From NCBI GenBank assembly GCA_937924775.1, contig CALDUT010000010.1:124001-188000 (forward strand): a stretch of 64,000 nucleotides of DNA, written 5' to 3'. Position numbers and translations under genes: made by a program. Shown here in pieces: positions 1 through 64,000 of the stretch; position 1 is the stretch's first letter; each line of letters begins with the position of its first letter. This stretch comes from an uncultured Gemmata sp. (lineage in GTDB: Bacteria; Planctomycetota; Planctomycetia; Gemmatales; Gemmataceae). Under the pieces are notes generated by a model. The model had not been told where the DNA came from. It saw nothing but the letters and a program-made list of their open reading frames with translations, and did not search any database.

Positions 1-735
1 CCCGCCGGGAGGAAAGATCGCGGTGGGGCGGGGAAAAGTACCCACATGCAGCAGATAGGCGTTGTTAGGACCACCGCCGGCGGTAGTGTCGCGAACTTCG
101 ATGGTATAGTTGCCCTCCTCGGGAGCGAGGAGGGATACGAACGGGTCTTGCCGGAATAGTGCCGTGTCGTCGACGGTCGCTAGCTCTTTTCCGTCAGGGC
201 CATAAACAGTGATCACGTTATCCGTCAGTCCGACACCCAAACGAATACCTTCCACTTCCGCCGTCAGTCGTTGACCTTTTTGGAGTACGACCGCGTAGTA
301 GTCGCGATCGCCCGACTCAATGATCCCAGAAATGGTGGTGTTGAGTTCCACCTTCTGCGCGGTTTCTCGCGAGCCGTGATCCACTGCTTCGAGGACGACC
401 GGGAAACGGGTGATGGCGAACGTGCGAATTTCCGAGATACCAGTGGGTGTGCGCAACCGGAACGCATGCAAACCGATTTTGCAATCGGATGTCGCCTCGA
501 GTGTGGCGATGACTTCGCGTTCGCTCTTAGCTTCGAGTCGGGTGCACCTGATCCCGGCCGAGTATAGCAACAATTCTTGAGCAGCGTTCAACTGCCTGCC
601 GCGGAGGGTGAGGGTGAAGACGCTGCCACGCTGCCCCGCACTGGGGTAAACGGATTCCACCGTGGGCGTTGCGGCAGAGCTTGTACTACACAGTGTGCCG
701 ACAGCGATAATGACCAGCAGAAGCCGAACAGGCAT
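1..735 (-). CDS. Secreted TIG/PPC-domain protein, 3' end cut by window edge
   Basis: An open frame runs from an ATG at 733..735 leftward to base 1 without a stop (245 codons), so the gene is incomplete in this window. The first 20 or so residues look like a signal peptide (MPVRLLLVIIAVGTL, then an Ala/Ser region). Residues of about 25-110 resemble the TIG/IPT-like domain of many secreted planctomycete proteins (starts PTVESVYPSAGQRGS). Residues of about 115-230 resemble a bacterial pre-peptidase C-terminal (PPC) domain, with SGDRDYYAVVL and EEGNYTIEVRDT. It lies 58 bases after the DUF1501 gene on the same strand; in planctomycetes such genes often sit together. The role is unknown, presumably extracellular or envelope. 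The signal peptide and PPC reading are fairly sure; the full architecture cannot be seen. Confidence 0.8.
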   Translation of the reverse strand, partial: MPVRLLLVIIAVGTLCSTSSAATPTVESVYPSAGQRGSVFTLTLRGRQLNAAQELLLYSAGIRCTRLEAKSEREVIATLEATSDCKIGLHAFRLRTPTGISEIRTFAITRFPVVLEAVDHGSRETAQKVELNTTISGIIESGDRDYYAVVLQKGQRLTAEVEGIRLGVGLTDNVITVYGPDGKELATVDDTALFRQDPFVSLLAPEEGNYTIEVRDTTAGGGPNNAYLLHVGTFPRPTAIFPPGG

Positions 736-793
736 TGGGTGTTACTCACAAGGGGAAGATTGTGTGCGAACCACGGCTGCGCTTGCGGTTTCG

Positions 794-2158
794 TCAAGCC
801 AACAATCCTTGGACGACTTTGCCATTCATGACTATGGGTTGGGGGCGGTTTCCCGGCGACATTAAATCCTTGCTGGCGTCGATACCGATGAGGTGGTAAA
901 GCGTGTGGGCGTAGTCTTCGATGCCGAGAGGGTCTTTCCGCGGTTCAGCGGCCAGAGCATCACTTTCGCCGTAAACGTGTCCAGCTTTCACGCCGCCGCC
1001 GGCCAAAACGATGCTGAAAACTCGGGGCCAGTGGTCTCGCCCGCCGCCGGCGTTGACTTTCGGGGTGCGGCCGAATTCGCTGTTGACCACTACTAATGTT
1101 TCTTTCAACATTCCGCGCTGGTCGAGGTCAGTGATCAGGCCAGAGAACGCGATATCCAACAGGGGCATCTGATTCTCGATGCCGCGGTAGTGGAAAGCGT
1201 GGGTATCCCATGCGCCAAAAGTGACGGTCACGAAGCGGGCTCCGGCTTCGATCAGGCGGCGGGCCATGAGGAAGCGAGCTGCTCCGGCGTTACGGAAGGC
1301 CAGTGGGCCGGTCAGTCCAGTCATGCCGTAAAGTTTTTTGGTGGCTTCGCTTTCCCCTTTGAGGTTGAAGGCGTCGCGCACCGTCGGCGAGGACAGCATA
1401 CCATAGGCGCGTTGGTAGAAACTTTCCATCGCTGCGAGTTGGTCATCCTTTTCGGTTTTGGCGAAATGCTCATCGACGAGTTCTTTCCACGCGCGGCGGC
1501 TATGGAACCGCGCTTCGTCTACATTTTGCGGTAAAGCCAAATCCCGAACCGCAAATCCGGCGCGGCCGGGATCAGCTCCCAACGCGAACGGGCCGTATTG
1601 GTTGCTGAGATAACCGCTGTTAAGGTATTGGCTGCCTGCGGTTGGCACCACGATGTAGGGTGGCATGTTATTCCGTACACCCAGTTCATGGGCGGTTACG
1701 CTACCCATGCTGGGATAAACTAATGCGGGGCTGGGGCGATAGCCGGTGAACATGCTGTGTTCACCGCGGCTGTGGTCCACCTCCGTGTGTGACATGGCAC
1801 GCACGACCGTCAACTTATCGGCGATGTCGGCGGTCTTGGCCATGTATTCGCTAAATCGCACTCCGGGTAGTTTGGTAGCGACGGTGTCCAGTAGGCCGCG
1901 GTATTCCGCGGGTGCATCGGGTTTGGGGTCGAAACTATCCATGTGCGGGAAGCCGCCTTGCAAGTAGATGTGAATGACGGATTTCGCCTTGGCTTGGATT
2001 TTGCGGCCAGCCTCCGCGGCAGTCGATTCCAGCTTCAAGAACTCGCCCAGAGTCAGCCCTAATCCGCCCAACCAGCCCACCCGGAGAATGTCCCGTCGTG
2101 TGACGCGTTGAGGATGAGGGGAGGGTTCCTCCCAACTACCGGCTTCAGGAGAAAGCAT
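794..2158 (-). CDS. DUF1501 domain-containing protein with Tat-like leader
   Basis: The 454-residue product begins with a twin-arginine type leader (VTRRDILRVGWLGGLG, Arg-Arg near residues 20-21), so export in folded form is likely. The rest matches the DUF1501 family, which is greatly expanded in planctomycetes and related to the sulfatase/alkaline phosphatase fold: SVIHIYLQGGFPHMDSFDPK near residues 60-80, TFGAWDTHAFHYRG near 315-330, and the C-terminal VVVNSEFGRTPKVN and GRDHWP segment that carries candidate metal ligands. The substrate is unknown. DUF1501 genes usually pair with a DUF1549/DUF1553 cytochrome-like gene; none is visible upstream here, but the PPC-domain gene follows 58 bases downstream. 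Family assignment is confident, function is not. Confidence 0.9.
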   Translation of the reverse strand: MLSPEAGSWEEPSPHPQRVTRRDILRVGWLGGLGLTLGEFLKLESTAAEAGRKIQAKAKSVIHIYLQGGFPHMDSFDPKPDAPAEYRGLLDTVATKLPGVRFSEYMAKTADIADKLTVVRAMSHTEVDHSRGEHSMFTGYRPSPALVYPSMGSVTAHELGVRNNMPPYIVVPTAGSQYLNSGYLSNQYGPFALGADPGRAGFAVRDLALPQNVDEARFHSRRAWKELVDEHFAKTEKDDQLAAMESFYQRAYGMLSSPTVRDAFNLKGESEATKKLYGMTGLTGPLAFRNAGAARFLMARRLIEAGARFVTVTFGAWDTHAFHYRGIENQMPLLDIAFSGLITDLDQRGMLKETLVVVNSEFGRTPKVNAGGGRDHWPRVFSIVLAGGGVKAGHVYGESDALAAEPRKDPLGIEDYAHTLYHLIGIDASKDLMSPGNRPQPIVMNGKVVQGLLA

Positions 2159-2224
2159 AAGCAGTGACCTTGAGGGGGTAAAGATTGTGTAAGTTTCTGT
2201 GTCTTCAGTATTTGCGTCAAGGAT

Positions 2225-2866
2225 TCATTTCTTAGGCGGAGTAAACTCTACGACTAGTTTCGGCCGCTGTTTCACATCTTCAAACTCGGAGGTGTAGAAG
2301 TCCCAGCCGTTGCCACCAGTATTGATGAACACCCAGCCATAGTTGGGTTTGCCGTTGACCCAAGCCTGCACGGTGTCAGTGACGTCGAAGTCGATGAAGG
2401 AGCTGCTGGCCGAAATCTTGCCAAAGGTGAAGCCATCTTTTTGCGGGGAGGCTTCGAGGCCGTCCGCGGTCACGCCGCCCACAAGGCTATTCCAGGTGGC
2501 CGTTGCTTTCCAAGGCACGAGCATACGGTGTAGGTGAACGGTGTTGCCTTCGTCGAAGGCACTGACAGTGAAGATGGCGGAGTGAACCGCCGACCGGGGC
2601 GGGATTTGCCGGGGTTTATCACCGATGATGTTCTCGAAACGCACCAGAACTTGGCTTTCTCCGCCGTCGTTGTCGGCATCGCTGCTGGCGTTGGGGTTGC
2701 CATTCAAACAAGTGTTCGGTGATACTGCCCAAATTTCGAGATCAATCGTGCCGGTGTAACCGTTGACTCCCTCTTGAAAGCTGAGGGTGAGTTTGCCTCC
2801 GGTGTCAGCTGTGAGACCCAAGGCGACACCTGTTACGACAGCCACGACTGCGACCATCCACTTCAT
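2225..2866 (-). CDS. Secreted DNRLRE-type domain protein
   Basis: The 213-residue protein has an N-terminal signal peptide (MKWMVAVVAVVTGVALGLTA). The mature part resembles the DNRLRE domain, a beta-sandwich of cell-surface proteins: it has SAIFTVSAFDEGNTVHLHRM, then ATWNSLVGGV, FIDFDVTDTVQAWVNGKPNYGW and a terminal RPKLVVEF strand. Such domains are thought to be structural or carbohydrate-binding; no catalytic residues are evident. The start codon overlaps the stop of the upstream carboxypeptidase-like frame (ATGA at 2863..2866), so the two may have been co-translated. Because the upstream frame is part of a decayed gene, expression of this gene is uncertain. The family call is moderately sure. 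Confidence 0.75.
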   Translation of the reverse strand: MKWMVAVVAVVTGVALGLTADTGGKLTLSFQEGVNGYTGTIDLEIWAVSPNTCLNGNPNASSDADNDGGESQVLVRFENIIGDKPRQIPPRSAVHSAIFTVSAFDEGNTVHLHRMLVPWKATATWNSLVGGVTADGLEASPQKDGFTFGKISASSSFIDFDVTDTVQAWVNGKPNYGWVFINTGGNGWDFYTSEFEDVKQRPKLVVEFTPPKK

Positions 2867-3780
2867 CGCGAAGCTCCTGGTCTGAAGGTATGGGGATCAG
2901 TGACGATAAAGTCGGGAAGGATTTGCGTTTTCCCCGATACGATGGTGAACGGACCTAGGGCAATCCTGTGGGCTGCACTGCCGATCGTCAGGCTGTAGCG
3001 AGCTCCGGGAATCAACGCAGGTCGTCCCACGATACCATCGGCGTTGGTTTTCGGGCGTGTGGGGTAATTGATCGCGTCAAACCATTCCACCGGTTGTGGG
3101 TCGAAGTGTTCATTTTCTAAACATTCTTGTGGATAATTCAGTTCCACGGTAGGATCGCGTTCCATCAGGAGGTACAGGTTCACACGGACTTGGGGCAGCG
3201 GTTCGTGGTCAGGTCCGAGAAGCCGCAGCCGTAGCCCGTCGCAGGGGGCCAGCGCCACTGTGAGGGGTTCCGCAGATGTCGCATCGATGGTTGCTCCCAC
3301 ACAGGCCACAGGATCTAGAATGTAAAGTCGGGTGAGAGTGTTGGCTCGAGCCCCTGGAACTGTGAAGGTCCCCGTGCGGATAGTTAGCGGGATAGCGGCA
3401 TATCCCCGCACGGGGAGTACCCGCCCCAAGGCTAACACCAAGCCGGCGGTGGAGTCCGGGGCCGGTGATAAGAGCCGAGCGTGGATGGACAAGCCGGGAG
3501 TGAGAGTTATCGTGATCGGGTACATAAAACCCGTGGCAGGAACTTCGATGGGGACCTTAGCATGAGCATGAGAGTAGAGAGTAATGTTGGAATTACCGAG
3601 AAGCCTCGTGGAAGTTTCAATGAAATCCGGAGTGGGCCCATAAACGCGAAGGGTTGCTGGACCCGGTGGCAAAGCTAAGCGGAAATGACCGTTGGCATCG
3701 GACCGAGCGATGGCGTCGCGTCCGGCGATCAATTCGCTCCGCCATTCGGGTGCGCTTGCCTCAAAGCGATCCCAAGGCAC
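2863..3780 (-). CDS. Carboxypeptidase-regulatory-like C-terminal fragment of a broken sigma factor fusion
   Basis: The open frame of 305 codons begins at a GTG and encodes beta-rich repeats of the carboxypeptidase regulatory-like type (SDANGHFRLALPPGPATLRV, TNADGIVGRPALIPGARYSL). It has no signal peptide of its own. Just upstream another frame reads VTGQILDSRR and stops, and this frame would continue it as VGAAVPWDRFEAS, so the GTG start is probably an artefact of a frameshift near 3795. The natural reading is the 3' half of a gene that began with the ECF sigma factor at 4290..4679. Gemmataceae carry many ECF sigma factors with long C-terminal extensions of this sort. It may still be translated, but I think it is a relic. 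Confidence 0.6.
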   Translation of the reverse strand: MPWDRFEASAPEWRSELIAGRDAIARSDANGHFRLALPPGPATLRVYGPTPDFIETSTRLLGNSNITLYSHAHAKVPIEVPATGFMYPITITLTPGLSIHARLLSPAPDSTAGLVLALGRVLPVRGYAAIPLTIRTGTFTVPGARANTLTRLYILDPVACVGATIDATSAEPLTVALAPCDGLRLRLLGPDHEPLPQVRVNLYLLMERDPTVELNYPQECLENEHFDPQPVEWFDAINYPTRPKTNADGIVGRPALIPGARYSLTIGSAAHRIALGPFTIVSGKTQILPDFIVTDPHTFRPGASR

Positions 3781-3827
3781 CGCTGCCCCAACCTAGGGTT
3801 AACGCCTCGAATCGAGTATTTGACCTG

Positions 3828-4245
3828 TCACCCACTCTGGCCACGTCTTAGCTTGACGGTCACAAGTTGACCTTGGCTGCCCGGTGTACTGGCGCAATTG
3901 GCAGGAACGCGAACTCCGAGATAGGGGCGGGCCTCACTGGGAGGGTAGGCTAAGACATCGACTTGATCGTCTTTGGCAAAGGTTATGGTCGCCCGACCCC
4001 TCGAATTCGTGATTGCGTCGATATCGGCCGGAAGTAATTGGGGTAGTTTTTGATCAAGCCCCGGCAGAGTCGGGTCTGCGCGCGCACCAGACGCCGGTGG
4101 ACGGCTGCGATGGAACAACGCAGCTCCAAGGCGGCCTCGGCATAGGTTCGCCCTCGAAGACAAACCAAGACGATCGCGGCACGCTCGGAAAGTGGCAGCC
4201 GGTCGAGTTCATCGTCGAAAAAGAAAATATAATTTTGTACACGTT
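3828..4245 (-). pseudogene. Sigma-70 region 4 remnant joined to a carboxypeptidase-like piece, frameshifted
   Basis: In one frame (about 3983..4243) the translation gives a clear ECF sigma region 4: DDELDRLPLSERAAIVLVCL, then the helix-turn-helix TYAEAALELRCSIAAVHRRL. No start codon leads into it; a stop precedes it at 4244..4246. In another frame the same stretch continues near 4040 as a carboxypeptidase-like strand region (ITNSRGRATITFAKDDQVDV, ending VTVKLRRGQSG), which stops at 3828. The frames therefore switch from that of sigma region 2 to a second frame for region 4 and back again. The linker between region 4 and the beta domain is far shorter than expected, suggesting an internal deletion. 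This is decay of one ancestral gene spanning 2863..4679. Confidence 0.65.
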
Positions 4246-4289
4246 AGCTCAGGCCGCGCCGCTTTCATCAGGCGATCTTCCAGACGACG

Positions 4290-4679
4290 TTAGCGAGCAA
4301 TCGAGTGGTGAAGGTCGATGGCGCAATCTCGTGCCACTTGGTAAAGCCAGCCCGCAGGCGACTGGTGCTTGATTATCCAGTGGGCATCACGAGCCAGGCG
4401 GAGAAATGTCGCTTGGAGTGCATCTTGGGCATCGGCCGGGTTTTTCAGCATCCGCAGGCAGACGCCCCAAACGAGTTTGCTATACCGACCGACGAGGGTA
4501 GAGAACACTTGTTCATCACGGCTTTGGACGAAGCAATCCAGCAGCTCGACATCGGTTTGCTTATCCTCTTTCCATGAAGCGACGACGAAGCACAATTGAC
4601 GCAGGATAGCCACTCCGCTGCGGTCGTCCATAAAGGAAGTTGCTTCGCGTTTCAGAACCACCCTAGTCCCGTTGCTCAC
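4290..4679 (-). pseudogene. ECF sigma factor region 2, truncated by an in-frame stop
   Basis: The 129 codons encode an ECF sigma-70 region 2 of the type common in planctomycetes: LLDCFVQSRDEQVFSTLVGRY, then VWGVCLRMLKNPADAQDALQ and FLRLARDAHWIIK, then SPAGWLYQVARDCAIDLHH. The frame ends at TAA (4290..4292), but translating through the stop gives RRLEDRLMKAARPEL, the usual basic linker, so the stop looks like a nonsense mutation. Region 4 then appears in a different frame at 3983..4243. Without region 4 this fragment could not act as a normal ECF sigma factor. No anti-sigma gene is adjacent. Confidence in the family is high; the pseudogene status is inferred from several independent lesions. 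Confidence 0.7.
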
Positions 4680-4888
4680 CCCCTATTTTTCGGGTTTCGC
4701 CGCAATTCATTAATGTTTCGCGCCACGTTCATGACGACAATTCGTGCAAACCACATGGTTTGTTCATAGGAGATTCTTCAGGTCTTCATGAAGAGAGGGA
4801 TTGTGGGGTGGAGATGGGGAGAGGGCAAGGCGTTGTTTTACGGGAATAGTGAAAACACTCGGCCAACCGGAGGATTATGAAAAGCTTG

Positions 4889-7624
4889 TTAGTGTCGGCA
4901 ACCGGCCGTGGCATTCTTCCTGACGCCCAATTCAGCAAGGGCCCTTTCCAATTGGTGACGGGTGAACGGTTTTTGCAAAAAAGTGGTGGTCTGCTGGGTC
5001 GTCAGGGATTCCGGAATGGCTTCCGCGGTGTAACCGCTGCAGAGGATGACCGGTACCCGCGGCGCGATTTCGCGTATGGCCTCAAGAACTTCCGATCCGT
5101 CCATCACCGGCATCATCAGATCGAGCAGCACTAAATCAACCCGCTGGGCATGGATACGAAACAGGTCTACTGCTTCTTGGCCATGGGTGGCGACCACCAC
5201 ATCATACCCGAATTGTCGGAGCAAAAGCTCGCCTACCTGGCGGACGGTGGGTTCATCGTCCGCGACGAGGGCCAATCTCCAGTGGCCGGGAACTGCAGCG
5301 AGTGTGGGATCGCCGGGCGATCGAGTATCAGCGGCTGGTGCCGATGGATGAAGCACGCCAGGTCCACAGATCGAGGAGCTGACAGGGGCGGCGGATGAAG
5401 AATCGCCAGGTTCTACGGCAGGAATGCTCTGGCTGCGGCTCTGGGGGGCGGGAGAGGTGACGGGGCAGGGAGTCGCTACGTCTGGTGGGGGCGGTGAGGC
5501 TATCATCGGGGGACTTTCTGTCGCAGCGGGCAACAGCACTGTGAATCGCGTACCGACTCCCAATTGGCTCTCGACGCGGATACCACCCCCATGTCCACGA
5601 ACGATGCCCAAAACTGCGGATAAACCCAATCCGCGTCCGGCAAATTTGGTGGTAAAAAATGGGTCGAAAAGTTTCGCTTGGGTGGTTTCGTCCATCCCGC
5701 AGCCAGTATCGGCGACAACCAATTCTATAAACCGGCCCGGGGCCGCTGGGCTGTAAATGCCCCCGCTCACCACCTCCATGTGAATCCCGTGTCCGGTGGT
5801 GCTGATCGTCACGGTGCCGGCCTTCTCACCGATGGCTTCGCCCGCGTTGATGATGAGGTTCATCAGCACTTGGCGAAGTTGCCCCTCGTCACCGGTGATG
5901 AGCGGAAGTTCGGGGGCCAAACGCAGTTCGAGTTGTACCTTTTTAGGCAGTGTCAGTCGTAATAAGTCGGTTGTTTGAACAATCAGTTCGTTCAGGTTGA
6001 GGGTGCGTAGTAAGAATCGCCCTTTCCCGGAGTAAGCGAGCAGTTGTCGCGTCAGCCCGGTAGCTTGCATCACCCCATTGATGACGGTTTGCAGATACGA
6101 GTGAGCCGGATGGCTATCTGGCAACGCCGCGATGGCCAATTCAGCATGACCGAGGATTCCGGCAAGCAGGTTGTTGAAATCGTGCGCGACGCCGCCCGCG
6201 AGAACTCCGAGGGCTTCCAACCGCTGAGCGTCCTGCATTTTCCGTTCGATCGCGGCCCGTTGGGCTTCGGCTTCACGCCGTTCGGTCAGATCAATACCGA
6301 TCGCCTGGAATTCGATTGTTCCTTGAGCCGTGACGATCTGCCGGGCCGTCCAACGGTACCAGCGTTGTCGCCCATCCGAAAGGCGGAAACTACCGGAGGT
6401 TCCATCCATGGGCATGGCTTCAAAATGGAGCAGGGGCAAATCGGTAATCGCCTCACCGCGGGGGAGATTGGCGATCAGCTCAAACACGGAACGACCAATG
6501 AGTGTTGGACGTTCGCACCCCAAAAGATTGCAGAGCGTTTCATTGGCGAAGGTGAGCGTACCATCGGGGCGGTAACGGACAATAGCTGCGGGGGTGGAGT
6601 CGATAAGGGCTTGATATTCCCTAGCCGCTGTCGTCAATTCTCGCAAAGCCCGAGCACGCTCGGTATGGGTCGTGGTGAGGGCTAGCACCATGATCGCGGA
6701 CGTGGTCAGAAGCGCCCATAACATTAGCATTTGTGGCAAGGGTGCATAGGGGCGGAAGGGTCCTTGGCCGCTGGTCGTTCCCCATAAGGCGATACCAGCC
6801 CACACCACAACATGGACCGAGGCGACCGCCCACCGTTCTTGCATTGCAACCAGCACTAAGAATAGGATGGCGGGGAAAACCAATAGCCCGCGGACCGGAA
6901 TGGGAACCACGTCCGTAAAGGCGATCGCCGACAACGTTGCCGTGATAAGGAGCCATACCCCGGCTTTGACGGTCCGGAAATGCCAGCGCGGCCACGACGC
7001 AGTCAAGCACGCCGGGGCAACAATCAAAATTCCCACACCATCGCCCAGCCACCACGTCATCCACACCCACAGCCATTGTGACTCTGGCAATCCGCCTGCG
7101 GTCAGCCAGATGACACCGTTGGTGGCACTGAGCGTGACACCGATCAAAGCCGCCAGAATCAGCCCAAAGAATTCGCGTCGTCCCGGGGTCTGGAACGTCA
7201 GTTGCCACCGGTTCATCACCATCACGGCCGTCATCATTCCCAACGTATTGCCGGCGGCAATGCTGACAGCCTGCCACCATGGGAATAACATCAATTCCGT
7301 GGCGAGGGCACCAAAGAAGATACCGGGGCTGTACTGCCGTCCGGCGCGCCAGAGAAGCGCGACCGCGACTCCTGCCGGCGGCCAAATGGCTGCAATCGGA
7401 TAGTCCGGGAGTGTTGCTAATAATCCGAGCTGGGCCGTGACAGTGTAAGCCAACGCCACGGCCAGCATCTCTGCCACCAGACGGCCGCGTGTAGGAATGA
7501 CCACAGGGGCCGGCTGAGGCCACGGTGCAGGCCCAATAAGCAGACCATGAACTGAAGTGGGTGGGGGCAGCACGGCGGAATCTGCGAGTGACTGAGGCTG
7601 GCGACAATCTAGTGTAGATCGCAA
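4889..7624 (-). CDS. Hybrid sensor histidine kinase: MASE1, PAS, HisKA, HATPase and receiver
   Basis: The 911-residue protein carries a multi-span MASE1-like sensor (about 45-320, with IAAIWPPAGVAVALLWRAG), a PAS domain (about 335-450), a HisKA dimerisation helix with the phospho-acceptor His in GGVAHDFNNLL (near 481), and a HATPase_c domain with N-box NLIINAGEA, G1 VADTGCGM and G2 GRGLGLSAVLGIV (about 580-695). A Pro/Ser-rich linker of about 85 residues leads to a receiver domain (about 785-900) with acidic DDE, phospho-acceptor Asp in VLLDLMMPVMDG and the Lys of QKPF. It should autophosphorylate and pass phosphate to its own receiver. No output regulator is adjacent, so the downstream partner is unknown. 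The signal sensed by MASE1 cannot be read from sequence. Confidence 0.93.
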   Translation of the reverse strand: MRSTLDCRQPQSLADSAVLPPPTSVHGLLIGPAPWPQPAPVVIPTRGRLVAEMLAVALAYTVTAQLGLLATLPDYPIAAIWPPAGVAVALLWRAGRQYSPGIFFGALATELMLFPWWQAVSIAAGNTLGMMTAVMVMNRWQLTFQTPGRREFFGLILAALIGVTLSATNGVIWLTAGGLPESQWLWVWMTWWLGDGVGILIVAPACLTASWPRWHFRTVKAGVWLLITATLSAIAFTDVVPIPVRGLLVFPAILFLVLVAMQERWAVASVHVVVWAGIALWGTTSGQGPFRPYAPLPQMLMLWALLTTSAIMVLALTTTHTERARALRELTTAAREYQALIDSTPAAIVRYRPDGTLTFANETLCNLLGCERPTLIGRSVFELIANLPRGEAITDLPLLHFEAMPMDGTSGSFRLSDGRQRWYRWTARQIVTAQGTIEFQAIGIDLTERREAEAQRAAIERKMQDAQRLEALGVLAGGVAHDFNNLLAGILGHAELAIAALPDSHPAHSYLQTVINGVMQATGLTRQLLAYSGKGRFLLRTLNLNELIVQTTDLLRLTLPKKVQLELRLAPELPLITGDEGQLRQVLMNLIINAGEAIGEKAGTVTISTTGHGIHMEVVSGGIYSPAAPGRFIELVVADTGCGMDETTQAKLFDPFFTTKFAGRGLGLSAVLGIVRGHGGGIRVESQLGVGTRFTVLLPAATESPPMIASPPPPDVATPCPVTSPAPQSRSQSIPAVEPGDSSSAAPVSSSICGPGVLHPSAPAADTRSPGDPTLAAVPGHWRLALVADDEPTVRQVGELLLRQFGYDVVVATHGQEAVDLFRIHAQRVDLVLLDLMMPVMDGSEVLEAIREIAPRVPVILCSGYTAEAIPESLTTQQTTTFLQKPFTRHQLERALAELGVRKNATAGCRH

Positions 7625-7654
7625 TAATCCATCGTGCCGAACTCTTGTTTATTC

Positions 7655-8485
7655 TTAAAGTTCGGCCACCACCCGACGGACCAAGACACGAAGTTTCTTC
7701 TCGGCTTGATTCGCTGTGGCCAGAATGTCGGGCAAACTCACCGGTTCTAGAGCATCCGGCAAACATTGATCAGTTATTACGGAAATGCCCAAAACCCGCA
7801 TTTTCGCATGCACCGCGACAATCACCTCGGGTACGGTCGACATGCCGACTACATCGGCCCCGATCAAGCGTAAGAAGCGGTATTCGGCCCGCGTTTCGAG
7901 ATTCGGCCCACTGACGGCGACAAAAACCCCTTGATGGCACACGATTTGCTCCTCTAATGCAATTCGCTGGGCCAATTTGAGCAACTCGCGGTCGTAACAG
8001 TAGCACATATCCGGAAATCGCTCTCCCAAGCGGTCGTCATTGGGGCCAATCAGGGGATTATCGCCCAACAAATTGATGTGGTCTTCGATGAGCATCAAAT
8101 CGCCTTTATTCCATTGCGGATTCATGCCGCCACACGCGTTACTGACTATCAGCGTGCTGGCTCCGAGGGCTTTCATCACCCGCACCGGGAAGGTTACCTG
8201 TTGCAGCGTCCAGCCTTCGTAGTAGTGGAAGCGGCCTTCCATCACCACAACTTTTTGGCCTGCGAGTGTCCCGCAAACGAGCTGGCCCTTGTGCGACGGC
8301 GCGGTTGACGTGGGGAAATGGGGGATCATTTCATAGGGAATGATCGTATCGGATTGAATGTCTTCGGTCAGTTTGCCCAAACCGGTGCCCAGGATGATGC
8401 CCGCGGTGGGGGTGTGCGGCCACCGCGAGCGAACGACCGTCGCGGCTTCTTGAATTTGATCGTACAGTGACAACGTCGAGGCCAT
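7655..8485 (-). CDS. Purine nucleoside phosphorylase, trimeric PNP-I type
   Basis: The 276-residue enzyme should split purine nucleosides with phosphate into base and ribose 1-phosphate, in purine salvage. Seen motifs: IILGTGLGKL (residues 30-39), phosphate-site segment HFPTSTAPSHKG, MEGRFHYYEGW, NACGGMNPQW, and SGPNLETRAEYR with the purine-contacting Glu near 197, then VGMSTVPEVI. The residue aligned with human Asn243 is Asp (ITDQCLPD, near 239). In mammalian PNP an Asn-to-Asp change at this site is known to improve 6-aminopurine substrates, so adenosine may be accepted. I chose the ATG at 8485 over a TTG ten codons upstream because it matches the family start. It is divergent from the TGS GTPase gene. 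Confidence 0.93.
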   Translation of the reverse strand: MASTLSLYDQIQEAATVVRSRWPHTPTAGIILGTGLGKLTEDIQSDTIIPYEMIPHFPTSTAPSHKGQLVCGTLAGQKVVVMEGRFHYYEGWTLQQVTFPVRVMKALGASTLIVSNACGGMNPQWNKGDLMLIEDHINLLGDNPLIGPNDDRLGERFPDMCYCYDRELLKLAQRIALEEQIVCHQGVFVAVSGPNLETRAEYRFLRLIGADVVGMSTVPEVIVAVHAKMRVLGISVITDQCLPDALEPVSLPDILATANQAEKKLRVLVRRVVAEL

Positions 8486-8661
8486 AAGAAGTCCTGATTT
8501 TGGGGGTTTCCACAAGTGGATATTGGAGAACAGAATACAGACAGTCGCGGTCAGCGCGCAGCGGCCGCATGGACCCGGCCGCCGCCACGTTGACGCCCAG
8601 CACGGCGGTTCGGTGTTGGCGGGTTCCTTCTCCTCGTTTTTGGGGTCAGTGAGTTGTCGTT

Positions 8662-9657
8662 ATGGCTGTTAATCTTCCCCCGCAATATCACGATGCCGAG
8701 GCTCGGTACAAGAAAGCCCAAACCCTTGAGGATAAACTCGTGGCCCTCAAGGAAATGTGGGTGTTACTGCCGAAGCACAAAGCTAGTGAGAAAGTTCAAG
8801 CGGATCTGAAGGCAAAAATTTCTGAACTCACAGATCAGATTGAGCAGGCCAAAAGCGGGCCCAAGAAAGTCCCCCCCGGGGTTTTCAAAATTCCCCGGCA
8901 AGGGGCCGGGACGGTGGTTTTGGTCGGTCCGCCGAATGCTGGCAAGTCGCAACTTCTGACGCAATTGACCAAAGCTACACCCACGGTTGCGCCCTATCCA
9001 TTCACGACCCGCGAACCGATCCCGGGCATGATGGATTATGAAGATGTCCGCGTGCAGTTGATCGATCTTCCGCCCATCACCAGCGATCATTATGAGACTT
9101 TCATCACCGATATAACCCGGGCCGCGGATGCGGCACTGCTGTTTCTTGATCTTGCCGACGACGACGGTCCGGCTGCCACGCAAGCTGTCATCGACCGGCT
9201 CCGGCAGGCCCGGCGAGAGTTAGTTCCTCCCGGAACCCCACCGAGTGACGATCCCGCCGTTTATACCATACCCACACTTCTGGTGGCCAATAAGTGTGAT
9301 GACGACGCTGCGGATATTCGCCTCGAATTGGCCCGGGAACAATGCGGTAGTCGTTTCCCGCTGTATGTCGTCGCCGCGCAACGGGGGGACGGCCTGGCCG
9401 AATTGCGGCGGGCGATTTTTGAAACTCTCGGCGTTATTCGCATCTACACCAAGCAACCGGGCAAAGCACCAGACCTGACATCGCCGTTCACGCTACCCCA
9501 GGGGGCCACTGTGGCCGACTTGGCGGGGAAAATCCATCGCGATTTGGAAGATCGCGTTAAATCTGCACGCGTCTGGGGTACCGGTGTTCATGAGGGCCAA
9601 ACTGTCGGCCGTGATCATGTCTTGCACGACAAAGACATTGTGGAACTCCAGGTTTGA
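8662..9657 (+). CDS. OBG/DRG-type GTPase with C-terminal TGS domain
   Basis: The 331-residue product has an N-terminal helical, Lys-rich part (1-75), a G domain with P-loop GPPNAGKS (near 89-96), TTREP as the G2 region, G3 as DLPPI instead of the usual DxxG, and G4 NKCD. The C-terminal TGS domain (about 265-331) reads GATVADLAGKIHRDL and ends DKDIVELQV. This is the DRG/Obg-like layout found in many planctomycetes; binding to RNA or ribosomes is a family-based guess. The DLPP in place of DxPG removes the usual Gly of switch II, so hydrolysis may differ from classic GTPases. It heads a plus-strand run of four genes with a RicT-like gene next. Confidence 0.9.
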   Translation: MAVNLPPQYHDAEARYKKAQTLEDKLVALKEMWVLLPKHKASEKVQADLKAKISELTDQIEQAKSGPKKVPPGVFKIPRQGAGTVVLVGPPNAGKSQLLTQLTKATPTVAPYPFTTREPIPGMMDYEDVRVQLIDLPPITSDHYETFITDITRAADAALLFLDLADDDGPAATQAVIDRLRQARRELVPPGTPPSDDPAVYTIPTLLVANKCDDDAADIRLELAREQCGSRFPLYVVAAQRGDGLAELRRAIFETLGVIRIYTKQPGKAPDLTSPFTLPQGATVADLAGKIHRDLEDRVKSARVWGTGVHEGQTVGRDHVLHDKDIVELQV

Positions 9658-9813
9658 GGAAAATCATCCCCGGCGGGGGCACTAACGGTCAGTTCACCCT
9701 TGGGCTTGCCGCGCATTGTCATGGCTCGCCATCGAGTTCGTATTGGTCTGTGGTTGGGTAGCTCCAGGGCGACCTGTGTTGTTTCTTATTAGCGAACGTG
9801 CCAAAATACCTTC

Positions 9814-10650
9814 ATGACAACATCCTCTCCTGATTTTCCTTTGCCGTTGCCGGCCTACATCGTCCGACACGGGTCGATGCGGTTCTTGGGCGAATTCACA
9901 GCTGCCCCAGAACTGTGTGTGCGACGAGCGGATGCGGTGATCGTGCGTACCGAACGGGGCCACGAGTGGGGGGAAGTTCTATGTCCTGCTACCCCACAGG
10001 CTGTGGCCGCGATCCCTGAACCAACACGGGGCGAAATCCTCCGCGTAGCGACCACGGATGATCGCGAAAAGCTAGCCCGCCTTCGGGATCAGCAGAAAAA
10101 TCAGTTCGCAAAGGGGGAAGAACTCATCCGGAACCATCAACTGCCCATGCAATTGGTGGATGTGGAATATCTCTTCGGTGGTGAACGACTGATCTTCTAC
10201 TTTTTGGCCGAAGGCCGGGTGGACTTCCGCGAATTGGTCAAAAGTATGGCTCGCGAGTTCCACACCCGCATTGAGTTGCGGCAAATCGGCGTTCGGGATG
10301 AAGCTAAACTTCTGGCCGATTACGGCGATTGTGGCAAACCGGTATGTTGTAACACCCATATGGTGGTGATGCCACCAGTGAATATGCGAATGGCCAAGCT
10401 GCAAAAATCCACGATGGACCCCTCCAAGATTTCCGGTCGCTGCGGGCGGCTGAAATGCTGCCTCCGCTTCGAAAACGATGTTTATGAAGAATTCCAAAAG
10501 CAACTGCCACCGGTCGGCACCCGCGTGGTGACCGCCAAGGGACCGGGGCGGGTGCTGGCCCAGGAAATCCTGGCCCGCCGCGTATTGGTGGAGTTTGAAG
10601 ACGGCCGCCGCTTGCCCGTTGCGGTCGATGAAGTGCTTTCGAAATTGTAA
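9814..10650 (+). CDS. PSP1 domain protein, RicT/YaaT-like
   Basis: The 278-residue protein belongs to the PSP1 family. The core reads VEYLFGGERLIFYFLAEGRVDF, FRELVKSMAREFHTRIELRQ and IGVRDEAKLLADYGDCGKPVCC, followed by SGRCGRLKCCLRFE. The paired Cys motifs (CGKPVCC and CGRLKCC) match those of Bacillus RicT (YaaT), which binds iron-sulfur clusters in a complex affecting RNA processing, sporulation and competence. The Bacillus partners YlbF and YmcA are not visible here. The start at 9814 has no obvious ribosome-binding site. It is followed after 69 bases by a Minf_1886-family gene, possibly in the same transcript. Family call is firm; cellular role in planctomycetes is unknown. Confidence 0.9.
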   Translation: MTTSSPDFPLPLPAYIVRHGSMRFLGEFTAAPELCVRRADAVIVRTERGHEWGEVLCPATPQAVAAIPEPTRGEILRVATTDDREKLARLRDQQKNQFAKGEELIRNHQLPMQLVDVEYLFGGERLIFYFLAEGRVDFRELVKSMAREFHTRIELRQIGVRDEAKLLADYGDCGKPVCCNTHMVVMPPVNMRMAKLQKSTMDPSKISGRCGRLKCCLRFENDVYEEFQKQLPPVGTRVVTAKGPGRVLAQEILARRVLVEFEDGRRLPVAVDEVLSKL

Positions 10651-10719
10651 AACACCTTCAAGGTAACGACCGACAGTCGCGCCAAGCTGTGGCTCAGGCC
10701 CATAAACGGTGAGGTAACT

Positions 10720-11127
10720 GTGGACCCGTTGATCTTGGAACTCTGCCGCGAAGACCCGCGCTTTGCCTATGAGGCTTACGAGTTTGTCTGTGAAGCGGTG
10801 AGCTACACCCAAGAATCCCTCGGACGCGGCCATGAATACGATGCCGAAGATCGCCACGTCTCTGGGGCAGAACTGCTGCGGGGTATCTGTGAACTTGCCA
10901 TTCGAGAATTCGGCATGATGGCCTCCGTCGTCTTCAAACAGTGGGGAATCAAAACAACCGATGACATCGGTGAGATCGTCTTCAAACTCATCAAAGCCAA
11001 ACGGCTCAGCAAATCCGACCGCGATGATCCCCAGGACTTCCACGATCTCTTCGATCTGCATCAGGCGTTGACCGAAGGTTTCGAATTGACCCTTAGCGAC
11101 AAGTCGGCCAAACGGAGCAAGCGATGA
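10720..11127 (+). CDS. Minf_1886 family protein
   Basis: The 135-residue soluble protein resembles the Minf_1886 family of Verrucomicrobia and planctomycetes: YEAYEFVCEAVSYTQE near the start, then HVSGAELLRGICELAIREFG, VFKQWGIKTTDDIGEIVF and DFHDLFDLHQAL, and a basic tail (KSAKRSKR). No function is established that I know of. The GTG start at 10720 is supported by a GAGGT five bases upstream. The stop overlaps the ATG of the next gene by four bases (ATGA at 11124..11127), so the two are probably co-translated. It follows the RicT-like gene closely, which suggests a shared transcript with genes from 8662. Confidence 0.8.
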   Translation: MDPLILELCREDPRFAYEAYEFVCEAVSYTQESLGRGHEYDAEDRHVSGAELLRGICELAIREFGMMASVVFKQWGIKTTDDIGEIVFKLIKAKRLSKSDRDDPQDFHDLFDLHQALTEGFELTLSDKSAKRSKR

Positions 11128-11606
11128 CCACGCATCTACCGTCGCCGATGGCCGCTGGCCGCTTCGCGTGGGGCAAGCTGGGGCTAGCCGGTTCCATTGT
11201 GTTGCTATTGGGTTGGTTCACTTGGCTCGGCTCGACCGCGTTGACCAAAAGCCGGGAACCGGTCGTGTCGCGGGCGCAGGCCGCGGCAGCCCCAGTGGCC
11301 GTGGTGGCCGAACTGAGCGGAAGCGGCGAAGTTGCAAACGCTCAAGTTGTGGTGAAAGAATCCCTCACTTCCACCTCCCCGCCCGTTGGGGCCGTAATGG
11401 TGGTGAAAAACCTGCCGGTCTGCATTGGATTCCATGGCCCTGGCGAATATTTGCTGTTGCTGCAACCCTTAGGAGCCGAGGATTTTGTGGTGGTGGGGCA
11501 GCAAAACTCCCCCGGCGCGCGGCTGGAAGGCGTTGGTGCGCCCAAAATCTATGTGTGGGGGCCGGCTGTCCGCGCCCAAGTGCTACGGCTTTTTCCCACA
11601 CCCTGA
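11124..11606 (+). CDS. Hypothetical membrane-anchored protein
   Basis: The 160-residue product has a short N-terminal cytoplasmic part, one membrane segment at about 17-36 (LGLAGSIVLLLGWFTWLGS), an Ala-rich linker, and a C-terminal beta-rich part outside (VVVKNLPVCIGFHGPGEYLL, then APKIYVWGPAVRAQVL). I do not recognise a family. The four-base overlap with the Minf_1886 gene points to coupled translation and a shared role. It is the last gene of the 8662-11606 run and converges on nikR. Confidence 0.7.
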   Translation: MTTHLPSPMAAGRFAWGKLGLAGSIVLLLGWFTWLGSTALTKSREPVVSRAQAAAAPVAVVAELSGSGEVANAQVVVKESLTSTSPPVGAVMVVKNLPVCIGFHGPGEYLLLLQPLGAEDFVVVGQQNSPGARLEGVGAPKIYVWGPAVRAQVLRLFPTP

Positions 11607-11684
11607 AGGTTTCGCAATGGGGGGCTTCCCTCTATCGTTGTTAATGGGCTAATGTGGCATAGATTCGCCCCGACCAACCCATCC

Positions 11685-12122
11685 TCAGTGTTTGTGAGGA
11701 TGGGGGTAAGAGACGTTCTCGGCTCGAGCGACGACAAGCTGGGCTTGGTGAATCCCCTTCATGCCACTTAGTTCGGCCGCTAAGCTTTGCAGTTCTTGGG
11801 CCGATCCGCGTAACACAATCACCTCCAAGCACAGATCATGGGTGAGATGAACGTGCATGGACGCAATTACAGTATGCGCGTTTTTGTGCTGAATGTCAAG
11901 TAGCCGGTCGGTTAATTGTGTTTTGTGATGGTCGTACACCAGTGTGAGGCTGGCCGCGACATCAGTGGCGTTGGCTGCCCAGGCCTGTTCGGTAAGCCGT
12001 TCGCGGATCAGTTGCCGGACGGCTTCGCTGCGGGTGGCCAATTTCCCCTCTTTGCAGAATTGGTCGAAGCGCTCCAACAAATCCGCTTCCAGGGAAACTG
12101 AGAATCGCACCAGCTCAGACAC
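11685..12122 (-). CDS. nikR: NikR nickel-responsive transcriptional regulator
   Basis: The 145-residue product has the NikR layout: a ribbon-helix-helix DNA-binding N-terminus (SELVRFSVSLEADLLERFDQ, then ATRSEAVRQLIRERL) and a C-terminal ACT-like nickel-binding domain. All four high-affinity nickel ligands of E. coli NikR (His76, His87, His89, Cys95) have counterparts: His79, His90, His92 and Cys98 here, in DIQHKNAH and SMHVHLTHDLC. The GTG at 12122 was chosen over a TTG at 12146 because it gives the family N-terminus and has GAGG just upstream. A 10-bp hairpin (11678..11687 with 11695..11704) covers its stop codon. No nickel transporter or nickel enzyme gene is in the window, so the target genes lie elsewhere. 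Confidence 0.93.
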   Translation of the reverse strand: MSELVRFSVSLEADLLERFDQFCKEGKLATRSEAVRQLIRERLTEQAWAANATDVAASLTLVYDHHKTQLTDRLLDIQHKNAHTVIASMHVHLTHDLCLEVIVLRGSAQELQSLAAELSGMKGIHQAQLVVARAENVSYPHPHKH

Positions 12123-12264
12123 GGGGCACCTCGCATATCGTGCCAAATTGTGGCCATGACATTCTGTAATGCTCTTTTCACATCCTTTTTACTTGAATTC
12201 GTAGCAGGAGCGTGATAACACAATTTTGTTTTTCGTAATACCGAATCTTCATCCCGAGGTTCCG

Positions 12265-12946
12265 ATGCCAAATTTCCGCCGCTACGCGTTTACATTGATC
12301 GAATTATTGGTCGTGATTGCTATTATTGCCATCTTAATTGGCTTGTTGTTGCCCGCGGTGCAGAAAGTTCGCGAAGCGGCGGCACGCATGAGCTGCCAGA
12401 ATAACTTGCCTGAAACAGATGGGTTTGGCCATTCACAGCTATCATGGGGTGAAAAATCATCTGCCGAATGTGGCGATGGCAGTTCATGGTGTTACCAATT
12501 TGGCCGGTGAAATGCATTACAACATGACCGGTTGGACCTTCACCAGCGGACCGTTTGCGGGTCAACCACGCCTTGGCATGACAACCTGGGTGCGTGCCCA
12601 CCCCGCCGACAGTCACGCGACCACCACGGTGCCGCTCAACACCCGGGCGTTCGTCTCCCGGGCAGATGCGCCCCGGAATTTCTGGACGCTCAGCTCGTTC
12701 TACGCCTTCCGCAGTGTTCATACCGGCGGTGCGAATTTCGTGTTCGGGGATGGCGCGGTTCGCTTTATCCAGGAAACCATTGCCTTCTCCGCCTACCAAT
12801 GGCTGGGGAGCCGCAATAGCGACCTGCCCCCCCGTCGGATTATTAGCCATGATTTCGACAAGTTTTGGAATAAAAAGATCGCCTACACCTCGGAGAGTTT
12901 GTCGAAGGTTTGGAACTTTCCAATGCTTGGACTGAACGCGGTTTGA
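12265..12946 (+). pseudogene. DUF1559 prepilin-like protein, frameshifted and internally deleted
   Basis: From the ATG at 12265 the product starts like the DUF1559 proteins abundant in planctomycetes: a type IV prepilin-like N-terminus ([39 protein letters not shown]). After NNL, at about 12407-12412, the frame carries four extra bases (CCTG). Dropping them gives the family sequence [19 protein letters not shown] in the second frame, which runs on to 12946. That frame keeps the C-terminal SVHTGGANFVFGDGAVRF motif but lacks most of the usual central region, so the product would be about 225 residues instead of about 300. The last 35 residues look unrelated to the family. A GAGG precedes the start. 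It is either a pseudogene or a sequencing error combined with a truly short variant. Confidence 0.75.
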
Positions 12947-13032
12947 CCCCTAGGATGCTGTTTCGGCGTCGCGCCGCGTTTAGGGGGGATGAAGCGGGGA
13001 ACGTTTTCCCCCAAAGCGGTCGCGAGTTAGTC

Positions 13033-13060
13033 TTGTACGCGAACCTTCGCGCTGTAAAAT
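13033..13060 (+). promoter_or_regulatory. Possible promoter of the tRNA-tuf cluster
   Basis: TTGTAC (13033..13038) and TAAAAT (13055..13060) are separated by 16 bases and lie about 55 bases before the first tRNA. The -10 is a good match to the vegetative consensus, the -35 only partial. Nothing else in this 169-base gap resembles a gene. Confidence 0.35.
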
Positions 13061-13115
13061 TGCACTATATTGATGGGAGGTAGTTTCCGTGCAAACCATG
13101 GATCACCTCCCCTCG

Positions 13116-13187
13116 GCTCGCGTAGCTCAGTGGTAGAGCAGCGGTTTTGTAAACCGCTGGTCGTGGGTTCAAGTCCCTCCGCGAGCT
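13116..13187 (+). tRNA. tRNA-Thr (anticodon TGT)
   Basis: A 72-base cloverleaf: acceptor arms GCTCGCG and CGCGAGC pair fully, the D arm reads GCTCAGTGGTAGAGC, the anticodon loop holds TGT between GCGGT and ACCGC, and the T arm has GGTTCAAGTCC. The 3' CCA is not encoded, so a CCA-adding enzyme is needed. It is the first of four tRNAs before tuf. Confidence 0.96.
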
Positions 13188-13283
13188 TTTCGATGCCGGT
13201 AGGGGGTGCTATAAAGGTTTAAGGGTGAACACAGGATTCAGAGGTGATAAAAAATTACCTCGTTGGAGTTCATGAATATTTTT

Positions 13284-13366
13284 GGGTAGGTGGCAGAGTG
13301 GTCAATTGCACCAGACTGTAAATCTGGCCTCTTCGGAGTTCGGGGGTTCGAATCCCTCCCTACCCA
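13284..13366 (+). tRNA. tRNA-Tyr (anticodon GTA)
   Basis: An 83-base class II tRNA with acceptor arms GGGTAGG and CCTACCC, anticodon GTA in the loop between CAGAC and a matching right arm, a long variable arm and T loop GGTTCGAATCC. CCA is not encoded. Confidence 0.96.
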
Positions 13367-13444
13367 TTCCGGCCCACGCAGTGAAGGAACTCAGGGGAAT
13401 TATGGGTTGTCCAGCCACAACTCCTTCACCACCGTGGTTGCACT

Positions 13445-13516
13445 GCGGGTGTAGCTCAACGGTAGAGCTCTAGCCTTCCAAGCTAGATGTTGCGGGTTCA
13501 AATCCCGTCGCCCGCT
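13445..13516 (+). tRNA. tRNA-Gly (anticodon TCC)
   Basis: A 72-base cloverleaf with acceptor arms GCGGGTG and CGCCCGC (one T-G pair), anticodon stem CTAGC/GCTAG around CTTCCAA, giving anticodon TCC, and T loop GGTTCAAATCC. CCA is not encoded. Confidence 0.95.
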
Positions 13517-13601
13517 TTGGTCGCAGTGACCCATGGCGGATGTGACGTTATTCGTTCGCCCATCTGCGAACGGATAGGGCCTTGGGCGACACGCCGGCGG
13601 T

Positions 13602-13682
13602 CAGGCAAAAGGAAAAAGTTCAAAGGAAAATGCCGGCCCTGCGGTCTGCCCCCTTCACTTTTGACTTTTTCTTTTTACCCTG
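13602..13682 (+). repeat. Imperfect A-rich/T-rich inverted repeat between tRNA genes
   Basis: The arm at about 13602..13625 (CAGGCAAAAGGAAAAAGTTC) is nearly complementary to the arm at about 13658..13682 (GACTTTTTCTTTTTACCCTG), with a GC-rich centre of about 32 bases. The transcript between tRNA-Gly and tRNA-Thr could form a long purine/pyrimidine stem. It may be a processing signal or the trace of a small inverted-repeat element; the arms are imperfect. Confidence 0.5.
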
Positions 13683-13694
13683 TCTTTGAAGTCT

Positions 13695-13767
<73 letters not shown>

Positions 13768-13856
13768 CTCGCCGCTGGTCGCGGCGGCCAATGAATGGGC
13801 TTTTGACTTCCGCATTATTAACCCGTTGTTGACTCCACCTAGGAGCGAGGCAAGCG

Positions 13857-15158
13857 ATGGCAAAGGGGACCTTCGAACGGACCAAACCGCACGTTAACGT
13901 CGGCACAATTGGCCACATTGACCACGGCAAAACCACGTTGACAGCGGCGATCCTGGCCCGTAATGCCCACCTCAATAAACTCAAAGAGGTCAAAACCTAC
14001 GCGGAAATCGCCAAAGGCGGTATCGTTCGCGACGCGAACAAAACCGTCACCATCGCTGTTTCGCACGTTGAATACGAATCGAACGACCGGACCTACAGCG
14101 GCCCCGATGCGCTGCCGTTTAAGCATTTGCTGGATTATCCCGGCCTTGACAAGATCAATTTCGCAGAAACGATCAAGGGCCGGCACTACGCCCACATCGA
14201 CTGCCCCGGCCACGCCGACTACATCAAGAACATGATCACCGGGGCAGCCCAGATGGATGCAGCCATTCTGGTGGTGGCTGCTGACGACGGCCCCATGCCC
14301 CAAACCCGCGAACACATCCTATTGGCCAAGCAGGTGGGCGTGCCCAACATCGTCGTTTACCTCAACAAGTGTGACAAGGCCGACCCGGAACTGATTCCGC
14401 TGGTCGTGATGGAACTGCGGGACCTCTTGAACAAGTACGAGTTCAAAGGGGATGATATTCCCATCATCTATGGCCGCTCGAAAGAAGCCTTGGAAAACCC
14501 GACCACCGAAAATGATGGTTCGCTGTCGATCGACGCTTTGATGTTTGCGTTGGATACCTACGTCCCGCTGCCGCAGCGTGATGAAGACAAGCCATTCCTC
14601 ATGTCGGTCGAAGACGTCTTCTCGATCAAAGGTCGGGGGACTGTCGCCACCGGCCGCGTGGAGCGGGGAACGGCCAAAGTGGGCGACGAAGTGGAAATCA
14701 TCGGTCTGCGGAAAGACAACGTGAAGACAGTGATCACTGGGATCGAAATGTTCCAAAAGACCCTCGAAAAAGCCATCGCCGGCGACAACGTCGGGGTGTT
14801 GCTGCGGGGGATTGAAAAAGATGGTGTCGAGCGGGGGCAAGTGCTGGCCAAACCGGGCAGCATTACGCCGCACACCAAGTTCGAGGCTAACATCTACGTC
14901 CTGTCCAAGGACGAAGGTGGACGGCACACGCCGTTTTTCAGCGGCTATAAACCACAATTCTACTTCCGGACGACCGATGTGACCGGGACCATCACCCTGC
15001 CGCCGGGGGTGGAAATGTGTATGCCTGGTGATAACGTGAAGATCAACGTCGAATTGATGGAAGGGATGCCGGTGGCGATGGACGAAGGCCTCCGCTTCGC
15101 TATCCGCGAAGGTGGCAAGACGGTCGGTAGCGGTGTAGTGACCAAAATCATCGCCTGA
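13857..15158 (+). CDS. tuf: Elongation factor Tu with altered switch I and an insertion
   Basis: EF-Tu delivers aminoacyl-tRNA to the ribosome. The product has 433 residues against 394 in E. coli. The P-loop (GHIDHGKT, 19-26), switch II (DCPGHADY), NKCD and domains 2 and 3 ([37 protein letters not shown]) are conventional. Two features are not. The switch I sequence, RGITI in most bacteria, is KTVTI here (62-66), preceded by [10 protein letters not shown]; the Mg-binding Thr is kept. About 31 net extra residues follow (roughly 75-108, including [20 protein letters not shown]) before [11 protein letters not shown]. The altered switch I may be usual in planctomycetes; I am less sure about the insertion. 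The gene sits between the tRNA cluster and trnW-secE, its standard place, so it is probably the working copy. Confidence 0.97.
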
Positions 15159-15277
15159 AGTATCACAAGGGAGGGACTATTCGCAATCAGCCAGGGTGCA
15201 TAGAACGTACCTTGGCGAGAATCATCGCTGGGGATGTCTAATCCCAGTGATGAGATCTGCGATTCCGCCTCCCGGTT

Positions 15278-15349
15278 ACGAGCGTAGCTCAACGGTAGAG
15301 CAGCGGTTTCCAAAACCGCCGGTTGGGGGTTCAAATCCCTCCGCTCGTG
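15278..15349 (+). tRNA. tRNA-Trp (anticodon CCA)
   Basis: A 72-base cloverleaf with acceptor arms ACGAGCG and CGCTCGT, anticodon stem GCGGT/ACCGC around TTCCAAA, giving anticodon CCA, and T loop GGTTCAAATCC. The 3' CCA is not encoded. Trp tRNA between tuf and secE is a common bacterial arrangement. The 255 bases that follow up to secE show nothing clear. Confidence 0.95.
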
Positions 15350-15604
15350 CTGTTTGGAGTTCCGCGACCTGCACAAGGCAACCTGTCGGCCCGGCACGGT
15401 TTGCGAGTGCCGACCCACTGCCGTACCGGTGCTTTGCGGACACCGCCTAACAGATTGCCACGCGAACGCCGCCGGCCGCTGAACCGGGTTTGCCCGATTT
15501 GGCGGCCGGTTGATTCATAGTAGACCTCAACACGGCTTGCATACCGATCACATTCGATCGACCACATACGGACGAATCGCAACACTCCGCAGCGAGGATG
15601 GAGT

Positions 15605-16564
15605 ATGGCCACCGCCGTTGAACCCAGTTCCGCACCCAGTACCCCCCGCAAAACACTCAGCTTGCCCATCGCCAGTCTGTTGGGGGCCATTTACGTTGTG
15701 GCGGTGCTGGCGGTGATCTCCTACCTCTTGCCGATGCTCTGGGTCGAGCAGGTTTCTCCCCGCATCCGCGACAACTTCCTCGATTGGGTCTTCTGGCTTC
15801 CCACCTTGGCGTTGGTCACCGGAGGGTTGTTCTGGTTCGGTGCCCGGCTGGCAGGAGAAAATGTGCCGGCGGGCACGCGTGGCGGCATCTTCCTCATGCT
15901 GGTGACCGCAGCGGTTATCTTCCTCATCGTCCGAGAGTTCGCGGTAGCTTTCGATGGGGCGGCTGGGCAGGTCGTTGGTGGGATCATTGGGCTGGTTTTG
16001 CTCTTTTTGGCCGTCCGGCTTTTCACCAGCCCCACGGGCACACGTTGGATGGTCAGCCTCGAAGAGCAGGGTTGGTTCTCCACTCATCAATATAAGCGTT
16101 CACTGGGATTGCGGGTCCGCCGGTTGACAATTCTGGGGATTCTGCTCATCGGTTGCAGCGGAGCCTATACCCTCTGGTTCCAAGGACTTTTGCCCAACCG
16201 GTGGACGATGACGATGCCGTTTGGTCTGGAGCCGATCGTTGTGATGAACAACGCTGCGGAAGTGATTCCCGCTCTCATCTTTCTCCTGACGCTGTGGATC
16301 GCCTGGCGGGCCGTCAATGTGCCCACCTTCGCGGAGTTCCTCATCGCCACCGAAGCAGAAATGAACAAAGTCTCCTGGACCACGCGGAAACGGCTCGCCC
16401 AAGATACTGTTGTGGTCCTGATTACCACTCTGCTGTTGACCATCTTTTTGTTGGTGGTCGACTTGTTCTGGGGTTGGCTGCTGAGTAACCGCTATGTGGG
16501 GGTTCTTCCCAGTGCAGCGCCGGCCCCAGAAAAAGCTGGGCAATTCCAAGAAGTGAAGTGGTAA
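15605..16564 (+). CDS. secE: Preprotein translocase subunit SecE with long multi-span N-terminus
   Basis: SecE clamps SecY in the protein-export channel. The C-terminal 65 residues carry the SecE signature: an amphipathic helix FAEFLIATEAEMNKVSWTTR followed by one membrane helix (VVVLITTLLLTIFLLVVDLF). The 319-residue length is far above the 60-130 usual for SecE. The first 240 residues contain about six further hydrophobic segments (near 20-45, 60-80, 95-115, 120-140, 178-198 and 210-232), which I do not recognise as a separate family. Position between trnW and nusG supports the call. Start is ATG at 15605 after GAGGATGGAGT. Confidence 0.9.
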   Translation: MATAVEPSSAPSTPRKTLSLPIASLLGAIYVVAVLAVISYLLPMLWVEQVSPRIRDNFLDWVFWLPTLALVTGGLFWFGARLAGENVPAGTRGGIFLMLVTAAVIFLIVREFAVAFDGAAGQVVGGIIGLVLLFLAVRLFTSPTGTRWMVSLEEQGWFSTHQYKRSLGLRVRRLTILGILLIGCSGAYTLWFQGLLPNRWTMTMPFGLEPIVVMNNAAEVIPALIFLLTLWIAWRAVNVPTFAEFLIATEAEMNKVSWTTRKRLAQDTVVVLITTLLLTIFLLVVDLFWGWLLSNRYVGVLPSAAPAPEKAGQFQEVKW

Positions 16565-16600
16565 CGCAGACCCTGGAGGCGGCCCTGCGGCCGAGTTCCG

Positions 16601-18043
16601 ATGATCAACGAAACCGCCACCCCCCATGACAATCATCACCGCGAACCATCCGCGGAAACTCCGCCGGTCTCATCGGATGCTTCCCCGGGGGCTGATGCCG
16701 CCCGCTGGGCCTCTGGTTATGGGGACTCCAGCGAACCAATCTCAAACATGCCCAGCGAGATCCAGCCAGAAACTGCAACACCCGGAGAATCCTCATCAGC
16801 CCCCCCGTCCACCGGGACTGGGATTGAACATGAACTGAGTTCCACGCCCCCCTGCGAACTTCCCACGACCGACAACTTCTCGACCACAGAACCCGAAACA
16901 GGCTCCCCAGAGCTGACCCCGCAACAGCCGGGCCCGACGGAGGGCCTCGACGAATCGACAGTCGATGTAAAACCTGACTCTGGCAGCGTTTCCGCAGAGC
17001 ATTCCTCGGAAATCATCGCGCCTGCATCCACGGCGGAACCCGCATTGACCAGCGACGAGCCCGCTGTCTTGACCGCGGCAACCGCAACACAATCTGACCA
17101 AAAATTGGACAGCGCCGCAGGTCCGGCCCCAGAAGAAGCGATTGGATTCGTGGAGGAATCGACCGGCAGTGCCTCAGAAGTTGCTGCCAACACGTCGGCC
17201 CCGGCGGCCGAGACTGTTCCGGAATCTACGGAAAGTTCTGCCAAATTAGAGGTTGCGGCAGAACATGAGGAGTCCACCGGATCGGGGGGGGGGACGTCAC
17301 CGAAAACAGAACCGCCGGCAAAGCCGAAACGGACGCGTAAGAAAGCCGCCACGGGCGAAGCGGGGGCCGCTGCTGTAACGGTCGCGGAATCGACCTCGGC
17401 ACCTGCCGCAACCCCGGCGGAGGAGCCGCCCCCGCCAGAAAACAAGAAGAAGTGGTACGCCATCAAAGTCCAAAGTGGCCGGGAAGATACCATCAAAGCC
17501 GCGATTCTCCGGAAAGTCGCCATCGAGGGTCTGGAGCAATACGTTGGGCAAATTGTCATCCCGGTCGAAGAGGTGGTGGAGAAGAAGACAGTCCGCATCA
17601 AAGACAAAAAAACTGGGGAATACACCACACAGGAACGCAAGGTTACCAAAAAGAAGAAGAAATTTCACGGTTACATCTTTGCGGAACTGGAGTTCAACGA
17701 CCGGATTCTTTACCTGTTCCGCGAAACCAGCGGTGTTGGCGACTTTTTGAACATGCGGGGTAAACCCCCTGTCCCCGAACCGATGCCCGAGCATGAAGTG
17801 CAATCCATGCTCACGGGGATCACGGTCAAGGACCCGCTCAAGCGCGCCAAATTCAAGCTCGATTTTGAAAAAGGCGATCGGGTTCGCATCCGCGAAGGCT
17901 CATTCATCAACAATGAGGGTGAGGTGAAGGAAATCTCCGAAGTGAAGGATCCCACCGATACGCCAAAAGTCAAGGTAGAACTCACCTTCTGGGGGCGGCC
18001 GTTGGAAGTCGAACTCGATGCCTCGCAGGTGGAGAAGATTTGA
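16601..18043 (+). CDS. nusG: Transcription factor NusG with a 280-residue acidic N-terminal extension
   Basis: NusG binds RNA polymerase and couples it to ribosomes or Rho. The conserved part begins near residue 283 (KKWYAIKVQSGREDTIKAAI) with the NGN domain, including KFHGYIFAEL where most bacteria have FPGY, and ends with a KOW domain (FEKGDRVRIREGSFINNEGE, to 480). Inside NGN a basic insertion (RIKDKKTGEYTTQERK, then several Lys) is longer than usual. Residues 1-280 are low-complexity and mostly Pro, Ser, Thr, Glu and Ala, with a Lys/Arg patch near 240-250; they are probably disordered. The whole stretch is one open frame directly after secE (36-base gap), so the extension is likely translated, though an internal start cannot be excluded. 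Confidence 0.92.
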   Translation: MINETATPHDNHHREPSAETPPVSSDASPGADAARWASGYGDSSEPISNMPSEIQPETATPGESSSAPPSTGTGIEHELSSTPPCELPTTDNFSTTEPETGSPELTPQQPGPTEGLDESTVDVKPDSGSVSAEHSSEIIAPASTAEPALTSDEPAVLTAATATQSDQKLDSAAGPAPEEAIGFVEESTGSASEVAANTSAPAAETVPESTESSAKLEVAAEHEESTGSGGGTSPKTEPPAKPKRTRKKAATGEAGAAAVTVAESTSAPAATPAEEPPPPENKKKWYAIKVQSGREDTIKAAILRKVAIEGLEQYVGQIVIPVEEVVEKKTVRIKDKKTGEYTTQERKVTKKKKKFHGYIFAELEFNDRILYLFRETSGVGDFLNMRGKPPVPEPMPEHEVQSMLTGITVKDPLKRAKFKLDFEKGDRVRIREGSFINNEGEVKEISEVKDPTDTPKVKVELTFWGRPLEVELDASQVEKI

Positions 18044-18197
18044 CGCCAGGCGGCAGGCTTCCCACGCAGAGCCAACGTTTCCGGGGAATAGACGGCTATT
18101 TTCGGTGGTCGATCAGTGAATTTTTCGCCCATCCCCCGATGCCGCAGGGCCGTGAAACATCTACAATCTTCAGTCTCAGACGCGTTCAGGTGGAAAC

Positions 18198-18665
18198 ATG
18201 GCGAAACAAGTCACGGCACAGGTGAAGTTGCAATGCCCCGGTGGATCGGCCACGCCCGCTCCGCCCGTGGGCCCGGCCTTGGGTGCGCACGGCGTCAACA
18301 TTGGGATGTTCGTCAAGCAGTTCAACGACAAGACCAATAAACCCGAGTTGAAGGGGCTGATGCTGCCGGTCGTTATTACGGTCTATTCTGACCGCAGCTT
18401 TGAATTCAAGATCAAAAGCCCGCCGGCGGCAGTGTTGCTGAAGCTGGCGGCCAAAATCCCGCATGCCAAAAAGGCTGGCAAAGAAGTTATCCCCGCGGAT
18501 GCTAAGAAAGCGGGCAAGTACAAAGGATTTACTGTCACGAAAAAACAAGTGCGGGACATTGCCACCCAAAAACTGGCCGACCTCAACGCCCGCGACGTGG
18601 ACCATGCGATGCGGATTATCGAAGGGACCGCGCGGAGCATGGGCATTCAGGTGATCGAAGGCTAA
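18198..18665 (+). CDS. rplK: 50S ribosomal protein L11
   Basis: L11 forms the base of the ribosomal stalk with 23S rRNA. The 155-residue product has the N-terminal Pro-rich segment [19 protein letters not shown], then [18 protein letters not shown], and the RNA-binding C-terminus ending [18 protein letters not shown]. It is about 12 residues longer than E. coli L11, mainly from a Lys/Ala-rich loop near 95-112 ([19 protein letters not shown]). Order nusG-rplK-rplA is standard. The 237 bases to the chosen rplA start hold no gene that I can see. Confidence 0.97.
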
Positions 18666-18902
18666 CGGTACAACCTCACCCATGGCGATGGCCCGCGTAG
18701 CCTGTGCGGAGATGTTAGCCCAAGCCGATTGAGGGTTTTCGTCCCACAGAAACGCGTGAGAAAATTCGCCTCTCCGTTGCCGTCGTTTTCTCCATCTTGT
18801 AAGTATTACCTTCTCACGACCGCGACTTGGACCTGAGTTGCGGGAGGGGTTGTAGTTGTGCCACGTCACAATGAACCCCGTCAATGCGAGGCCTGTGGAT
18901 CC

Positions 18903-19817
18903 ATGGCAAAAGAAAAAGACAAAAAAGCTGATCCAGCCAGCGCCCCTCCAGCCGCGGAGGCGATGGCCACGGCTGCAACCAGTGAGGCCGCCGCGACGGC
19001 AGCTTCCTCCGCTCTAGGGCCCGAGGCGGCTCCCGCGGCTGCGGCACAACCGGCAGACAAAGACAAAGGCGGTGAGGGTGAAGGGGTTCAGAAACGCAAA
19101 AAGCCGGGGATCGCACCTCGCCGCGGTAAGAAACTCCGCAATCACCTCAAAAACATCGAGCGCAAGCTTCGTGAAGCCGGGGCTATGCCGGTCAAACAAG
19201 CCGTTGCGGAGCTGAAAAAGCTCAAGCGAGCCAAATTCGACGAAACTGTCGAATTGCACATCAACCTTGGAATCGACCCGACGCAGTCGGATCAGATGGT
19301 CCGCGGGGCCATTCCGCTGCCCCATGGTATTGGTAAAAGCGTGCGGGTGGCGGTGTTTTGCCAAGGGGATAACATCGCCAAGGCGAAAGAGGCGGGGGCA
19401 GACGTCGTCGGCGGAGCCGATCTGGTCGAAAAAGTTCAGAAAGAAAACTTTCTCGATTTCGACGTCGCGTTGGCTTCTCAAGACATGATGGGCCAAGTCT
19501 CGCGGTTGGGGAAAGTGTTGGGGCCCCGCGGTTTGATGCCCACCCCCAAGGCGGGTACGGTGATTCCGGCCTCCGGCGACATCGCCGCCGCGGTGCGGGA
19601 ATTCAAGGCCGGGAAGGTGGAGTATCGTTCCGACAAAACCGGCCAGATTCATGCCGGAGTCGGAAAATTGAGTTTTGATGATCAAAAATTGATCGAGAAC
19701 ATCACGGTTTTCATCGATCAAGTGCGGGCTGCGAAACCCGCGGGGGTCAAAGGGAGCTTCATCAATGGCGTGGTGCTGTCGGCCACGATGTCCCCAGGCA
19801 TCCGGCTTTCCATCTAG
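18903..19817 (+). CDS. rplA: 50S ribosomal protein L1 with low-complexity N-terminal extension
   Basis: L1 is the mobile arm at the tRNA exit site and a translational repressor in many bacteria. The L1 core starts near residue 75 (KKLRNHLKNIERKLREAG), with ELHINLGIDPTQSDQMVRG, GKSVRVAVFCQGD, LGPRGLMPTPKAGTV and IGVGKLSF-like IHAGVGKLSF. The first 70 residues are Ala/Glu/Lys-rich, so the protein has 304 residues against about 230 in the family. I chose ATG 18903 (MAKEKDKK), the usual L1-type start. A GTG at 18858, in frame, has a stronger ribosome-binding site (GGGAGGGG, eight bases before) and would add 15 residues. Either start leaves the extension in place. Confidence 0.93.
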   Translation: MAKEKDKKADPASAPPAAEAMATAATSEAAATAASSALGPEAAPAAAAQPADKDKGGEGEGVQKRKKPGIAPRRGKKLRNHLKNIERKLREAGAMPVKQAVAELKKLKRAKFDETVELHINLGIDPTQSDQMVRGAIPLPHGIGKSVRVAVFCQGDNIAKAKEAGADVVGGADLVEKVQKENFLDFDVALASQDMMGQVSRLGKVLGPRGLMPTPKAGTVIPASGDIAAAVREFKAGKVEYRSDKTGQIHAGVGKLSFDDQKLIENITVFIDQVRAAKPAGVKGSFINGVVLSATMSPGIRLSI

Positions 19818-19948
19818 TTGAATATCAGCATTTTGGCACCGCCTGAGTTCATGAGGGTTTAGCGACAACCTAATGGGGTTGGCGACACTGAATCGGTCGC
19901 CCCGCCTGTCGCACTGACCAAGATACCGCGGACCAAGGACCACCGGCT

Positions 19949-20497
19949 ATGAGCAAGAAAATCAAAGCGATGGAACTGAACGATTTGCGCAACACCTTCA
20001 AAGGGGTGCGCGATTTTGTTCTCCTTGAACCGCTCAAACTCGATTCCGCGGCCGACTACGAATTCCGCAAAGGCCTGCGTGAGCGGAAAATTCGCGTCAA
20101 AATGGTGAAAAACACCCTCGTCAAGAAGGTGTTTGATGAGAACGGGGTGAAAGTGGATCCCGGCTCCGGCCCCACGCTTTTGTGTTGGGGCGGCGACAGC
20201 CCCAAAGCCCTCGGGCAAGCCGTGCTGGACTTGCTCAAGCAATTGCGCCCCGATCCGAAGCAGCCCGAAAAGATCAAGCCCAAAACTGGGGTCGCTGACG
20301 GCGAACCAATGACCTTGGAGAATCTCTCCAAGGTTCCCACCCGCCAAGAGGCTATTGGGGAAGTGGTCGCGGCGTTACTGGGTCCAGGGGCGGCCATCGC
20401 GGGGTGTCTGGTCAGCTCGGGGGCGGCCATCGCCGGTATTCTTCAAGCGATCGAAGAGAAGGGGAGCGGGTCGGCGGAAACGCCAGCGGCCAGTTAG
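19949..20497 (+). CDS. rplJ: 50S ribosomal protein L10
   Basis: L10 anchors the L7/L12 dimers on the ribosomal stalk. The 182-residue product has the L10 N-terminal RNA-binding domain (ELNDLRNTFKGVRDFVLLEP, then GLRERKIRVKMVKNTLVKKV) and a C-terminal helical part that binds L7/L12 (AAIAGCLVSSGAAIAGILQA). Length is normal. It follows rplA by 131 bases and precedes rplL by 176; that gap is where L10 leaders act in other bacteria, but I see no clear leader structure. Confidence 0.96.
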   Translation: MSKKIKAMELNDLRNTFKGVRDFVLLEPLKLDSAADYEFRKGLRERKIRVKMVKNTLVKKVFDENGVKVDPGSGPTLLCWGGDSPKALGQAVLDLLKQLRPDPKQPEKIKPKTGVADGEPMTLENLSKVPTRQEAIGEVVAALLGPGAAIAGCLVSSGAAIAGILQAIEEKGSGSAETPAAS

Positions 20498-20673
20498 CGA
20501 TCGCTGCGCAAGGGCGATCGGCTGCTGACGCCGAAAAAGACATAACTTTAACAGAAACAATAACTTGTGTGTGATTGCCGCATCTGTGGCAGGAGCTACT
20601 CCCCGAAGCCAGCTATTACGCGTCACCATCGCCGGGCCGCTTCACCCGGCACAACCGAGAAAGGGTTCCGATT

Positions 20674-21072
20674 ATGCCTTCGATTGCGGAATTGGGCGAT
20701 GCGCTCGCCAGTCTCACCATCGCGCAAGCGGTGGAATTGAAAAATTACCTCAAAGAAAAGTACCAGATCGAGCCTGCGGCCGGCGGGGCCGTAGTTATGC
20801 CCGGACCGGCCCCTGGGGCCCCCGGAGCGGCTCCGGCGGCTGCCGCCGCGGAAGCCACCGAGTTCAACGTCATCCTGGAAAGCTTCACTGATAAAGTGAA
20901 GACCATCAAAGTGGTCCGGGAACTCACCGGCCAAGGCCTGGGTGAAGCGAAAGCCACGGTGGAAGCGGCACCCAAGGCCATCAAGGAAAACGTGGATAAG
21001 AAGACGGCCGAAGACATCAAGAAGAAATTGGAAGAAACCGGCGCGAAAGTGACCATCAAACCGGCTGGCTGA
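20674..21072 (+). CDS. rplL: 50S ribosomal protein L7/L12
   Basis: L7/L12 dimers recruit translation GTPases. The 132-residue product has the N-terminal dimer helices ([20 protein letters not shown]), an Ala/Pro/Gly hinge ([17 protein letters not shown]), and the C-terminal domain [38 protein letters not shown], ending TIKPAG. The ATG at 20674 gives the family N-terminus and has GAGAAAGGG upstream; the open frame continues upstream for 33 codons without family similarity. It is followed by a 666-base gap and a strong hairpin. Confidence 0.96.
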
Positions 21073-21738
21073 TCCAACGTTTGACTGCGGGAGGGGAGGA
21101 TCACAACCCGGCTCGATTGGGCGAAAGATGCCCAGCACTGTCACGAGAGCAAAAAAAATGCCCAGATGGGGTGACTTTTTCACCCCATCTGGGTAATATT
21201 GTCAGGAGCGATTTTTTTCACTCGTTGAATCTGGACTCATCGTATTCACTCGGTATTCCCCGCGGGATTCCGGCTGTATACGATGCGCGAAGCTAAGTGG
21301 TGATAATGCGCGCGACCCACTTGCTCCGATGTGTCGTACCCCGTCGATCGAACACCATGCCGACACCCAACACCACGCACCCCCGTCCATCCGCGGTCAC
21401 CACGGCCGCTGGGGTTCGGATCGGTGCGGTATTTCGCGTGCCACCGCCTCCCGGGTCCACAATGGGGTTAACCACCCCGGACACGCGTCGCGGAGCCGTC
21501 CCTTTTGTTAGCCTGTAACGCCCGGAAATTTCGGCGACACCCGACCCTCTTGCCTCCCGCGGTAATGGGTGCAGGGTGTCCATCCCCTGTTGAATGGTTC
21601 TTGAGCCTGTGGTCAGTGGCTTGACGCTCATGCGGCCGGCGAATCGTACTAGCATTGTGCCTGCCACGATAGCTGCCGTCGCAAGACATTGGACCACACC
21701 CCCGGACTGCGATTTCGTGACTTAGCGAGGAACCGCCG
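21073..21738 (+). other. Long rplL-rpoB intergenic region, possible rpoB leader
   Basis: No convincing gene is present in these 666 bases; open frames on either strand lack family similarity and start signals. The proximal part holds a strong hairpin (listed separately). Downstream lies about 540 bases of GC-rich sequence before rpoB. In E. coli the rplL-rpoB interval contains an attenuator and an RNase III site, so a partial terminator plus rpoB leader is a reasonable guess. I see no sure promoter. Confidence 0.5.
21159..21195 (+). terminator. Strong hairpin after rplL, possible attenuator
   Basis: A perfect 14-bp stem pairs 21161..21174 (CCCAGATGGGGTGA) with 21180..21193, with a five-base loop, and two further outer pairs (G-T, T-A) extend it. 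On the plus strand it is preceded by eight A and followed by TAATATTGT, so the U-tract is weak. On the minus strand it would be followed by eight T. It is most simply an attenuator or partial terminator between rplL and rpoB. Confidence 0.6.
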
Positions 21739-24700
21739 ATGCCAATCCCGGCCCAACGCATTATCACCCCCACCAGTGTCCGGAACTTCGGCCGCTTCGG
21801 CGATGCCGTTGAAGTCCCAGACTTGACCGAAGTTCAAACACGGGCCTACGCGCGATTCCTGCAACTGGATGTTCCCTACGACAAACGCGCCCATATCGGA
21901 CTGGAGGGCGTTCTGCAAGAGATTTTCCCCATCGAGAGCTACGACAAGAAAATCTCGTTGGAATACATCCGCTACGAACTAGGGAAACCTCGCTATGACC
22001 CCGATGAGTGCCGGCAATTGCGCTTGACCTATGGTCGCCCGTTCCGTGTGTGGTTACGCCTTCGCCGTTCCGATGGTACCACGGTGGAGGAAGAAGTGTA
22101 CCTCGGCGATATGCCCATCATGATCGGCGGGGGGGAATTCATCATCAACGGGGCCGAGCGGGTGGTGGTGTCGCAATTGCACCGCTCGCCGGGGGTCGAT
22201 TTCGTCGTCACCCGGGAAGCCGATAAAGACCTCCACTCCTGCCGTATTATTCCCGAACGCGGCTCGTGGATCGAAATCAACGCCACTAAGAAGGATACCC
22301 TGGGTGTCCGCATCGATCAAAGCGGTAAATTCTCCGCCATCACTCTGTTGCGGGCGATGGACCCGGCTTACTCCACCACGGCCAACATCCTTCAGGAGTT
22401 CTACGAAACCGAAACCATCAAACTCAAAGCCAAAGATGCTCGGCAACGGCTCATAGGCGATCCGGACAATGGGGTTCCGCCGATGATCGCCGCCGATGAT
22501 GTGATCGACCCGGAAACCGGTGAGGTCTACCTCGATGCGGGCAAACCCTTCACCGCGGAGAAGGTCGATAAAATCATGGCCTCGCAAATTCACGAGCTAC
22601 GCGTGATTCCGCACCCGAAAGATGAAATTCTGCTCAATTCCATCCTCGAAGACGTTGCTACCGGCAGCCAAGCCGATTCCCACGAGGGAGCGTTACTGAA
22701 AATCTACCAACGGCTGCGGCCCGGCAACCCGCCGCAACTGGAAAAGGCCAAAGAGCTTTTCCGCGAGAAATTCCAAGACCCCAACCGCTACCGTTTGGGC
22801 CGGGTGGGCCGCTTCCGCATCAATCGGAAGTTCCATCAGAATGTGCCAGAATCGGAAATGACCCTCCGGAGCGTCGATTTTGTCAATTCGATCAAATATC
22901 TGCTCGATCTTCGTGCGGGTAAAGGGCACATCGACGATATCGACCACCTCGGTAACCGTCGCCTGCGAACCATCGACGAACTGGCCTCGGATGAGCTGCG
23001 CAAAGGTTTCCTGAAGCTGCGGCGTACGGTTCAGGAACGGATGGCTATCCGCGACCAGCAGGACATGACGCCCCGCTCACTCATTAATCCTAAAAGCGTG
23101 TCGGCGGCCATTGAGTACTTCTTTGGACGCAGCGAGTTGAGCCAAGTCGTGGACCAGACGAACCCCTTGGCCCAACTGACGCACGAGCGGCGGCTGTCGG
23201 CTTTGGGTCCGGGGGGCTTGAACCGCAAGCGGGCCGGTTTCGAAGCCCGCGACGTCCACATTTCGCACTATGGCCGCATTTGTCCCATTGAAACGCCCGA
23301 AGGAACCAACATCGGGCTGATTTCCTCGCTGTCGATTTATGCGGAAATCGACGACTATGGCTTTTTGATCACCCCCTACAAACGGGTGAAAAACAAGAAG
23401 ATCACAGATGAGATTGTCAAGCTGCGGGCCGACGAGGAGCAAACCGCTGTCCTGGCCCCCGCGGATACGCCCACCGAAGGTGACCGGATCGTCGCTGAAC
23501 GCGTCAGCGGCCGCCAAAACGGCGAACTGCAACTGATCCCGGCGGAGAAAATCCAATACATCGACGTTTCTCCCAAACAGATGGTCGGGGTCTCTGCGGG
23601 TCTGATCCCCTTCCTGGAACACGACGACGCTAACCGGGCCCTCATGGGCTCGAACATGCAGCGTCAGGCGGTACCGCTTTTGGTCACGGAACCGCCCCTG
23701 GTGGCCACCGGCCTTGAAAAGGAGGTGGCCAAGCACTCCGGGATGCTCGTCAAAGCCCAGGAGGACGGTACCGTGGTGTATGTGGATGCGGAACGCATCA
23801 AGATCGAAGAGAAGGACAAAATCGTTCGCGAGTATGTCCTCCGCAAGTACTACGGCCTCAATGAACGAACGTGCTTGAACCAAAAGCCCATCGTCAGTTT
23901 GGGCCAACGGGTTAAGAAAGGCCAAATCATCGCCGATGGGGCCGCCACCAAAAACGGAGAATTAGCCCTGGGCCGCAACGTTTTGGTCGCGTTCATGAGT
24001 TGGGAAGGCTACAACTTTGAAGACGCGATCATCATCTCCGAGCGATTGGTGAAGAACGACACATACACGTCGATTCACATTGAAGAATTCGATATTGAGA
24101 TCCGGGAAACGAAACTGGGCAAAGAAGAATTCACCCGCGACATTCCTAATGTCAGCCCCAAAGCGCTGGCTAACCTCGACGAACACGGCGTGGTGCAAAT
24201 CGGTACCTACGTCCGCCCGGGCGATATTCTCGTGGGGAAGGTTTCGCCCAAATCCCGCTCGGAATTGACCCCCGAAGAAAAACTGCTCCACGCCATCTTC
24301 GGTCGAGCCGGGGAAGACGTCAAAAACGATTCCCTCGAAGTGCAATCGGGCACCGAGGGAATCGTCATTGCTGCCCACCGCTTCAGCCGCCGCGCCCACA
24401 TGAGCGAGGAGGAGAAGAAGCAAATCGACAAAGAACGCAAGGAGATCGAAACCACCTACAACAAGCGGATCGCGGAACAATTCCGGGAATTCGTCCGTGC
24501 CCTTGAAGAAGTTCTTGACAAAAAAGAACTCAAGGACCCCCACAGCGGCAAACAGCTCGCCGCTGATAAAGACGATCGCACCGTAGCCGAGCAAGCCAAG
24601 GCGTTCAAACTCGAAAACCTCGACATCCGCAGTCCGGACAATCAGAAGAAGGCCCAAAAAATCTACCACCGGCACTGGGAACGCATCCAATTCTTTATCG

Positions 24701-25494
24701 ACGAGCAAGAGCGGAAACTCAATTCGCTCAATCGTGGGGATGAATTGCCCAGCGGTGTTCAACAAATGGTCAAGGTCTATGTCGCCACCAAACGGGCTAT
24801 CTCGGTGGGCGACAAAATGGCCGGTCGCCACGGCAATAAAGGGGTGATTTCCAAGATTCTCCCTGAAGAAGACATGCCGTTTCTGAAAGACGGTACCCCC
24901 GTCGATATTCTGCTCAATCCCCTCGGGGTGCCGTCGCGGATGAATGTCGGCCAGATTCTGGAAACCCACCTCGGCTATGCTGCGGCCAAGCTGGGTTTCA
25001 AGGCCATCACACCGGTCTTCGACGGGGCCACCGAAGACGAAATCCGCGAAGCTCTCAAGGAAGCGGGTCTCTCGGAAACCGGCAAAACCATCCTCTACGA
25101 TGGCCGCACCGGCGAACCGTTCGATCAACCGGTAACAGTCGGCTATATCTACATGCTCAAGCTGCACCACCTAGTCGACGACAAAGTTCATGCCAGGGCC
25201 ACTGGCCCCTACTCCCTCATCACCCAGCAGCCGCTGGGTGGCAAAGCCCGCTTCGGTGGTCAGCGGTTTGGCGAAATGGAAGTCTGGGCCCTCGAAGCCT
25301 ACGGGGCCGCGTACATCCTGCAAGAGTTGCTCACGGTCAAATCCGACGATGTCGAAGGCCGGACTAAGATTTATGAGAGCATGGTGAAAGGGGAAAACAC
25401 CCTCGAAGCCGGCACCCCCGCCAGCTTCGACGTTCTCACCCACGAAATCCGCGGTCTGGGCCTGAATATGTGCCTGGAAAAGAAACGCCTCTAA
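21739..25494 (+). CDS. rpoB: RNA polymerase subunit beta
   Basis: The 1251-residue subunit forms one half of the RNA polymerase active centre. Recognised segments: [20 protein letters not shown] at the start, [20 protein letters not shown], the rifampicin region ([20 protein letters not shown]), [20 protein letters not shown], and the C-terminal [20 protein letters not shown]. In the rifampicin pocket the usual resistance sites (E. coli Gln513, Asp516, His526, Ser531) are unchanged, but Phe514 is Val. Residues near 890-1000 hold a charged Lys/Glu-rich insert. The gap before rpoC is 85 bases, so the two are probably cotranscribed. Confidence 0.98.
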
Positions 25495-25579
25495 CCTGCC
25501 TCGCCGCCGGCGTGTCCGGCGGCTGCCCGGGTGACCTTGTCACCGAATACCTTAACAATCTCCCCCTGTGGAGCGCACT

Positions 25580-29953
<4,374 letters not shown>

Positions 29954-29994
29954 AGGGACGTCTGAGGGCCAAACCTCTTAGCTACCAACAAATT

Positions 29995-30025
29995 CCCACC
30001 GGGCCTCTTCCCGCCGCCCGGTGGG
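29995..30025 (+). terminator. Hairpin between rpoC and rpsL
   Basis: A 10-bp perfect stem (CCCACCGGGC at 29995..30004 with GCCCGGTGGG at 30016..30025) and an 11-base loop lie 42 bases after rpoC. No clear T-run follows, so it may be a partial terminator, a processing site or an RNA stabiliser. Confidence 0.45.
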
Positions 30026-30086
30026 TCGCTATGATACTATTTCCGCAAGCCTCATCGGCTCAGTGGCATTGTTAGGACGAAAACGA

Positions 30087-30461
30087 ATGCCGACGATCAA
30101 TCAATTGATTAAATCGCCGCGAATTCCCCAGCGGTCCAAGCCTAAACATCCCGCAATGCAGGGCTGCCCGCAAAAACGGGGCGTTTGCACCGTGGTGAAA
30201 ACAATGACACCTAAAAAGCCCAACTCGGCGTTGCGGAAAGTGGCCCGGGTGCGGCTCTCGAATGGTATTGAGGTAACGGCGTACATTCCCGGGGAAGGGC
30301 ACAACCTGCAAGAACACTCCATCGTGTTGGTTCGGGGGGGGCGTGTCCGCGACTTGCCGGGGGTTCGCTACCACATTATCCGCGGGGTTTTGGACTGCCA
30401 AGGGGTGCAGGATCGCAAACAGGCCCGTTCGAAATACGGGGCGAAGAAGGGTGGCAAGTGA
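30087..30461 (+). CDS. rpsL: 30S ribosomal protein S12, Arg at position 88
   Basis: S12 sits at the decoding centre. The 124-residue product has [44 protein letters not shown] and the basic C-terminus [11 protein letters not shown]. Numbering equals E. coli. Lys43 is kept, but position 88, Lys in most bacteria (GGRVKDLPG), is Arg here (GGRVRDLPG). Lys88Arg is a known streptomycin-resistance change in other bacteria, so this organism may be naturally less sensitive. ATG 30087 gives the family N-terminus; AGGA lies about ten bases before it. Confidence 0.97.
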
Positions 30462-30574
30462 TTGCCTGAAGAGTTAGATCCGCCACCCCAAGGGCTTGCG
30501 CGGTTTTGACTGAGTTTGGAACATTCCCTAACTCCTTACAAAACAATAACTTCCCTCGACGGTCGAATTGAATC

Positions 30575-31051
30575 ATGGGCGCGAAATCACGCACGGCTAG
30601 CTACGACAAGCTCGTTCCTGACACCCGTTATGGGTCGATTCTGGTCAGTAAGTTCATCAACTGCCTGATGCACAACGGCAAAAAGTCGGTCGCCACGCGT
30701 GTGGTCTACGAAGCCCTCGACCAGATCAAGCGGCGGATGCCGGATGCGGATCCGATTCAGGTGTTCACCGAGGCGATCAATAACGTCAAACCGACGCTCG
30801 AAGTCCGCTCTCGACGGGTCGGCGGGGCGAACTATCAAGTGCCGATGCAAGTGAAGCCCAAGCGGGCCGAAAGCTTAGCCATCCGCTGGATTTTGGCTGC
30901 GGTCCGGGCTAAACGTGGCCGTGCCACCTACCTGAAGCTGGCCGATGAGCTAATGGCCGCTTACCAACGCCAAGGGGAAGCCATGGCCAAACGCGAAACG
31001 ACCATTAAGATGGCAGAAGCTAACAAGGCCTTCAGCCACTTCGCGTGGTAA
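30575..31051 (+). CDS. rpsG: 30S ribosomal protein S7
   Basis: S7 nucleates assembly of the 30S head and contacts E-site tRNA. The 158-residue product contains KLVPDTRYGSILVSKFINCL, MHNGKKSVATRVVYEAL, VKPTLEVRSRRVGGANYQVP and the C-terminal MAEANKAFSHFAW. Length and motifs are normal. It follows rpsL by 113 bases and is followed by a strong hairpin that may end the transcript before fusA. Confidence 0.97.
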   Translation: MGAKSRTASYDKLVPDTRYGSILVSKFINCLMHNGKKSVATRVVYEALDQIKRRMPDADPIQVFTEAINNVKPTLEVRSRRVGGANYQVPMQVKPKRAESLAIRWILAAVRAKRGRATYLKLADELMAAYQRQGEAMAKRETTIKMAEANKAFSHFAW

Positions 31052-31069
31052 ACTGCCGATTTAAGCCAT

Positions 31070-31126
31070 TCAGCTATCTTCCGGGGTCAGGTGCCCTCCC
31101 CGGGAGATAGCTGATATCATTTTCTT
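31070..31126 (+). terminator. Terminator-like hairpin between rpsG and fusA
   Basis: A 16-bp stem pairs 31071..31086 (CAGCTATCTTCCGGGG) with 31098..31113, all Watson-Crick except one G-T pair, with an 11-base loop. It is followed by ATATCATTTTCTT, a fair T-rich tail. It lies 19 bases after rpsG and about 80 before fusA, so it may separate EF-G expression from rpsL-rpsG. Confidence 0.7.
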
Positions 31127-31205
31127 GGGGCATTCAACGGCACTGACATCCCCTAACCACCAGCGGTGACATCCGGCGTACTGCGTTCTTCCGGGACCAA
31201 CTCCG

Positions 31206-33329
31206 ATGGCCAAGGATAAAGGGCTTGACCTCACCCGCGTTCGCAACATAGGCGTGATTGCCCACATCGATGCGGGTAAAACCACCACCACGGAACACTT
31301 GCTCTACTATTCCGGGGCCAAGCACAAGCTCGGCGGCGTCGATGAAGGAACCACCGAAACCGATTACGACCCGGAAGAGCAAGCACGCGGCATCACCATT
31401 TACTCGGCCTGCGTCCCGTTTCAATGGGCAGGGCACACCATCAACCTCATTGACACCCCCGGGCACGTCGATTTCACCGCGGAAGTAGAACGCTCCTTGC
31501 GGGTTCTCGATGGGGCGATTGTCGTTTTCGATGGCCAGAAGGGGGTCGAAGCCCAGTCGGAAACGGTTTGGCGACAAGCCAACCGCTACGGCGTGCCGCG
31601 GTTGGTCTTCGTTAACAAGATGGATGTTGTTGGGGCTAACTTTGCCCAAACGCTCAAGTCGATCCACACCCGCCTCACCCCTCATCCCGAGGAACACGGT
31701 CGGCCAGTGCCCATCGTCATTCCTATCGGCAGTGGCAGCGAAGCGGATAGTCGCACGCCCCTTCGTGGAGTCATCGATCTCATTGAGATGAAGGCAAAAT
31801 TTTTTGATGCGGGCGATTTGGGTAAAACCGTGCGCATTGCCGAAATTCCGGAAGAGAACTTTCTGGAGGCTCAAGACTATCGCGAAAAACTCTTCGATAT
31901 CCTGACGGCTCACGACGAAAAAGACCTGATCACCTCCGCGGTTCTCGAAGGCCAACAACCCGATCCGGAGAAAGTGCGGCAATTGGTTCGTGAGCAGTGC
32001 TTGGCCCAGAAAATCTACCCGGTTTTGGCGGGCAGTGGCCGGGAACACATCGGTATTCAGCCCCTCTTGGATGCCGTCACCCTGTATTTGCCCAGCCCGC
32101 TGGATCGCCCCCCCGTGGTCGGAACAAACCTCAAAGGCAAAGAGGAAAAACGCAAACCCGACCCCAAAGAACCGTTTTGCGGCCTGGTGTTCAAAGCGGC
32201 CTGGCACCCCAGTGGCAACCGCTTCTTCATCCGTGTTTACTCCGGCACGATGAAACCCAACATGCGGGCTTACAATCCCCGCAAAGACAGCAAGGAAAAC
32301 ATCGCCAAGCTGTTCCACGTTCACGCGGATCCTGCCCGCGGACTCGAAGAGGTGGAAAGTGGCCCCGCTGGCGATATTGTTTGCGTCATCGGGCTTAAAG
32401 ACACCGCGACCGGGGATACCCTGTGCGAAACCGCGCACCCCATCATTCTGGAACCCATCACATTTGCGGACGCCGTGGTCAGCCAGTCCATCGAACCTGA
32501 AAGCGGGGCCGACAAAGATAAACTCGCCCTCGCGTTAGAAGTTCTGCAACTGGAAGACCCCACTTTCAAAGTTCGTACGGACAAAGACACCGGGCAAACC
32601 CTCATGAGCGGGATGGGTACACTTCATCTCGAAGTGAAGCGGCACCGCCTCGAACGCGACTTCCGCCTCAAAGTTCGTGTCGGCAAGCCCCGTGTCAGTT
32701 ATCGGGAAATGCTCAAAACTCCGCGAACCGTGGAAGTGAAACTCGACAAACTGGGCGATAAACCCACTTATGCGGAATTGAAGGTTTCCTTCACCAACTT
32801 CAAAAGCGACAAACCTATCGTGGTCTTCAATATGGTGGATACGGAAACCAACCCGATCCCGCCGGTGTTTCTGGCCGCTGTCGAAAAAACGCTCCAAGAC
32901 ACGCTCCAAACGGGAGAACTCGGCTACCCCATGATGAACGCCCAGGCCCGCATCCTCGAAGCCAAGTTCGACCCACAGCTTTCGACCGAAGATGCCTTCG
33001 TCGCGGCCGCGATCCGTGCCTATCGGGAAGCGACGGAAGGCAATGTCCTGCTGCTAGAGCCCATCATGAAAGTCACGGTGACGACCCCGCAGCAATTCAT
33101 GGGGAATATCACCGGTGATTTGTCACGGCGGCGTGGGCAGATCGAATCGCAAGATATGAGTGAAAGCGGGGACATGGCCGAAATCGTGGCGCTCGTCCCG
33201 TTGTCGGAGTTGTTCACTTATGCCAACGAGGTCCGCAGCCTCAGCCAAGGCCGGGCGGCCATGAGCATGGAGCCGCACAGCTACGAACCTGCTCCCGAAG
33301 ACGTTTTGCGGAGATTGTTGGGCGAATAA
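31206..33329 (+). CDS. fusA: Elongation factor G, variant switch I and domain IV loop
   Basis: EF-G drives translocation and, with RRF, ribosome recycling. The 707-residue product has the P-loop AHIDAGKTTTTE, switch I RGITIYSA (61-68), switch II DTPGHVDFT, NKMD, and the usual five-domain order. It departs from standard EF-G in two places. The segment before RGITI reads ETDYDPEEQA instead of the usual TMDWMEQEQE. The domain IV loop that normally has a YHxVDSSE motif reads KFDPQLSTED. Several bacterial groups, including planctomycetes, are known to carry divergent EF-G subfamilies. Its position after rpsL-rpsG suggests it is the working translocase. Which subfamily it belongs to needs a tree. 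Confidence 0.95.
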   Translation: MAKDKGLDLTRVRNIGVIAHIDAGKTTTTEHLLYYSGAKHKLGGVDEGTTETDYDPEEQARGITIYSACVPFQWAGHTINLIDTPGHVDFTAEVERSLRVLDGAIVVFDGQKGVEAQSETVWRQANRYGVPRLVFVNKMDVVGANFAQTLKSIHTRLTPHPEEHGRPVPIVIPIGSGSEADSRTPLRGVIDLIEMKAKFFDAGDLGKTVRIAEIPEENFLEAQDYREKLFDILTAHDEKDLITSAVLEGQQPDPEKVRQLVREQCLAQKIYPVLAGSGREHIGIQPLLDAVTLYLPSPLDRPPVVGTNLKGKEEKRKPDPKEPFCGLVFKAAWHPSGNRFFIRVYSGTMKPNMRAYNPRKDSKENIAKLFHVHADPARGLEEVESGPAGDIVCVIGLKDTATGDTLCETAHPIILEPITFADAVVSQSIEPESGADKDKLALALEVLQLEDPTFKVRTDKDTGQTLMSGMGTLHLEVKRHRLERDFRLKVRVGKPRVSYREMLKTPRTVEVKLDKLGDKPTYAELKVSFTNFKSDKPIVVFNMVDTETNPIPPVFLAAVEKTLQDTLQTGELGYPMMNAQARILEAKFDPQLSTEDAFVAAAIRAYREATEGNVLLLEPIMKVTVTTPQQFMGNITGDLSRRRGQIESQDMSESGDMAEIVALVPLSELFTYANEVRSLSQGRAAMSMEPHSYEPAPEDVLRRLLGE

Positions 33330-33468
33330 CAAACAGCATTGATGGGCGATTCCACCCTCGTTCGTGAACTTTGTGGCTCATCATACCTGCTAGAACAGGA
33401 CCGCCCCTACAATCGCTACCAGTGGCGGGTTAGTGAGCGAAATCCGCTCTCATAATTATCTTAAATCG

Positions 33469-34224
33469 TTATTGCGTAAGATTCTTGGTCGCTTTTTCAC
33501 TTGCGATGAGCCAACCGTACACACCGCGGCCATAAGCGGGCTCCCCCCCGATGCCCACCGCGAACTCCTCGATGACCTGCAATCCGTGATTCTCCAGCAA
33601 TTCCTGCACTTCGCGACGTGTGAAGTGATGTAGCGTGAGGGAGGCACCGCCGTAGGCTTGGGGCATGGTCAAGTCGCCAGCGTCCGGGCGCCGGCGGAGG
33701 GCCTTCCAACGCTCCAGGAACACACGCTTCCAGCCTAAACCGCGGAAATACCGGTGGTGGACATGCAACACGAACCGCCCACCGGGTTTGAGCAATCGCG
33801 ACACATTGGCGATCGCTTGCGCGCGATTCTCGGCCCCGCGAATCATTCCCAAAGTGCTAAACAGACATGCGGCATAGTCAAACGATCCTTCGGGCAGTGG
33901 CAGCGGCTCAACGATGTTGGCCTTTAAGAAATTCGCCGCGGGAACTTTTTGGCGAGCGATTTCCAACATATCGTCAGAAAGATCGACACCAATACAGGCC
34001 AAGCCTCGGGGGCCCAAGTGGGCACACAGTCGACCAGTACCGCAGCCAAGGTCGAGCAACTGTCCCGGTGGGGGAAAAATCCGTTCACAGAATGCGATAT
34101 CCACTTGCGCCAGTGGGGATGTAATCATCTGTTCATCATAATGAGCTATCATGTCGCGAGCATGCAAGTAATCCCATAACCCGCGATCCACTCCGGTCGG
34201 CAGTTGCCAATCGGGTATTGTCAT
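33469..34224 (-). CDS. Class I SAM-dependent methyltransferase
   Basis: The 251-residue protein has the Rossmann methyltransferase motifs: motif I LLDLGCGTGRLCAHLGPRG (near 55-73), the acidic ribose-binding IGVDLSDDML, motif III-like FDYAACLFSTLGMI, and SRLLKPGGRFVLHVHHRY. The substrate cannot be told; the family includes methylators of small molecules, lipids and quinones. It is divergent from the enolase-superfamily gene, with a 130-base shared upstream region. It converges on fusA. Confidence 0.88.
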   Translation of the reverse strand: MTIPDWQLPTGVDRGLWDYLHARDMIAHYDEQMITSPLAQVDIAFCERIFPPPGQLLDLGCGTGRLCAHLGPRGLACIGVDLSDDMLEIARQKVPAANFLKANIVEPLPLPEGSFDYAACLFSTLGMIRGAENRAQAIANVSRLLKPGGRFVLHVHHRYFRGLGWKRVFLERWKALRRRPDAGDLTMPQAYGGASLTLHHFTRREVQELLENHGLQVIEEFAVGIGGEPAYGRGVYGWLIASEKATKNLTQ

Positions 34225-34354
34225 GCGCTGGAGTCCTGGTGTAGTTCTTCGTCGCGATGGATTCCTGACCTTTTGGTTGTCGTTGCCGATTCCTGTCCCA
34301 TACAGTGTGTAATGTAGTCGAATTTCCCTGAAGCTTCGACGAAAGGCTCATACC

Positions 34355-35707
34355 GTGCGTAGCACCGATGTCCACGTTCGCGAAGTTCGCTTGGATTACG
34401 AGCATTTCCGCTATCGGACACCGATCAAATTCGGCGGGGTGGCCTTGGACCGCGTGACATTGCTAAACGTACATGTGACTGTGGAGAATTCCGCAGGCAA
34501 GTCGGCTGTAGGCTTTGGCTCCATGCCGATGGGGAATGTGTGGGCGTTTCCCTCGCGGCAGTTGAGCTATGAACAAACTCTGGCCGCGATGCAGTGGGTT
34601 GCAAGCCGCGTGCAAGAGACGTATCAAGCCTGTACAGTTTCTGGGCACCCGATCGACATCACGCACCAACTCGAACCGGAAATCCTAGAAACGGCAGCCG
34701 AGTGTACAAAAAGTCAACAACTTCCCGAACCGGTACCGACCCTCGCCGTTCTGGTCGTGGCGTCCGCCTTCGATGCGGCTTTGCACGATGCCTATGGGAA
34801 ACTCCACAACCTCAACTGCTACCACACTTACAACCGCGATTTTCTTCCGAATGATCTTGATCATTACCTCGGTGCCGAGTTTGTCGGCCTCCATCTGGGC
34901 CACTTTATTACCCCCGAACCCAAACAGCAGATGCCGCTCTATCATCTCGTGGGGGCCCTCGACCCACTTACCCCGGCAGACGTGCAGCATCCCGTCGGTG
35001 ATGGACTTCCGGAACATCTGGGCGACTGGATTGTCCGCGATGGGCTGACGCACTTGAAAATCAAACTCAACGGCGACGATTTGCACTGGGACGTGGAGCG
35101 GGTGATCGCCGTGGATCGCGTTGCGGAACAAACCCAACACCAGCTGGGGGTATCTCTCTGGTGGTATTCCCTCGATTTCAATGAGCGCTGTCAGAATGTC
35201 GGCTACCTCTTAGATTTTCTGCAGCAAGTTCGCCAGCGAGCCCCCCGCGGCTACGACCGGATTCAGTACATCGAACAGCCCACTGCACGCGATCTGAAGG
35301 CACATCCTCAAAATATCATGCACGCGGCAGCCCAACTGAAGCCGGTGGTGATCGACGAATCGCTGATCGACCTCGAATCGCTGAAACGGGCGATGGAAAT
35401 GGGCTACACGGGAGTGGCCTTCAAGGCCTGCAAGGGGCAGACGCAATCGCTCTTGCTGGCGGCCGCGGCGCAAAAGTACAACCTCTTCCGCTGTGTTCAA
35501 GATTTGACCTGCGTGGGGGCGTCGCTGATCCACTCTGCGGGTTTGGCGGCCCACATCCCCGGGGTGGCCGCGATTGAAGCTAACGGCCGACAGTATTGCC
35601 CCGCCGCGAATGCCGGGTGGGAAGCCAGATTCCCGGGCGTGTTCACCATCCGCCACGGGATGATGAACACCGCGATTCTTAATGGACCGGGTCTGGGAGC
35701 CGTGTGA
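34355..35707 (+). CDS. Enolase-superfamily enzyme (mandelate racemase/muconate lactonizing type)
   Basis: The 450-residue product has the two-domain enolase-superfamily layout with barrel residues visible: catalytic Lys pair region HLKIKLNG, metal-ligand Asp in YSLDFNE, Glu in YIEQPTARD, Asp/Glu in VVIDESLID, and Lys in VAFKACKGQ. The reaction starts by abstracting a proton next to a carboxylate; the substrate (acid sugar, dipeptide or other) cannot be inferred. It is longer than the usual 360-400 residues, with an extra section near 100-230. The GTG start at 34355 has AAAGG upstream. Confidence 0.85.
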   Translation: MRSTDVHVREVRLDYEHFRYRTPIKFGGVALDRVTLLNVHVTVENSAGKSAVGFGSMPMGNVWAFPSRQLSYEQTLAAMQWVASRVQETYQACTVSGHPIDITHQLEPEILETAAECTKSQQLPEPVPTLAVLVVASAFDAALHDAYGKLHNLNCYHTYNRDFLPNDLDHYLGAEFVGLHLGHFITPEPKQQMPLYHLVGALDPLTPADVQHPVGDGLPEHLGDWIVRDGLTHLKIKLNGDDLHWDVERVIAVDRVAEQTQHQLGVSLWWYSLDFNERCQNVGYLLDFLQQVRQRAPRGYDRIQYIEQPTARDLKAHPQNIMHAAAQLKPVVIDESLIDLESLKRAMEMGYTGVAFKACKGQTQSLLLAAAAQKYNLFRCVQDLTCVGASLIHSAGLAAHIPGVAAIEANGRQYCPAANAGWEARFPGVFTIRHGMMNTAILNGPGLGAV

Positions 35708-35844
35708 TGGATTTGAGATCGTAACTTCCAACAATATCTGAAGTTATGATTCACCATGACGCAACTGTGTACACATGGAATAGCTACTAGAAATCCTCGG
35801 CTCCACTAGCACCGATGGGCTGGGAATTCGCGGCACCAGAAATT

Positions 35845-36222
35845 TTATTTGCTTGGGTTCTTGTCGGTGCCTTTGTCTTTCTTGTCTGGATCCTTGTCTT
35901 TTTGTTTTTCCTTCTCCTTGTCGGTGGGGATTATATCCACTTTCGCTTGGGCTATGGTGGTTTGGAGCATTTCGACGATTTTCAAACAGTCTTCTTTAGT
36001 TTTCTGACCGCTGCTGGCGATGGCAAGCGTTTTGCCTTCGGCACTTTTGATGCGGAAACGCCAGCCATCCTTAGCCTGGTACACCTCAATGGTGCTTGCC
36101 GCGGCGTCTTTGTCTTTCTTGGCTTGGCTTTTCTGAAAAGCCGGGGCCGTCGGCATTCCGGCGGTTGCCATCAGTGTGGCGATTCCCACGAACAGCACCA
36201 ACGCGCGAGCCCAAAGCGACAT
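35845..36222 (-). CDS. Secreted YegP-like (DUF1508) protein
   Basis: The 125-residue protein has an N-terminal signal peptide (RALVLFVGIATLMATAG), a DUF1508/YegP-like module at about 44-95 (IEVYQAKDGWRFRIKSAEGK, SGQKTKEDCLKIVEML), and a Lys/Asp-rich tail (DKEKEKQKDKDPDKKDKG). YegP proteins are usually cytosolic tandem repeats; here a single copy is secreted and carries a charged tail. The function is unknown. It lies 108 bases upstream of gatA on the other side of its stop, on the same strand. Confidence 0.8.
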   Translation of the reverse strand: MSLWARALVLFVGIATLMATAGMPTAPAFQKSQAKKDKDAAASTIEVYQAKDGWRFRIKSAEGKTLAIASSGQKTKEDCLKIVEMLQTTIAQAKVDIIPTDKEKEKQKDKDPDKKDKGTDKNPSK

Positions 36223-36330
36223 AACTTCACCTCAGTTGGGGGAACAGGGACGCCACGCGATTATGCCATGCTCTGTGGGGCTTCGCAAGGACCCAGGCAA
36301 TAGGGACGTAACGTCTGAATAGATCAGGGT

Positions 36331-37794
36331 TTATAGTTGCGGGCGGCGGGTGTGCCAATCGGTCACCGCTTCGTACATGCGAGCGATGCGGAAGAGCTTC
36401 TCTTCCGTGAAGGGGGCACCTAACAGTTGTAACCCAATCGGCAGGCCCGAGCGTGTAAAGCCGCAAGGAATACTCAGGCCAGGGATGCCGGCCAGATTGC
36501 AAGAAACGGTGTAAACATCTGACAGGTACAGCGCCAACGGATCGTTCGATTTTTCCCCGATTTTGAACGCCGCGGTCGGGGTCGTCGGCCCCATGATAAC
36601 ATCACATTGTTGGAAGGCGTCGTCGAAATCCTTTTTCACAAGCCGACGGACCTTCAAGGCCTTCAGATAATAGGCGTCTTTGTAACCGCTGGAGAGAACG
36701 TAAGTACCCAAAATGATGCGGCGTTGCACTTCTTTGCCGAACCCCTCCGCCCGGGACTTGCAGTACGTCGCGATCAGGTCGCCTTTGGTCGCGGTCCGGT
36801 GCCCGTAATGCATACCGTCGTAGCGAGCCAAATTGCTGGAGGCTTCCGCCGGAGCCACGATGTAGTATGCCGCCAGAGCATAGGGGCTATGAGGCAAGGA
36901 AACATCGATGAGTTTGGCCCCAAGTCTCTCATATTCTTTTAATGCCTGTCGGATGGCGTTTTCAACTTCGCTATCCAGCCCTTGGCCAAAAAACTCCTTG
37001 GGAACTCCGATCGTTAACCCTTTTACCGGCTGATCGAGACTTTGGGTGTAGGCCGGAACCGGATCGTTGACGCTGGTACTGTCCCGGTCGTCGTGTCCGG
37101 CGATCGCTTCCAGCAGCAGAGCGCAATCACGAACATCGTGGGCGAAGGGACCCACTTGGTCCAACGAACTGGCAAATGCGATCAGCCCGTAGCGGGAAAC
37201 TCGACCATAGGTGGGCTTCATCCCGACCAAACCGCAGAGAGCCGCGGGTTGGCGGATAGAACCGCCGGTGTCGGTTCCCAACGCCAGGGGGGCTTGGCAC
37301 CCCGCGACACAGGCGGCACTGCCGCCACTGGAGCCGCCCGGTATTCGCTGAATATCCCACGGATTGCGGCTCGCTTTGTAAGCGCTATTTTCGGTCGACG
37401 ATCCCATGGCGAATTCGTCCATGTTGGTTTTGCCAAAAAGGATCGCATCTTCTGCTTGGAGCCGTTCAATGACGTGGGCATCGTAAGGCGGAACAAAATG
37501 TTCCAACATCTGGCTGGAACAGGTGGTGGGAATGCCGCGGGTACACAATACGTCTTTGATCGCCACGGGAATACCGGCCAGCCGGCCCACAGGTTGCCCG
37601 TTGTTCCGCTTCTTGTCGATAGCTTCGGCTTGCTGGCGGATGGCGTCCGCATCGGGAGCCCGCATGAAAGATTGCAGCTTCGGCTCACGGGCGGCGTAGG
37701 CAGAAAGAAAGGCATCGGCGATTTCGATCGCGCGCAACTGACCGGTGTTCTGCAACGCCAGCAACTCGGAGGCGGTCTTCTCGATCAAGGACAT
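36331..37794 (-). CDS. gatA: Asp-tRNA(Asn)/Glu-tRNA(Gln) amidotransferase subunit A
   Basis: GatA releases ammonia from glutamine for transamidation of misacylated Glu-tRNA(Gln) or Asp-tRNA(Asn). The 487-residue product has the amidase triad: Lys in AIKDVLCTRG, the Ser-cis-Ser loop PGGSSGGSAA, and TDTGGSIRQPA. ATG 37794 (SLIEKTASELL) was chosen over an in-frame start 15 codons upstream, since it fits the family and follows GGTGGAG. gatC lies 116 bases upstream on the same strand; gatB is not in the window. The pathway's presence suggests that glutaminyl- or asparaginyl-tRNA is made indirectly. Confidence 0.97.
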   Translation of the reverse strand: MSLIEKTASELLALQNTGQLRAIEIADAFLSAYAAREPKLQSFMRAPDADAIRQQAEAIDKKRNNGQPVGRLAGIPVAIKDVLCTRGIPTTCSSQMLEHFVPPYDAHVIERLQAEDAILFGKTNMDEFAMGSSTENSAYKASRNPWDIQRIPGGSSGGSAACVAGCQAPLALGTDTGGSIRQPAALCGLVGMKPTYGRVSRYGLIAFASSLDQVGPFAHDVRDCALLLEAIAGHDDRDSTSVNDPVPAYTQSLDQPVKGLTIGVPKEFFGQGLDSEVENAIRQALKEYERLGAKLIDVSLPHSPYALAAYYIVAPAEASSNLARYDGMHYGHRTATKGDLIATYCKSRAEGFGKEVQRRIILGTYVLSSGYKDAYYLKALKVRRLVKKDFDDAFQQCDVIMGPTTPTAAFKIGEKSNDPLALYLSDVYTVSCNLAGIPGLSIPCGFTRSGLPIGLQLLGAPFTEEKLFRIARMYEAVTDWHTRRPQL

Positions 37795-37910
37795 AGTAAC
37801 ATCTACTCCACCGGGTATAAACACACCGGTAAGGCTCATGATCCGAGGCTTTCCGCGTTCTTTGGCGGACTTTTGATTGAACTGCGGAGCTTCTCCAGAG
37901 GACTCATGCT

Positions 37911-38216
37911 CTAGTGGCTAATCGGTTCATCGGTGAACACCGCCGGCACACCGAAGTAATCGCCGACACGGCTGGGAGCATTGCGAAGAGCCTCTTCAAC
38001 CGGTAACGAGGGTGTTTCTGTATCGGGCCGGAAAACGTTGTGGATAGGCAGAGGGTGTGCCAGTGGTTCAATATCGTCGGTGTTCAGTTGGTTTAGTTGG
38101 TCAATGTAATCGAGAATCGCCGAGAGCTGCTGCTGCATGAGGGCCAAATCCGCCTCGCTCAGTTCCAAACGAGCCAGTTGAGCCACTTTGCGGACTTCGT
38201 GGATCGACAGCGACAT
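37911..38216 (-). CDS. gatC: Asp-tRNA(Asn)/Glu-tRNA(Gln) amidotransferase subunit C
   Basis: GatC stabilises GatA on GatB. The 101-residue product has the family start (IHEVRKVAQLARLELSEADL), the helix LSAILDYIDQLNQLNTDDIE, and the C-terminal VEEALRNAPSRVGDYFGVPA. ATG 38216 fits the family; the open frame runs 74 codons further upstream but without similarity. It lies between rpmB and gatA on one strand. Confidence 0.95.
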   Translation of the reverse strand: MSLSIHEVRKVAQLARLELSEADLALMQQQLSAILDYIDQLNQLNTDDIEPLAHPLPIHNVFRPDTETPSLPVEEALRNAPSRVGDYFGVPAVFTDEPISH

Positions 38217-38326
38217 GGGAACCTCGGTCCGAAAATCCTCAGGCCGGGAGTCGTTCCGTTGATCGGACGCAGAGGAAACTTGGGCGAACCCCGACCTTGT
38301 CGCCGATTTCACAAGCGGCAGCACGT

Positions 38327-38587
38327 TCAGACGTTCACTTTCTCGAACGGCTTGACCTTGACGGGTTTGACGACCAGACCACTGCGAATCGCGGCCGCAG
38401 ACACCCAGACTTTTTTCGCTTCGCCGTCGATAACGCATTTCACCTTCTGGAGATTGGGCTTAAATTTCCGTCGGCTGGTGCCGAGAATTTTCTTGCCCAC
38501 CCCGCCGAGATATTTTGCTTTCCCACGGTATTTCTTGCGGTTGCCGTAGACTGCTTTTTTCCCCGTAAATACGCACGACTTCGCCAT
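38327..38587 (-). CDS. rpmB: 50S ribosomal protein L28
   Basis: The 86-residue product matches L28: AKSCVFTGKKAVYGNRKKYR, TSRRKFKPNLQKVKCVIDG, and VSAAAIRSGLVVKPVKV. It is longer than most (62-78), with extra residues around 22-38 and at the C-terminus, and lacks the zinc-binding Cys set of the C+ form. A much longer open frame on this strand continues upstream, but only this C-terminal part has similarity, so the ATG at 38587 is the sensible start. It lies 110 bases upstream of gatC. Confidence 0.94.
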   Translation of the reverse strand: MAKSCVFTGKKAVYGNRKKYRGKAKYLGGVGKKILGTSRRKFKPNLQKVKCVIDGEAKKVWVSAAAIRSGLVVKPVKVKPFEKVNV

Positions 38588-38721
38588 GGCCGTAATCTCA
38601 CCTCTCTCGGGGCATTCCAAACCGAACAGAGTGTCAGAAATTTTACTATAGCGTGTTCGCGTGTGCTGGCAAGGATAGGGACGAGGCAATATCAACTGCT
38701 TCAAACGATGGTGGAGTTGCC

Positions 38722-39942
38722 ATGTCCAAGCTTGAAAGTCTGGCTGAGCCGCAAGTACTCCGCGAGCGGTTTCATGCTGTGGGGATCGCGGCGCTGGTTT
38801 GCCTGATGCTGCCGACGGTAGTTCTCTTGGTTGTGACGCAAGTCGAGGAACAGAAACGGTTTGCAGCCAGCTTGGGTTTGGTGTGCGGAGCTTGCGGTGC
38901 CCTGGGCGGGGTCTGGCTGTATTGGGCACCCTATCGGGCGTTGGGGTTTGCTCCGTTGGGTTCCTTGGTTTGGCTCGCCGCGGTGGGGCATGGCGTGTAC
39001 TGGCACGAATGGCCGGGATGGGCGCATGGGGCCAGCTCCGGGCTGATTGTGGGTGGGTTGGTCCGCGGTCGCCGTTGGCAGGAGTCGATGGTTCAGACAC
39101 TGGTTCTCTTGGGGGCCGTTGTGACTGGCGTGGTCGTGGCTCAATACGTGCGGGATCGGGGACAACCGCTGGATCGGGGCGAATGGTTCGTTTTGGTGGT
39201 CGCGGTGATTGTGGCGGCTTGGGCCTGGACGGGACTGTTTCGCCCGGTTTTTGAGTTGATCCTTGAACCGATCTTATGGATTTTTTATCGCGTCCGCGGG
39301 TCCGGGCCGGGTTTTGTCGAGTTCCCGCGAACAGGCCCATGTCTGGTGATTGCCAACCACGCCTGTTGGCTCGACCCGATCTTCCTCGCCAAAGTTCTCC
39401 CCCGGCGCATCACCCCGATGATGACGGCCCGATTTTACGATCTACCCCTGTTGCGATGGTTGATGGTGACTTTTGGCGTCATTCGCGTGCCCGAGAGAAC
39501 CTTCAAAAAGGATGCCCCGGAAATTGCGGAGGCGGTGGCGGCTTTGGACCGGGGTGAATGCGTGGTTATTTTTCCCGAAGGTTACTTGCGACGCACCGAA
39601 GATCGTCCGTTGCGTCGCTTCGGACAAGGCGTCTGGCAAATTCTCAAAGCGCGGCCACAAACCCCCGTGTACGCGGTCTGGATCGATGGAGGCTGGGGTA
39701 GTTTTACTTCGTACTACAATGGTCCGCCCACCAAGAACAAAAAGCTGGACTTCCGCCGTCCGATCCGGGTGGGCATGTCCGCGGCGGTTCGTGTTCCGCT
39801 GGAGATATTGGAGAATCATTGGACTACGCGAACATTTCTGATGAATCTGGTCAGCGAAGCCCGTCGGCACTTTGGCTTAGAACCGCTACCACCATTCACA
39901 TTACCTACCGCTGCGGATGATAATGAGGATGACGCGGATTAG
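38722..39942 (+). CDS. Membrane protein with PlsC-type acyltransferase domain
   Basis: The 406-residue protein joins an N-terminal membrane part of about five segments (20-175; for example GIAALVCLMLPTVVLLVV and WFVLVVAVIVAAWAW) to a lysophosphatidate acyltransferase-like domain (about 195-390). The catalytic motif NHACWLDP (His213 and Asp218, roughly), the FPEGYLRRT segment and a C-terminal PVYAVWIDG strand are visible. It should acylate a lysophospholipid or similar alcohol at the membrane. The ATG at 38722 follows GGTGGAG by six bases; an in-frame start 23 codons upstream is less likely. It is divergent from rpmB. Confidence 0.87.
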   Translation: MSKLESLAEPQVLRERFHAVGIAALVCLMLPTVVLLVVTQVEEQKRFAASLGLVCGACGALGGVWLYWAPYRALGFAPLGSLVWLAAVGHGVYWHEWPGWAHGASSGLIVGGLVRGRRWQESMVQTLVLLGAVVTGVVVAQYVRDRGQPLDRGEWFVLVVAVIVAAWAWTGLFRPVFELILEPILWIFYRVRGSGPGFVEFPRTGPCLVIANHACWLDPIFLAKVLPRRITPMMTARFYDLPLLRWLMVTFGVIRVPERTFKKDAPEIAEAVAALDRGECVVIFPEGYLRRTEDRPLRRFGQGVWQILKARPQTPVYAVWIDGGWGSFTSYYNGPPTKNKKLDFRRPIRVGMSAAVRVPLEILENHWTTRTFLMNLVSEARRHFGLEPLPPFTLPTAADDNEDDAD

Positions 39943-40104
39943 CAGGGGTTGCTACTGCTGTGCAAAAGCTGAACAGCGAAAATGGTGGATGTTGATGCTG
40001 ATATGAGTGAAACGCTCGGAAATCAATCACTCTGGTGTTCGCAAGAGTTCGGTAAAATGATGAGGGCGGAAATGGTCCGATGGCGTTTCGGGGGAGGAAT
40101 GATC

Positions 40105-40938
40105 ATGACTCGCAGGGTCGGTTTGTTGCTGTTGTGCGGATGGTGTACAACGGCTTGCAGTGTGGCGGATGAACCGCTTCCCCCCCCGCCGGCTCAGCCG
40201 CGGGTGGCTCAACCGCTGCCGCCACGGGTTCCGCAACCGGTTCAGCCGCCGGCTGGGCAGCCCGTTCCCCCTCTTCAGCCGCTTCAACCACGGTTACCGT
40301 TGGTCAGCTCTCGTTTGCTCCAACTGGAAGAAGATTTGGAATTGCTTCAGGCCCAACTCGACATCAAGCGTGCCCAAGTGAAACTCGCCGAAGTCAATGC
40401 GGCGGCCAAAGAATCGCGTTTCAAATTGATGAATGAGCTTCAGGGTAAAGCGGCCTTCAGCCAACTCGATTTGTTAGACGCCCGCTATGCGTGGGAACTC
40501 GCCCAAGCAGAGTTACGCGTTCGCATAACGGAAATGCGTGAAATGGAAGTGAAGATCAAATACGCTCAAAGACGCTTGGATGAAGCCAAAGGTGGGCGGC
40601 CTCAGCCCAAAGGCGAACCCAACGCCCAGGATTTCAGTGTGGACGAAAAGGCGTTGGCAGAATTGGCCGAACGCATCGCCCAACTTCGGCAGCAAATCGA
40701 TCGCAACGACCAAGCCAAAAAGAAAGCGGTTGACGCGTTAACCGATGCCCAACAGGAACTGTCGCGGGCGCAGGCTTTGCCGGAAACCAACGCTAACCGC
40801 GCCAATGGGATCAAACAAGCGGAAACGAAAGTTCAGCAAGCTCAGGGTGAAATTACGCGCATCGATAAGGAACGGGATGATTTGATGAAGTCCCTGCAAC
40901 AGTTGCAGAACGAATTCCAGGAACTGAAGAAGAAATGA
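40105..40938 (+). CDS. Exported Pro-rich coiled-coil protein, possible lipoprotein
   Basis: The 277-residue product has an N-terminal export signal (RRVGLLLLCGWCTTACS; the Cys could be a lipobox), a Pro/Gln-rich segment (about 22-65), and long coiled coils (about 70-150 and 175-277) rich in Glu, Gln, Ala and Leu. I do not recognise a family; the layout suggests an envelope spacer or a peptidoglycan/outer-membrane linker. ATG 40105 has GGAGG seven bases upstream; another ATG six bases before it is too close to that site. Earlier in-frame ATGs give no signal peptide. Confidence 0.75.
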   Translation: MTRRVGLLLLCGWCTTACSVADEPLPPPPAQPRVAQPLPPRVPQPVQPPAGQPVPPLQPLQPRLPLVSSRLLQLEEDLELLQAQLDIKRAQVKLAEVNAAAKESRFKLMNELQGKAAFSQLDLLDARYAWELAQAELRVRITEMREMEVKIKYAQRRLDEAKGGRPQPKGEPNAQDFSVDEKALAELAERIAQLRQQIDRNDQAKKKAVDALTDAQQELSRAQALPETNANRANGIKQAETKVQQAQGEITRIDKERDDLMKSLQQLQNEFQELKKK

Positions 40939-41030
40939 TAGGCGGTGACGTCGTTCTGAGAAATGCCTGATTCGCGTGCCAAGGAACCTCTCAAAACGGC
41001 ATGACGTTAGCAACTCGGGGGCCCACGTAC

Positions 41031-41058
41031 CCTCCAACGCGAGATTCCCCGTTGGAGG
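41031..41058. terminator. Hairpin in the convergent region before sucD
   Basis: A 9-bp perfect stem (CCTCCAACG at 41031..41039 with CGTTGGAGG at 41050..41058) lies between the coiled-coil gene and the end of sucD, which converge. It has no T-run, so it may be a weak two-way terminator. Confidence 0.35.
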
Positions 41059-41140
41059 CGTTGTGTACGCTTTATGATCCCACAGCGGTGACCTGCGCGC
41101 AGGCCACTCAATTTGTGGTGGAATCTGGCGGTTGCCTAGC

Positions 41141-42055
41141 TCACTTCTTCTTCGCCAAGGCTTTTTGTACGGCTGTGCCCATGTCGGCGGGAGTGGGGGC
41201 GACCTCGATTCCCGCTTTTTGCAAGGCGGCGATCTTGTCCTCCGCTTTGCCGCTACCGCCGCTGATGATCGCCCCGGCATGGCCCATTCGCTTGCCCGGT
41301 GGTGCCGTCTGCCCAGCGATGAACGCCGCCACCGGTTTTTTCACATGCTTGGCCACATATTCCGCCGCTTGTTCTTCGGCGGTGCCGCCGATTTCGCCAA
41401 TCAGGAGAATCGCTTCGGTCTGAGGGTCGCTCTCGAACAGTTCCAGCAATTCAATTTGCGTTGTCCCGATGACTGGGTCGCCACCAATGCCAACGCATGT
41501 CGTTTGCGGGAGCCCCAGCGCGGTCAATTGGAAGACGGCTTCATAAGTGAGCGTGCCAGAGCGGCTGATCACCCCCACCCCGCGTTCGTTGGGCCCACAG
41601 GGTTTGTGAATAGGACCAGGCATGATGCCGATTTTGCACTGACCGGGGGTGATGACGCCAGGGCAGTTGGGGCCGATCAACCGGACTCCGGGGATGGTTT
41701 TGAGGAAGCGTTTGGCTTTTGCCATATCCAATACCGGAATGCCTTCGGTGATGGCAACAATCAATTGAATACCCGCATCGGCGGCTTCCATGATCGCATC
41801 GGCGGCCCCGGCGGGGGGGACAAAGACCATGCTGGCGGTGGCCCCGGTGACACGAACCGCTTCCGCTACCGTGTTGAACACTGGCAGTTCGCGGCCTGAT
41901 TTTTCCCCTTTCCACATCATCCCGCCCTTTTTGGGCGTCACACCCCCCACGAATTGGGTGCCGTAGATCAGACATTGGTCGGTGTGAAAGCTCCCAGCGC
42001 CCCCGGTAATGCCCTGACAGATCACACGCGTCGAACGATCAACGAGAATACTCAT
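41141..42055 (-). CDS. sucD: Succinyl-CoA synthetase subunit alpha
   Basis: SucD binds CoA and carries the phospho-His of succinyl-CoA ligase in the TCA cycle. The 304-residue product has the start [20 protein letters not shown], CoA-site [39 protein letters not shown], and the active-site [19 protein letters not shown] with its His. ATG 42055 fits the family, and overlaps the stop of the upstream small gene (ATGA). Its partner sucC is 1391 bases upstream, with two other genes between. Confidence 0.96.
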
Positions 42056-42297
42056 CGGGTTTTCTCCGGCTGTTTCCTGTGCGAGCGGATCACTTCCGCC
42101 AACCAAGCAGCTAGGCGGTTATTCGATTGATACCAGTGGCTGCGGTGCCCGGCGAGCGCGCGATAACCGCCCAAGGTTATGAGCCGCACAGGAGCAGCCC
42201 ACATCCACAGAAAGGCGTTCACATCGGGCAACGCCGCGATTTTCACTCCCGCAACGATGCCAACAGCGGCCGCCAAGAATCCGATAACAATTTCCAC
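42052..42297 (-). CDS. Small membrane protein between sucC and sucD
   Basis: The 81-residue product begins with a hydrophobic segment ([21 protein letters not shown]), has a second weaker one ([17 protein letters not shown]) and ends with a basic, polar C-terminus. I do not recognise it. A GTG start at 42297 is used; no strong ribosome-binding site is clear. Its stop overlaps the sucD start by four bases, which argues that it is translated and coupled to sucD. Confidence 0.6.
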
Positions 42298-42408
42298 TTG
42301 GGCCCATAGCGGATGGAGTGGCTTCCCATTGAGGTCGCAGTGAAGTTAGTCGAGGGCATCAATTGGCGGCATCGTGATCGCCTCCGATTGCAGCTCCAAA
42401 CGCCCGGC

Positions 42409-43395
42409 TCAGCTCTTAGGCGGTACAACTTCCGAGATCTCTCGGACCAGCCATTTCAGGGGATCCGTCTCCGGGGTGAGCTTGATCCGGTATTTCTTGG
42501 GGCCAGCCGGTTTAGTCAATTCCACGTGGAACTCTGGGGCATCGCCCAAGCGGGTGACCGTAAAAGTCGAGGTTCCCCCCCCGATTTTCACGGCTTCCAA
42601 TCCGATTTTGCCGGGGTTGTAGTCGTAGCCGTCTTTGGTGTCTTGGTCGAATGGGGGGGCCCATTGCGTCCGCAGCTCGGGCGTCAGCGCCGCAGCAATC
42701 AAGGGGGCGCGTTGCTCTCGGGTCATACCGTGAAGATCACAAACTGCTTCCACAAATGAGGTTACGGCGAAATCCTGCGCGGCATGAGCCGGCGTGGTCG
42801 CCGGGGGGCGGTTGGGCATTTCCGCGGAGGAAATCGATAGCCAATCGACTTTCCAGGTTCCTTGTTCCCGCACCATCCGCAGGGAGTAGCCGCCGGTTCG
42901 GCCTGGTTCCTTGCCGAAACGCGGTCCGCTGACGGTGCCGCGGAAATAGACCACGTCCCCGGCTTGCTGACGGTTGAGTTCCGCTCCAAATGTCAGGCCC
43001 TCGCCTACCGCTTTCAGCCAACTGGTGGCGTTGTTAGGACTGTAGCCGAGCTTTTTATCTTCGGGAAAGACCAGTGGTTTCCCGATCACCCTCACAAACC
43101 ACTGGGAAAGCCGCGTAGCATCCGCTTGGCCGCTCGTCAGATCGCGGAGGAAAGCCGTTTGGGCTTCGCTGGCCGAAGGTTCCACTGGGCTGAGAGTTGT
43201 GGGGGGCGAGGGTTGGCGAGGCCCGGGAGTGCCTGTGGGGTTGGGGGTGTTAGACGGCGTGGGTGGTTGGGCGGTACTGTCTTTGTTGCCGTCTGAACGT
43301 GCGGTGGGCTTGCCGCAGCCCGGCAAGGCTACCCCCGCCGCAGCGGTCGCCAAGAGCACCCCCGTGGCCATGCGAACAAAAACTAACCGTGGCAT
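42409..43395 (-). CDS. Probable lipoprotein of unknown function
   Basis: The 328-residue protein has a signal peptide and lipobox (GVALPGCGKP, Cys near residue 27), a Pro/Ser/Thr-rich linker (about 30-75), and a globular part (about 80-328; TAFLRDLTSGQADATRLSQW, GYSLRMVREQGTWKVDWLSI, ending REISEVVPPK). The second part looks like an NTF2-like or similar secreted alpha-beta domain, but that is a weak impression. It lies between sucC (50 bases upstream) and the small membrane protein. Confidence 0.75.
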   Translation of the reverse strand: MPRLVFVRMATGVLLATAAAGVALPGCGKPTARSDGNKDSTAQPPTPSNTPNPTGTPGPRQPSPPTTLSPVEPSASEAQTAFLRDLTSGQADATRLSQWFVRVIGKPLVFPEDKKLGYSPNNATSWLKAVGEGLTFGAELNRQQAGDVVYFRGTVSGPRFGKEPGRTGGYSLRMVREQGTWKVDWLSISSAEMPNRPPATTPAHAAQDFAVTSFVEAVCDLHGMTREQRAPLIAAALTPELRTQWAPPFDQDTKDGYDYNPGKIGLEAVKIGGGTSTFTVTRLGDAPEFHVELTKPAGPKKYRIKLTPETDPLKWLVREISEVVPPKS

Positions 43396-43445
43396 ATCGG
43401 GTTCCTTTCCAGGATAACACCGCCCACCGACGCGGTTGATACGTG

Positions 43446-44657
43446 TTATTGGCTCAATTCAACGACCATTTTCGCGGCACTCGTCAGGTCCGGGGCACTT
43501 TTGAGCGTCGGCAAATCGGTGGCCGCCGCAGCGAGAATGGCCCGGGCTTTCTCGACCTCGTTGCCTTCCAAACGCACCACCACCGGAACACGGAAACCGA
43601 CTTCCTTTCCGGCCTTCACGAGAGCTTCGGCGATCGTCGCACAACTGGCGATCCCGCCGAAGACATTGACAAGAATGCCTTTCACCTTCGGGTCGGAAAG
43701 AATGATACGAAAGGCTTCCACCGCGCCTTGCGGGGTGACACTGCCGCCCACATCCAGGAAGTTCGCCGGCCCCACCCCCTTCGTCTTCCCATGGTAGTTG
43801 ATGATATCCATGGTCGCCATGGCCAGCCCGGCCCCGTTGACCAGGCAACCAATTGTTCCATCGAGTTGGATGAAGTTGAGATGGGCTTTCGCCGCCCGCA
43901 CTTCGGCCGGGTTTTCTTCCCCCTCGTCTCGTAGCGCGGCGATGTCGGGGTGGCGAAAGAGGGCGTTGTCGTCAAAATCAAATTTGGCATCGAGAACGAC
44001 CACCTCCCCTTTCTTGGTCACGGCCAAGGGGTTCACTTCGGCCAACGTAGCGTCCTTCTCGAGGTAGACTTTCGCCAACGCCAGCATGATTTTTTCTGCC
44101 GGCCCAGCTTGATCGGGCGTAAACCCCAGTTCGTAGGCCATCCGTCGGGCTTGGAAGGGAAGTAAACCGGTTTCGGGTGAAAAGGGAACCTTGAGAATCT
44201 TCTCCGGGCTTTCATGGGCCACCTTTTCGATGTCCATACCCCCGGCGGCCGATGCCATCAGCAAGGGAACGCCCAGGGAACGGTCGAAAACGACGGCGAC
44301 GTAGAATTCTTGCTCCGGCTCGGCGTCGGCTTGGACGATCAGGGTGCGAACGGGTTGACCGTGGGGACCGGTTTGGAGTGTCTTGAGGGGGTGGTGGAGC
44401 ATGGCTTCGGCCACAGCCCGGGCCTTGTCGCGCGTGGCACAGAATTTCACACCGCCCAGCTTATCCGGATAACCCACCAGTTGCCCAGCCCCACGGCCGC
44501 CCGCGTGGATCTGGGCTTTGACCATCACGCCGCTCCCATTGGCCAATTGATCAAAGGCGGCCGCGACTTCATCGGGCGTTTTGCACACAATATGACGAGG
44601 AATGTTGGCACCCGCGGCCGCGAGCAACTCTTTCGCTTGATACTCATGAACTTTCAT
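43446..44657 (-). CDS. sucC: Succinyl-CoA synthetase subunit beta, ADP-forming type
   Basis: SucC binds the nucleotide and makes ATP or GTP from succinyl-CoA with SucD. The 403-residue product has the ATP-grasp start KVHEYQAKELLAAAGANIPR, MVKAQIHAGGRGAG, LEKDATLAEVNPLAVTKKGE, DAKFDFDDNALFRHPD, GAGLAMATMDIINYHG, and GGIASCATIAEALVKAG. Nearly all elements of the family are present. It is divergent from the M20 peptidase gene. It would normally abut sucD; here it does not. Confidence 0.96.
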   Translation of the reverse strand: MKVHEYQAKELLAAAGANIPRHIVCKTPDEVAAAFDQLANGSGVMVKAQIHAGGRGAGQLVGYPDKLGGVKFCATRDKARAVAEAMLHHPLKTLQTGPHGQPVRTLIVQADAEPEQEFYVAVVFDRSLGVPLLMASAAGGMDIEKVAHESPEKILKVPFSPETGLLPFQARRMAYELGFTPDQAGPAEKIMLALAKVYLEKDATLAEVNPLAVTKKGEVVVLDAKFDFDDNALFRHPDIAALRDEGEENPAEVRAAKAHLNFIQLDGTIGCLVNGAGLAMATMDIINYHGKTKGVGPANFLDVGGSVTPQGAVEAFRIILSDPKVKGILVNVFGGIASCATIAEALVKAGKEVGFRVPVVVRLEGNEVEKARAILAAAATDLPTLKSAPDLTSAAKMVVELSQ

Positions 44658-44769
44658 GGCGGCTCCTGAACGTCGGTGAGGACGTTATAGGACCGGTAGG
44701 GAATCACCGAAAGGGGGGAACGCGTCCTAGGACGAGTTTATCAACCCTCTGTAGCATGCATCAGCTACA

Positions 44770-45933
44770 ATGCTCTCTATGCTGCCACTTCCCGAATTGC
44801 TGACCGAATTGGTTCGTTTGCCGTCGGTCAACCCGATGGGTCGAACAGACCTCGATCCCGCGATCCTCTACGAAACGCGGGTGACGGCCTTTTTGGAAGA
44901 GCGTTTCCGGGAGTTGGGCTGCCCCTATTTTCGCCAGCCGGTGGCCCCCGGGCGCGACAATATCATCGCCACCTACACTCCACCCACACCGCCCACGGTT
45001 CACTGGCTCTGGGAGGCTCATCAAGATACCGTACCGGTCGATGGGATGACTATCGACCCCTTCGCTGCGACCATCGACAACGGACAGCTCTATGGTCGGG
45101 GCGCTTGCGACGTGAAGGCTGGAATCGCCGTGATGCTGGCGGCCTTCGCCCGGCTGGTACAAGAACAACCGCCGGGCAGCGCCCAAGTGACCCTGGCCTT
45201 CACGGTGGATGAAGAACACGGCGGGCTAGGTATTCAGGAGCTGATGAAATCCGGTCTGCGTGCCGATTGTGCGATTGTGGCCGAACCTACGGGCTTCAAT
45301 ATCGTGAATGCTCACAAAGGCGTGGCCCGCTGGATTCTTCAAACCACGGGGCGAGCGTGCCATTCGTCCCAGCCGGAAGAGGGCGTGAACGCGATTTATC
45401 GTATGGCCCGCCTAATCCGGGCGATTGAAGACTACTCCGCCCGGCTGCGGCAAGGTCCGGCGGATCCCCTCGTAGGCCCTCGTACCATCTCCATCGGCCG
45501 CATTCAGGGAGGTGTTTCGCCCAATACCGTGCCAGATTTTTGCTGTGTTGATATCGATCGCCGCCTGTTACCTGGAGAGACGATCACCACCGCTACCGCT
45601 GAATTGCAGGCATTCCTCCAGGCCCAACCGGATGTGGATTTTCCTTTCGAACTCATGTGCAGCTCTGCGGGGTGTTTACCGCTGTCTCCCCAACTGTCCG
45701 CGGCGTGGGTGCCCCGGCTGGGCCGGGCCATTAACGCCGTTATCGGCTCGTATGCAGTGCAGGCGGTTCCCTTTGGTACAGATGCCGCGTGGATTGCCGA
45801 AGCCGGGATTCCGGCCCTGATTTTCGGACCTGGCGACATCGCTCAAGCTCATACGAAGGATGAGTGGATCGAATTGGCCCACCTCGCACCGGCGGCAGAA
45901 ATCCTCTTCCGCCTAGCCGGCCCGGAACTGTAA
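44770..45933 (+). CDS. M20 family metallopeptidase, ArgE/DapE type
   Basis: The 387-residue product is an M20 zinc deacylase: metal ligands His in WEAHQDTVPVDGM, Asp in GRGACDVKAGIAV, the Glu pair in TVDEEHGGLG, and Glu in VAEPTGFNIV; a dimerisation domain lies at about 170-280. It could be acetylornithine deacetylase, succinyl-diaminopimelate desuccinylase or a related enzyme; the sequence alone does not decide. ATG 44770 is used; an ATG three codons later also fits. The C-terminal His that completes the site is in QAHTKDEWIE. Confidence 0.9.
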   Translation: MLSMLPLPELLTELVRLPSVNPMGRTDLDPAILYETRVTAFLEERFRELGCPYFRQPVAPGRDNIIATYTPPTPPTVHWLWEAHQDTVPVDGMTIDPFAATIDNGQLYGRGACDVKAGIAVMLAAFARLVQEQPPGSAQVTLAFTVDEEHGGLGIQELMKSGLRADCAIVAEPTGFNIVNAHKGVARWILQTTGRACHSSQPEEGVNAIYRMARLIRAIEDYSARLRQGPADPLVGPRTISIGRIQGGVSPNTVPDFCCVDIDRRLLPGETITTATAELQAFLQAQPDVDFPFELMCSSAGCLPLSPQLSAAWVPRLGRAINAVIGSYAVQAVPFGTDAAWIAEAGIPALIFGPGDIAQAHTKDEWIELAHLAPAAEILFRLAGPEL

Positions 45934-46017
45934 AGACACCGCTCCACAACCGCCGATAAACAAGCTACACTACCAGAAGAAGAACCCATTCACTCGTTCA
46001 CCCTGCGGAGGCAACCT

Positions 46018-46197
46018 ATGAGTATTGTGCGTGTGGGGATGGCGGAAGACGAAAAGTTCGGAGCCGGCTACGACGCCATCTTCGGCAAGAAAAATAACGC
46101 AGCGAAGAAACCCGCGGCGAAAGCCCCGGCTAAGAAGACCGCCACCAAGGCCACAGCCAAAAAACCGGCTAAGAAAAGCAACTCTAAGAAAAAATAG
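46018..46197 (+). CDS. Small basic protein with Lys/Ala-rich tail
   Basis: A 59-codon frame starts at ATG 46018 after a strong GGAGG (six bases away). Residues 1-24 are neat and not repetitive (SIVRVGMAEDEKFGAGYDAI, FGKK); residues 25-59 are almost only Lys, Ala, Thr and Pro, with repeated AKK/PAKK units like histone H1 or HU tails. It may bind DNA or RNA. I believe similar short proteins exist in other planctomycetes but cannot confirm it. It follows the M20 gene by 84 bases and is followed by a terminator-like hairpin, so it is probably a real short transcript. Confidence 0.75.
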   Translation: MSIVRVGMAEDEKFGAGYDAIFGKKNNAAKKPAAKAPAKKTATKATAKKPAKKSNSKKK

Positions 46198-46234
46198 AAA
46201 ACGCAACCATCAAAGCATCATTATATGATAATGA

Positions 46235-46271
46235 CGCGACTCCCACAAGCACCTCCGGGAGTCCCGCTTTT
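46235..46271 (+). terminator. Terminator-like hairpin after the small basic protein gene
   Basis: A 7-bp stem (GACTCCC at 46238..46244 with GGGAGTC at 46257..46263), extended by two pairs past a mismatch, is followed by CCGCTTTT. It lies about 40 bases after the stop codon and just before the converging kinase gene. Confidence 0.5.
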
Positions 46272-46328
46272 GAATCCATGCGCTGGTTCGTGGTTGTTGT
46301 AAATGATGATCGGCCCGTATTGGGGTGA

Positions 46329-49300
46329 TCAAGGTTCCTCGGGTTCTTTCTCCTCGTGGGCTTCGCGGTTGGAGTCGAGCGGCAAGGCTTGGAACCCGTT
46401 TACATCTGCCCCCACCTCAATCGATAGTTCCTCAGAGCGATCCTGGAATTCCGCCATCTGAATTATCAGGTGGTCAGGTTGAACCTTAGTAAGCTCTCGG
46501 AGGGGAGGAACCGGTGAGCGGAAGCGGATTTCCCCAAACCGTTTTTCGGCATCCGGCGGCGGTTCGGCGACGTTGTCGATCCACGCGGTGCGGGTCCACT
46601 CTTTGGGAAACCCCTCACCATTCGGACGGATCGCAGCGAGAACCGCACTCGTCTCGTAATTGGCGTAGCGGTTAGCTTTGGTGGCACGCCAACTGAAGAC
46701 CGATTTCCCTTCCGCAGGATCCACGCCGTCTACTTCCACCAACGGGCGACCGGCATTAGGAACCGCGACAAACAGGCATTCGGCCGCCTCCACCTCCACT
46801 TTGAGTAACCCCCCGGGGCGCATGGCATCCGAGGATTTGCTACCATGCAGCTCGAGAATGGGGCCGCCGGTCAAGGCGGTGACCCGAGTGAGCTTGAGGC
46901 TGCTTGTTCCGCCACCCAGGTTTTTCCCACCTGCTTGAGCATAAAACAGAGCGTCATCCAGGGCGGTAAGCGTGTTGCTCAAAGCCACTTCCACCGGGCG
47001 GCTGACAGAATCGATCCACACCGCGCGGCCTTTCCCTCGCAACAGGCAGTTGTGGAAGGCCACCTTCGGGACAGGACGCGCAGGGGTATCCATCGCCATG
47101 ATCTTATCGGCATCCGGGAGATGAACGGCCGCCGCCGGCGAATCCTCTTCACCAAAAAACGTGAAGATGCAGTGGTGGAAGGTGCAGCTTTTGCCTCCGA
47201 TGATACTGACCGCGGCCACCGTTTGTTCATCGCGCGGGCGATTGGGTTTGAGCCGGAAATGAAGCCGCTCGAAGGTGACTTCCCCCGCTTTGAGTTTGAA
47301 CAAACTTTGGTCCCGGTCGTTGTCGGCTTGGATGACCAACACCGGTTGGCAGTCTGCATCAGGGGCGAATTTCACGCGCATGTCCCCGTCGCCAGGCCGC
47401 GCGGGGGATTTGATGTCGATCGTATCGAGTTCGAGTTCGCCATGGTGACGAATATAGATGGTTTCGTCAGGGCGAATGGTCTTCAGAAGCGTTGTCAGAT
47501 CGTTGGAGATACCCGGGGCGAGTTCGGCGTCGGTGGCTGTTGGCCACCAGATTTTGCGGGGTTCGGCGGTGCGGGGCCGGAAGGAGCCCCACGCCATGGG
47601 CAACTCCTTGTAAGCTCGGCGAACGTTGTCGGCCTGGTGAAACGCGGCCCCCAGTGGCACAGCCCGTTGTTTGGAATCTTTAGTGTACTCGGTGGTGTAG
47701 ATGCCCGGTTCAGCGTCGTCATCCACTTTCAGGCGAAAGCCTTTCCACGGTTGACTTGATCGGACCACTGTCAACGGTTCACTCTCGGCCCACGGACGCT
47801 GAGCCAGTTTCGTATGCCCTTTGCCGTCGATGGTTGGCACCTCCGATTTCCACGTCTCGAAGCTCCATGTGGTCCGCGAAGTACCGATCGGATCCACGCG
47901 ATAATAACCGTTGATACGGCCATTGGGGACCACCCATTGAACCCCATCGGGCCGTTCAGCCCGCACACGCACCATCACGCCGCGGCGGTTGGCTTCGGAA
48001 CGGGCGATGGGTGAGCGGATGCGAGGACCATTAACGGCGGCGAAAAGACAATCGGCGGTGGTTACCGTTATCCGGGGCGAGGTCCCGGTGTCGATCGCGG
48101 CTCCGCCGGGGTCCACCATGAAGGTGCTGTGGTTCAGTTGAATTTCCGTGGGGTTGAGGAATTCCCCGACGCTCTGGCTGTCCACCAGCACGCATGCCGC
48201 GTGGGGAGCAAAACCGCTATCCGTGATCGTGAGCCATGAGCCGCTGGGGGCCACCAAACCGATGGCGGCCGGGGAATTGATCGCAAAAACGCAGCGTTGC
48301 GCGTGGATCGCCGGGGGAGTATCCGTCCGGGAATAGATCGTTACCGCCCGCGGTTCATGGTCCGTGAAGCGTTCATCCGCGCTTGTGAAAACACAATCCC
48401 ACAGTTCCACTTTGGCACAATCCTCAACACGCACACCCTCCGGTTTCGTGATGCCCACTTCCTCGATGTTCAAATCCGGATCAAGAACGAACTGAAACCA
48501 GAGATTGCGAAGGACCAGCGTTTCAGCTTGAATGGTGAGAGTGCCATTGGTTCGGAAATCGTCGGCGAAGAGGATCAATTTGGTGATACCGCTGGTGGAA
48601 CTCATCGGGACGCCCACGAGCTCCAAGCTTTTCCCTTGAAAGCGAAGCGGCCGATCGAGTCGTGTCAGGTCGTATTCCCCGGGAGCCAAGGCGATCTTGG
48701 TGGTGTTTGGGTCTTCCAAGTGTTGGACCAACTCGGCGACGGTTCGCACTTGGGCTGTCACAGGCAGTGGGCGCTGCCCTTTGGGGGAGCCATTTCCAGG
48801 CTCCCTAAGCGGAGGGGAGTCCAATCCCACTGGCGGTGGGGAATCACTGCGGAGCAATCCTGGCGGTGGGGGCGGTTGGCTGGTCCCGATCACAAAGGCG
48901 GCAATAGCCAGAACCGCGGCGCAACTTGCTAACAGCCACCAAGGCTTCAATTGGGGGGGGGATGGCAGCAGTTGACGTTCCGCAGGCACAGCTTGGAGTA
49001 CGGCATCTTGGGAAACCGTGGCGGAATCCAACCGCAAACGCTCGGCTAATCCTTTGAGGTGGGCGATCAGTTCGCGAGGCGTTTGGTAGCGCTCGGCGGG
49101 TTGTTTGGCCATCATCCGGGCCAGAATCACCGCCAGCTCATCGGGGATGGCCGGGTTCAGCAGCCGGGGATCGAGGGGTGATTCGAACTGATGCGCGCGG
49201 AGTTTGCGGGCCGCGGTGCCTTCGGGGACTGGGGGACGACCAGTCAATGCGTGATAAAAAGTACAACCCAATGAATAGATGTCGCTGCGAACGTCGGTGC

Positions 49301-50195
49301 GCCGCGGGTCGAGAGCTTGCTCGGGGGAGATGTAGTCGAACGTGCCAAGCGTCACGCCTGATTGGGTGACGCCGCCATTGACCGCCTCGGAGTCGAGCCG
49401 GGCTAGGCCCATATCCACGATCTTGGCCCGCCCGTCAGGGGTAATAATGATGTTGGCGGGTTTGATGTCGCGATGCACCACGCCTCGTTCCGCCGCGTGA
49501 TTAAGCCCAGCGGCCACTTGGAGCATGTAACGGACACAGTCGCTGGCTGACAACGGGCCATTACGATCGATCAGCTGCCGCAGGTTGATCCCTTCGACAA
49601 ACTCAAAGGCGATAAAGTGTAACCCCTGATCTTCCCCGCAGAAGTAGACCCGAGCAATATTTTCATGATCGAGTGCGGCCGCAGCCCGAGCCTCTTGTTT
49701 GAAACGTGTCACCGATTCGGGATCGCGAGCGGCCAATGGCGGGAGAATCTTCAACGCGACCGTGCGGCCCAGTTGTGTGTCGTAGGCTTTGAGGACCGCC
49801 GCCATCCCCCCTGAGCCGATGGTCTCGATCAGTTCAAAATGTCCCAACCGCCGACCGGCGATGGCCGCAGGATCAGTGGTCATCGCCGTGGGTGTGTTCA
49901 GAGATGGCGGCGGGAACGAGGAGAGGCCTTTGCCGTGGGTGATCACCGTGGGGGCGTCGTCCGAATTTACGGCCGCATCGCCGGCGGAGGTGACCAAAAA
50001 TTGGGCAACGTCAGACTCTCCGGGTCCTGAGGGTGGTGCTGGCGCAGGATTTGCTCTCTCAATCGGTGGATGGGAAGAGGATTCGGCATGGGATGAGGTG
50101 AGATCGTTTTGGGCTGTAGCATTATCCCATGTACGGTTGGCCCCCGCGGATGGGGCTACTGGAGAAGAGCCGCTCGAATTGGGCAGATTGGACAT
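46329..50195 (-). CDS. Transmembrane Ser/Thr protein kinase with beta-helix-like external domain
   Basis: The 1288-residue protein starts with a disordered Ser/Pro/Ala-rich part (1-110), then a eukaryotic-type kinase domain (about 119-384): Gly loop IGSGGMAAVLKAY, catalytic Lys in TVALKIL, HRDIKPANI, the DFG position as DMG, and FDYISPEQALD. One membrane helix follows (WWLLASCAAVLAIAAFVIG, about 420-438). The outer part of about 840 residues has strand-rich segments (LTIQAETLVLRNLWFQFVLD; AEDCAKVELWDCVFTSADER-like VEDCAKVELWDCVF; KLKAGEVTFERLHFRLKPN) with the short-strand, Asn/Cys-laddered look of right-handed beta-helices, in two blocks (about 490-720 and 890-1110). It could be a sensor of polysaccharide or other polymer. 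ATG 50195 was chosen; a TTG 21 codons upstream is in frame. Targets are unknown. Confidence 0.88.
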   Translation of the reverse strand: MSNLPNSSGSSPVAPSAGANRTWDNATAQNDLTSSHAESSSHPPIERANPAPAPPSGPGESDVAQFLVTSAGDAAVNSDDAPTVITHGKGLSSFPPPSLNTPTAMTTDPAAIAGRRLGHFELIETIGSGGMAAVLKAYDTQLGRTVALKILPPLAARDPESVTRFKQEARAAAALDHENIARVYFCGEDQGLHFIAFEFVEGINLRQLIDRNGPLSASDCVRYMLQVAAGLNHAAERGVVHRDIKPANIIITPDGRAKIVDMGLARLDSEAVNGGVTQSGVTLGTFDYISPEQALDPRRTDVRSDIYSLGCTFYHALTGRPPVPEGTAARKLRAHQFESPLDPRLLNPAIPDELAVILARMMAKQPAERYQTPRELIAHLKGLAERLRLDSATVSQDAVLQAVPAERQLLPSPPQLKPWWLLASCAAVLAIAAFVIGTSQPPPPPGLLRSDSPPPVGLDSPPLREPGNGSPKGQRPLPVTAQVRTVAELVQHLEDPNTTKIALAPGEYDLTRLDRPLRFQGKSLELVGVPMSSTSGITKLILFADDFRTNGTLTIQAETLVLRNLWFQFVLDPDLNIEEVGITKPEGVRVEDCAKVELWDCVFTSADERFTDHEPRAVTIYSRTDTPPAIHAQRCVFAINSPAAIGLVAPSGSWLTITDSGFAPHAACVLVDSQSVGEFLNPTEIQLNHSTFMVDPGGAAIDTGTSPRITVTTADCLFAAVNGPRIRSPIARSEANRRGVMVRVRAERPDGVQWVVPNGRINGYYRVDPIGTSRTTWSFETWKSEVPTIDGKGHTKLAQRPWAESEPLTVVRSSQPWKGFRLKVDDDAEPGIYTTEYTKDSKQRAVPLGAAFHQADNVRRAYKELPMAWGSFRPRTAEPRKIWWPTATDAELAPGISNDLTTLLKTIRPDETIYIRHHGELELDTIDIKSPARPGDGDMRVKFAPDADCQPVLVIQADNDRDQSLFKLKAGEVTFERLHFRLKPNRPRDEQTVAAVSIIGGKSCTFHHCIFTFFGEEDSPAAAVHLPDADKIMAMDTPARPVPKVAFHNCLLRGKGRAVWIDSVSRPVEVALSNTLTALDDALFYAQAGGKNLGGGTSSLKLTRVTALTGGPILELHGSKSSDAMRPGGLLKVEVEAAECLFVAVPNAGRPLVEVDGVDPAEGKSVFSWRATKANRYANYETSAVLAAIRPNGEGFPKEWTRTAWIDNVAEPPPDAEKRFGEIRFRSPVPPLRELTKVQPDHLIIQMAEFQDRSEELSIEVGADVNGFQALPLDSNREAHEEKEPEEP

Positions 50196-50299
50196 TTCGG
50201 CTCGCACGCGGATTTCGGTTCGAATGACCCGCTCGTTGCTATCGGCCACACCGAACAATCAGGGCGACTTTTAACTGTCTTGAGAACGAAACCTGCATC

Positions 50300-50327
50300 A
50301 TTCGTTATTCTGTATGATTCGTTATTC
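50300..50327 (-). promoter_or_regulatory. Tandem 11-bp direct repeat upstream of the kinase gene
   Basis: ATTCGTTATTC occurs at 50300..50310 and again at 50317..50327, a 17-base period, about 105 bases upstream of the kinase start. The surrounding 304-base gap between the kinase and nadE contains no gene. It looks like a regulator binding site for the minus-strand kinase gene. Confidence 0.4.
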
Positions 50328-50499
50328 GTGTATCGACCTCCTTGTCTTGCCAGCTGTCGACGGCAAGGCTAACAGACTTGGAATACTGCAACTATAGCCC
50401 TAACAGAGCCCAATTGTCAATTCTTAACGCTCCTAGGTTGGAGAAAATGCGACAACCAGAAATCGGCGATTCCATCTTTAAGTACCCGACCTGCCTCGA

Positions 50500-52512
50500 T
50501 TATGAGGACTTTTCCCAATTCTCCAACCAAATCCGCACTTGGGCGTCGGAGGGCATACGCCAATCGCCGCGGGGTGAGAGGCTGACGGTACCCACCTTTG
50601 GCCCATCCGGCAAGCACGACCGCTTGAATTGATTCGCAAAAAAACGCTTTAAAAACACCCCCAGCCAATGGCGTAATTCCGCGGGGGGGTAATCCCGGTC
50701 GAACCGGGCATGTTCGGCCAGAAACAGTATCTTCTGAGGCGTTGCTCCAAAACGGAGCAAATGGTAGAGAAAAAAGTCGATCAGTTCATACGGACCGACG
50801 GTCGATTCCGTAGCTTGCGTGATGCCCCCCCGGGCATCGGTGGGCAGCAGTTCTGGGGAAATTTCCGTGCGGACAATGTCCAAGAGTGTGGCGCGCGGGG
50901 AACCGTCAAATTCGTTCTCCGCGGCCCATTTTACCAGGAATTTCACCAAAGTTTTTGGGATACCGGCGTTGGGGTTGTACATGCTCATGTGGTCGGCGTT
51001 GTAAGTGCACCAGCCGAGGGCTAATTCCGATAAATCGCCGGTCCCGATGACAAAACCGCTATTCATGAGAAGGGTCGTTCGCACGCGGGCTTGTATATTT
51101 TCAAAGGTCAGATCGTGGCGTTGGTCCGCGGGGAGCTGGCGGAGCTTTTCGGTGAGGGAATCCACGGTTTCGTAATCCAGCGGAATGCCAAAAGGGTGAT
51201 GCCCCATCAGCCGCATTTGTTCGAAACACATCGGGCGAATGTCGATTTCGCGAATGGGGATGTTCAAAGCCGCGGCCAGATCCAGGGCATTCTTCTTGGT
51301 GCGGCCGGTGGTCCCAAACCCGGGCATGGTCAGGGCTTGGATCTGGTCGCGGGTTATCCCAAGTTCATCGAAAGTTTTACAAACGACCAACAGGGCCAAT
51401 GTAGAATCCAACCCCCCGGAGAGGCCGATCGCCACCGGTGGCTGGCCAGTGTGTGTCAGCCGTTGCGCTAACGCTGCGATTTGGGTTTGAAAGATGTCCC
51501 GGCAGCGGTCGTCCCGAGTTGTAACATCTGTCGGTACAAAAGGATGCGATTCAATGGCGCGCAGAAGCCGAGGCTGGCGGGGGGATATTTCCAACTCGAA
51601 TTCCACCCGCCGGAACCGGGGCATCGCGAGCTCCGTGGCGGAGTGCCCCTCGTTGAAGCTGGTGGTTTGCACGCGATCGTGCTGAAGCCGTTCGAGGTCG
51701 ATATCGGCCACCAGCAGGTGGGATTGGCGTTGGAATCGCGGGCTTTCGGTCAGAAGTACGCCATTTTCAGCGATCAAGGAGTGCCCGCCGAAGACCACAT
51801 CAGTGGTCGATTCGCCCCAGCCGCAGCAGGCGTACACATAACCGGCGATACACCGACCCGATTGCGAGGCCACCAATTGCCGCCGGTACGCGGCTTTGCC
51901 AATAACTTCGTTACTGGCCGAAAGATTTGCCACAACTGTTGCACCAGCAAGAGCTTGCAGCGAACTTGGTGGTACAGGCTGCCACAAATCTTCACAAATT
52001 TCTACACCCAAGGTGAAGTCGTTCCAATCGCGGCAACGGAAAAGTAAATCGGTGCCAAAAGGTACGACCTGTCCACAGAAATCCGCTTCCGAAAATGGGG
52101 CATTGCCGGCTGGGCTGAAATAGCGAGCGTCATAGAATTCCTGGGAATTTGGCAAGTAAGTTTTGGGGACAATTCCCAAGAGCCGCCCAGCACAGATCAC
52201 TACCGCACAATTGAACATTTGTCCAGACAAGGCCAGTGGAACGCCGACCACCGCCACGCCGCGGTAAACATGTCCACTTTGGGTGACCACCTGCTTCAAA
52301 GCTTCTTGTGCGGCGCGCTGAAGAGTTTGAAGGTGGAATAGATCGTGACAGGTGTAACCAGTCAGGCCGCATTCTGGAAAGACGACAAGATTGATCCCCC
52401 GGGTTTCCGCTTCCGCCAGAAGTTGTATGGTCTGTTCAGCGTTAAAGGGACAATCGGCGATTCGCAAAAGCGGCCGTGCCGCCGCGACCCGGAGGAAACC
52501 GTAGGTGTTCAT
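50500..52512 (-). CDS. nadE: Glutamine-dependent NAD synthetase
   Basis: The 670-residue enzyme makes NAD from nicotinic acid adenine dinucleotide, glutamine and ATP. The N-terminal nitrilase-like glutaminase (1-290) has the Glu-Lys-Cys triad: FPECGLTGYTCHDLF, PKTYLPNSQEFYD, and VEICEDLW. The C-terminal synthetase domain (about 320-600) has the P-loop GLSGGLDSTLALLV, MPGFGTT, and GTGDLSELALGWCTYNADHM. ATG 52512 (NTYGFLRVAAA) was chosen over a GTG eight codons upstream. Length fits the glutamine-dependent type. The gene is separated by 123 bases from the WD40 gene on the same strand. Confidence 0.95.
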   Translation of the reverse strand: MNTYGFLRVAAARPLLRIADCPFNAEQTIQLLAEAETRGINLVVFPECGLTGYTCHDLFHLQTLQRAAQEALKQVVTQSGHVYRGVAVVGVPLALSGQMFNCAVVICAGRLLGIVPKTYLPNSQEFYDARYFSPAGNAPFSEADFCGQVVPFGTDLLFRCRDWNDFTLGVEICEDLWQPVPPSSLQALAGATVVANLSASNEVIGKAAYRRQLVASQSGRCIAGYVYACCGWGESTTDVVFGGHSLIAENGVLLTESPRFQRQSHLLVADIDLERLQHDRVQTTSFNEGHSATELAMPRFRRVEFELEISPRQPRLLRAIESHPFVPTDVTTRDDRCRDIFQTQIAALAQRLTHTGQPPVAIGLSGGLDSTLALLVVCKTFDELGITRDQIQALTMPGFGTTGRTKKNALDLAAALNIPIREIDIRPMCFEQMRLMGHHPFGIPLDYETVDSLTEKLRQLPADQRHDLTFENIQARVRTTLLMNSGFVIGTGDLSELALGWCTYNADHMSMYNPNAGIPKTLVKFLVKWAAENEFDGSPRATLLDIVRTEISPELLPTDARGGITQATESTVGPYELIDFFLYHLLRFGATPQKILFLAEHARFDRDYPPAELRHWLGVFLKRFFANQFKRSCLPDGPKVGTVSLSPRGDWRMPSDAQVRIWLENWEKSS

Positions 52513-52635
52513 GATGCCAATGTATACGATAGGCACGCCAAACGTTAGCTATTACAAAAAGAGTAGCCGGCTTTCAGTCAACCAATCGACGAAGTGCCGA
52601 GAATACTGGTCTATGGACTTCTGGCCCACACGTGA

Positions 52636-53586
52636 TCAATTTTCGAGATCCAGTAGTCCGATGTGGCCTCTTTCGCTGGAAAATGCCACTGTCAGCCCAT
52701 CGGGTGAGAACGCGACATGATGCAATGGCCCGATTTTGGGGGCGAAGCTACGCAGTTCGACTCCGCTCGCCGCATCCCACAGCCGGACCGTGCCATCATG
52801 CGCAGCGGACGCAATGAATTGCCCGTTGGGCGAGAAGTCGATGGCTTGAACTTGGCCGGTATGGCCGCGAAACTGCCGCAGTTTTCCGGGCAGACGCTTG
52901 CTGTTTTTGCGCGCCGGCTCCAGCATGTCCCACACCATTACCACCGCACCTCCGGAGGCGGCCAAGCGCGCTCCATCCGGAGAGAACATCAAACCCCGAA
53001 CGACCCCGCGCAGTTGCAGGTCGCAGTAGCAACGGCCGGTTTGCCACGACCAGAGCTTTACATGTTTGTCAGCCCCTCCCGAAGCGAAGCTATTGGGGCC
53101 TGCGGTTAACGCCCCGCAGGCGTCGTCATGGCCTTTTACCGACTTTTCCACCTTGCGGTGTTTCAGATCAACAAGGAAGACGCGTTCCGGAACGCCCATC
53201 TGTCCACCCGCGAAGGCCATGCGTCGACCGCACCGCGAAATGACCAACGCTCCGACGCCACCAAATCCTCGCGGCTTCCGCAACTCCCAGTTCGCTTGGC
53301 CGGTTTTGGCATCCCAAGCCCGGATATGTCGGTTCCAACCACTGGTGATCAAGAGTTGACCATCCGGTGTGAATTGAGCATGCGATAGCCCCCGACTTGT
53401 CCACCAATCGAATCCGTCCTCATCGTCGTCTTCCGCGTCGACCTCCCAGAGTGGGCAGCCGGTGTGCAATTCCCTGGGGTTCCAGACCTTAGCGTAACCG
53501 TCTTGAGAAACCGAGGCTACCTGCGTGCCATCCGGGGAGAAACACACAACATTGACGCAGTCGCAATGGGGATGAATCACTATCAT
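52636..53586 (-). CDS. WD40 repeat protein
   Basis: The 316-residue product is almost wholly WD40 repeats, about seven blades: CVNVVCFSPDGTQVASVSQD, AQFTPDGQLLITSGWNRHIR, FASGGADKHVKLW, GLMFSPDGARLAASGG, AIDFSPNGQFIASAAHDGTV and HVAFSPDGLTVAFSSERGHI are clear copies. No signal peptide or enzyme domain is present, so it is probably a cytosolic propeller used as a protein-binding platform. Such genes are abundant in Gemmataceae. It lies upstream of nadE on the same strand; a link is not evident. Confidence 0.88.
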   Translation of the reverse strand: MIVIHPHCDCVNVVCFSPDGTQVASVSQDGYAKVWNPRELHTGCPLWEVDAEDDDEDGFDWWTSRGLSHAQFTPDGQLLITSGWNRHIRAWDAKTGQANWELRKPRGFGGVGALVISRCGRRMAFAGGQMGVPERVFLVDLKHRKVEKSVKGHDDACGALTAGPNSFASGGADKHVKLWSWQTGRCYCDLQLRGVVRGLMFSPDGARLAASGGAVVMVWDMLEPARKNSKRLPGKLRQFRGHTGQVQAIDFSPNGQFIASAAHDGTVRLWDAASGVELRSFAPKIGPLHHVAFSPDGLTVAFSSERGHIGLLDLEN

Positions 53587-53954
53587 ACCAAGGTCTTTAA
53601 CTGTTGACCGATGTTGCGATTGTACCCCCGGTGCGAGCCATTGTCGCTGCCGGTTGTGGAGAAATTACCAAGAATTTCGATGCTATTGGGTTCTCGCGAA
53701 GGCGACGTTCGAGGCGGGATTCCGTCGGAAATGTAAAACACGTGAATATTGCTTTGTTACGAGCCGCCCAGGATGCGGACCGCTATGGTGAAGAAGGGAA
53801 GCTCTGCTCAGGAACACAGAGTTGTGGCTGCGGCTCCTAAAGACGCATCTTATGGCTAGCCATGGGTTTACGGTCATCGCGAGTCGGCGGAAGCTGGTTC
53901 TGGATTTGGCCACTTTAGGGATCATTATTTCTGGTGTTTGACCCACAATCAGTG

Positions 53955-54167
53955 TCAGTCGTGGCGAAGTTCGATGCTGGTTATATCGTGAGCGATCCGC
54001 ACCGACGACCGCGAACGTGACAGGGTGAATGCCGCCAAACCGCTCAGAGCGATCATGCCCAACGTGACCGCCACCGCCGGAAGGCTCACGGTGAGCGAAA
54101 AGCCAGTGGTGGCCAAGCACACACCCCGGCACATAGTCAAACCAGCAGTCGAAACCGATGGATTCAT
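53955..54167 (-). CDS. Possible small single-span membrane protein
   Basis: The 70-codon frame from ATG 54167 encodes one hydrophobic segment (VSLPAVAVTLGMIALSGLAA, about 29-48) followed by a basic, polar tail. AGGAG lies 11 bases upstream. Third-position GC is high, as in real genes here. No family is recognised; it could be a chance frame in a gene-poor stretch. Confidence 0.4.
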   Translation of the reverse strand: MNPSVSTAGLTMCRGVCLATTGFSLTVSLPAVAVTLGMIALSGLAAFTLSRSRSSVRIAHDITSIELRHD

Positions 54168-54612
54168 TCTTGTCACTTCTCCTGTCAAGTAAAAAGCGAC
54201 AAGAAATAGGTTCTTCTCAGATCCGCACGGCTAGACCGTAGCTGATCGGGCCTTCCACAACGCACCAATCGAGGTTTTCAACCTTCAGGCTGTTGATTGT
54301 TAGCAAATCAGATTTGTGAAAAGTGGATTTGAACTACTCTGAGACCAAATGTCAGTCACTGAAATCCATCAACAGTCCCGTTTCGCAATCCTGCACTGGT
54401 AGACCGAAGAAGCCAACCACTGGTTTTCGTCCATTAGGAGGTAGGAGCTGAGAGTTGTTGTTTTCAGTAAGGTACTCCCACCAAGAATAACCAGAAGGAG
54501 CGGGTGATTGCCAAATTGAGGTGAATTTCTGGTATTTATTCACATTTTTTTGACGAAGTGCACCACATTCTGATTCGATGAATCCGCGGAATTATTTTGG
54601 TCTTTTCCGGGC

Positions 54613-54640
54613 TTGTCGCTTTTTGCACGAAGGCTACACT
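54613..54640 (+). promoter_or_regulatory. Probable promoter of the tetR-efflux operon
   Basis: TTGTCG (54613..54618) and TACACT (54635..54640) are 16 bases apart, a fair vegetative-type promoter. The expected transcription start falls on or next to the first operator at 54647..54664, as in self-repressed TetR genes. Confidence 0.5.
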
Positions 54641-54646
54641 ATTTGC

Positions 54647-54664
54647 TGACGGATTGATCCGTTA
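54647..54664 (+). promoter_or_regulatory. TetR operator 1 (imperfect palindrome)
   Basis: TGACGGAT and ATCCGTTA flank a two-base centre; seven of eight positions are complementary. The core ACGGA/TCCGT is shared with operator 2 downstream, which supports a common regulator. Confidence 0.6.
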
Positions 54665-54703
54665 ATTATCTGTGAAGGTTAAGATTCTTAGCAACTGTCA
54701 TTT

Positions 54704-54729
54704 ATTAACGGACGGATGCGTCCGTTAAT
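54704..54729 (+). promoter_or_regulatory. TetR operator 2 (perfect palindrome)
   Basis: ATTAACGGACG and CGTCCGTTAAT form an 11-bp perfect inverted repeat around a four-base centre, 22 bases before the TetR start codon. It shares the ACGGA half-site with operator 1. Binding by the adjacent TetR protein is the simple inference. Confidence 0.7.
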
Positions 54730-54751
54730 GATCTTGTAGCGGCACACACCT

Positions 54752-55396
54752 ATGAGTACCGGCGAACATCGCAAACCGGGACGCCCCAAAGACCCCGATT
54801 TAGAAGCTCGGCGCAAAGCTCAGATTCTCGACACCGCGGCGCGGGTCTTCGCCACCTATGGTTTTGCCAACACCCAGGTGCAGACGATTGCCAATCATCT
54901 GGGGGTCGGCAACGGTACGATTTACCGCTACTTTCCGACCAAAGAGCAACTCTTCCTCAGTGCCGTGGAACGTGGGTTGAGTGAACTGCAGGCGGAGATG
55001 GACGGGGTATTTGCTCAACCGCTCCGTGGTGTGGATCTCATCCGCGAAGCGATTCGGACCTATTTGCGGTTCTTTCATCGTCGGCCCGAAATGGCGGAAT
55101 TGTTCATCCAGGAGCGGGCGGCGTTTCCGCATCATCATCGGCCGTTGTACTTTGCGGTCAAACAAGATGACCACGAGAGCAAACACGCCCGGTTCTACCA
55201 ACAACTGGTGCAATCGGGGGTGATTCGCCCCATTCCTCCTGAGCGGCTCTTTGCGGTCATCAGCGACCTGTTATATGGCACGATTCTGACGAATTTATTG
55301 ACCAATCGATCGGTCGATCCGGAAACGCAGGCCGACGACGTGCTGGATGTTATCCTTCATGGCTTGTTGGCCATACCGGCGAAGGAGCAACGATGA
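54752..55396 (+). CDS. TetR family transcriptional regulator
   Basis: The 214-residue product has the TetR N-terminal helix-turn-helix (KAQILDTAARVFATYGFANT, TIANHLGVGNGTIYRYFPTK) and a ligand-binding C-terminal helical domain (about 70-210). It likely represses its own promoter and the two efflux genes that follow; the MFP start overlaps its stop (ATGA at 55393..55396). Two palindromic sites upstream are probable operators. The inducer is unknown, probably a toxic hydrophobic compound carried by the pump. Confidence 0.92.
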   Translation: MSTGEHRKPGRPKDPDLEARRKAQILDTAARVFATYGFANTQVQTIANHLGVGNGTIYRYFPTKEQLFLSAVERGLSELQAEMDGVFAQPLRGVDLIREAIRTYLRFFHRRPEMAELFIQERAAFPHHHRPLYFAVKQDDHESKHARFYQQLVQSGVIRPIPPERLFAVISDLLYGTILTNLLTNRSVDPETQADDVLDVILHGLLAIPAKEQR

Positions 55397-56652
55397 ACCG
55401 ACTCAGGTTGTGGATGGCAGCTTTTGCGTTTGGGCTGGGGCTTGTGGCCGGTTGCCAATTGGCCACGGAAAAGCCCACTGCGACAGATTCGCCCAAAGTG
55501 CTGCCGGTCACGGTGGCGGAAGCGAAAACCATGATGGTGCGACGAACGGTCCCCGTGACCGGGACGCTGTATCCTTTCGAGGATGTTGTTTTGGCTCCCC
55601 GCGTGGGGGGGCGGGTGGAACGGGTGTACCACGATGTCGGAGATCGGATTGGACCTGGTGAACTTCTCCTGGAATTGGATGATTACGAGTATCGATTGGC
55701 GCTGGAACAGGCACGCGCCGCTTACGAGGCCGAGTTACGGCGTTTGAAACTGTCGGCGTTACCCGAATTGGGCACCGATTTGGAACAGATCGTGGCCCGT
55801 GTGGATACGGTGGTCGAGGCTAAAGCGAATTTGGGCTACGCAGAAGCCGAACTCAAACGCGAAGAGAAGCTCATTGGCGTGGCCGGTGCCGCTCAGGCCT
55901 ACGACACCGCCGTCAACCGCCTCGCGGTGGCCAAAGCCCGGTTGCAATTGGCTGAAACCGATGCTCGCGTCATGCTCACCAACGCCCGGCGTCTGAAAGC
56001 CGCCCTCGACGACGCGGAACGCCGGTTGGCCGATACCAAACTGACCGCCCCCAACGCACCGGAGTGGAAACAATGGTTAGAACTGCTGGGGCCAAGCAAA
56101 ACACCGCTGCAATACGCCGTGGCTCAAAAAATGGTTTCAGTGGGTGAGATGGTTCAGTCGATGCCGGTTACCAACTGCTTCCGGCTGGTTATTGATCATA
56201 TCCTCAAACTCACCGTGGCGGTCCCGGAGAAGTACGCTCCGGACGTGGCGGTGGGGCAGAAGGTTGAAGTTCGCGTCGAGGCGTATCGTGATCGCGTCTT
56301 CGAGGGCGTTATCGCTCGGATCAACCCCACGATCGATGTCACCTCACGTACGTTCAGAATCATCATCCACATTCGCAACGGTGATGGGGAACTGAAAGCC
56401 GGCGGTTTCGCCACGGCGGAGATCATCACCCGCAATGAAGAGATCGTGGTTGTACCGCCGGAAGCCTTGGTGCAGTTCGCCGGGGTCAACAAGGTTTTCG
56501 TGGTTGAGGGAACGCAAGCGAAAGTCGTGGAGGTCAGGGTGGGCGCTCGCGACAAACAGTGGATCGAAGTTCTCGGGCTGCCGGTGGGGGCGAAAGTTAT
56601 CACCAGCGGCCAAAAGCAGTTGATTGATGGCTCGCCCATCCGCATTCGCTGA
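55393..56652 (+). CDS. RND efflux periplasmic adaptor (membrane fusion protein)
   Basis: The 419-residue protein is a lipoprotein (LVAGC near 21) of the HlyD/AcrA class: the lipoyl half-motifs (VVLAPRVGGRVERVYHDVGD and ELLLELDDYEYR), a coiled-coil hairpin (about 105-215), beta-barrel part (LTVAVPEKYAPDVAVGQKVE), and a C-terminal domain (QWIEVLGLPVGAKVITSGQK). It would link the pump to an outer-membrane channel. Overlap with tetR shows one operon. The 72-base gap leads to the pump gene. No TolC-type gene is nearby. Confidence 0.93.
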   Translation: MNRLRLWMAAFAFGLGLVAGCQLATEKPTATDSPKVLPVTVAEAKTMMVRRTVPVTGTLYPFEDVVLAPRVGGRVERVYHDVGDRIGPGELLLELDDYEYRLALEQARAAYEAELRRLKLSALPELGTDLEQIVARVDTVVEAKANLGYAEAELKREEKLIGVAGAAQAYDTAVNRLAVAKARLQLAETDARVMLTNARRLKAALDDAERRLADTKLTAPNAPEWKQWLELLGPSKTPLQYAVAQKMVSVGEMVQSMPVTNCFRLVIDHILKLTVAVPEKYAPDVAVGQKVEVRVEAYRDRVFEGVIARINPTIDVTSRTFRIIIHIRNGDGELKAGGFATAEIITRNEEIVVVPPEALVQFAGVNKVFVVEGTQAKVVEVRVGARDKQWIEVLGLPVGAKVITSGQKQLIDGSPIRIR

Positions 56653-56724
56653 AACCGCAAGGGGACAGACAGAAGCTTCGCCGCGATTCTGAAAACTCGG
56701 TTGGACTGTTTAGGGATAGGCACT

Positions 56725-59700
56725 ATGGCGATTTGGGACATCTGCATCCGCCGCCCTATCTTCACCACCATGCTGATGCTCGGTCCGGTGGTGCTGGGCA
56801 TCGCGTCGTACATCCGGCTTGATGTGGAATTGTTCCCTAACGTGGATATACCGGTGGTGGTGGTGACGACCACCCTGCGCGGAGCAGGTGTGGAGGAGAT
56901 GGAGTCGAGTGTAACGCGATTGGTGGAGGAAGCCGTCAATACCGTCTCGGGTATCGACGAACTGCGTTCCACCACGAAAGAAGGTGTTTCGACCGTTGTG
57001 ATCGGTTTTAAGCTCGAACGCAACGGCGACATTGCCGCCCAGGATGTTCGCGATCGCGTTTCCACGTTACTCCCTCGGTTGCCATATGGGACCGATCCGC
57101 CAGTGGTGGAGAAATTCAACCTCGATGCATCGCCGGTGATTACGATTGCCGTCTCGGGCGGTCCGGGTCGGAAACTGCGGGAAGTCACCGAAATCGCCAA
57201 AAAGCAAATCAAGGAGGACTTGGAGGGAGTAACCGGTGTTGGGTCGGTGATTCTTGTGGGTGGCGAACAACGCGCCATCAATGTTACGCTCAAACCTGAT
57301 CGGCTGCGGGCGCACAACCTTTCCGCCGAGGATGTCCGCCGAGCCTTGGTGGCCCAGAACCTTGAACTTCCTGGCGGTAAGGTCGATGGCGGTACGATTG
57401 AGCAGGGCCTGCGGGTCACCGGGCGTATTCAGTGCCCCGAGGATTTTGAGAACATCATTATCACCACCCGCACCAATAAGGAAGGGCTGAAGACTCCGGT
57501 GCGGATCAAAGATGTCGCCACCGTAAGCGACGACATCGAGGAACCGCGGGGCAAATCCCGGCTCGATGGCAACGTTGCGGTTAGCCTCATTGTGCAAAAG
57601 CAATCAGGTGGGAATACTGTGGCCGTGGCCGATGCGGTCAAAGCTCGTTTGGCTGAGATTCAGGCCACCCTCCCAGCCGACATCAAAACCGAGATCATCC
57701 GTGACCAATCGAGATTCATTCAAGGTTCGATCGAGGAAGTGAAATTTCACCTCGTTCTGGCGGCGGTTCTGGTGGTCGGCACAATTTTCCTCTTCCTGCG
57801 TAATTGGCGGGCCACTCTGATCGCAGCCACCGCAGTACCCACCAGCATCGTGGGCACGTTCGCCTTCATGGATGTAATGGGCTTCAGCCTCAACAACATG
57901 ACACTCTTGGGGTTAATTCTTGCCGTGGGCATCGTCATCGACGACGCGGTGGTGGTGTTGGAAAACGTCTTTCGGCACATGGAATTGGAGGGCACCTCGG
58001 GTTGGGAAGCGGCCAGTGTGGCCACGAAAGAAATCGCCTTGGCAGTGGTGGCCACAACTCTATCGCTGGCGGTCATTTTTGCCCCGATTGCCTTCATGTC
58101 GGGTCAGGTTGGCCGGTTTTTTAACAGTTTCGGTTTCGTGGTCGCTTTCGCGATCCTCATGAGTATGGGGGTGAGCTTCACCCTCACCCCCATGCTCTGT
58201 GCCCGGCTGCTCCCACCGCTTAGCTGTACACATTCTGGACACTCTACCCCCGCCTCCGGACCCCTGACCCGTAGCTATTTGGCCATCCTCACGTGGTCAC
58301 TCCGTCACCGCTGGGTGATTGTGCTCTCCACCCTGGCGATATTTCTGAGTACACCGCTGTTGTTCTTTATCGTCGGTACCGATTTCCTACCGAAGGACGA
58401 TCAAAGTGAGTTCGAAGTTGCAATCACTCTCAATGAAGGCACCACGCTCAAAGAAGCCGAAAAACAAGTTGCAGAGTTGGAGCAACGGCTCAAGCAAATC
58501 CGGGGGGTGACCAATGTCTTCAGCACCATCGGACCCACCGACGGCCGCACGCCCAAAGGGCAGGGCGATGTGACGCAAGTGGAAATCTATTGCCGGATGA
58601 TCGATCTGCGTCAGCGGAAGTTCTCCCAACGCGAGGCCATGGCAGAGGCCCGCAAAATCTTTGAAGATTACCCAGATTTGCGGGTCGCGGTGCAAGATGT
58701 CAGAATCTTCAGCTCCAGCGCCTTCAAAAATGCTCAACTCGATCTGAGTATTCGCGGCCCCGATGGTGACAAACTCGAAGAATACGCCGCCCAGATTGTC
58801 AAAAAAATGAAGGCCAACCCAAAATTCACCGATGTGGACACCAACGCGGCCAGCCGTAGCCCGGAATTGCAAGTGCGGATTGACCGCCAGCGAGCGGCCG
58901 ACCTGCAGGTGAACGTGCAAGCGGTGGCTACGGCGTTGTCGTTATTGGTTGGGGGAGAGCCGGTCACAAAATACAAGGAAGGTTCTGAACAATACGATGT
59001 TTGGCTCCGGGCCGCTCTGCCGGGGCGGGATCGCCCCGAGGCGATCAACTCGCTCACCGTGACCGATGCCACCGGGCAATTGGTCGAACTTCGCAGTATT
59101 GCCCGGCTGGAACCCGAACGAGGGCCGGCCGCCATCGAACGCTTCAGCCGCCAGCGGCAAATCGGTATTCAGTGCAACTTCGCTCCTGGAGTCGCTTTGG
59201 GGAATGTGCTGCCGGAAGTTCAAGCCTACATCGACGAACTCAACATGCCGCCCGAATATCGCATCGAGTTTCTGGGCGAAGCCAAACTGATGGCCGATTC
59301 CAACGCCAACTTCCTCATGGCGTTCATTCTGGCATTCATCTTCATGTACATGATTCTTGCGGCCCAATTTGAGAGTTTGGTTCACCCGATCACCATTCTG
59401 CTGGCCGTGCCACTGACGCTGCCATTTGCTCTCATTTCATTGATGATTTTGCAGACTCCGCTCGATGTCTACGCGATGATCGGGCTATTTATGCTCTTTG
59501 GGATTGTGAAAAAGAACGGGATTCTGCAAGTCGATTACACCAATGTGTTACGGGCTCAAGGATTGCCACGCAACGAAGCGATTCTCAAGGCCAACGAAGC
59601 CCGCTTTCGACCCATCCTGATGACCACGATCATGCTGGTCGCGGCCATGATCCCCATTGCCACCGGTAGCGGCCCGGGAGCTGGGGCCCGGGCTAGTATG

Positions 59701-60015
59701 GCCAAGGTGATCCTCGGTGGGCAGATGTTGTCGCTATTGCTCTCGCTTCTGGTCACTCCAGTCGCGTATTCCCTGTGGGACGACCTGATTGTTCGCACCG
59801 GGCGGATCTGGGCATGGTTCCGGCGTGACGAGTTGCCTTTAGCCCTGCCGTTGGAGGAAGAAACGCAAACTTCGGTGGAATCACAATTTACGGAAAATCA
59901 AGCAGCTGCGGACACTCGATCCACCGCCGAAGCCAACGGCCAATACCGGGACTTCGCGTCTGCCCCAAACGGGGCTGCCGCCAAACATCCCAAAGCCACA
60001 CCCACAGGTGCATAA
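56725..60015 (+). CDS. RND efflux pump permease, HAE1/AcrB type
   Basis: The 1096-residue transporter has the RND layout of 12 membrane helices with two large periplasmic loops. It begins IWDICIRRPIFTTMLMLGPV. The proton-relay motif in TM4 is GIVIDDAVVVLENVFRH (paired Asp), and TM10 has FGIVKKNGILQVDY with the key Lys; HAE1-type pumps use these residues. ATG 56725 fits the family N-terminus; an in-frame TTG lies eight codons upstream. The C-terminal 60 residues are a polar, low-complexity tail. It is the last gene of the tetR operon; drug, dye or solvent export is inferred from the family. Confidence 0.95.
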   Translation: MAIWDICIRRPIFTTMLMLGPVVLGIASYIRLDVELFPNVDIPVVVVTTTLRGAGVEEMESSVTRLVEEAVNTVSGIDELRSTTKEGVSTVVIGFKLERNGDIAAQDVRDRVSTLLPRLPYGTDPPVVEKFNLDASPVITIAVSGGPGRKLREVTEIAKKQIKEDLEGVTGVGSVILVGGEQRAINVTLKPDRLRAHNLSAEDVRRALVAQNLELPGGKVDGGTIEQGLRVTGRIQCPEDFENIIITTRTNKEGLKTPVRIKDVATVSDDIEEPRGKSRLDGNVAVSLIVQKQSGGNTVAVADAVKARLAEIQATLPADIKTEIIRDQSRFIQGSIEEVKFHLVLAAVLVVGTIFLFLRNWRATLIAATAVPTSIVGTFAFMDVMGFSLNNMTLLGLILAVGIVIDDAVVVLENVFRHMELEGTSGWEAASVATKEIALAVVATTLSLAVIFAPIAFMSGQVGRFFNSFGFVVAFAILMSMGVSFTLTPMLCARLLPPLSCTHSGHSTPASGPLTRSYLAILTWSLRHRWVIVLSTLAIFLSTPLLFFIVGTDFLPKDDQSEFEVAITLNEGTTLKEAEKQVAELEQRLKQIRGVTNVFSTIGPTDGRTPKGQGDVTQVEIYCRMIDLRQRKFSQREAMAEARKIFEDYPDLRVAVQDVRIFSSSAFKNAQLDLSIRGPDGDKLEEYAAQIVKKMKANPKFTDVDTNAASRSPELQVRIDRQRAADLQVNVQAVATALSLLVGGEPVTKYKEGSEQYDVWLRAALPGRDRPEAINSLTVTDATGQLVELRSIARLEPERGPAAIERFSRQRQIGIQCNFAPGVALGNVLPEVQAYIDELNMPPEYRIEFLGEAKLMADSNANFLMAFILAFIFMYMILAAQFESLVHPITILLAVPLTLPFALISLMILQTPLDVYAMIGLFMLFGIVKKNGILQVDYTNVLRAQGLPRNEAILKANEARFRPILMTTIMLVAAMIPIATGSGPGAGARASMAKVILGGQMLSLLLSLLVTPVAYSLWDDLIVRTGRIWAWFRRDELPLALPLEEETQTSVESQFTENQAAADTRSTAEANGQYRDFASAPNGAAAKHPKATPTGA

Positions 60016-60293
60016 TCGATCCCCGTGGCGTCCCTAATGAGATGAGGGCAGGCGGGTGGCCAGTCGCCAGGGGAGGGGGTGGCTTCGGAATTTTCCGTTC
60101 CCCTGCTGGCGAAGCGGCCTAGCTGTTGCTAGCGTTCGTCGTAAGGTTATTCTCCATCAGGATTTATGGACAAAACCGCCCGCGAACGAACCGATCCCGG
60201 AACGTCGCAGGATCGAATCAGTGATCGTCGGAAATGGACGATGGCGGCAAGATTCGGTAGAATCCGCAAGACTCGCTAGAACGTCGCAACATA

Positions 60294-61793
60294 TTACCTC
60301 TCATAGATTTGCGTGAATTCGGCAAGCCGCTTGATCCAAGTTCGATCGGTGATTTGGGTTTCCGTGGCTCGCCACACCCAATTCCCCGAACCCACGCCTG
60401 GCGTATTCAACCGCGCTTCGCTTCCCAATTCGAGGAAGTCTTGAAACGGCGCGAAGGCCAGATTCGCGACGGAAGCCCACCCGGTGCGAATCAGGGCCCA
60501 GACCGGATCGCGGGCCGCTTCCGGAACGTAGCTTTCGTAAGCTCTTCGTTCGTCGGGAGTTAGCTTCTCGAACCAACCGCGGGTGGTGTCGTTATCGTGC
60601 GTTCCGGTGGTGACCAACAGATTTGGTGAATACCGGTGTGGGAGGAACCGCGCTTCGACCTCTCCTCCGAAGGCGAATTGTAAAACCCGCATTCCGGGGA
60701 GATGAAACCGCTCGCGCAATTCGTCCACCTCCGGGGTGATAAAGCCTAAGTCTTCGGCCACTACCGGCAGATGCCCCAACGCGGTACGCAAAGCCTCGAG
60801 CAGTTCATCCCGCGGTCCGGGCACCCAGCGGCCATTTTCCGCGGTGGCATCCCCCGCCGGCACGGCCCAGTAGGCTTCAATGCCGCGAAAATGGTCCACG
60901 CGGACCAGATCGACCAATTTCAGCATGGCCTGTAAGCGAGCTACCCACCAGCGGTAGACCGTGCGGCGGTGGGCGTTCCAATCGTACACCGGGTTGCCCC
61001 ACAGTTGCCCGGTGCTGCTGAAGTAATCTGGCGGAACACCCGCAACAAACAAGGGGCGGCGGTTTTCATCCAGCAGGAACAAGTCTGGGTGGGCCCACAC
61101 ATCCGCGGAGTCGTCGGCCACATAGATCGGAATGTCGCCCAAAAGGTGAATGCCACGTTGATGAGCGTATTCCCGCAGTTCGTCCCATTGGCGGAAAAAG
61201 AGAAATTGGCCGAAGCGGTGGGTTTCGATGGCTTCTCGGAGCTTTTCGCCGATGGCTTGGAGGGTATCGGGTTGGCGTTGGGCCAACGGTTGCGGCCACT
61301 GCCACCAGGGAATTCCACCCAAATGCTCCTTGATGGCGATGAAGAGGGCGTAATCGTTCAGCCACCCGGCCTCCTGTTCACAGAAACGCTGAAACGGCCC
61401 CCGCAGCGCGGGGGCATCGCCTGCTCGGAAGCGACCATAGGCTGTGGCCAGCAACTCTTTTTTGGCGGTGATAACCGCGGCATAATTGACGGGTCCCGGT
61501 GAAAGTTCACATCGCGCAACCTCAGCTGCCGAGACAAGACCTTCCGCGGCAAGGACTTCCGGGCTGAGCAAGTTCACATTCCCCGCAAAGGTGGAGGGCG
61601 ATTGATAGGGGGAATCCCCATACCCGGTGGGTACCACGGGCAAGACCTGCCACCATCGCTGCCGGGCCGCGGCCAAGGAATCCAGCCACTGCCGCGCCAC
61701 AGCCCCCAAATCGCCAATGCCAAATGGTCCTGGCAGGCTTGTCAGATGCAGTAAGATTCCCGAGGAACGAGCAATCGACGGCGGACTGGACAT
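60294..61793 (-). CDS. malQ: 4-alpha-glucanotransferase, GH77
   Basis: MalQ transfers maltodextrin segments between glucans and releases glucose, in glycogen/maltose use. The 499-residue product has GH77 landmarks: SGILLHLTSLPGPFGIGDLG, YQSPSTFAGNVNLLSPE, nucleophile Asp in VRVDHFRGIEAYW, acid Glu in VAEDLGFITPEV, and the third acid in GTHDNDTTRGWF. ATG 61793 was chosen; an in-frame start nine codons upstream has no similarity. It is divergent from treS, with a 141-base shared upstream region. Confidence 0.95.
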   Translation of the reverse strand: MSSPPSIARSSGILLHLTSLPGPFGIGDLGAVARQWLDSLAAARQRWWQVLPVVPTGYGDSPYQSPSTFAGNVNLLSPEVLAAEGLVSAAEVARCELSPGPVNYAAVITAKKELLATAYGRFRAGDAPALRGPFQRFCEQEAGWLNDYALFIAIKEHLGGIPWWQWPQPLAQRQPDTLQAIGEKLREAIETHRFGQFLFFRQWDELREYAHQRGIHLLGDIPIYVADDSADVWAHPDLFLLDENRRPLFVAGVPPDYFSSTGQLWGNPVYDWNAHRRTVYRWWVARLQAMLKLVDLVRVDHFRGIEAYWAVPAGDATAENGRWVPGPRDELLEALRTALGHLPVVAEDLGFITPEVDELRERFHLPGMRVLQFAFGGEVEARFLPHRYSPNLLVTTGTHDNDTTRGWFEKLTPDERRAYESYVPEAARDPVWALIRTGWASVANLAFAPFQDFLELGSEARLNTPGVGSGNWVWRATETQITDRTWIKRLAEFTQIYER

Positions 61794-61934
61794 TGCGAAC
61801 TCCGGCAAGATACTGAACAACCATCAGATGTCGGCGCGCTGGTCGGCTCACCGAGGCTCTGCTACAGCGGCGGGCGTGCCGCGTCTGGGAGAACAATTTT
61901 AACGTAAACCTTTCATCTGTAGTAGGATACTGCG

Positions 61935-64000
61935 ATGCCCGACATGGACCCACGTTGGTACAAGGACGCTATCATATATGAACTCCACGTCCGAGCCTTT
62001 CACGATAGCGTCGGCGATGGCTACGGCGATTTCCGCGGCCTGACCCGAAAACTCGATTATCTCGAAGACCTCGGCATCACCGCGATCTGGCTGTTACCGT
62101 TTTATCCCTCGCCGCTCAAGGACGACGGCTACGACATCGCCGATTACATGAACATTCACCCGCAATACGGGAAACTCGAAGATTTTAAGGAATTTTTGGC
62201 GGAAGCCCACAAACGCGGCATTCGCGTGATCACGGAATTGGTGATTAATCATACCTCTGACCAACACCCGTGGTTTCAACGGGCTCGCCGCGCCCCTAAG
62301 GGTAGTCCCGAACGGGATTTCTATGTGTGGAGCGATACGCCCGAGAAATACGCCGAAGCCCGCATCATTTTCAAGGACTTCGAACCGTCGAATTGGTCGT
62401 GGGATCCGGTCGCCAAGCAGTATTATTGGCACCGCTTTTATAGTCATCAGCCCGATTTGAATTACGACAATCCCGCGGTTTGGGATGCGATTTTGCCCAT
62501 TGTCGACTATTGGTTCGAAATGGGCGTCGATGGCATGCGGTTGGATGCCGTACCCTATCTCTACGAGCGGGATGGAACCAATTGCGAAAATTTGCCTGAA
62601 ACACATCAATTTCTGAAGGTACTCCGGCGGCGGATGGAAGAACGCTTCCCGGGGCGGATGTTCTTGGCCGAAGCCAACCAGTGGCCCGAGGAGGCCGTTG
62701 CTTACTTTGGCGACGGCGACGAATGCCATATGTGCTTCCACTTCCCGGTTATGCCACGGCTGTTCATGGCCCTGCACCAGGAAGACCGCTTCCCCATTCT
62801 CGATATCCTCGACCAAACGCCACCTATCCCCGACAGTTGCCAATGGTGCCTTTTTCTGCGCAATCACGACGAGCTGACGCTGGAAATGGTCACCGACGAA
62901 GAACGCGACTACATGTACCGGGCCTACGCTCAAGACCGCAACGCCCGAATCAATCTCGGCATTCGGCACCGATTGGCCCCGCTGTTGAAGAACGACCGGC
63001 GGCGTATCGAACTTATGAACGCACTGTTGTTTTCGCTTCCCGGCACGCCCGTGGTCTACTACGGTGACGAAATCGGCATGGGCGATAACATCTATTTGGG
63101 CGATCGCAACGGTGTTCGCACACCCATGCAGTGGAGTGCCGACCGCAACGCCGGTTTCAGCCGGGCTAACCCCCAAAAACTGTACCTGCCCATCATCATC
63201 GACCCGGAATACCACTACGAAGCCGTCAATGTCGAAGCGCAGCAGAATAATCCCAGTTCCTTATTGTGGTGGATGAAGCGGCTCATCGCTCTGCGTAAGC
63301 AGTTCAAGGCTTTTGGCCGCGGCAACATTCGGTTTTTACGCCCCGAAAATGCCAAAGTGCTGGCCTTCATTCGCGAGTACGAGTCGGAACGGATTTTGGT
63401 AGTCGCGAATTTGTCGCGGTTTGTGCAGTATGTGCAACTGGACCTTCGCGACTATGCCGGGGTGGTGCCCGAAGAAGTGTTCGGTCGGACGCCCTTTCCG
63501 CCAATTGGGGAATTACCCTATCTACTGACGCTATCGCCCCATGCCTTTTACTGGTTCTTACTGCCAGTTCGTCATCCGAGCGTCAATATCGATGCGACAC
63601 CCGTGGAACGGGCCAGTGAACTGCTGCCACGGCTCCGCGGAGAACGCCCCTTGGCCGCGTACTTCGATCGCTCGAATTGGGACGATCTCGAAGCCATCAT
63701 GCCCGACTATTTCCGCCGCCGCGGTATCGGCCACGGGCGGGGACCCATCACCGCCACCCGGATTCTCGATGTCTTTCTCATAAAAGTCGGTGATGCGGAA
63801 GTGTGGTTTTTGATTGTGCGGATTGAATATCGCAGCGGGATTCCAGAAACCATTTCGATTCCGCTCACCTTGGTGCCGGAAAATGAGTTGCCGCAACTTC
63901 TGGGACCGGTGGAAGAATTTGGCTTCGCCATCCTCGGCGGGTCCACGCCGGGCGTTCTCTGCCAAGCCCTCGCCATCCCCACCTGTGCTCGGGCCGTGTT
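61935..64000 (+). CDS. treS: Trehalose synthase fused to maltokinase domain, 3' end cut by window edge
   Basis: An open frame from ATG 61935 runs off the window after 688 codons. Residues 1-540 are a GH13 trehalose synthase (maltose alpha-glucosyltransferase): [36 protein letters not shown], nucleophile Asp204 in [10 protein letters not shown], Glu246 in [11 protein letters not shown], Asp312 in [10 protein letters not shown], and [17 protein letters not shown]. From about 545 the sequence changes to the N-terminal cap of a maltokinase ([40 protein letters not shown]). TreS-maltokinase fusions turn trehalose into maltose 1-phosphate for alpha-glucan synthesis. The maltokinase catalytic part lies beyond the window. 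Divergent malQ fits a glycogen/trehalose locus. Confidence 0.95.

Follow-up and report, generated by a model that had tools for sequence, protein, structure and literature searches.

NusG/Spt5 is the only RNA polymerase factor conserved in all life; Spt4 is not expected in bacteria. Acidic NusG extensions longer than that of Mycobacterium tuberculosis occur in other Actinobacteria. M. tuberculosis NusG itself (238 aa; PDB 8e74 and 8eos) has extra residues before the NGN domain, with the profile match beginning at chain residue 33. In eukaryotic Spt5, an acidic unstructured tail, Spt5N, is located directly before the NGN domain, between the downstream nucleosome and the upstream DNA, and a long acidic tail in this position is said to be found in eukaryotic Spt5 and nowhere else (PMC8886531). 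In another core transcription factor, the Rho protein of Bacteroides, short positively charged motifs within an intrinsically disordered region (IDR) bind RNA and, by prediction, are restrained by acidic segments (PMC13269538); short Rho IDRs have also been noted in Gemmata obscuriglobus (PMC11829017). Finally, in phage T4 genes 38 and 25, a hairpin shortens the distance between the Shine-Dalgarno (SD) sequence and the AUG from 22 to 5 and from 27 to 11 nt, respectively (PMC3014915). In the literature searched, which was largely open access, neither Gemmata NusG nor any long NusG extension of a bacterium is described.

The gene analyzed here lies in a 64-kb stretch of the genome of an uncultured Gemmata sp. 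(hereafter, the window) and occupies positions 16601-18043 of the plus strand (480 codons and a stop), with its open frame beginning right behind the TAA of secE (16562-16564). The NGN domain (17447-17809, +; residues 283-403) is matched by Pfam NusG (PF02357, E=3e-15), in agreement with the sequence-only reading, which had placed its beginning near residue 283, and is followed by a single KOW domain (17858-18040, +; about residues 420-480), recognized in the structure model and through KOW-only PDB chains matching residues 419-479. The NCBIfam nusG model TIGR00922 covers residues 285-480 over the full length of the profile with 111.6 bits, a score lower than the equivalog cut-off of 135.7 bits, which is an annotation threshold rather than a biological defining feature; plausibly, the score is lowered by an insertion in the NGN domain. 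The paralog models for LoaP, UpxY and RfaH score far below the nusG model on the same protein. No second PF02357 match was found in the 4.79-Mb genome. The gene is followed by rplK, encoding L11 (18198-18665, +), in the usual order secE-nusG-rplK-rplA. The model of the NGN-KOW core, built from a 37-sequence core alignment (an alignment of five full-length sequences yielded a poor NGN domain), superimposes on Escherichia coli NusG in 6c6u_N with a target-normalized TM-score of 0.90 and an rmsd of 1.4. Thus, on the strength of domain order, fold, gene context and single copy, the product is NusG, sharing with the E. coli protein the PF02357 and KOW domains, the secE-nusG-rplK order and the status of a single housekeeping copy. 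By family membership, it would be expected to bind the partners of housekeeping NusG, namely, RNA polymerase, Rho and S10. Within the NGN domain, a Lys-rich β-hairpin (17567-17656, +; residues 323-352, with modeled strands at 323-334 and 341-352) is about 16-20 residues longer than its counterparts in other Gemmataceae genera according to the alignment.

Two of the neighboring genes have peculiarities of their own. The upstream secE (15605-16564, +; 319 codons) is N-terminally extended with transmembrane (TM)-like segments, and Pfam recognizes only its C-terminal 50 residues (PF00584 at 244-294); most Gemmataceae loci tested encode SecE of about 315-340 aa with ~6-7 TM-like segments, compared with mostly about 120-175 aa and 2-3 such segments elsewhere in planctomycetes. 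Ribosomal protein L1 (window 18858-19817) is extended N-terminally by a low-complexity Ala/Pro/Lys segment of roughly 100 aa, although its true start may be an internal ATG at MAKEKDKK.

Unlike E. coli NusG, the Gemmata protein begins with an acidic tail of 281 residues (16601-17443, +) bearing a basic patch, far exceeding the pre-NGN extension of M. tuberculosis. Of the tail residues, 67% are P/S/T/E/A, including 72 Ser/Thr, and only 4% are K/R, for a net charge of -36. AlphaFold2, run with a shallow five-sequence alignment, assigned pLDDT below 50 and no secondary structure to nearly all of residues 1-288, which bears out the earlier description of this region as disordered; as stated there, it is also one open frame. 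Among 362 crude ORF calls from 464 kb sampled from this genome, it ranks as the third longest disorder-like segment and the longest N-terminal one. Combined with the evidence of translation considered below, these features indicate that NusG carries a translated, predicted disordered acidic tail directly before the NGN domain.

The initiation signal of nusG has an unusual layout. An SD-like GGAGG (16575-16579, +) is located 21 nt 5' of the ATG, its complement being present in the 16S 3' end found in the genome, GGATCACCTCC, and a hairpin, CGGCC-CTGC-GGCCG (16580-16593, +), occupies the interval and, when looped out, leaves a spacing of 7 nt. The same plan, a GAGG-type SD followed by a hairpin of 5-6 bp with a 3-4 nt loop, 7-9 nt and the ATG, was found in all 17 members of the genus, despite tails ranging from 96 to 309 aa, and in two nusG genes of a neighboring genus. 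In all 19 sequences, the linear SD-ATG distance of 20-25 nt is cut to an effective 6-9 nt, within the range of about 5-11 nt characteristic of split ribosome-binding sites. The regular start behind secE proposed from the sequence alone is thus marked by an initiation signal directly 5' of codon 1 throughout the genus. Double-sided changes preserve the pairing at pair 2 (G-C to A-U in L077) and pair 5 (C-G to A-U in six sequences), and when the 3' arms were re-dealt among the six distinct hairpins, the observed complementarity was reached in 1.7% of trials, with kinship ignored. An exact-sequence search returned the leader pattern 3 times in the genome and twice in the control; what identifies it is therefore its conservation rather than its rarity. 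Folding thermodynamics are unremarkable (z-scores -0.06 to -1.7), the hairpin did not form on folding in one of six leaders (L063), and in several leaders the SD can pair alternatively with the spacer; hence, it is conservation and the pair changes that argue for the hairpin. No known RNA family matched the leader hairpin, with only tRNA-Trp exceeding its gathering score.

In a narrow, ATG-only scan of the window, the nusG leader was the sole such arrangement preceding a long frame. A looser scan over 464 kb returned 15 start-like places followed by at least 90 open codons, compared with 4 in the reversed control, most of them with weaker hairpins and GTG or TTG codons and many possibly intragenic, and we do not claim a genome-wide signal from it; a weaker SD-hairpin-ATG before an open frame at about 62690-62725 (+) of the window was detected in this looser scan only. 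The nusG leader is therefore best described as a putative arrangement like the split ribosome-binding sites of T4 genes 38 and 25, with the hairpin between SD and AUG shortening the spacing from 21 to 7 nt and a putative effect on translation. Unlike the phage cases, it belongs to a chromosomal housekeeping gene and is conserved across a bacterial genus. Given the alternative pairing of the SD, a regulatory switch at this leader is also possible.

The substitution pattern likewise points to a translated tail. In the closest relative, the Gemmata sp. SKYG68 MAG (G022/L062/L102), this layout recurs with a 309-residue tail in the same frame, which makes an assembly error unlikely. Since further members of the genus, some with genomes finished in one or a few contigs, also encode tails of this kind, if shorter ones, an assembly or frameshift artefact was rejected. 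In this closest pair, the extension is 37% identical and the core 99%, and divergence of the extension at codon positions 1, 2 and 3 is 0.48, 0.38 and 0.74, respectively, that is, highest at the third position; a dN/dS ratio is not given for this pair because dS is saturated and the tail alignment loose. In the five other related pairs with estimable dS, dN/dS was 0.16-0.57 for the extension vs. 0.01-0.15 for the core and, for the extension, below 1 in every pair. Moreover, no in-frame ATG, GTG or TTG occurs from residue 185 to about residue 302, and an internal start near residue 280 was rejected on this ground. Taken together with the conserved leader, these observations strongly support translation from 16601, and synthesis from about residue 280 only, which would have undone the case for an extension, can be set aside.

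The tail is a family-wide trait. We searched 95 Gemmataceae genomes, 88 of which yielded an NGN match, and found a tail of about 30-309 aa in nearly every NusG examined, the starts outside the genus being less certain, as they were set by the first ATG or an M[ST][DE][DE]-like start. With 281 residues, the Gemmata tail lies near the long extreme and is the second longest true extension among the Gemmataceae examined, so the original impression of an unusual size holds. In the tree, the window lineage and its sister expanded to about 300 residues vs. about 100-220 in other members of the genus. In a sample of the phylum, closer inspection of 20 loci whose open frames are unusually long showed tails of about 95-130 residues in families of the same class (L119-L123), about 130 residues in one other family (L124) and about 80 in L111; most of the remaining long frames represent open frame 5' of an ordinary start near the NGN domain. 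Similarly, apparent NusG frames of 596 and 654 aa (G033, G092) were rejected because most of their length precedes the likely start.

Within the genus, the tails retain an M[ST][DE]E-like start, an EPxPEN-like acidic end before the NGN domain, a basic patch and net negative charge, but are otherwise barely conserved, with length and most of the sequence free to vary. Across 40 genes, every tail has a negative net charge per residue (-0.18 +/- 0.06), which is uncorrelated with GC, whereas the Ser/Thr fraction falls with core GC3 (Spearman -0.73, 40 genes) and the Ala fraction also tracks GC3. Because residue content follows GC3 and charge does not, this pattern suggests that charge, rather than particular residues, is under selection in the tail.

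The basic patch, PAKPKRTRKKAAT (17315-17353, +; residues 239-251), is a cluster of K/R residues (shuffle P=0.0005) about 33 residues before the NGN domain, and is identical in the closest relative; the sequence-only reading had missed it. Patches varying in sequence are present in 16 of the 17 genus members (shuffle P <=0.007 in each), in which 71% of the tail K/R residues fall inside one 14-residue window located 24-66 residues before the NGN domain. In the closest pair, K/R positions are the best-kept class (9/11), and acidic and Pro positions, too, are better conserved than Ser/Thr positions. Patches also occur in separate branches (L089/L090 and L025/L100, with weak cases in L083/L084, P 0.11 and 0.03) and, by eye, in relatives of the same class (L119-L121). 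The acidic tails of one congener (L076) and of the neighboring genus g37 lack a patch, which is thus dispensable in some lineages. A canonical AT-hook (GRP core) was sought and not found in the NusG patch in the 17 genus genes. Its probable role is to hold on to DNA or RNA close to RNA polymerase.

Our leading, although still tentative, model is that of an acidic tether presenting a nucleic-acid-binding basic patch near upstream DNA or RNA; its anatomy can be read in the sequence, and from it we infer each functional step. The NGN domain would bind RNA polymerase near the upstream fork, where the tail would emerge as a flexible tether, and the patch would add a second contact of low specificity, either with the upstream DNA duplex or with RNA as it emerges. 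Such a contact could increase the occupancy or processivity of NusG, or its coupling to Rho. The acidic stretches might screen the patch by intramolecular attraction, such that binding would occur mainly beside the nucleic acid of the polymerase, and the long Lys-rich hairpin of the NGN domain may contribute to this contact as well. Counting against this model are the patch-free tails of L076 and g37, the scant conservation outside the patch and the ends, the variable patch sequence with no AT-hook core, and the Ser/Ala balance, which follows GC as in a lightly constrained spacer.

The main rival explanation is near-neutral low-complexity expansion, under which the tail would be a translated, tolerated, soluble acidic spacer of drifting length and the patch incidental or a relic. 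The spread of lengths (96-309 aa in the genus, about 30-309 in the family), the GC-tracking composition, growth by repeats visible in L081 and L083, and 37% tail identity next to 99% in the core are all compatible with such drift; nevertheless, the start, reading frame, patch and net charge are all retained between widely diverged sequences, K/R residues are the best kept in the closest pair (9/11) and extension dN/dS is below 1 wherever dS could be estimated, and we consider this explanation rather unlikely, if a serious one.

Less credence still goes to a condensate or hub, in which NusG, Rho and RNase E/G would share patch-bearing disordered regions and their tails would co-condense with RNA, by analogy with Bacteroides Rho, whose IDRs phase-separate (PMC13269538). 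The genome encodes two full-length Rho proteins and a shorter Rho-like one (L168:8419-10113, L167:15668-17251 and G000:C1:157872-159014), a set similar to that of most of its congeners. The N-terminal region of Rho1, about 148 aa long and disordered, contains the patch TPRSTSRSRSKKA and a GFxxGIVD-type motif common to the genus, and Rho2 is likewise extended; an AT-hook-like RGRPRK is present in the Rho of one congener (L144). In RNase E/G (L151:12060-15074, -; 1004 aa), a disorder-like insertion of about 464 aa containing KKSRGRKAKAKA separates the S1 match from the catalytic domain. Against this inventory, the NusG tail is strongly acidic overall and lacks multivalency, with one patch and few aromatics, and its comparison with a phase-separating IDR draws on the charge pattern.

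An Spt5N-like chaperone, a tail that would capture basic nucleoid proteins displaced by the polymerase and re-deposit them behind it, appears quite improbable. The Gemmata tail resembles Spt5N (PMC8886531) in being acidic, predicted disordered and directly N-terminal to the NGN domain, but no conserved acidic motif comparable to the histone-binding motif was seen by eye or alignment, and conservation of the acidic residues applies to the class, not to individual positions, with no partner identified. Furthermore, unlike Spt5, Gemmata NusG has one KOW domain, and its conserved block is basic. Very improbable is a phosphorylation-regulated tail, which the sequence-only reading had proposed next to a tether: of the two, the tether stands as the plausible, leading reading, whereas the dependence of Ser/Thr content on GC3 removes the main support for phosphoregulation. 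Neither the 72 Ser/Thr residues nor a Ser/Thr kinase gene in the window (46329-50258) outweighs this dependence, the poor conservation of Ser/Thr sites relative to D/E, P or K/R, and a Ser/Thr content of 6-9% in some congeners (6% in L065). That the tail is not made at all, translation starting inside or near the NGN domain, is barely conceivable, as no support for it was found and, although Met50 offers an internal start codon and non-canonical starts occur in principle, the start-codon-free stretch from residue 185 to about 302, the SD-hairpin-ATG kept at codon 1 and the coding-type substitutions all oppose it.

Returning to the tether model, its patch-bearing tail shares with the IDR of Bacteroides thetaiotaomicron Rho short basic motifs in a charged disordered region of a core transcription factor, but belongs to a different protein and is known from its charge pattern. 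At best, the tail would work like Spt5N or like this Rho IDR; the features tested do not establish its membership in either. On the evidence of charge and predicted disorder, however, the statement that acidic pre-NGN tails are restricted to eukaryotes (PMC8886531) fails for Gemmataceae and needs amendment. It is a speculative and doubtful extension of these results that Gemmataceae independently evolved an analogue of the Spt5 acidic tail and that patch-bearing disordered tails join NusG, RNase E/G and the two Rho proteins into a nucleoid transcription-termination-decay hub in this genus. The Gemmataceae tails, about 30-309 residues long and not all of them bearing the patch, constitute a natural series for the function of pre-NGN tails, one that bears on elongation, termination and nucleoid traffic.
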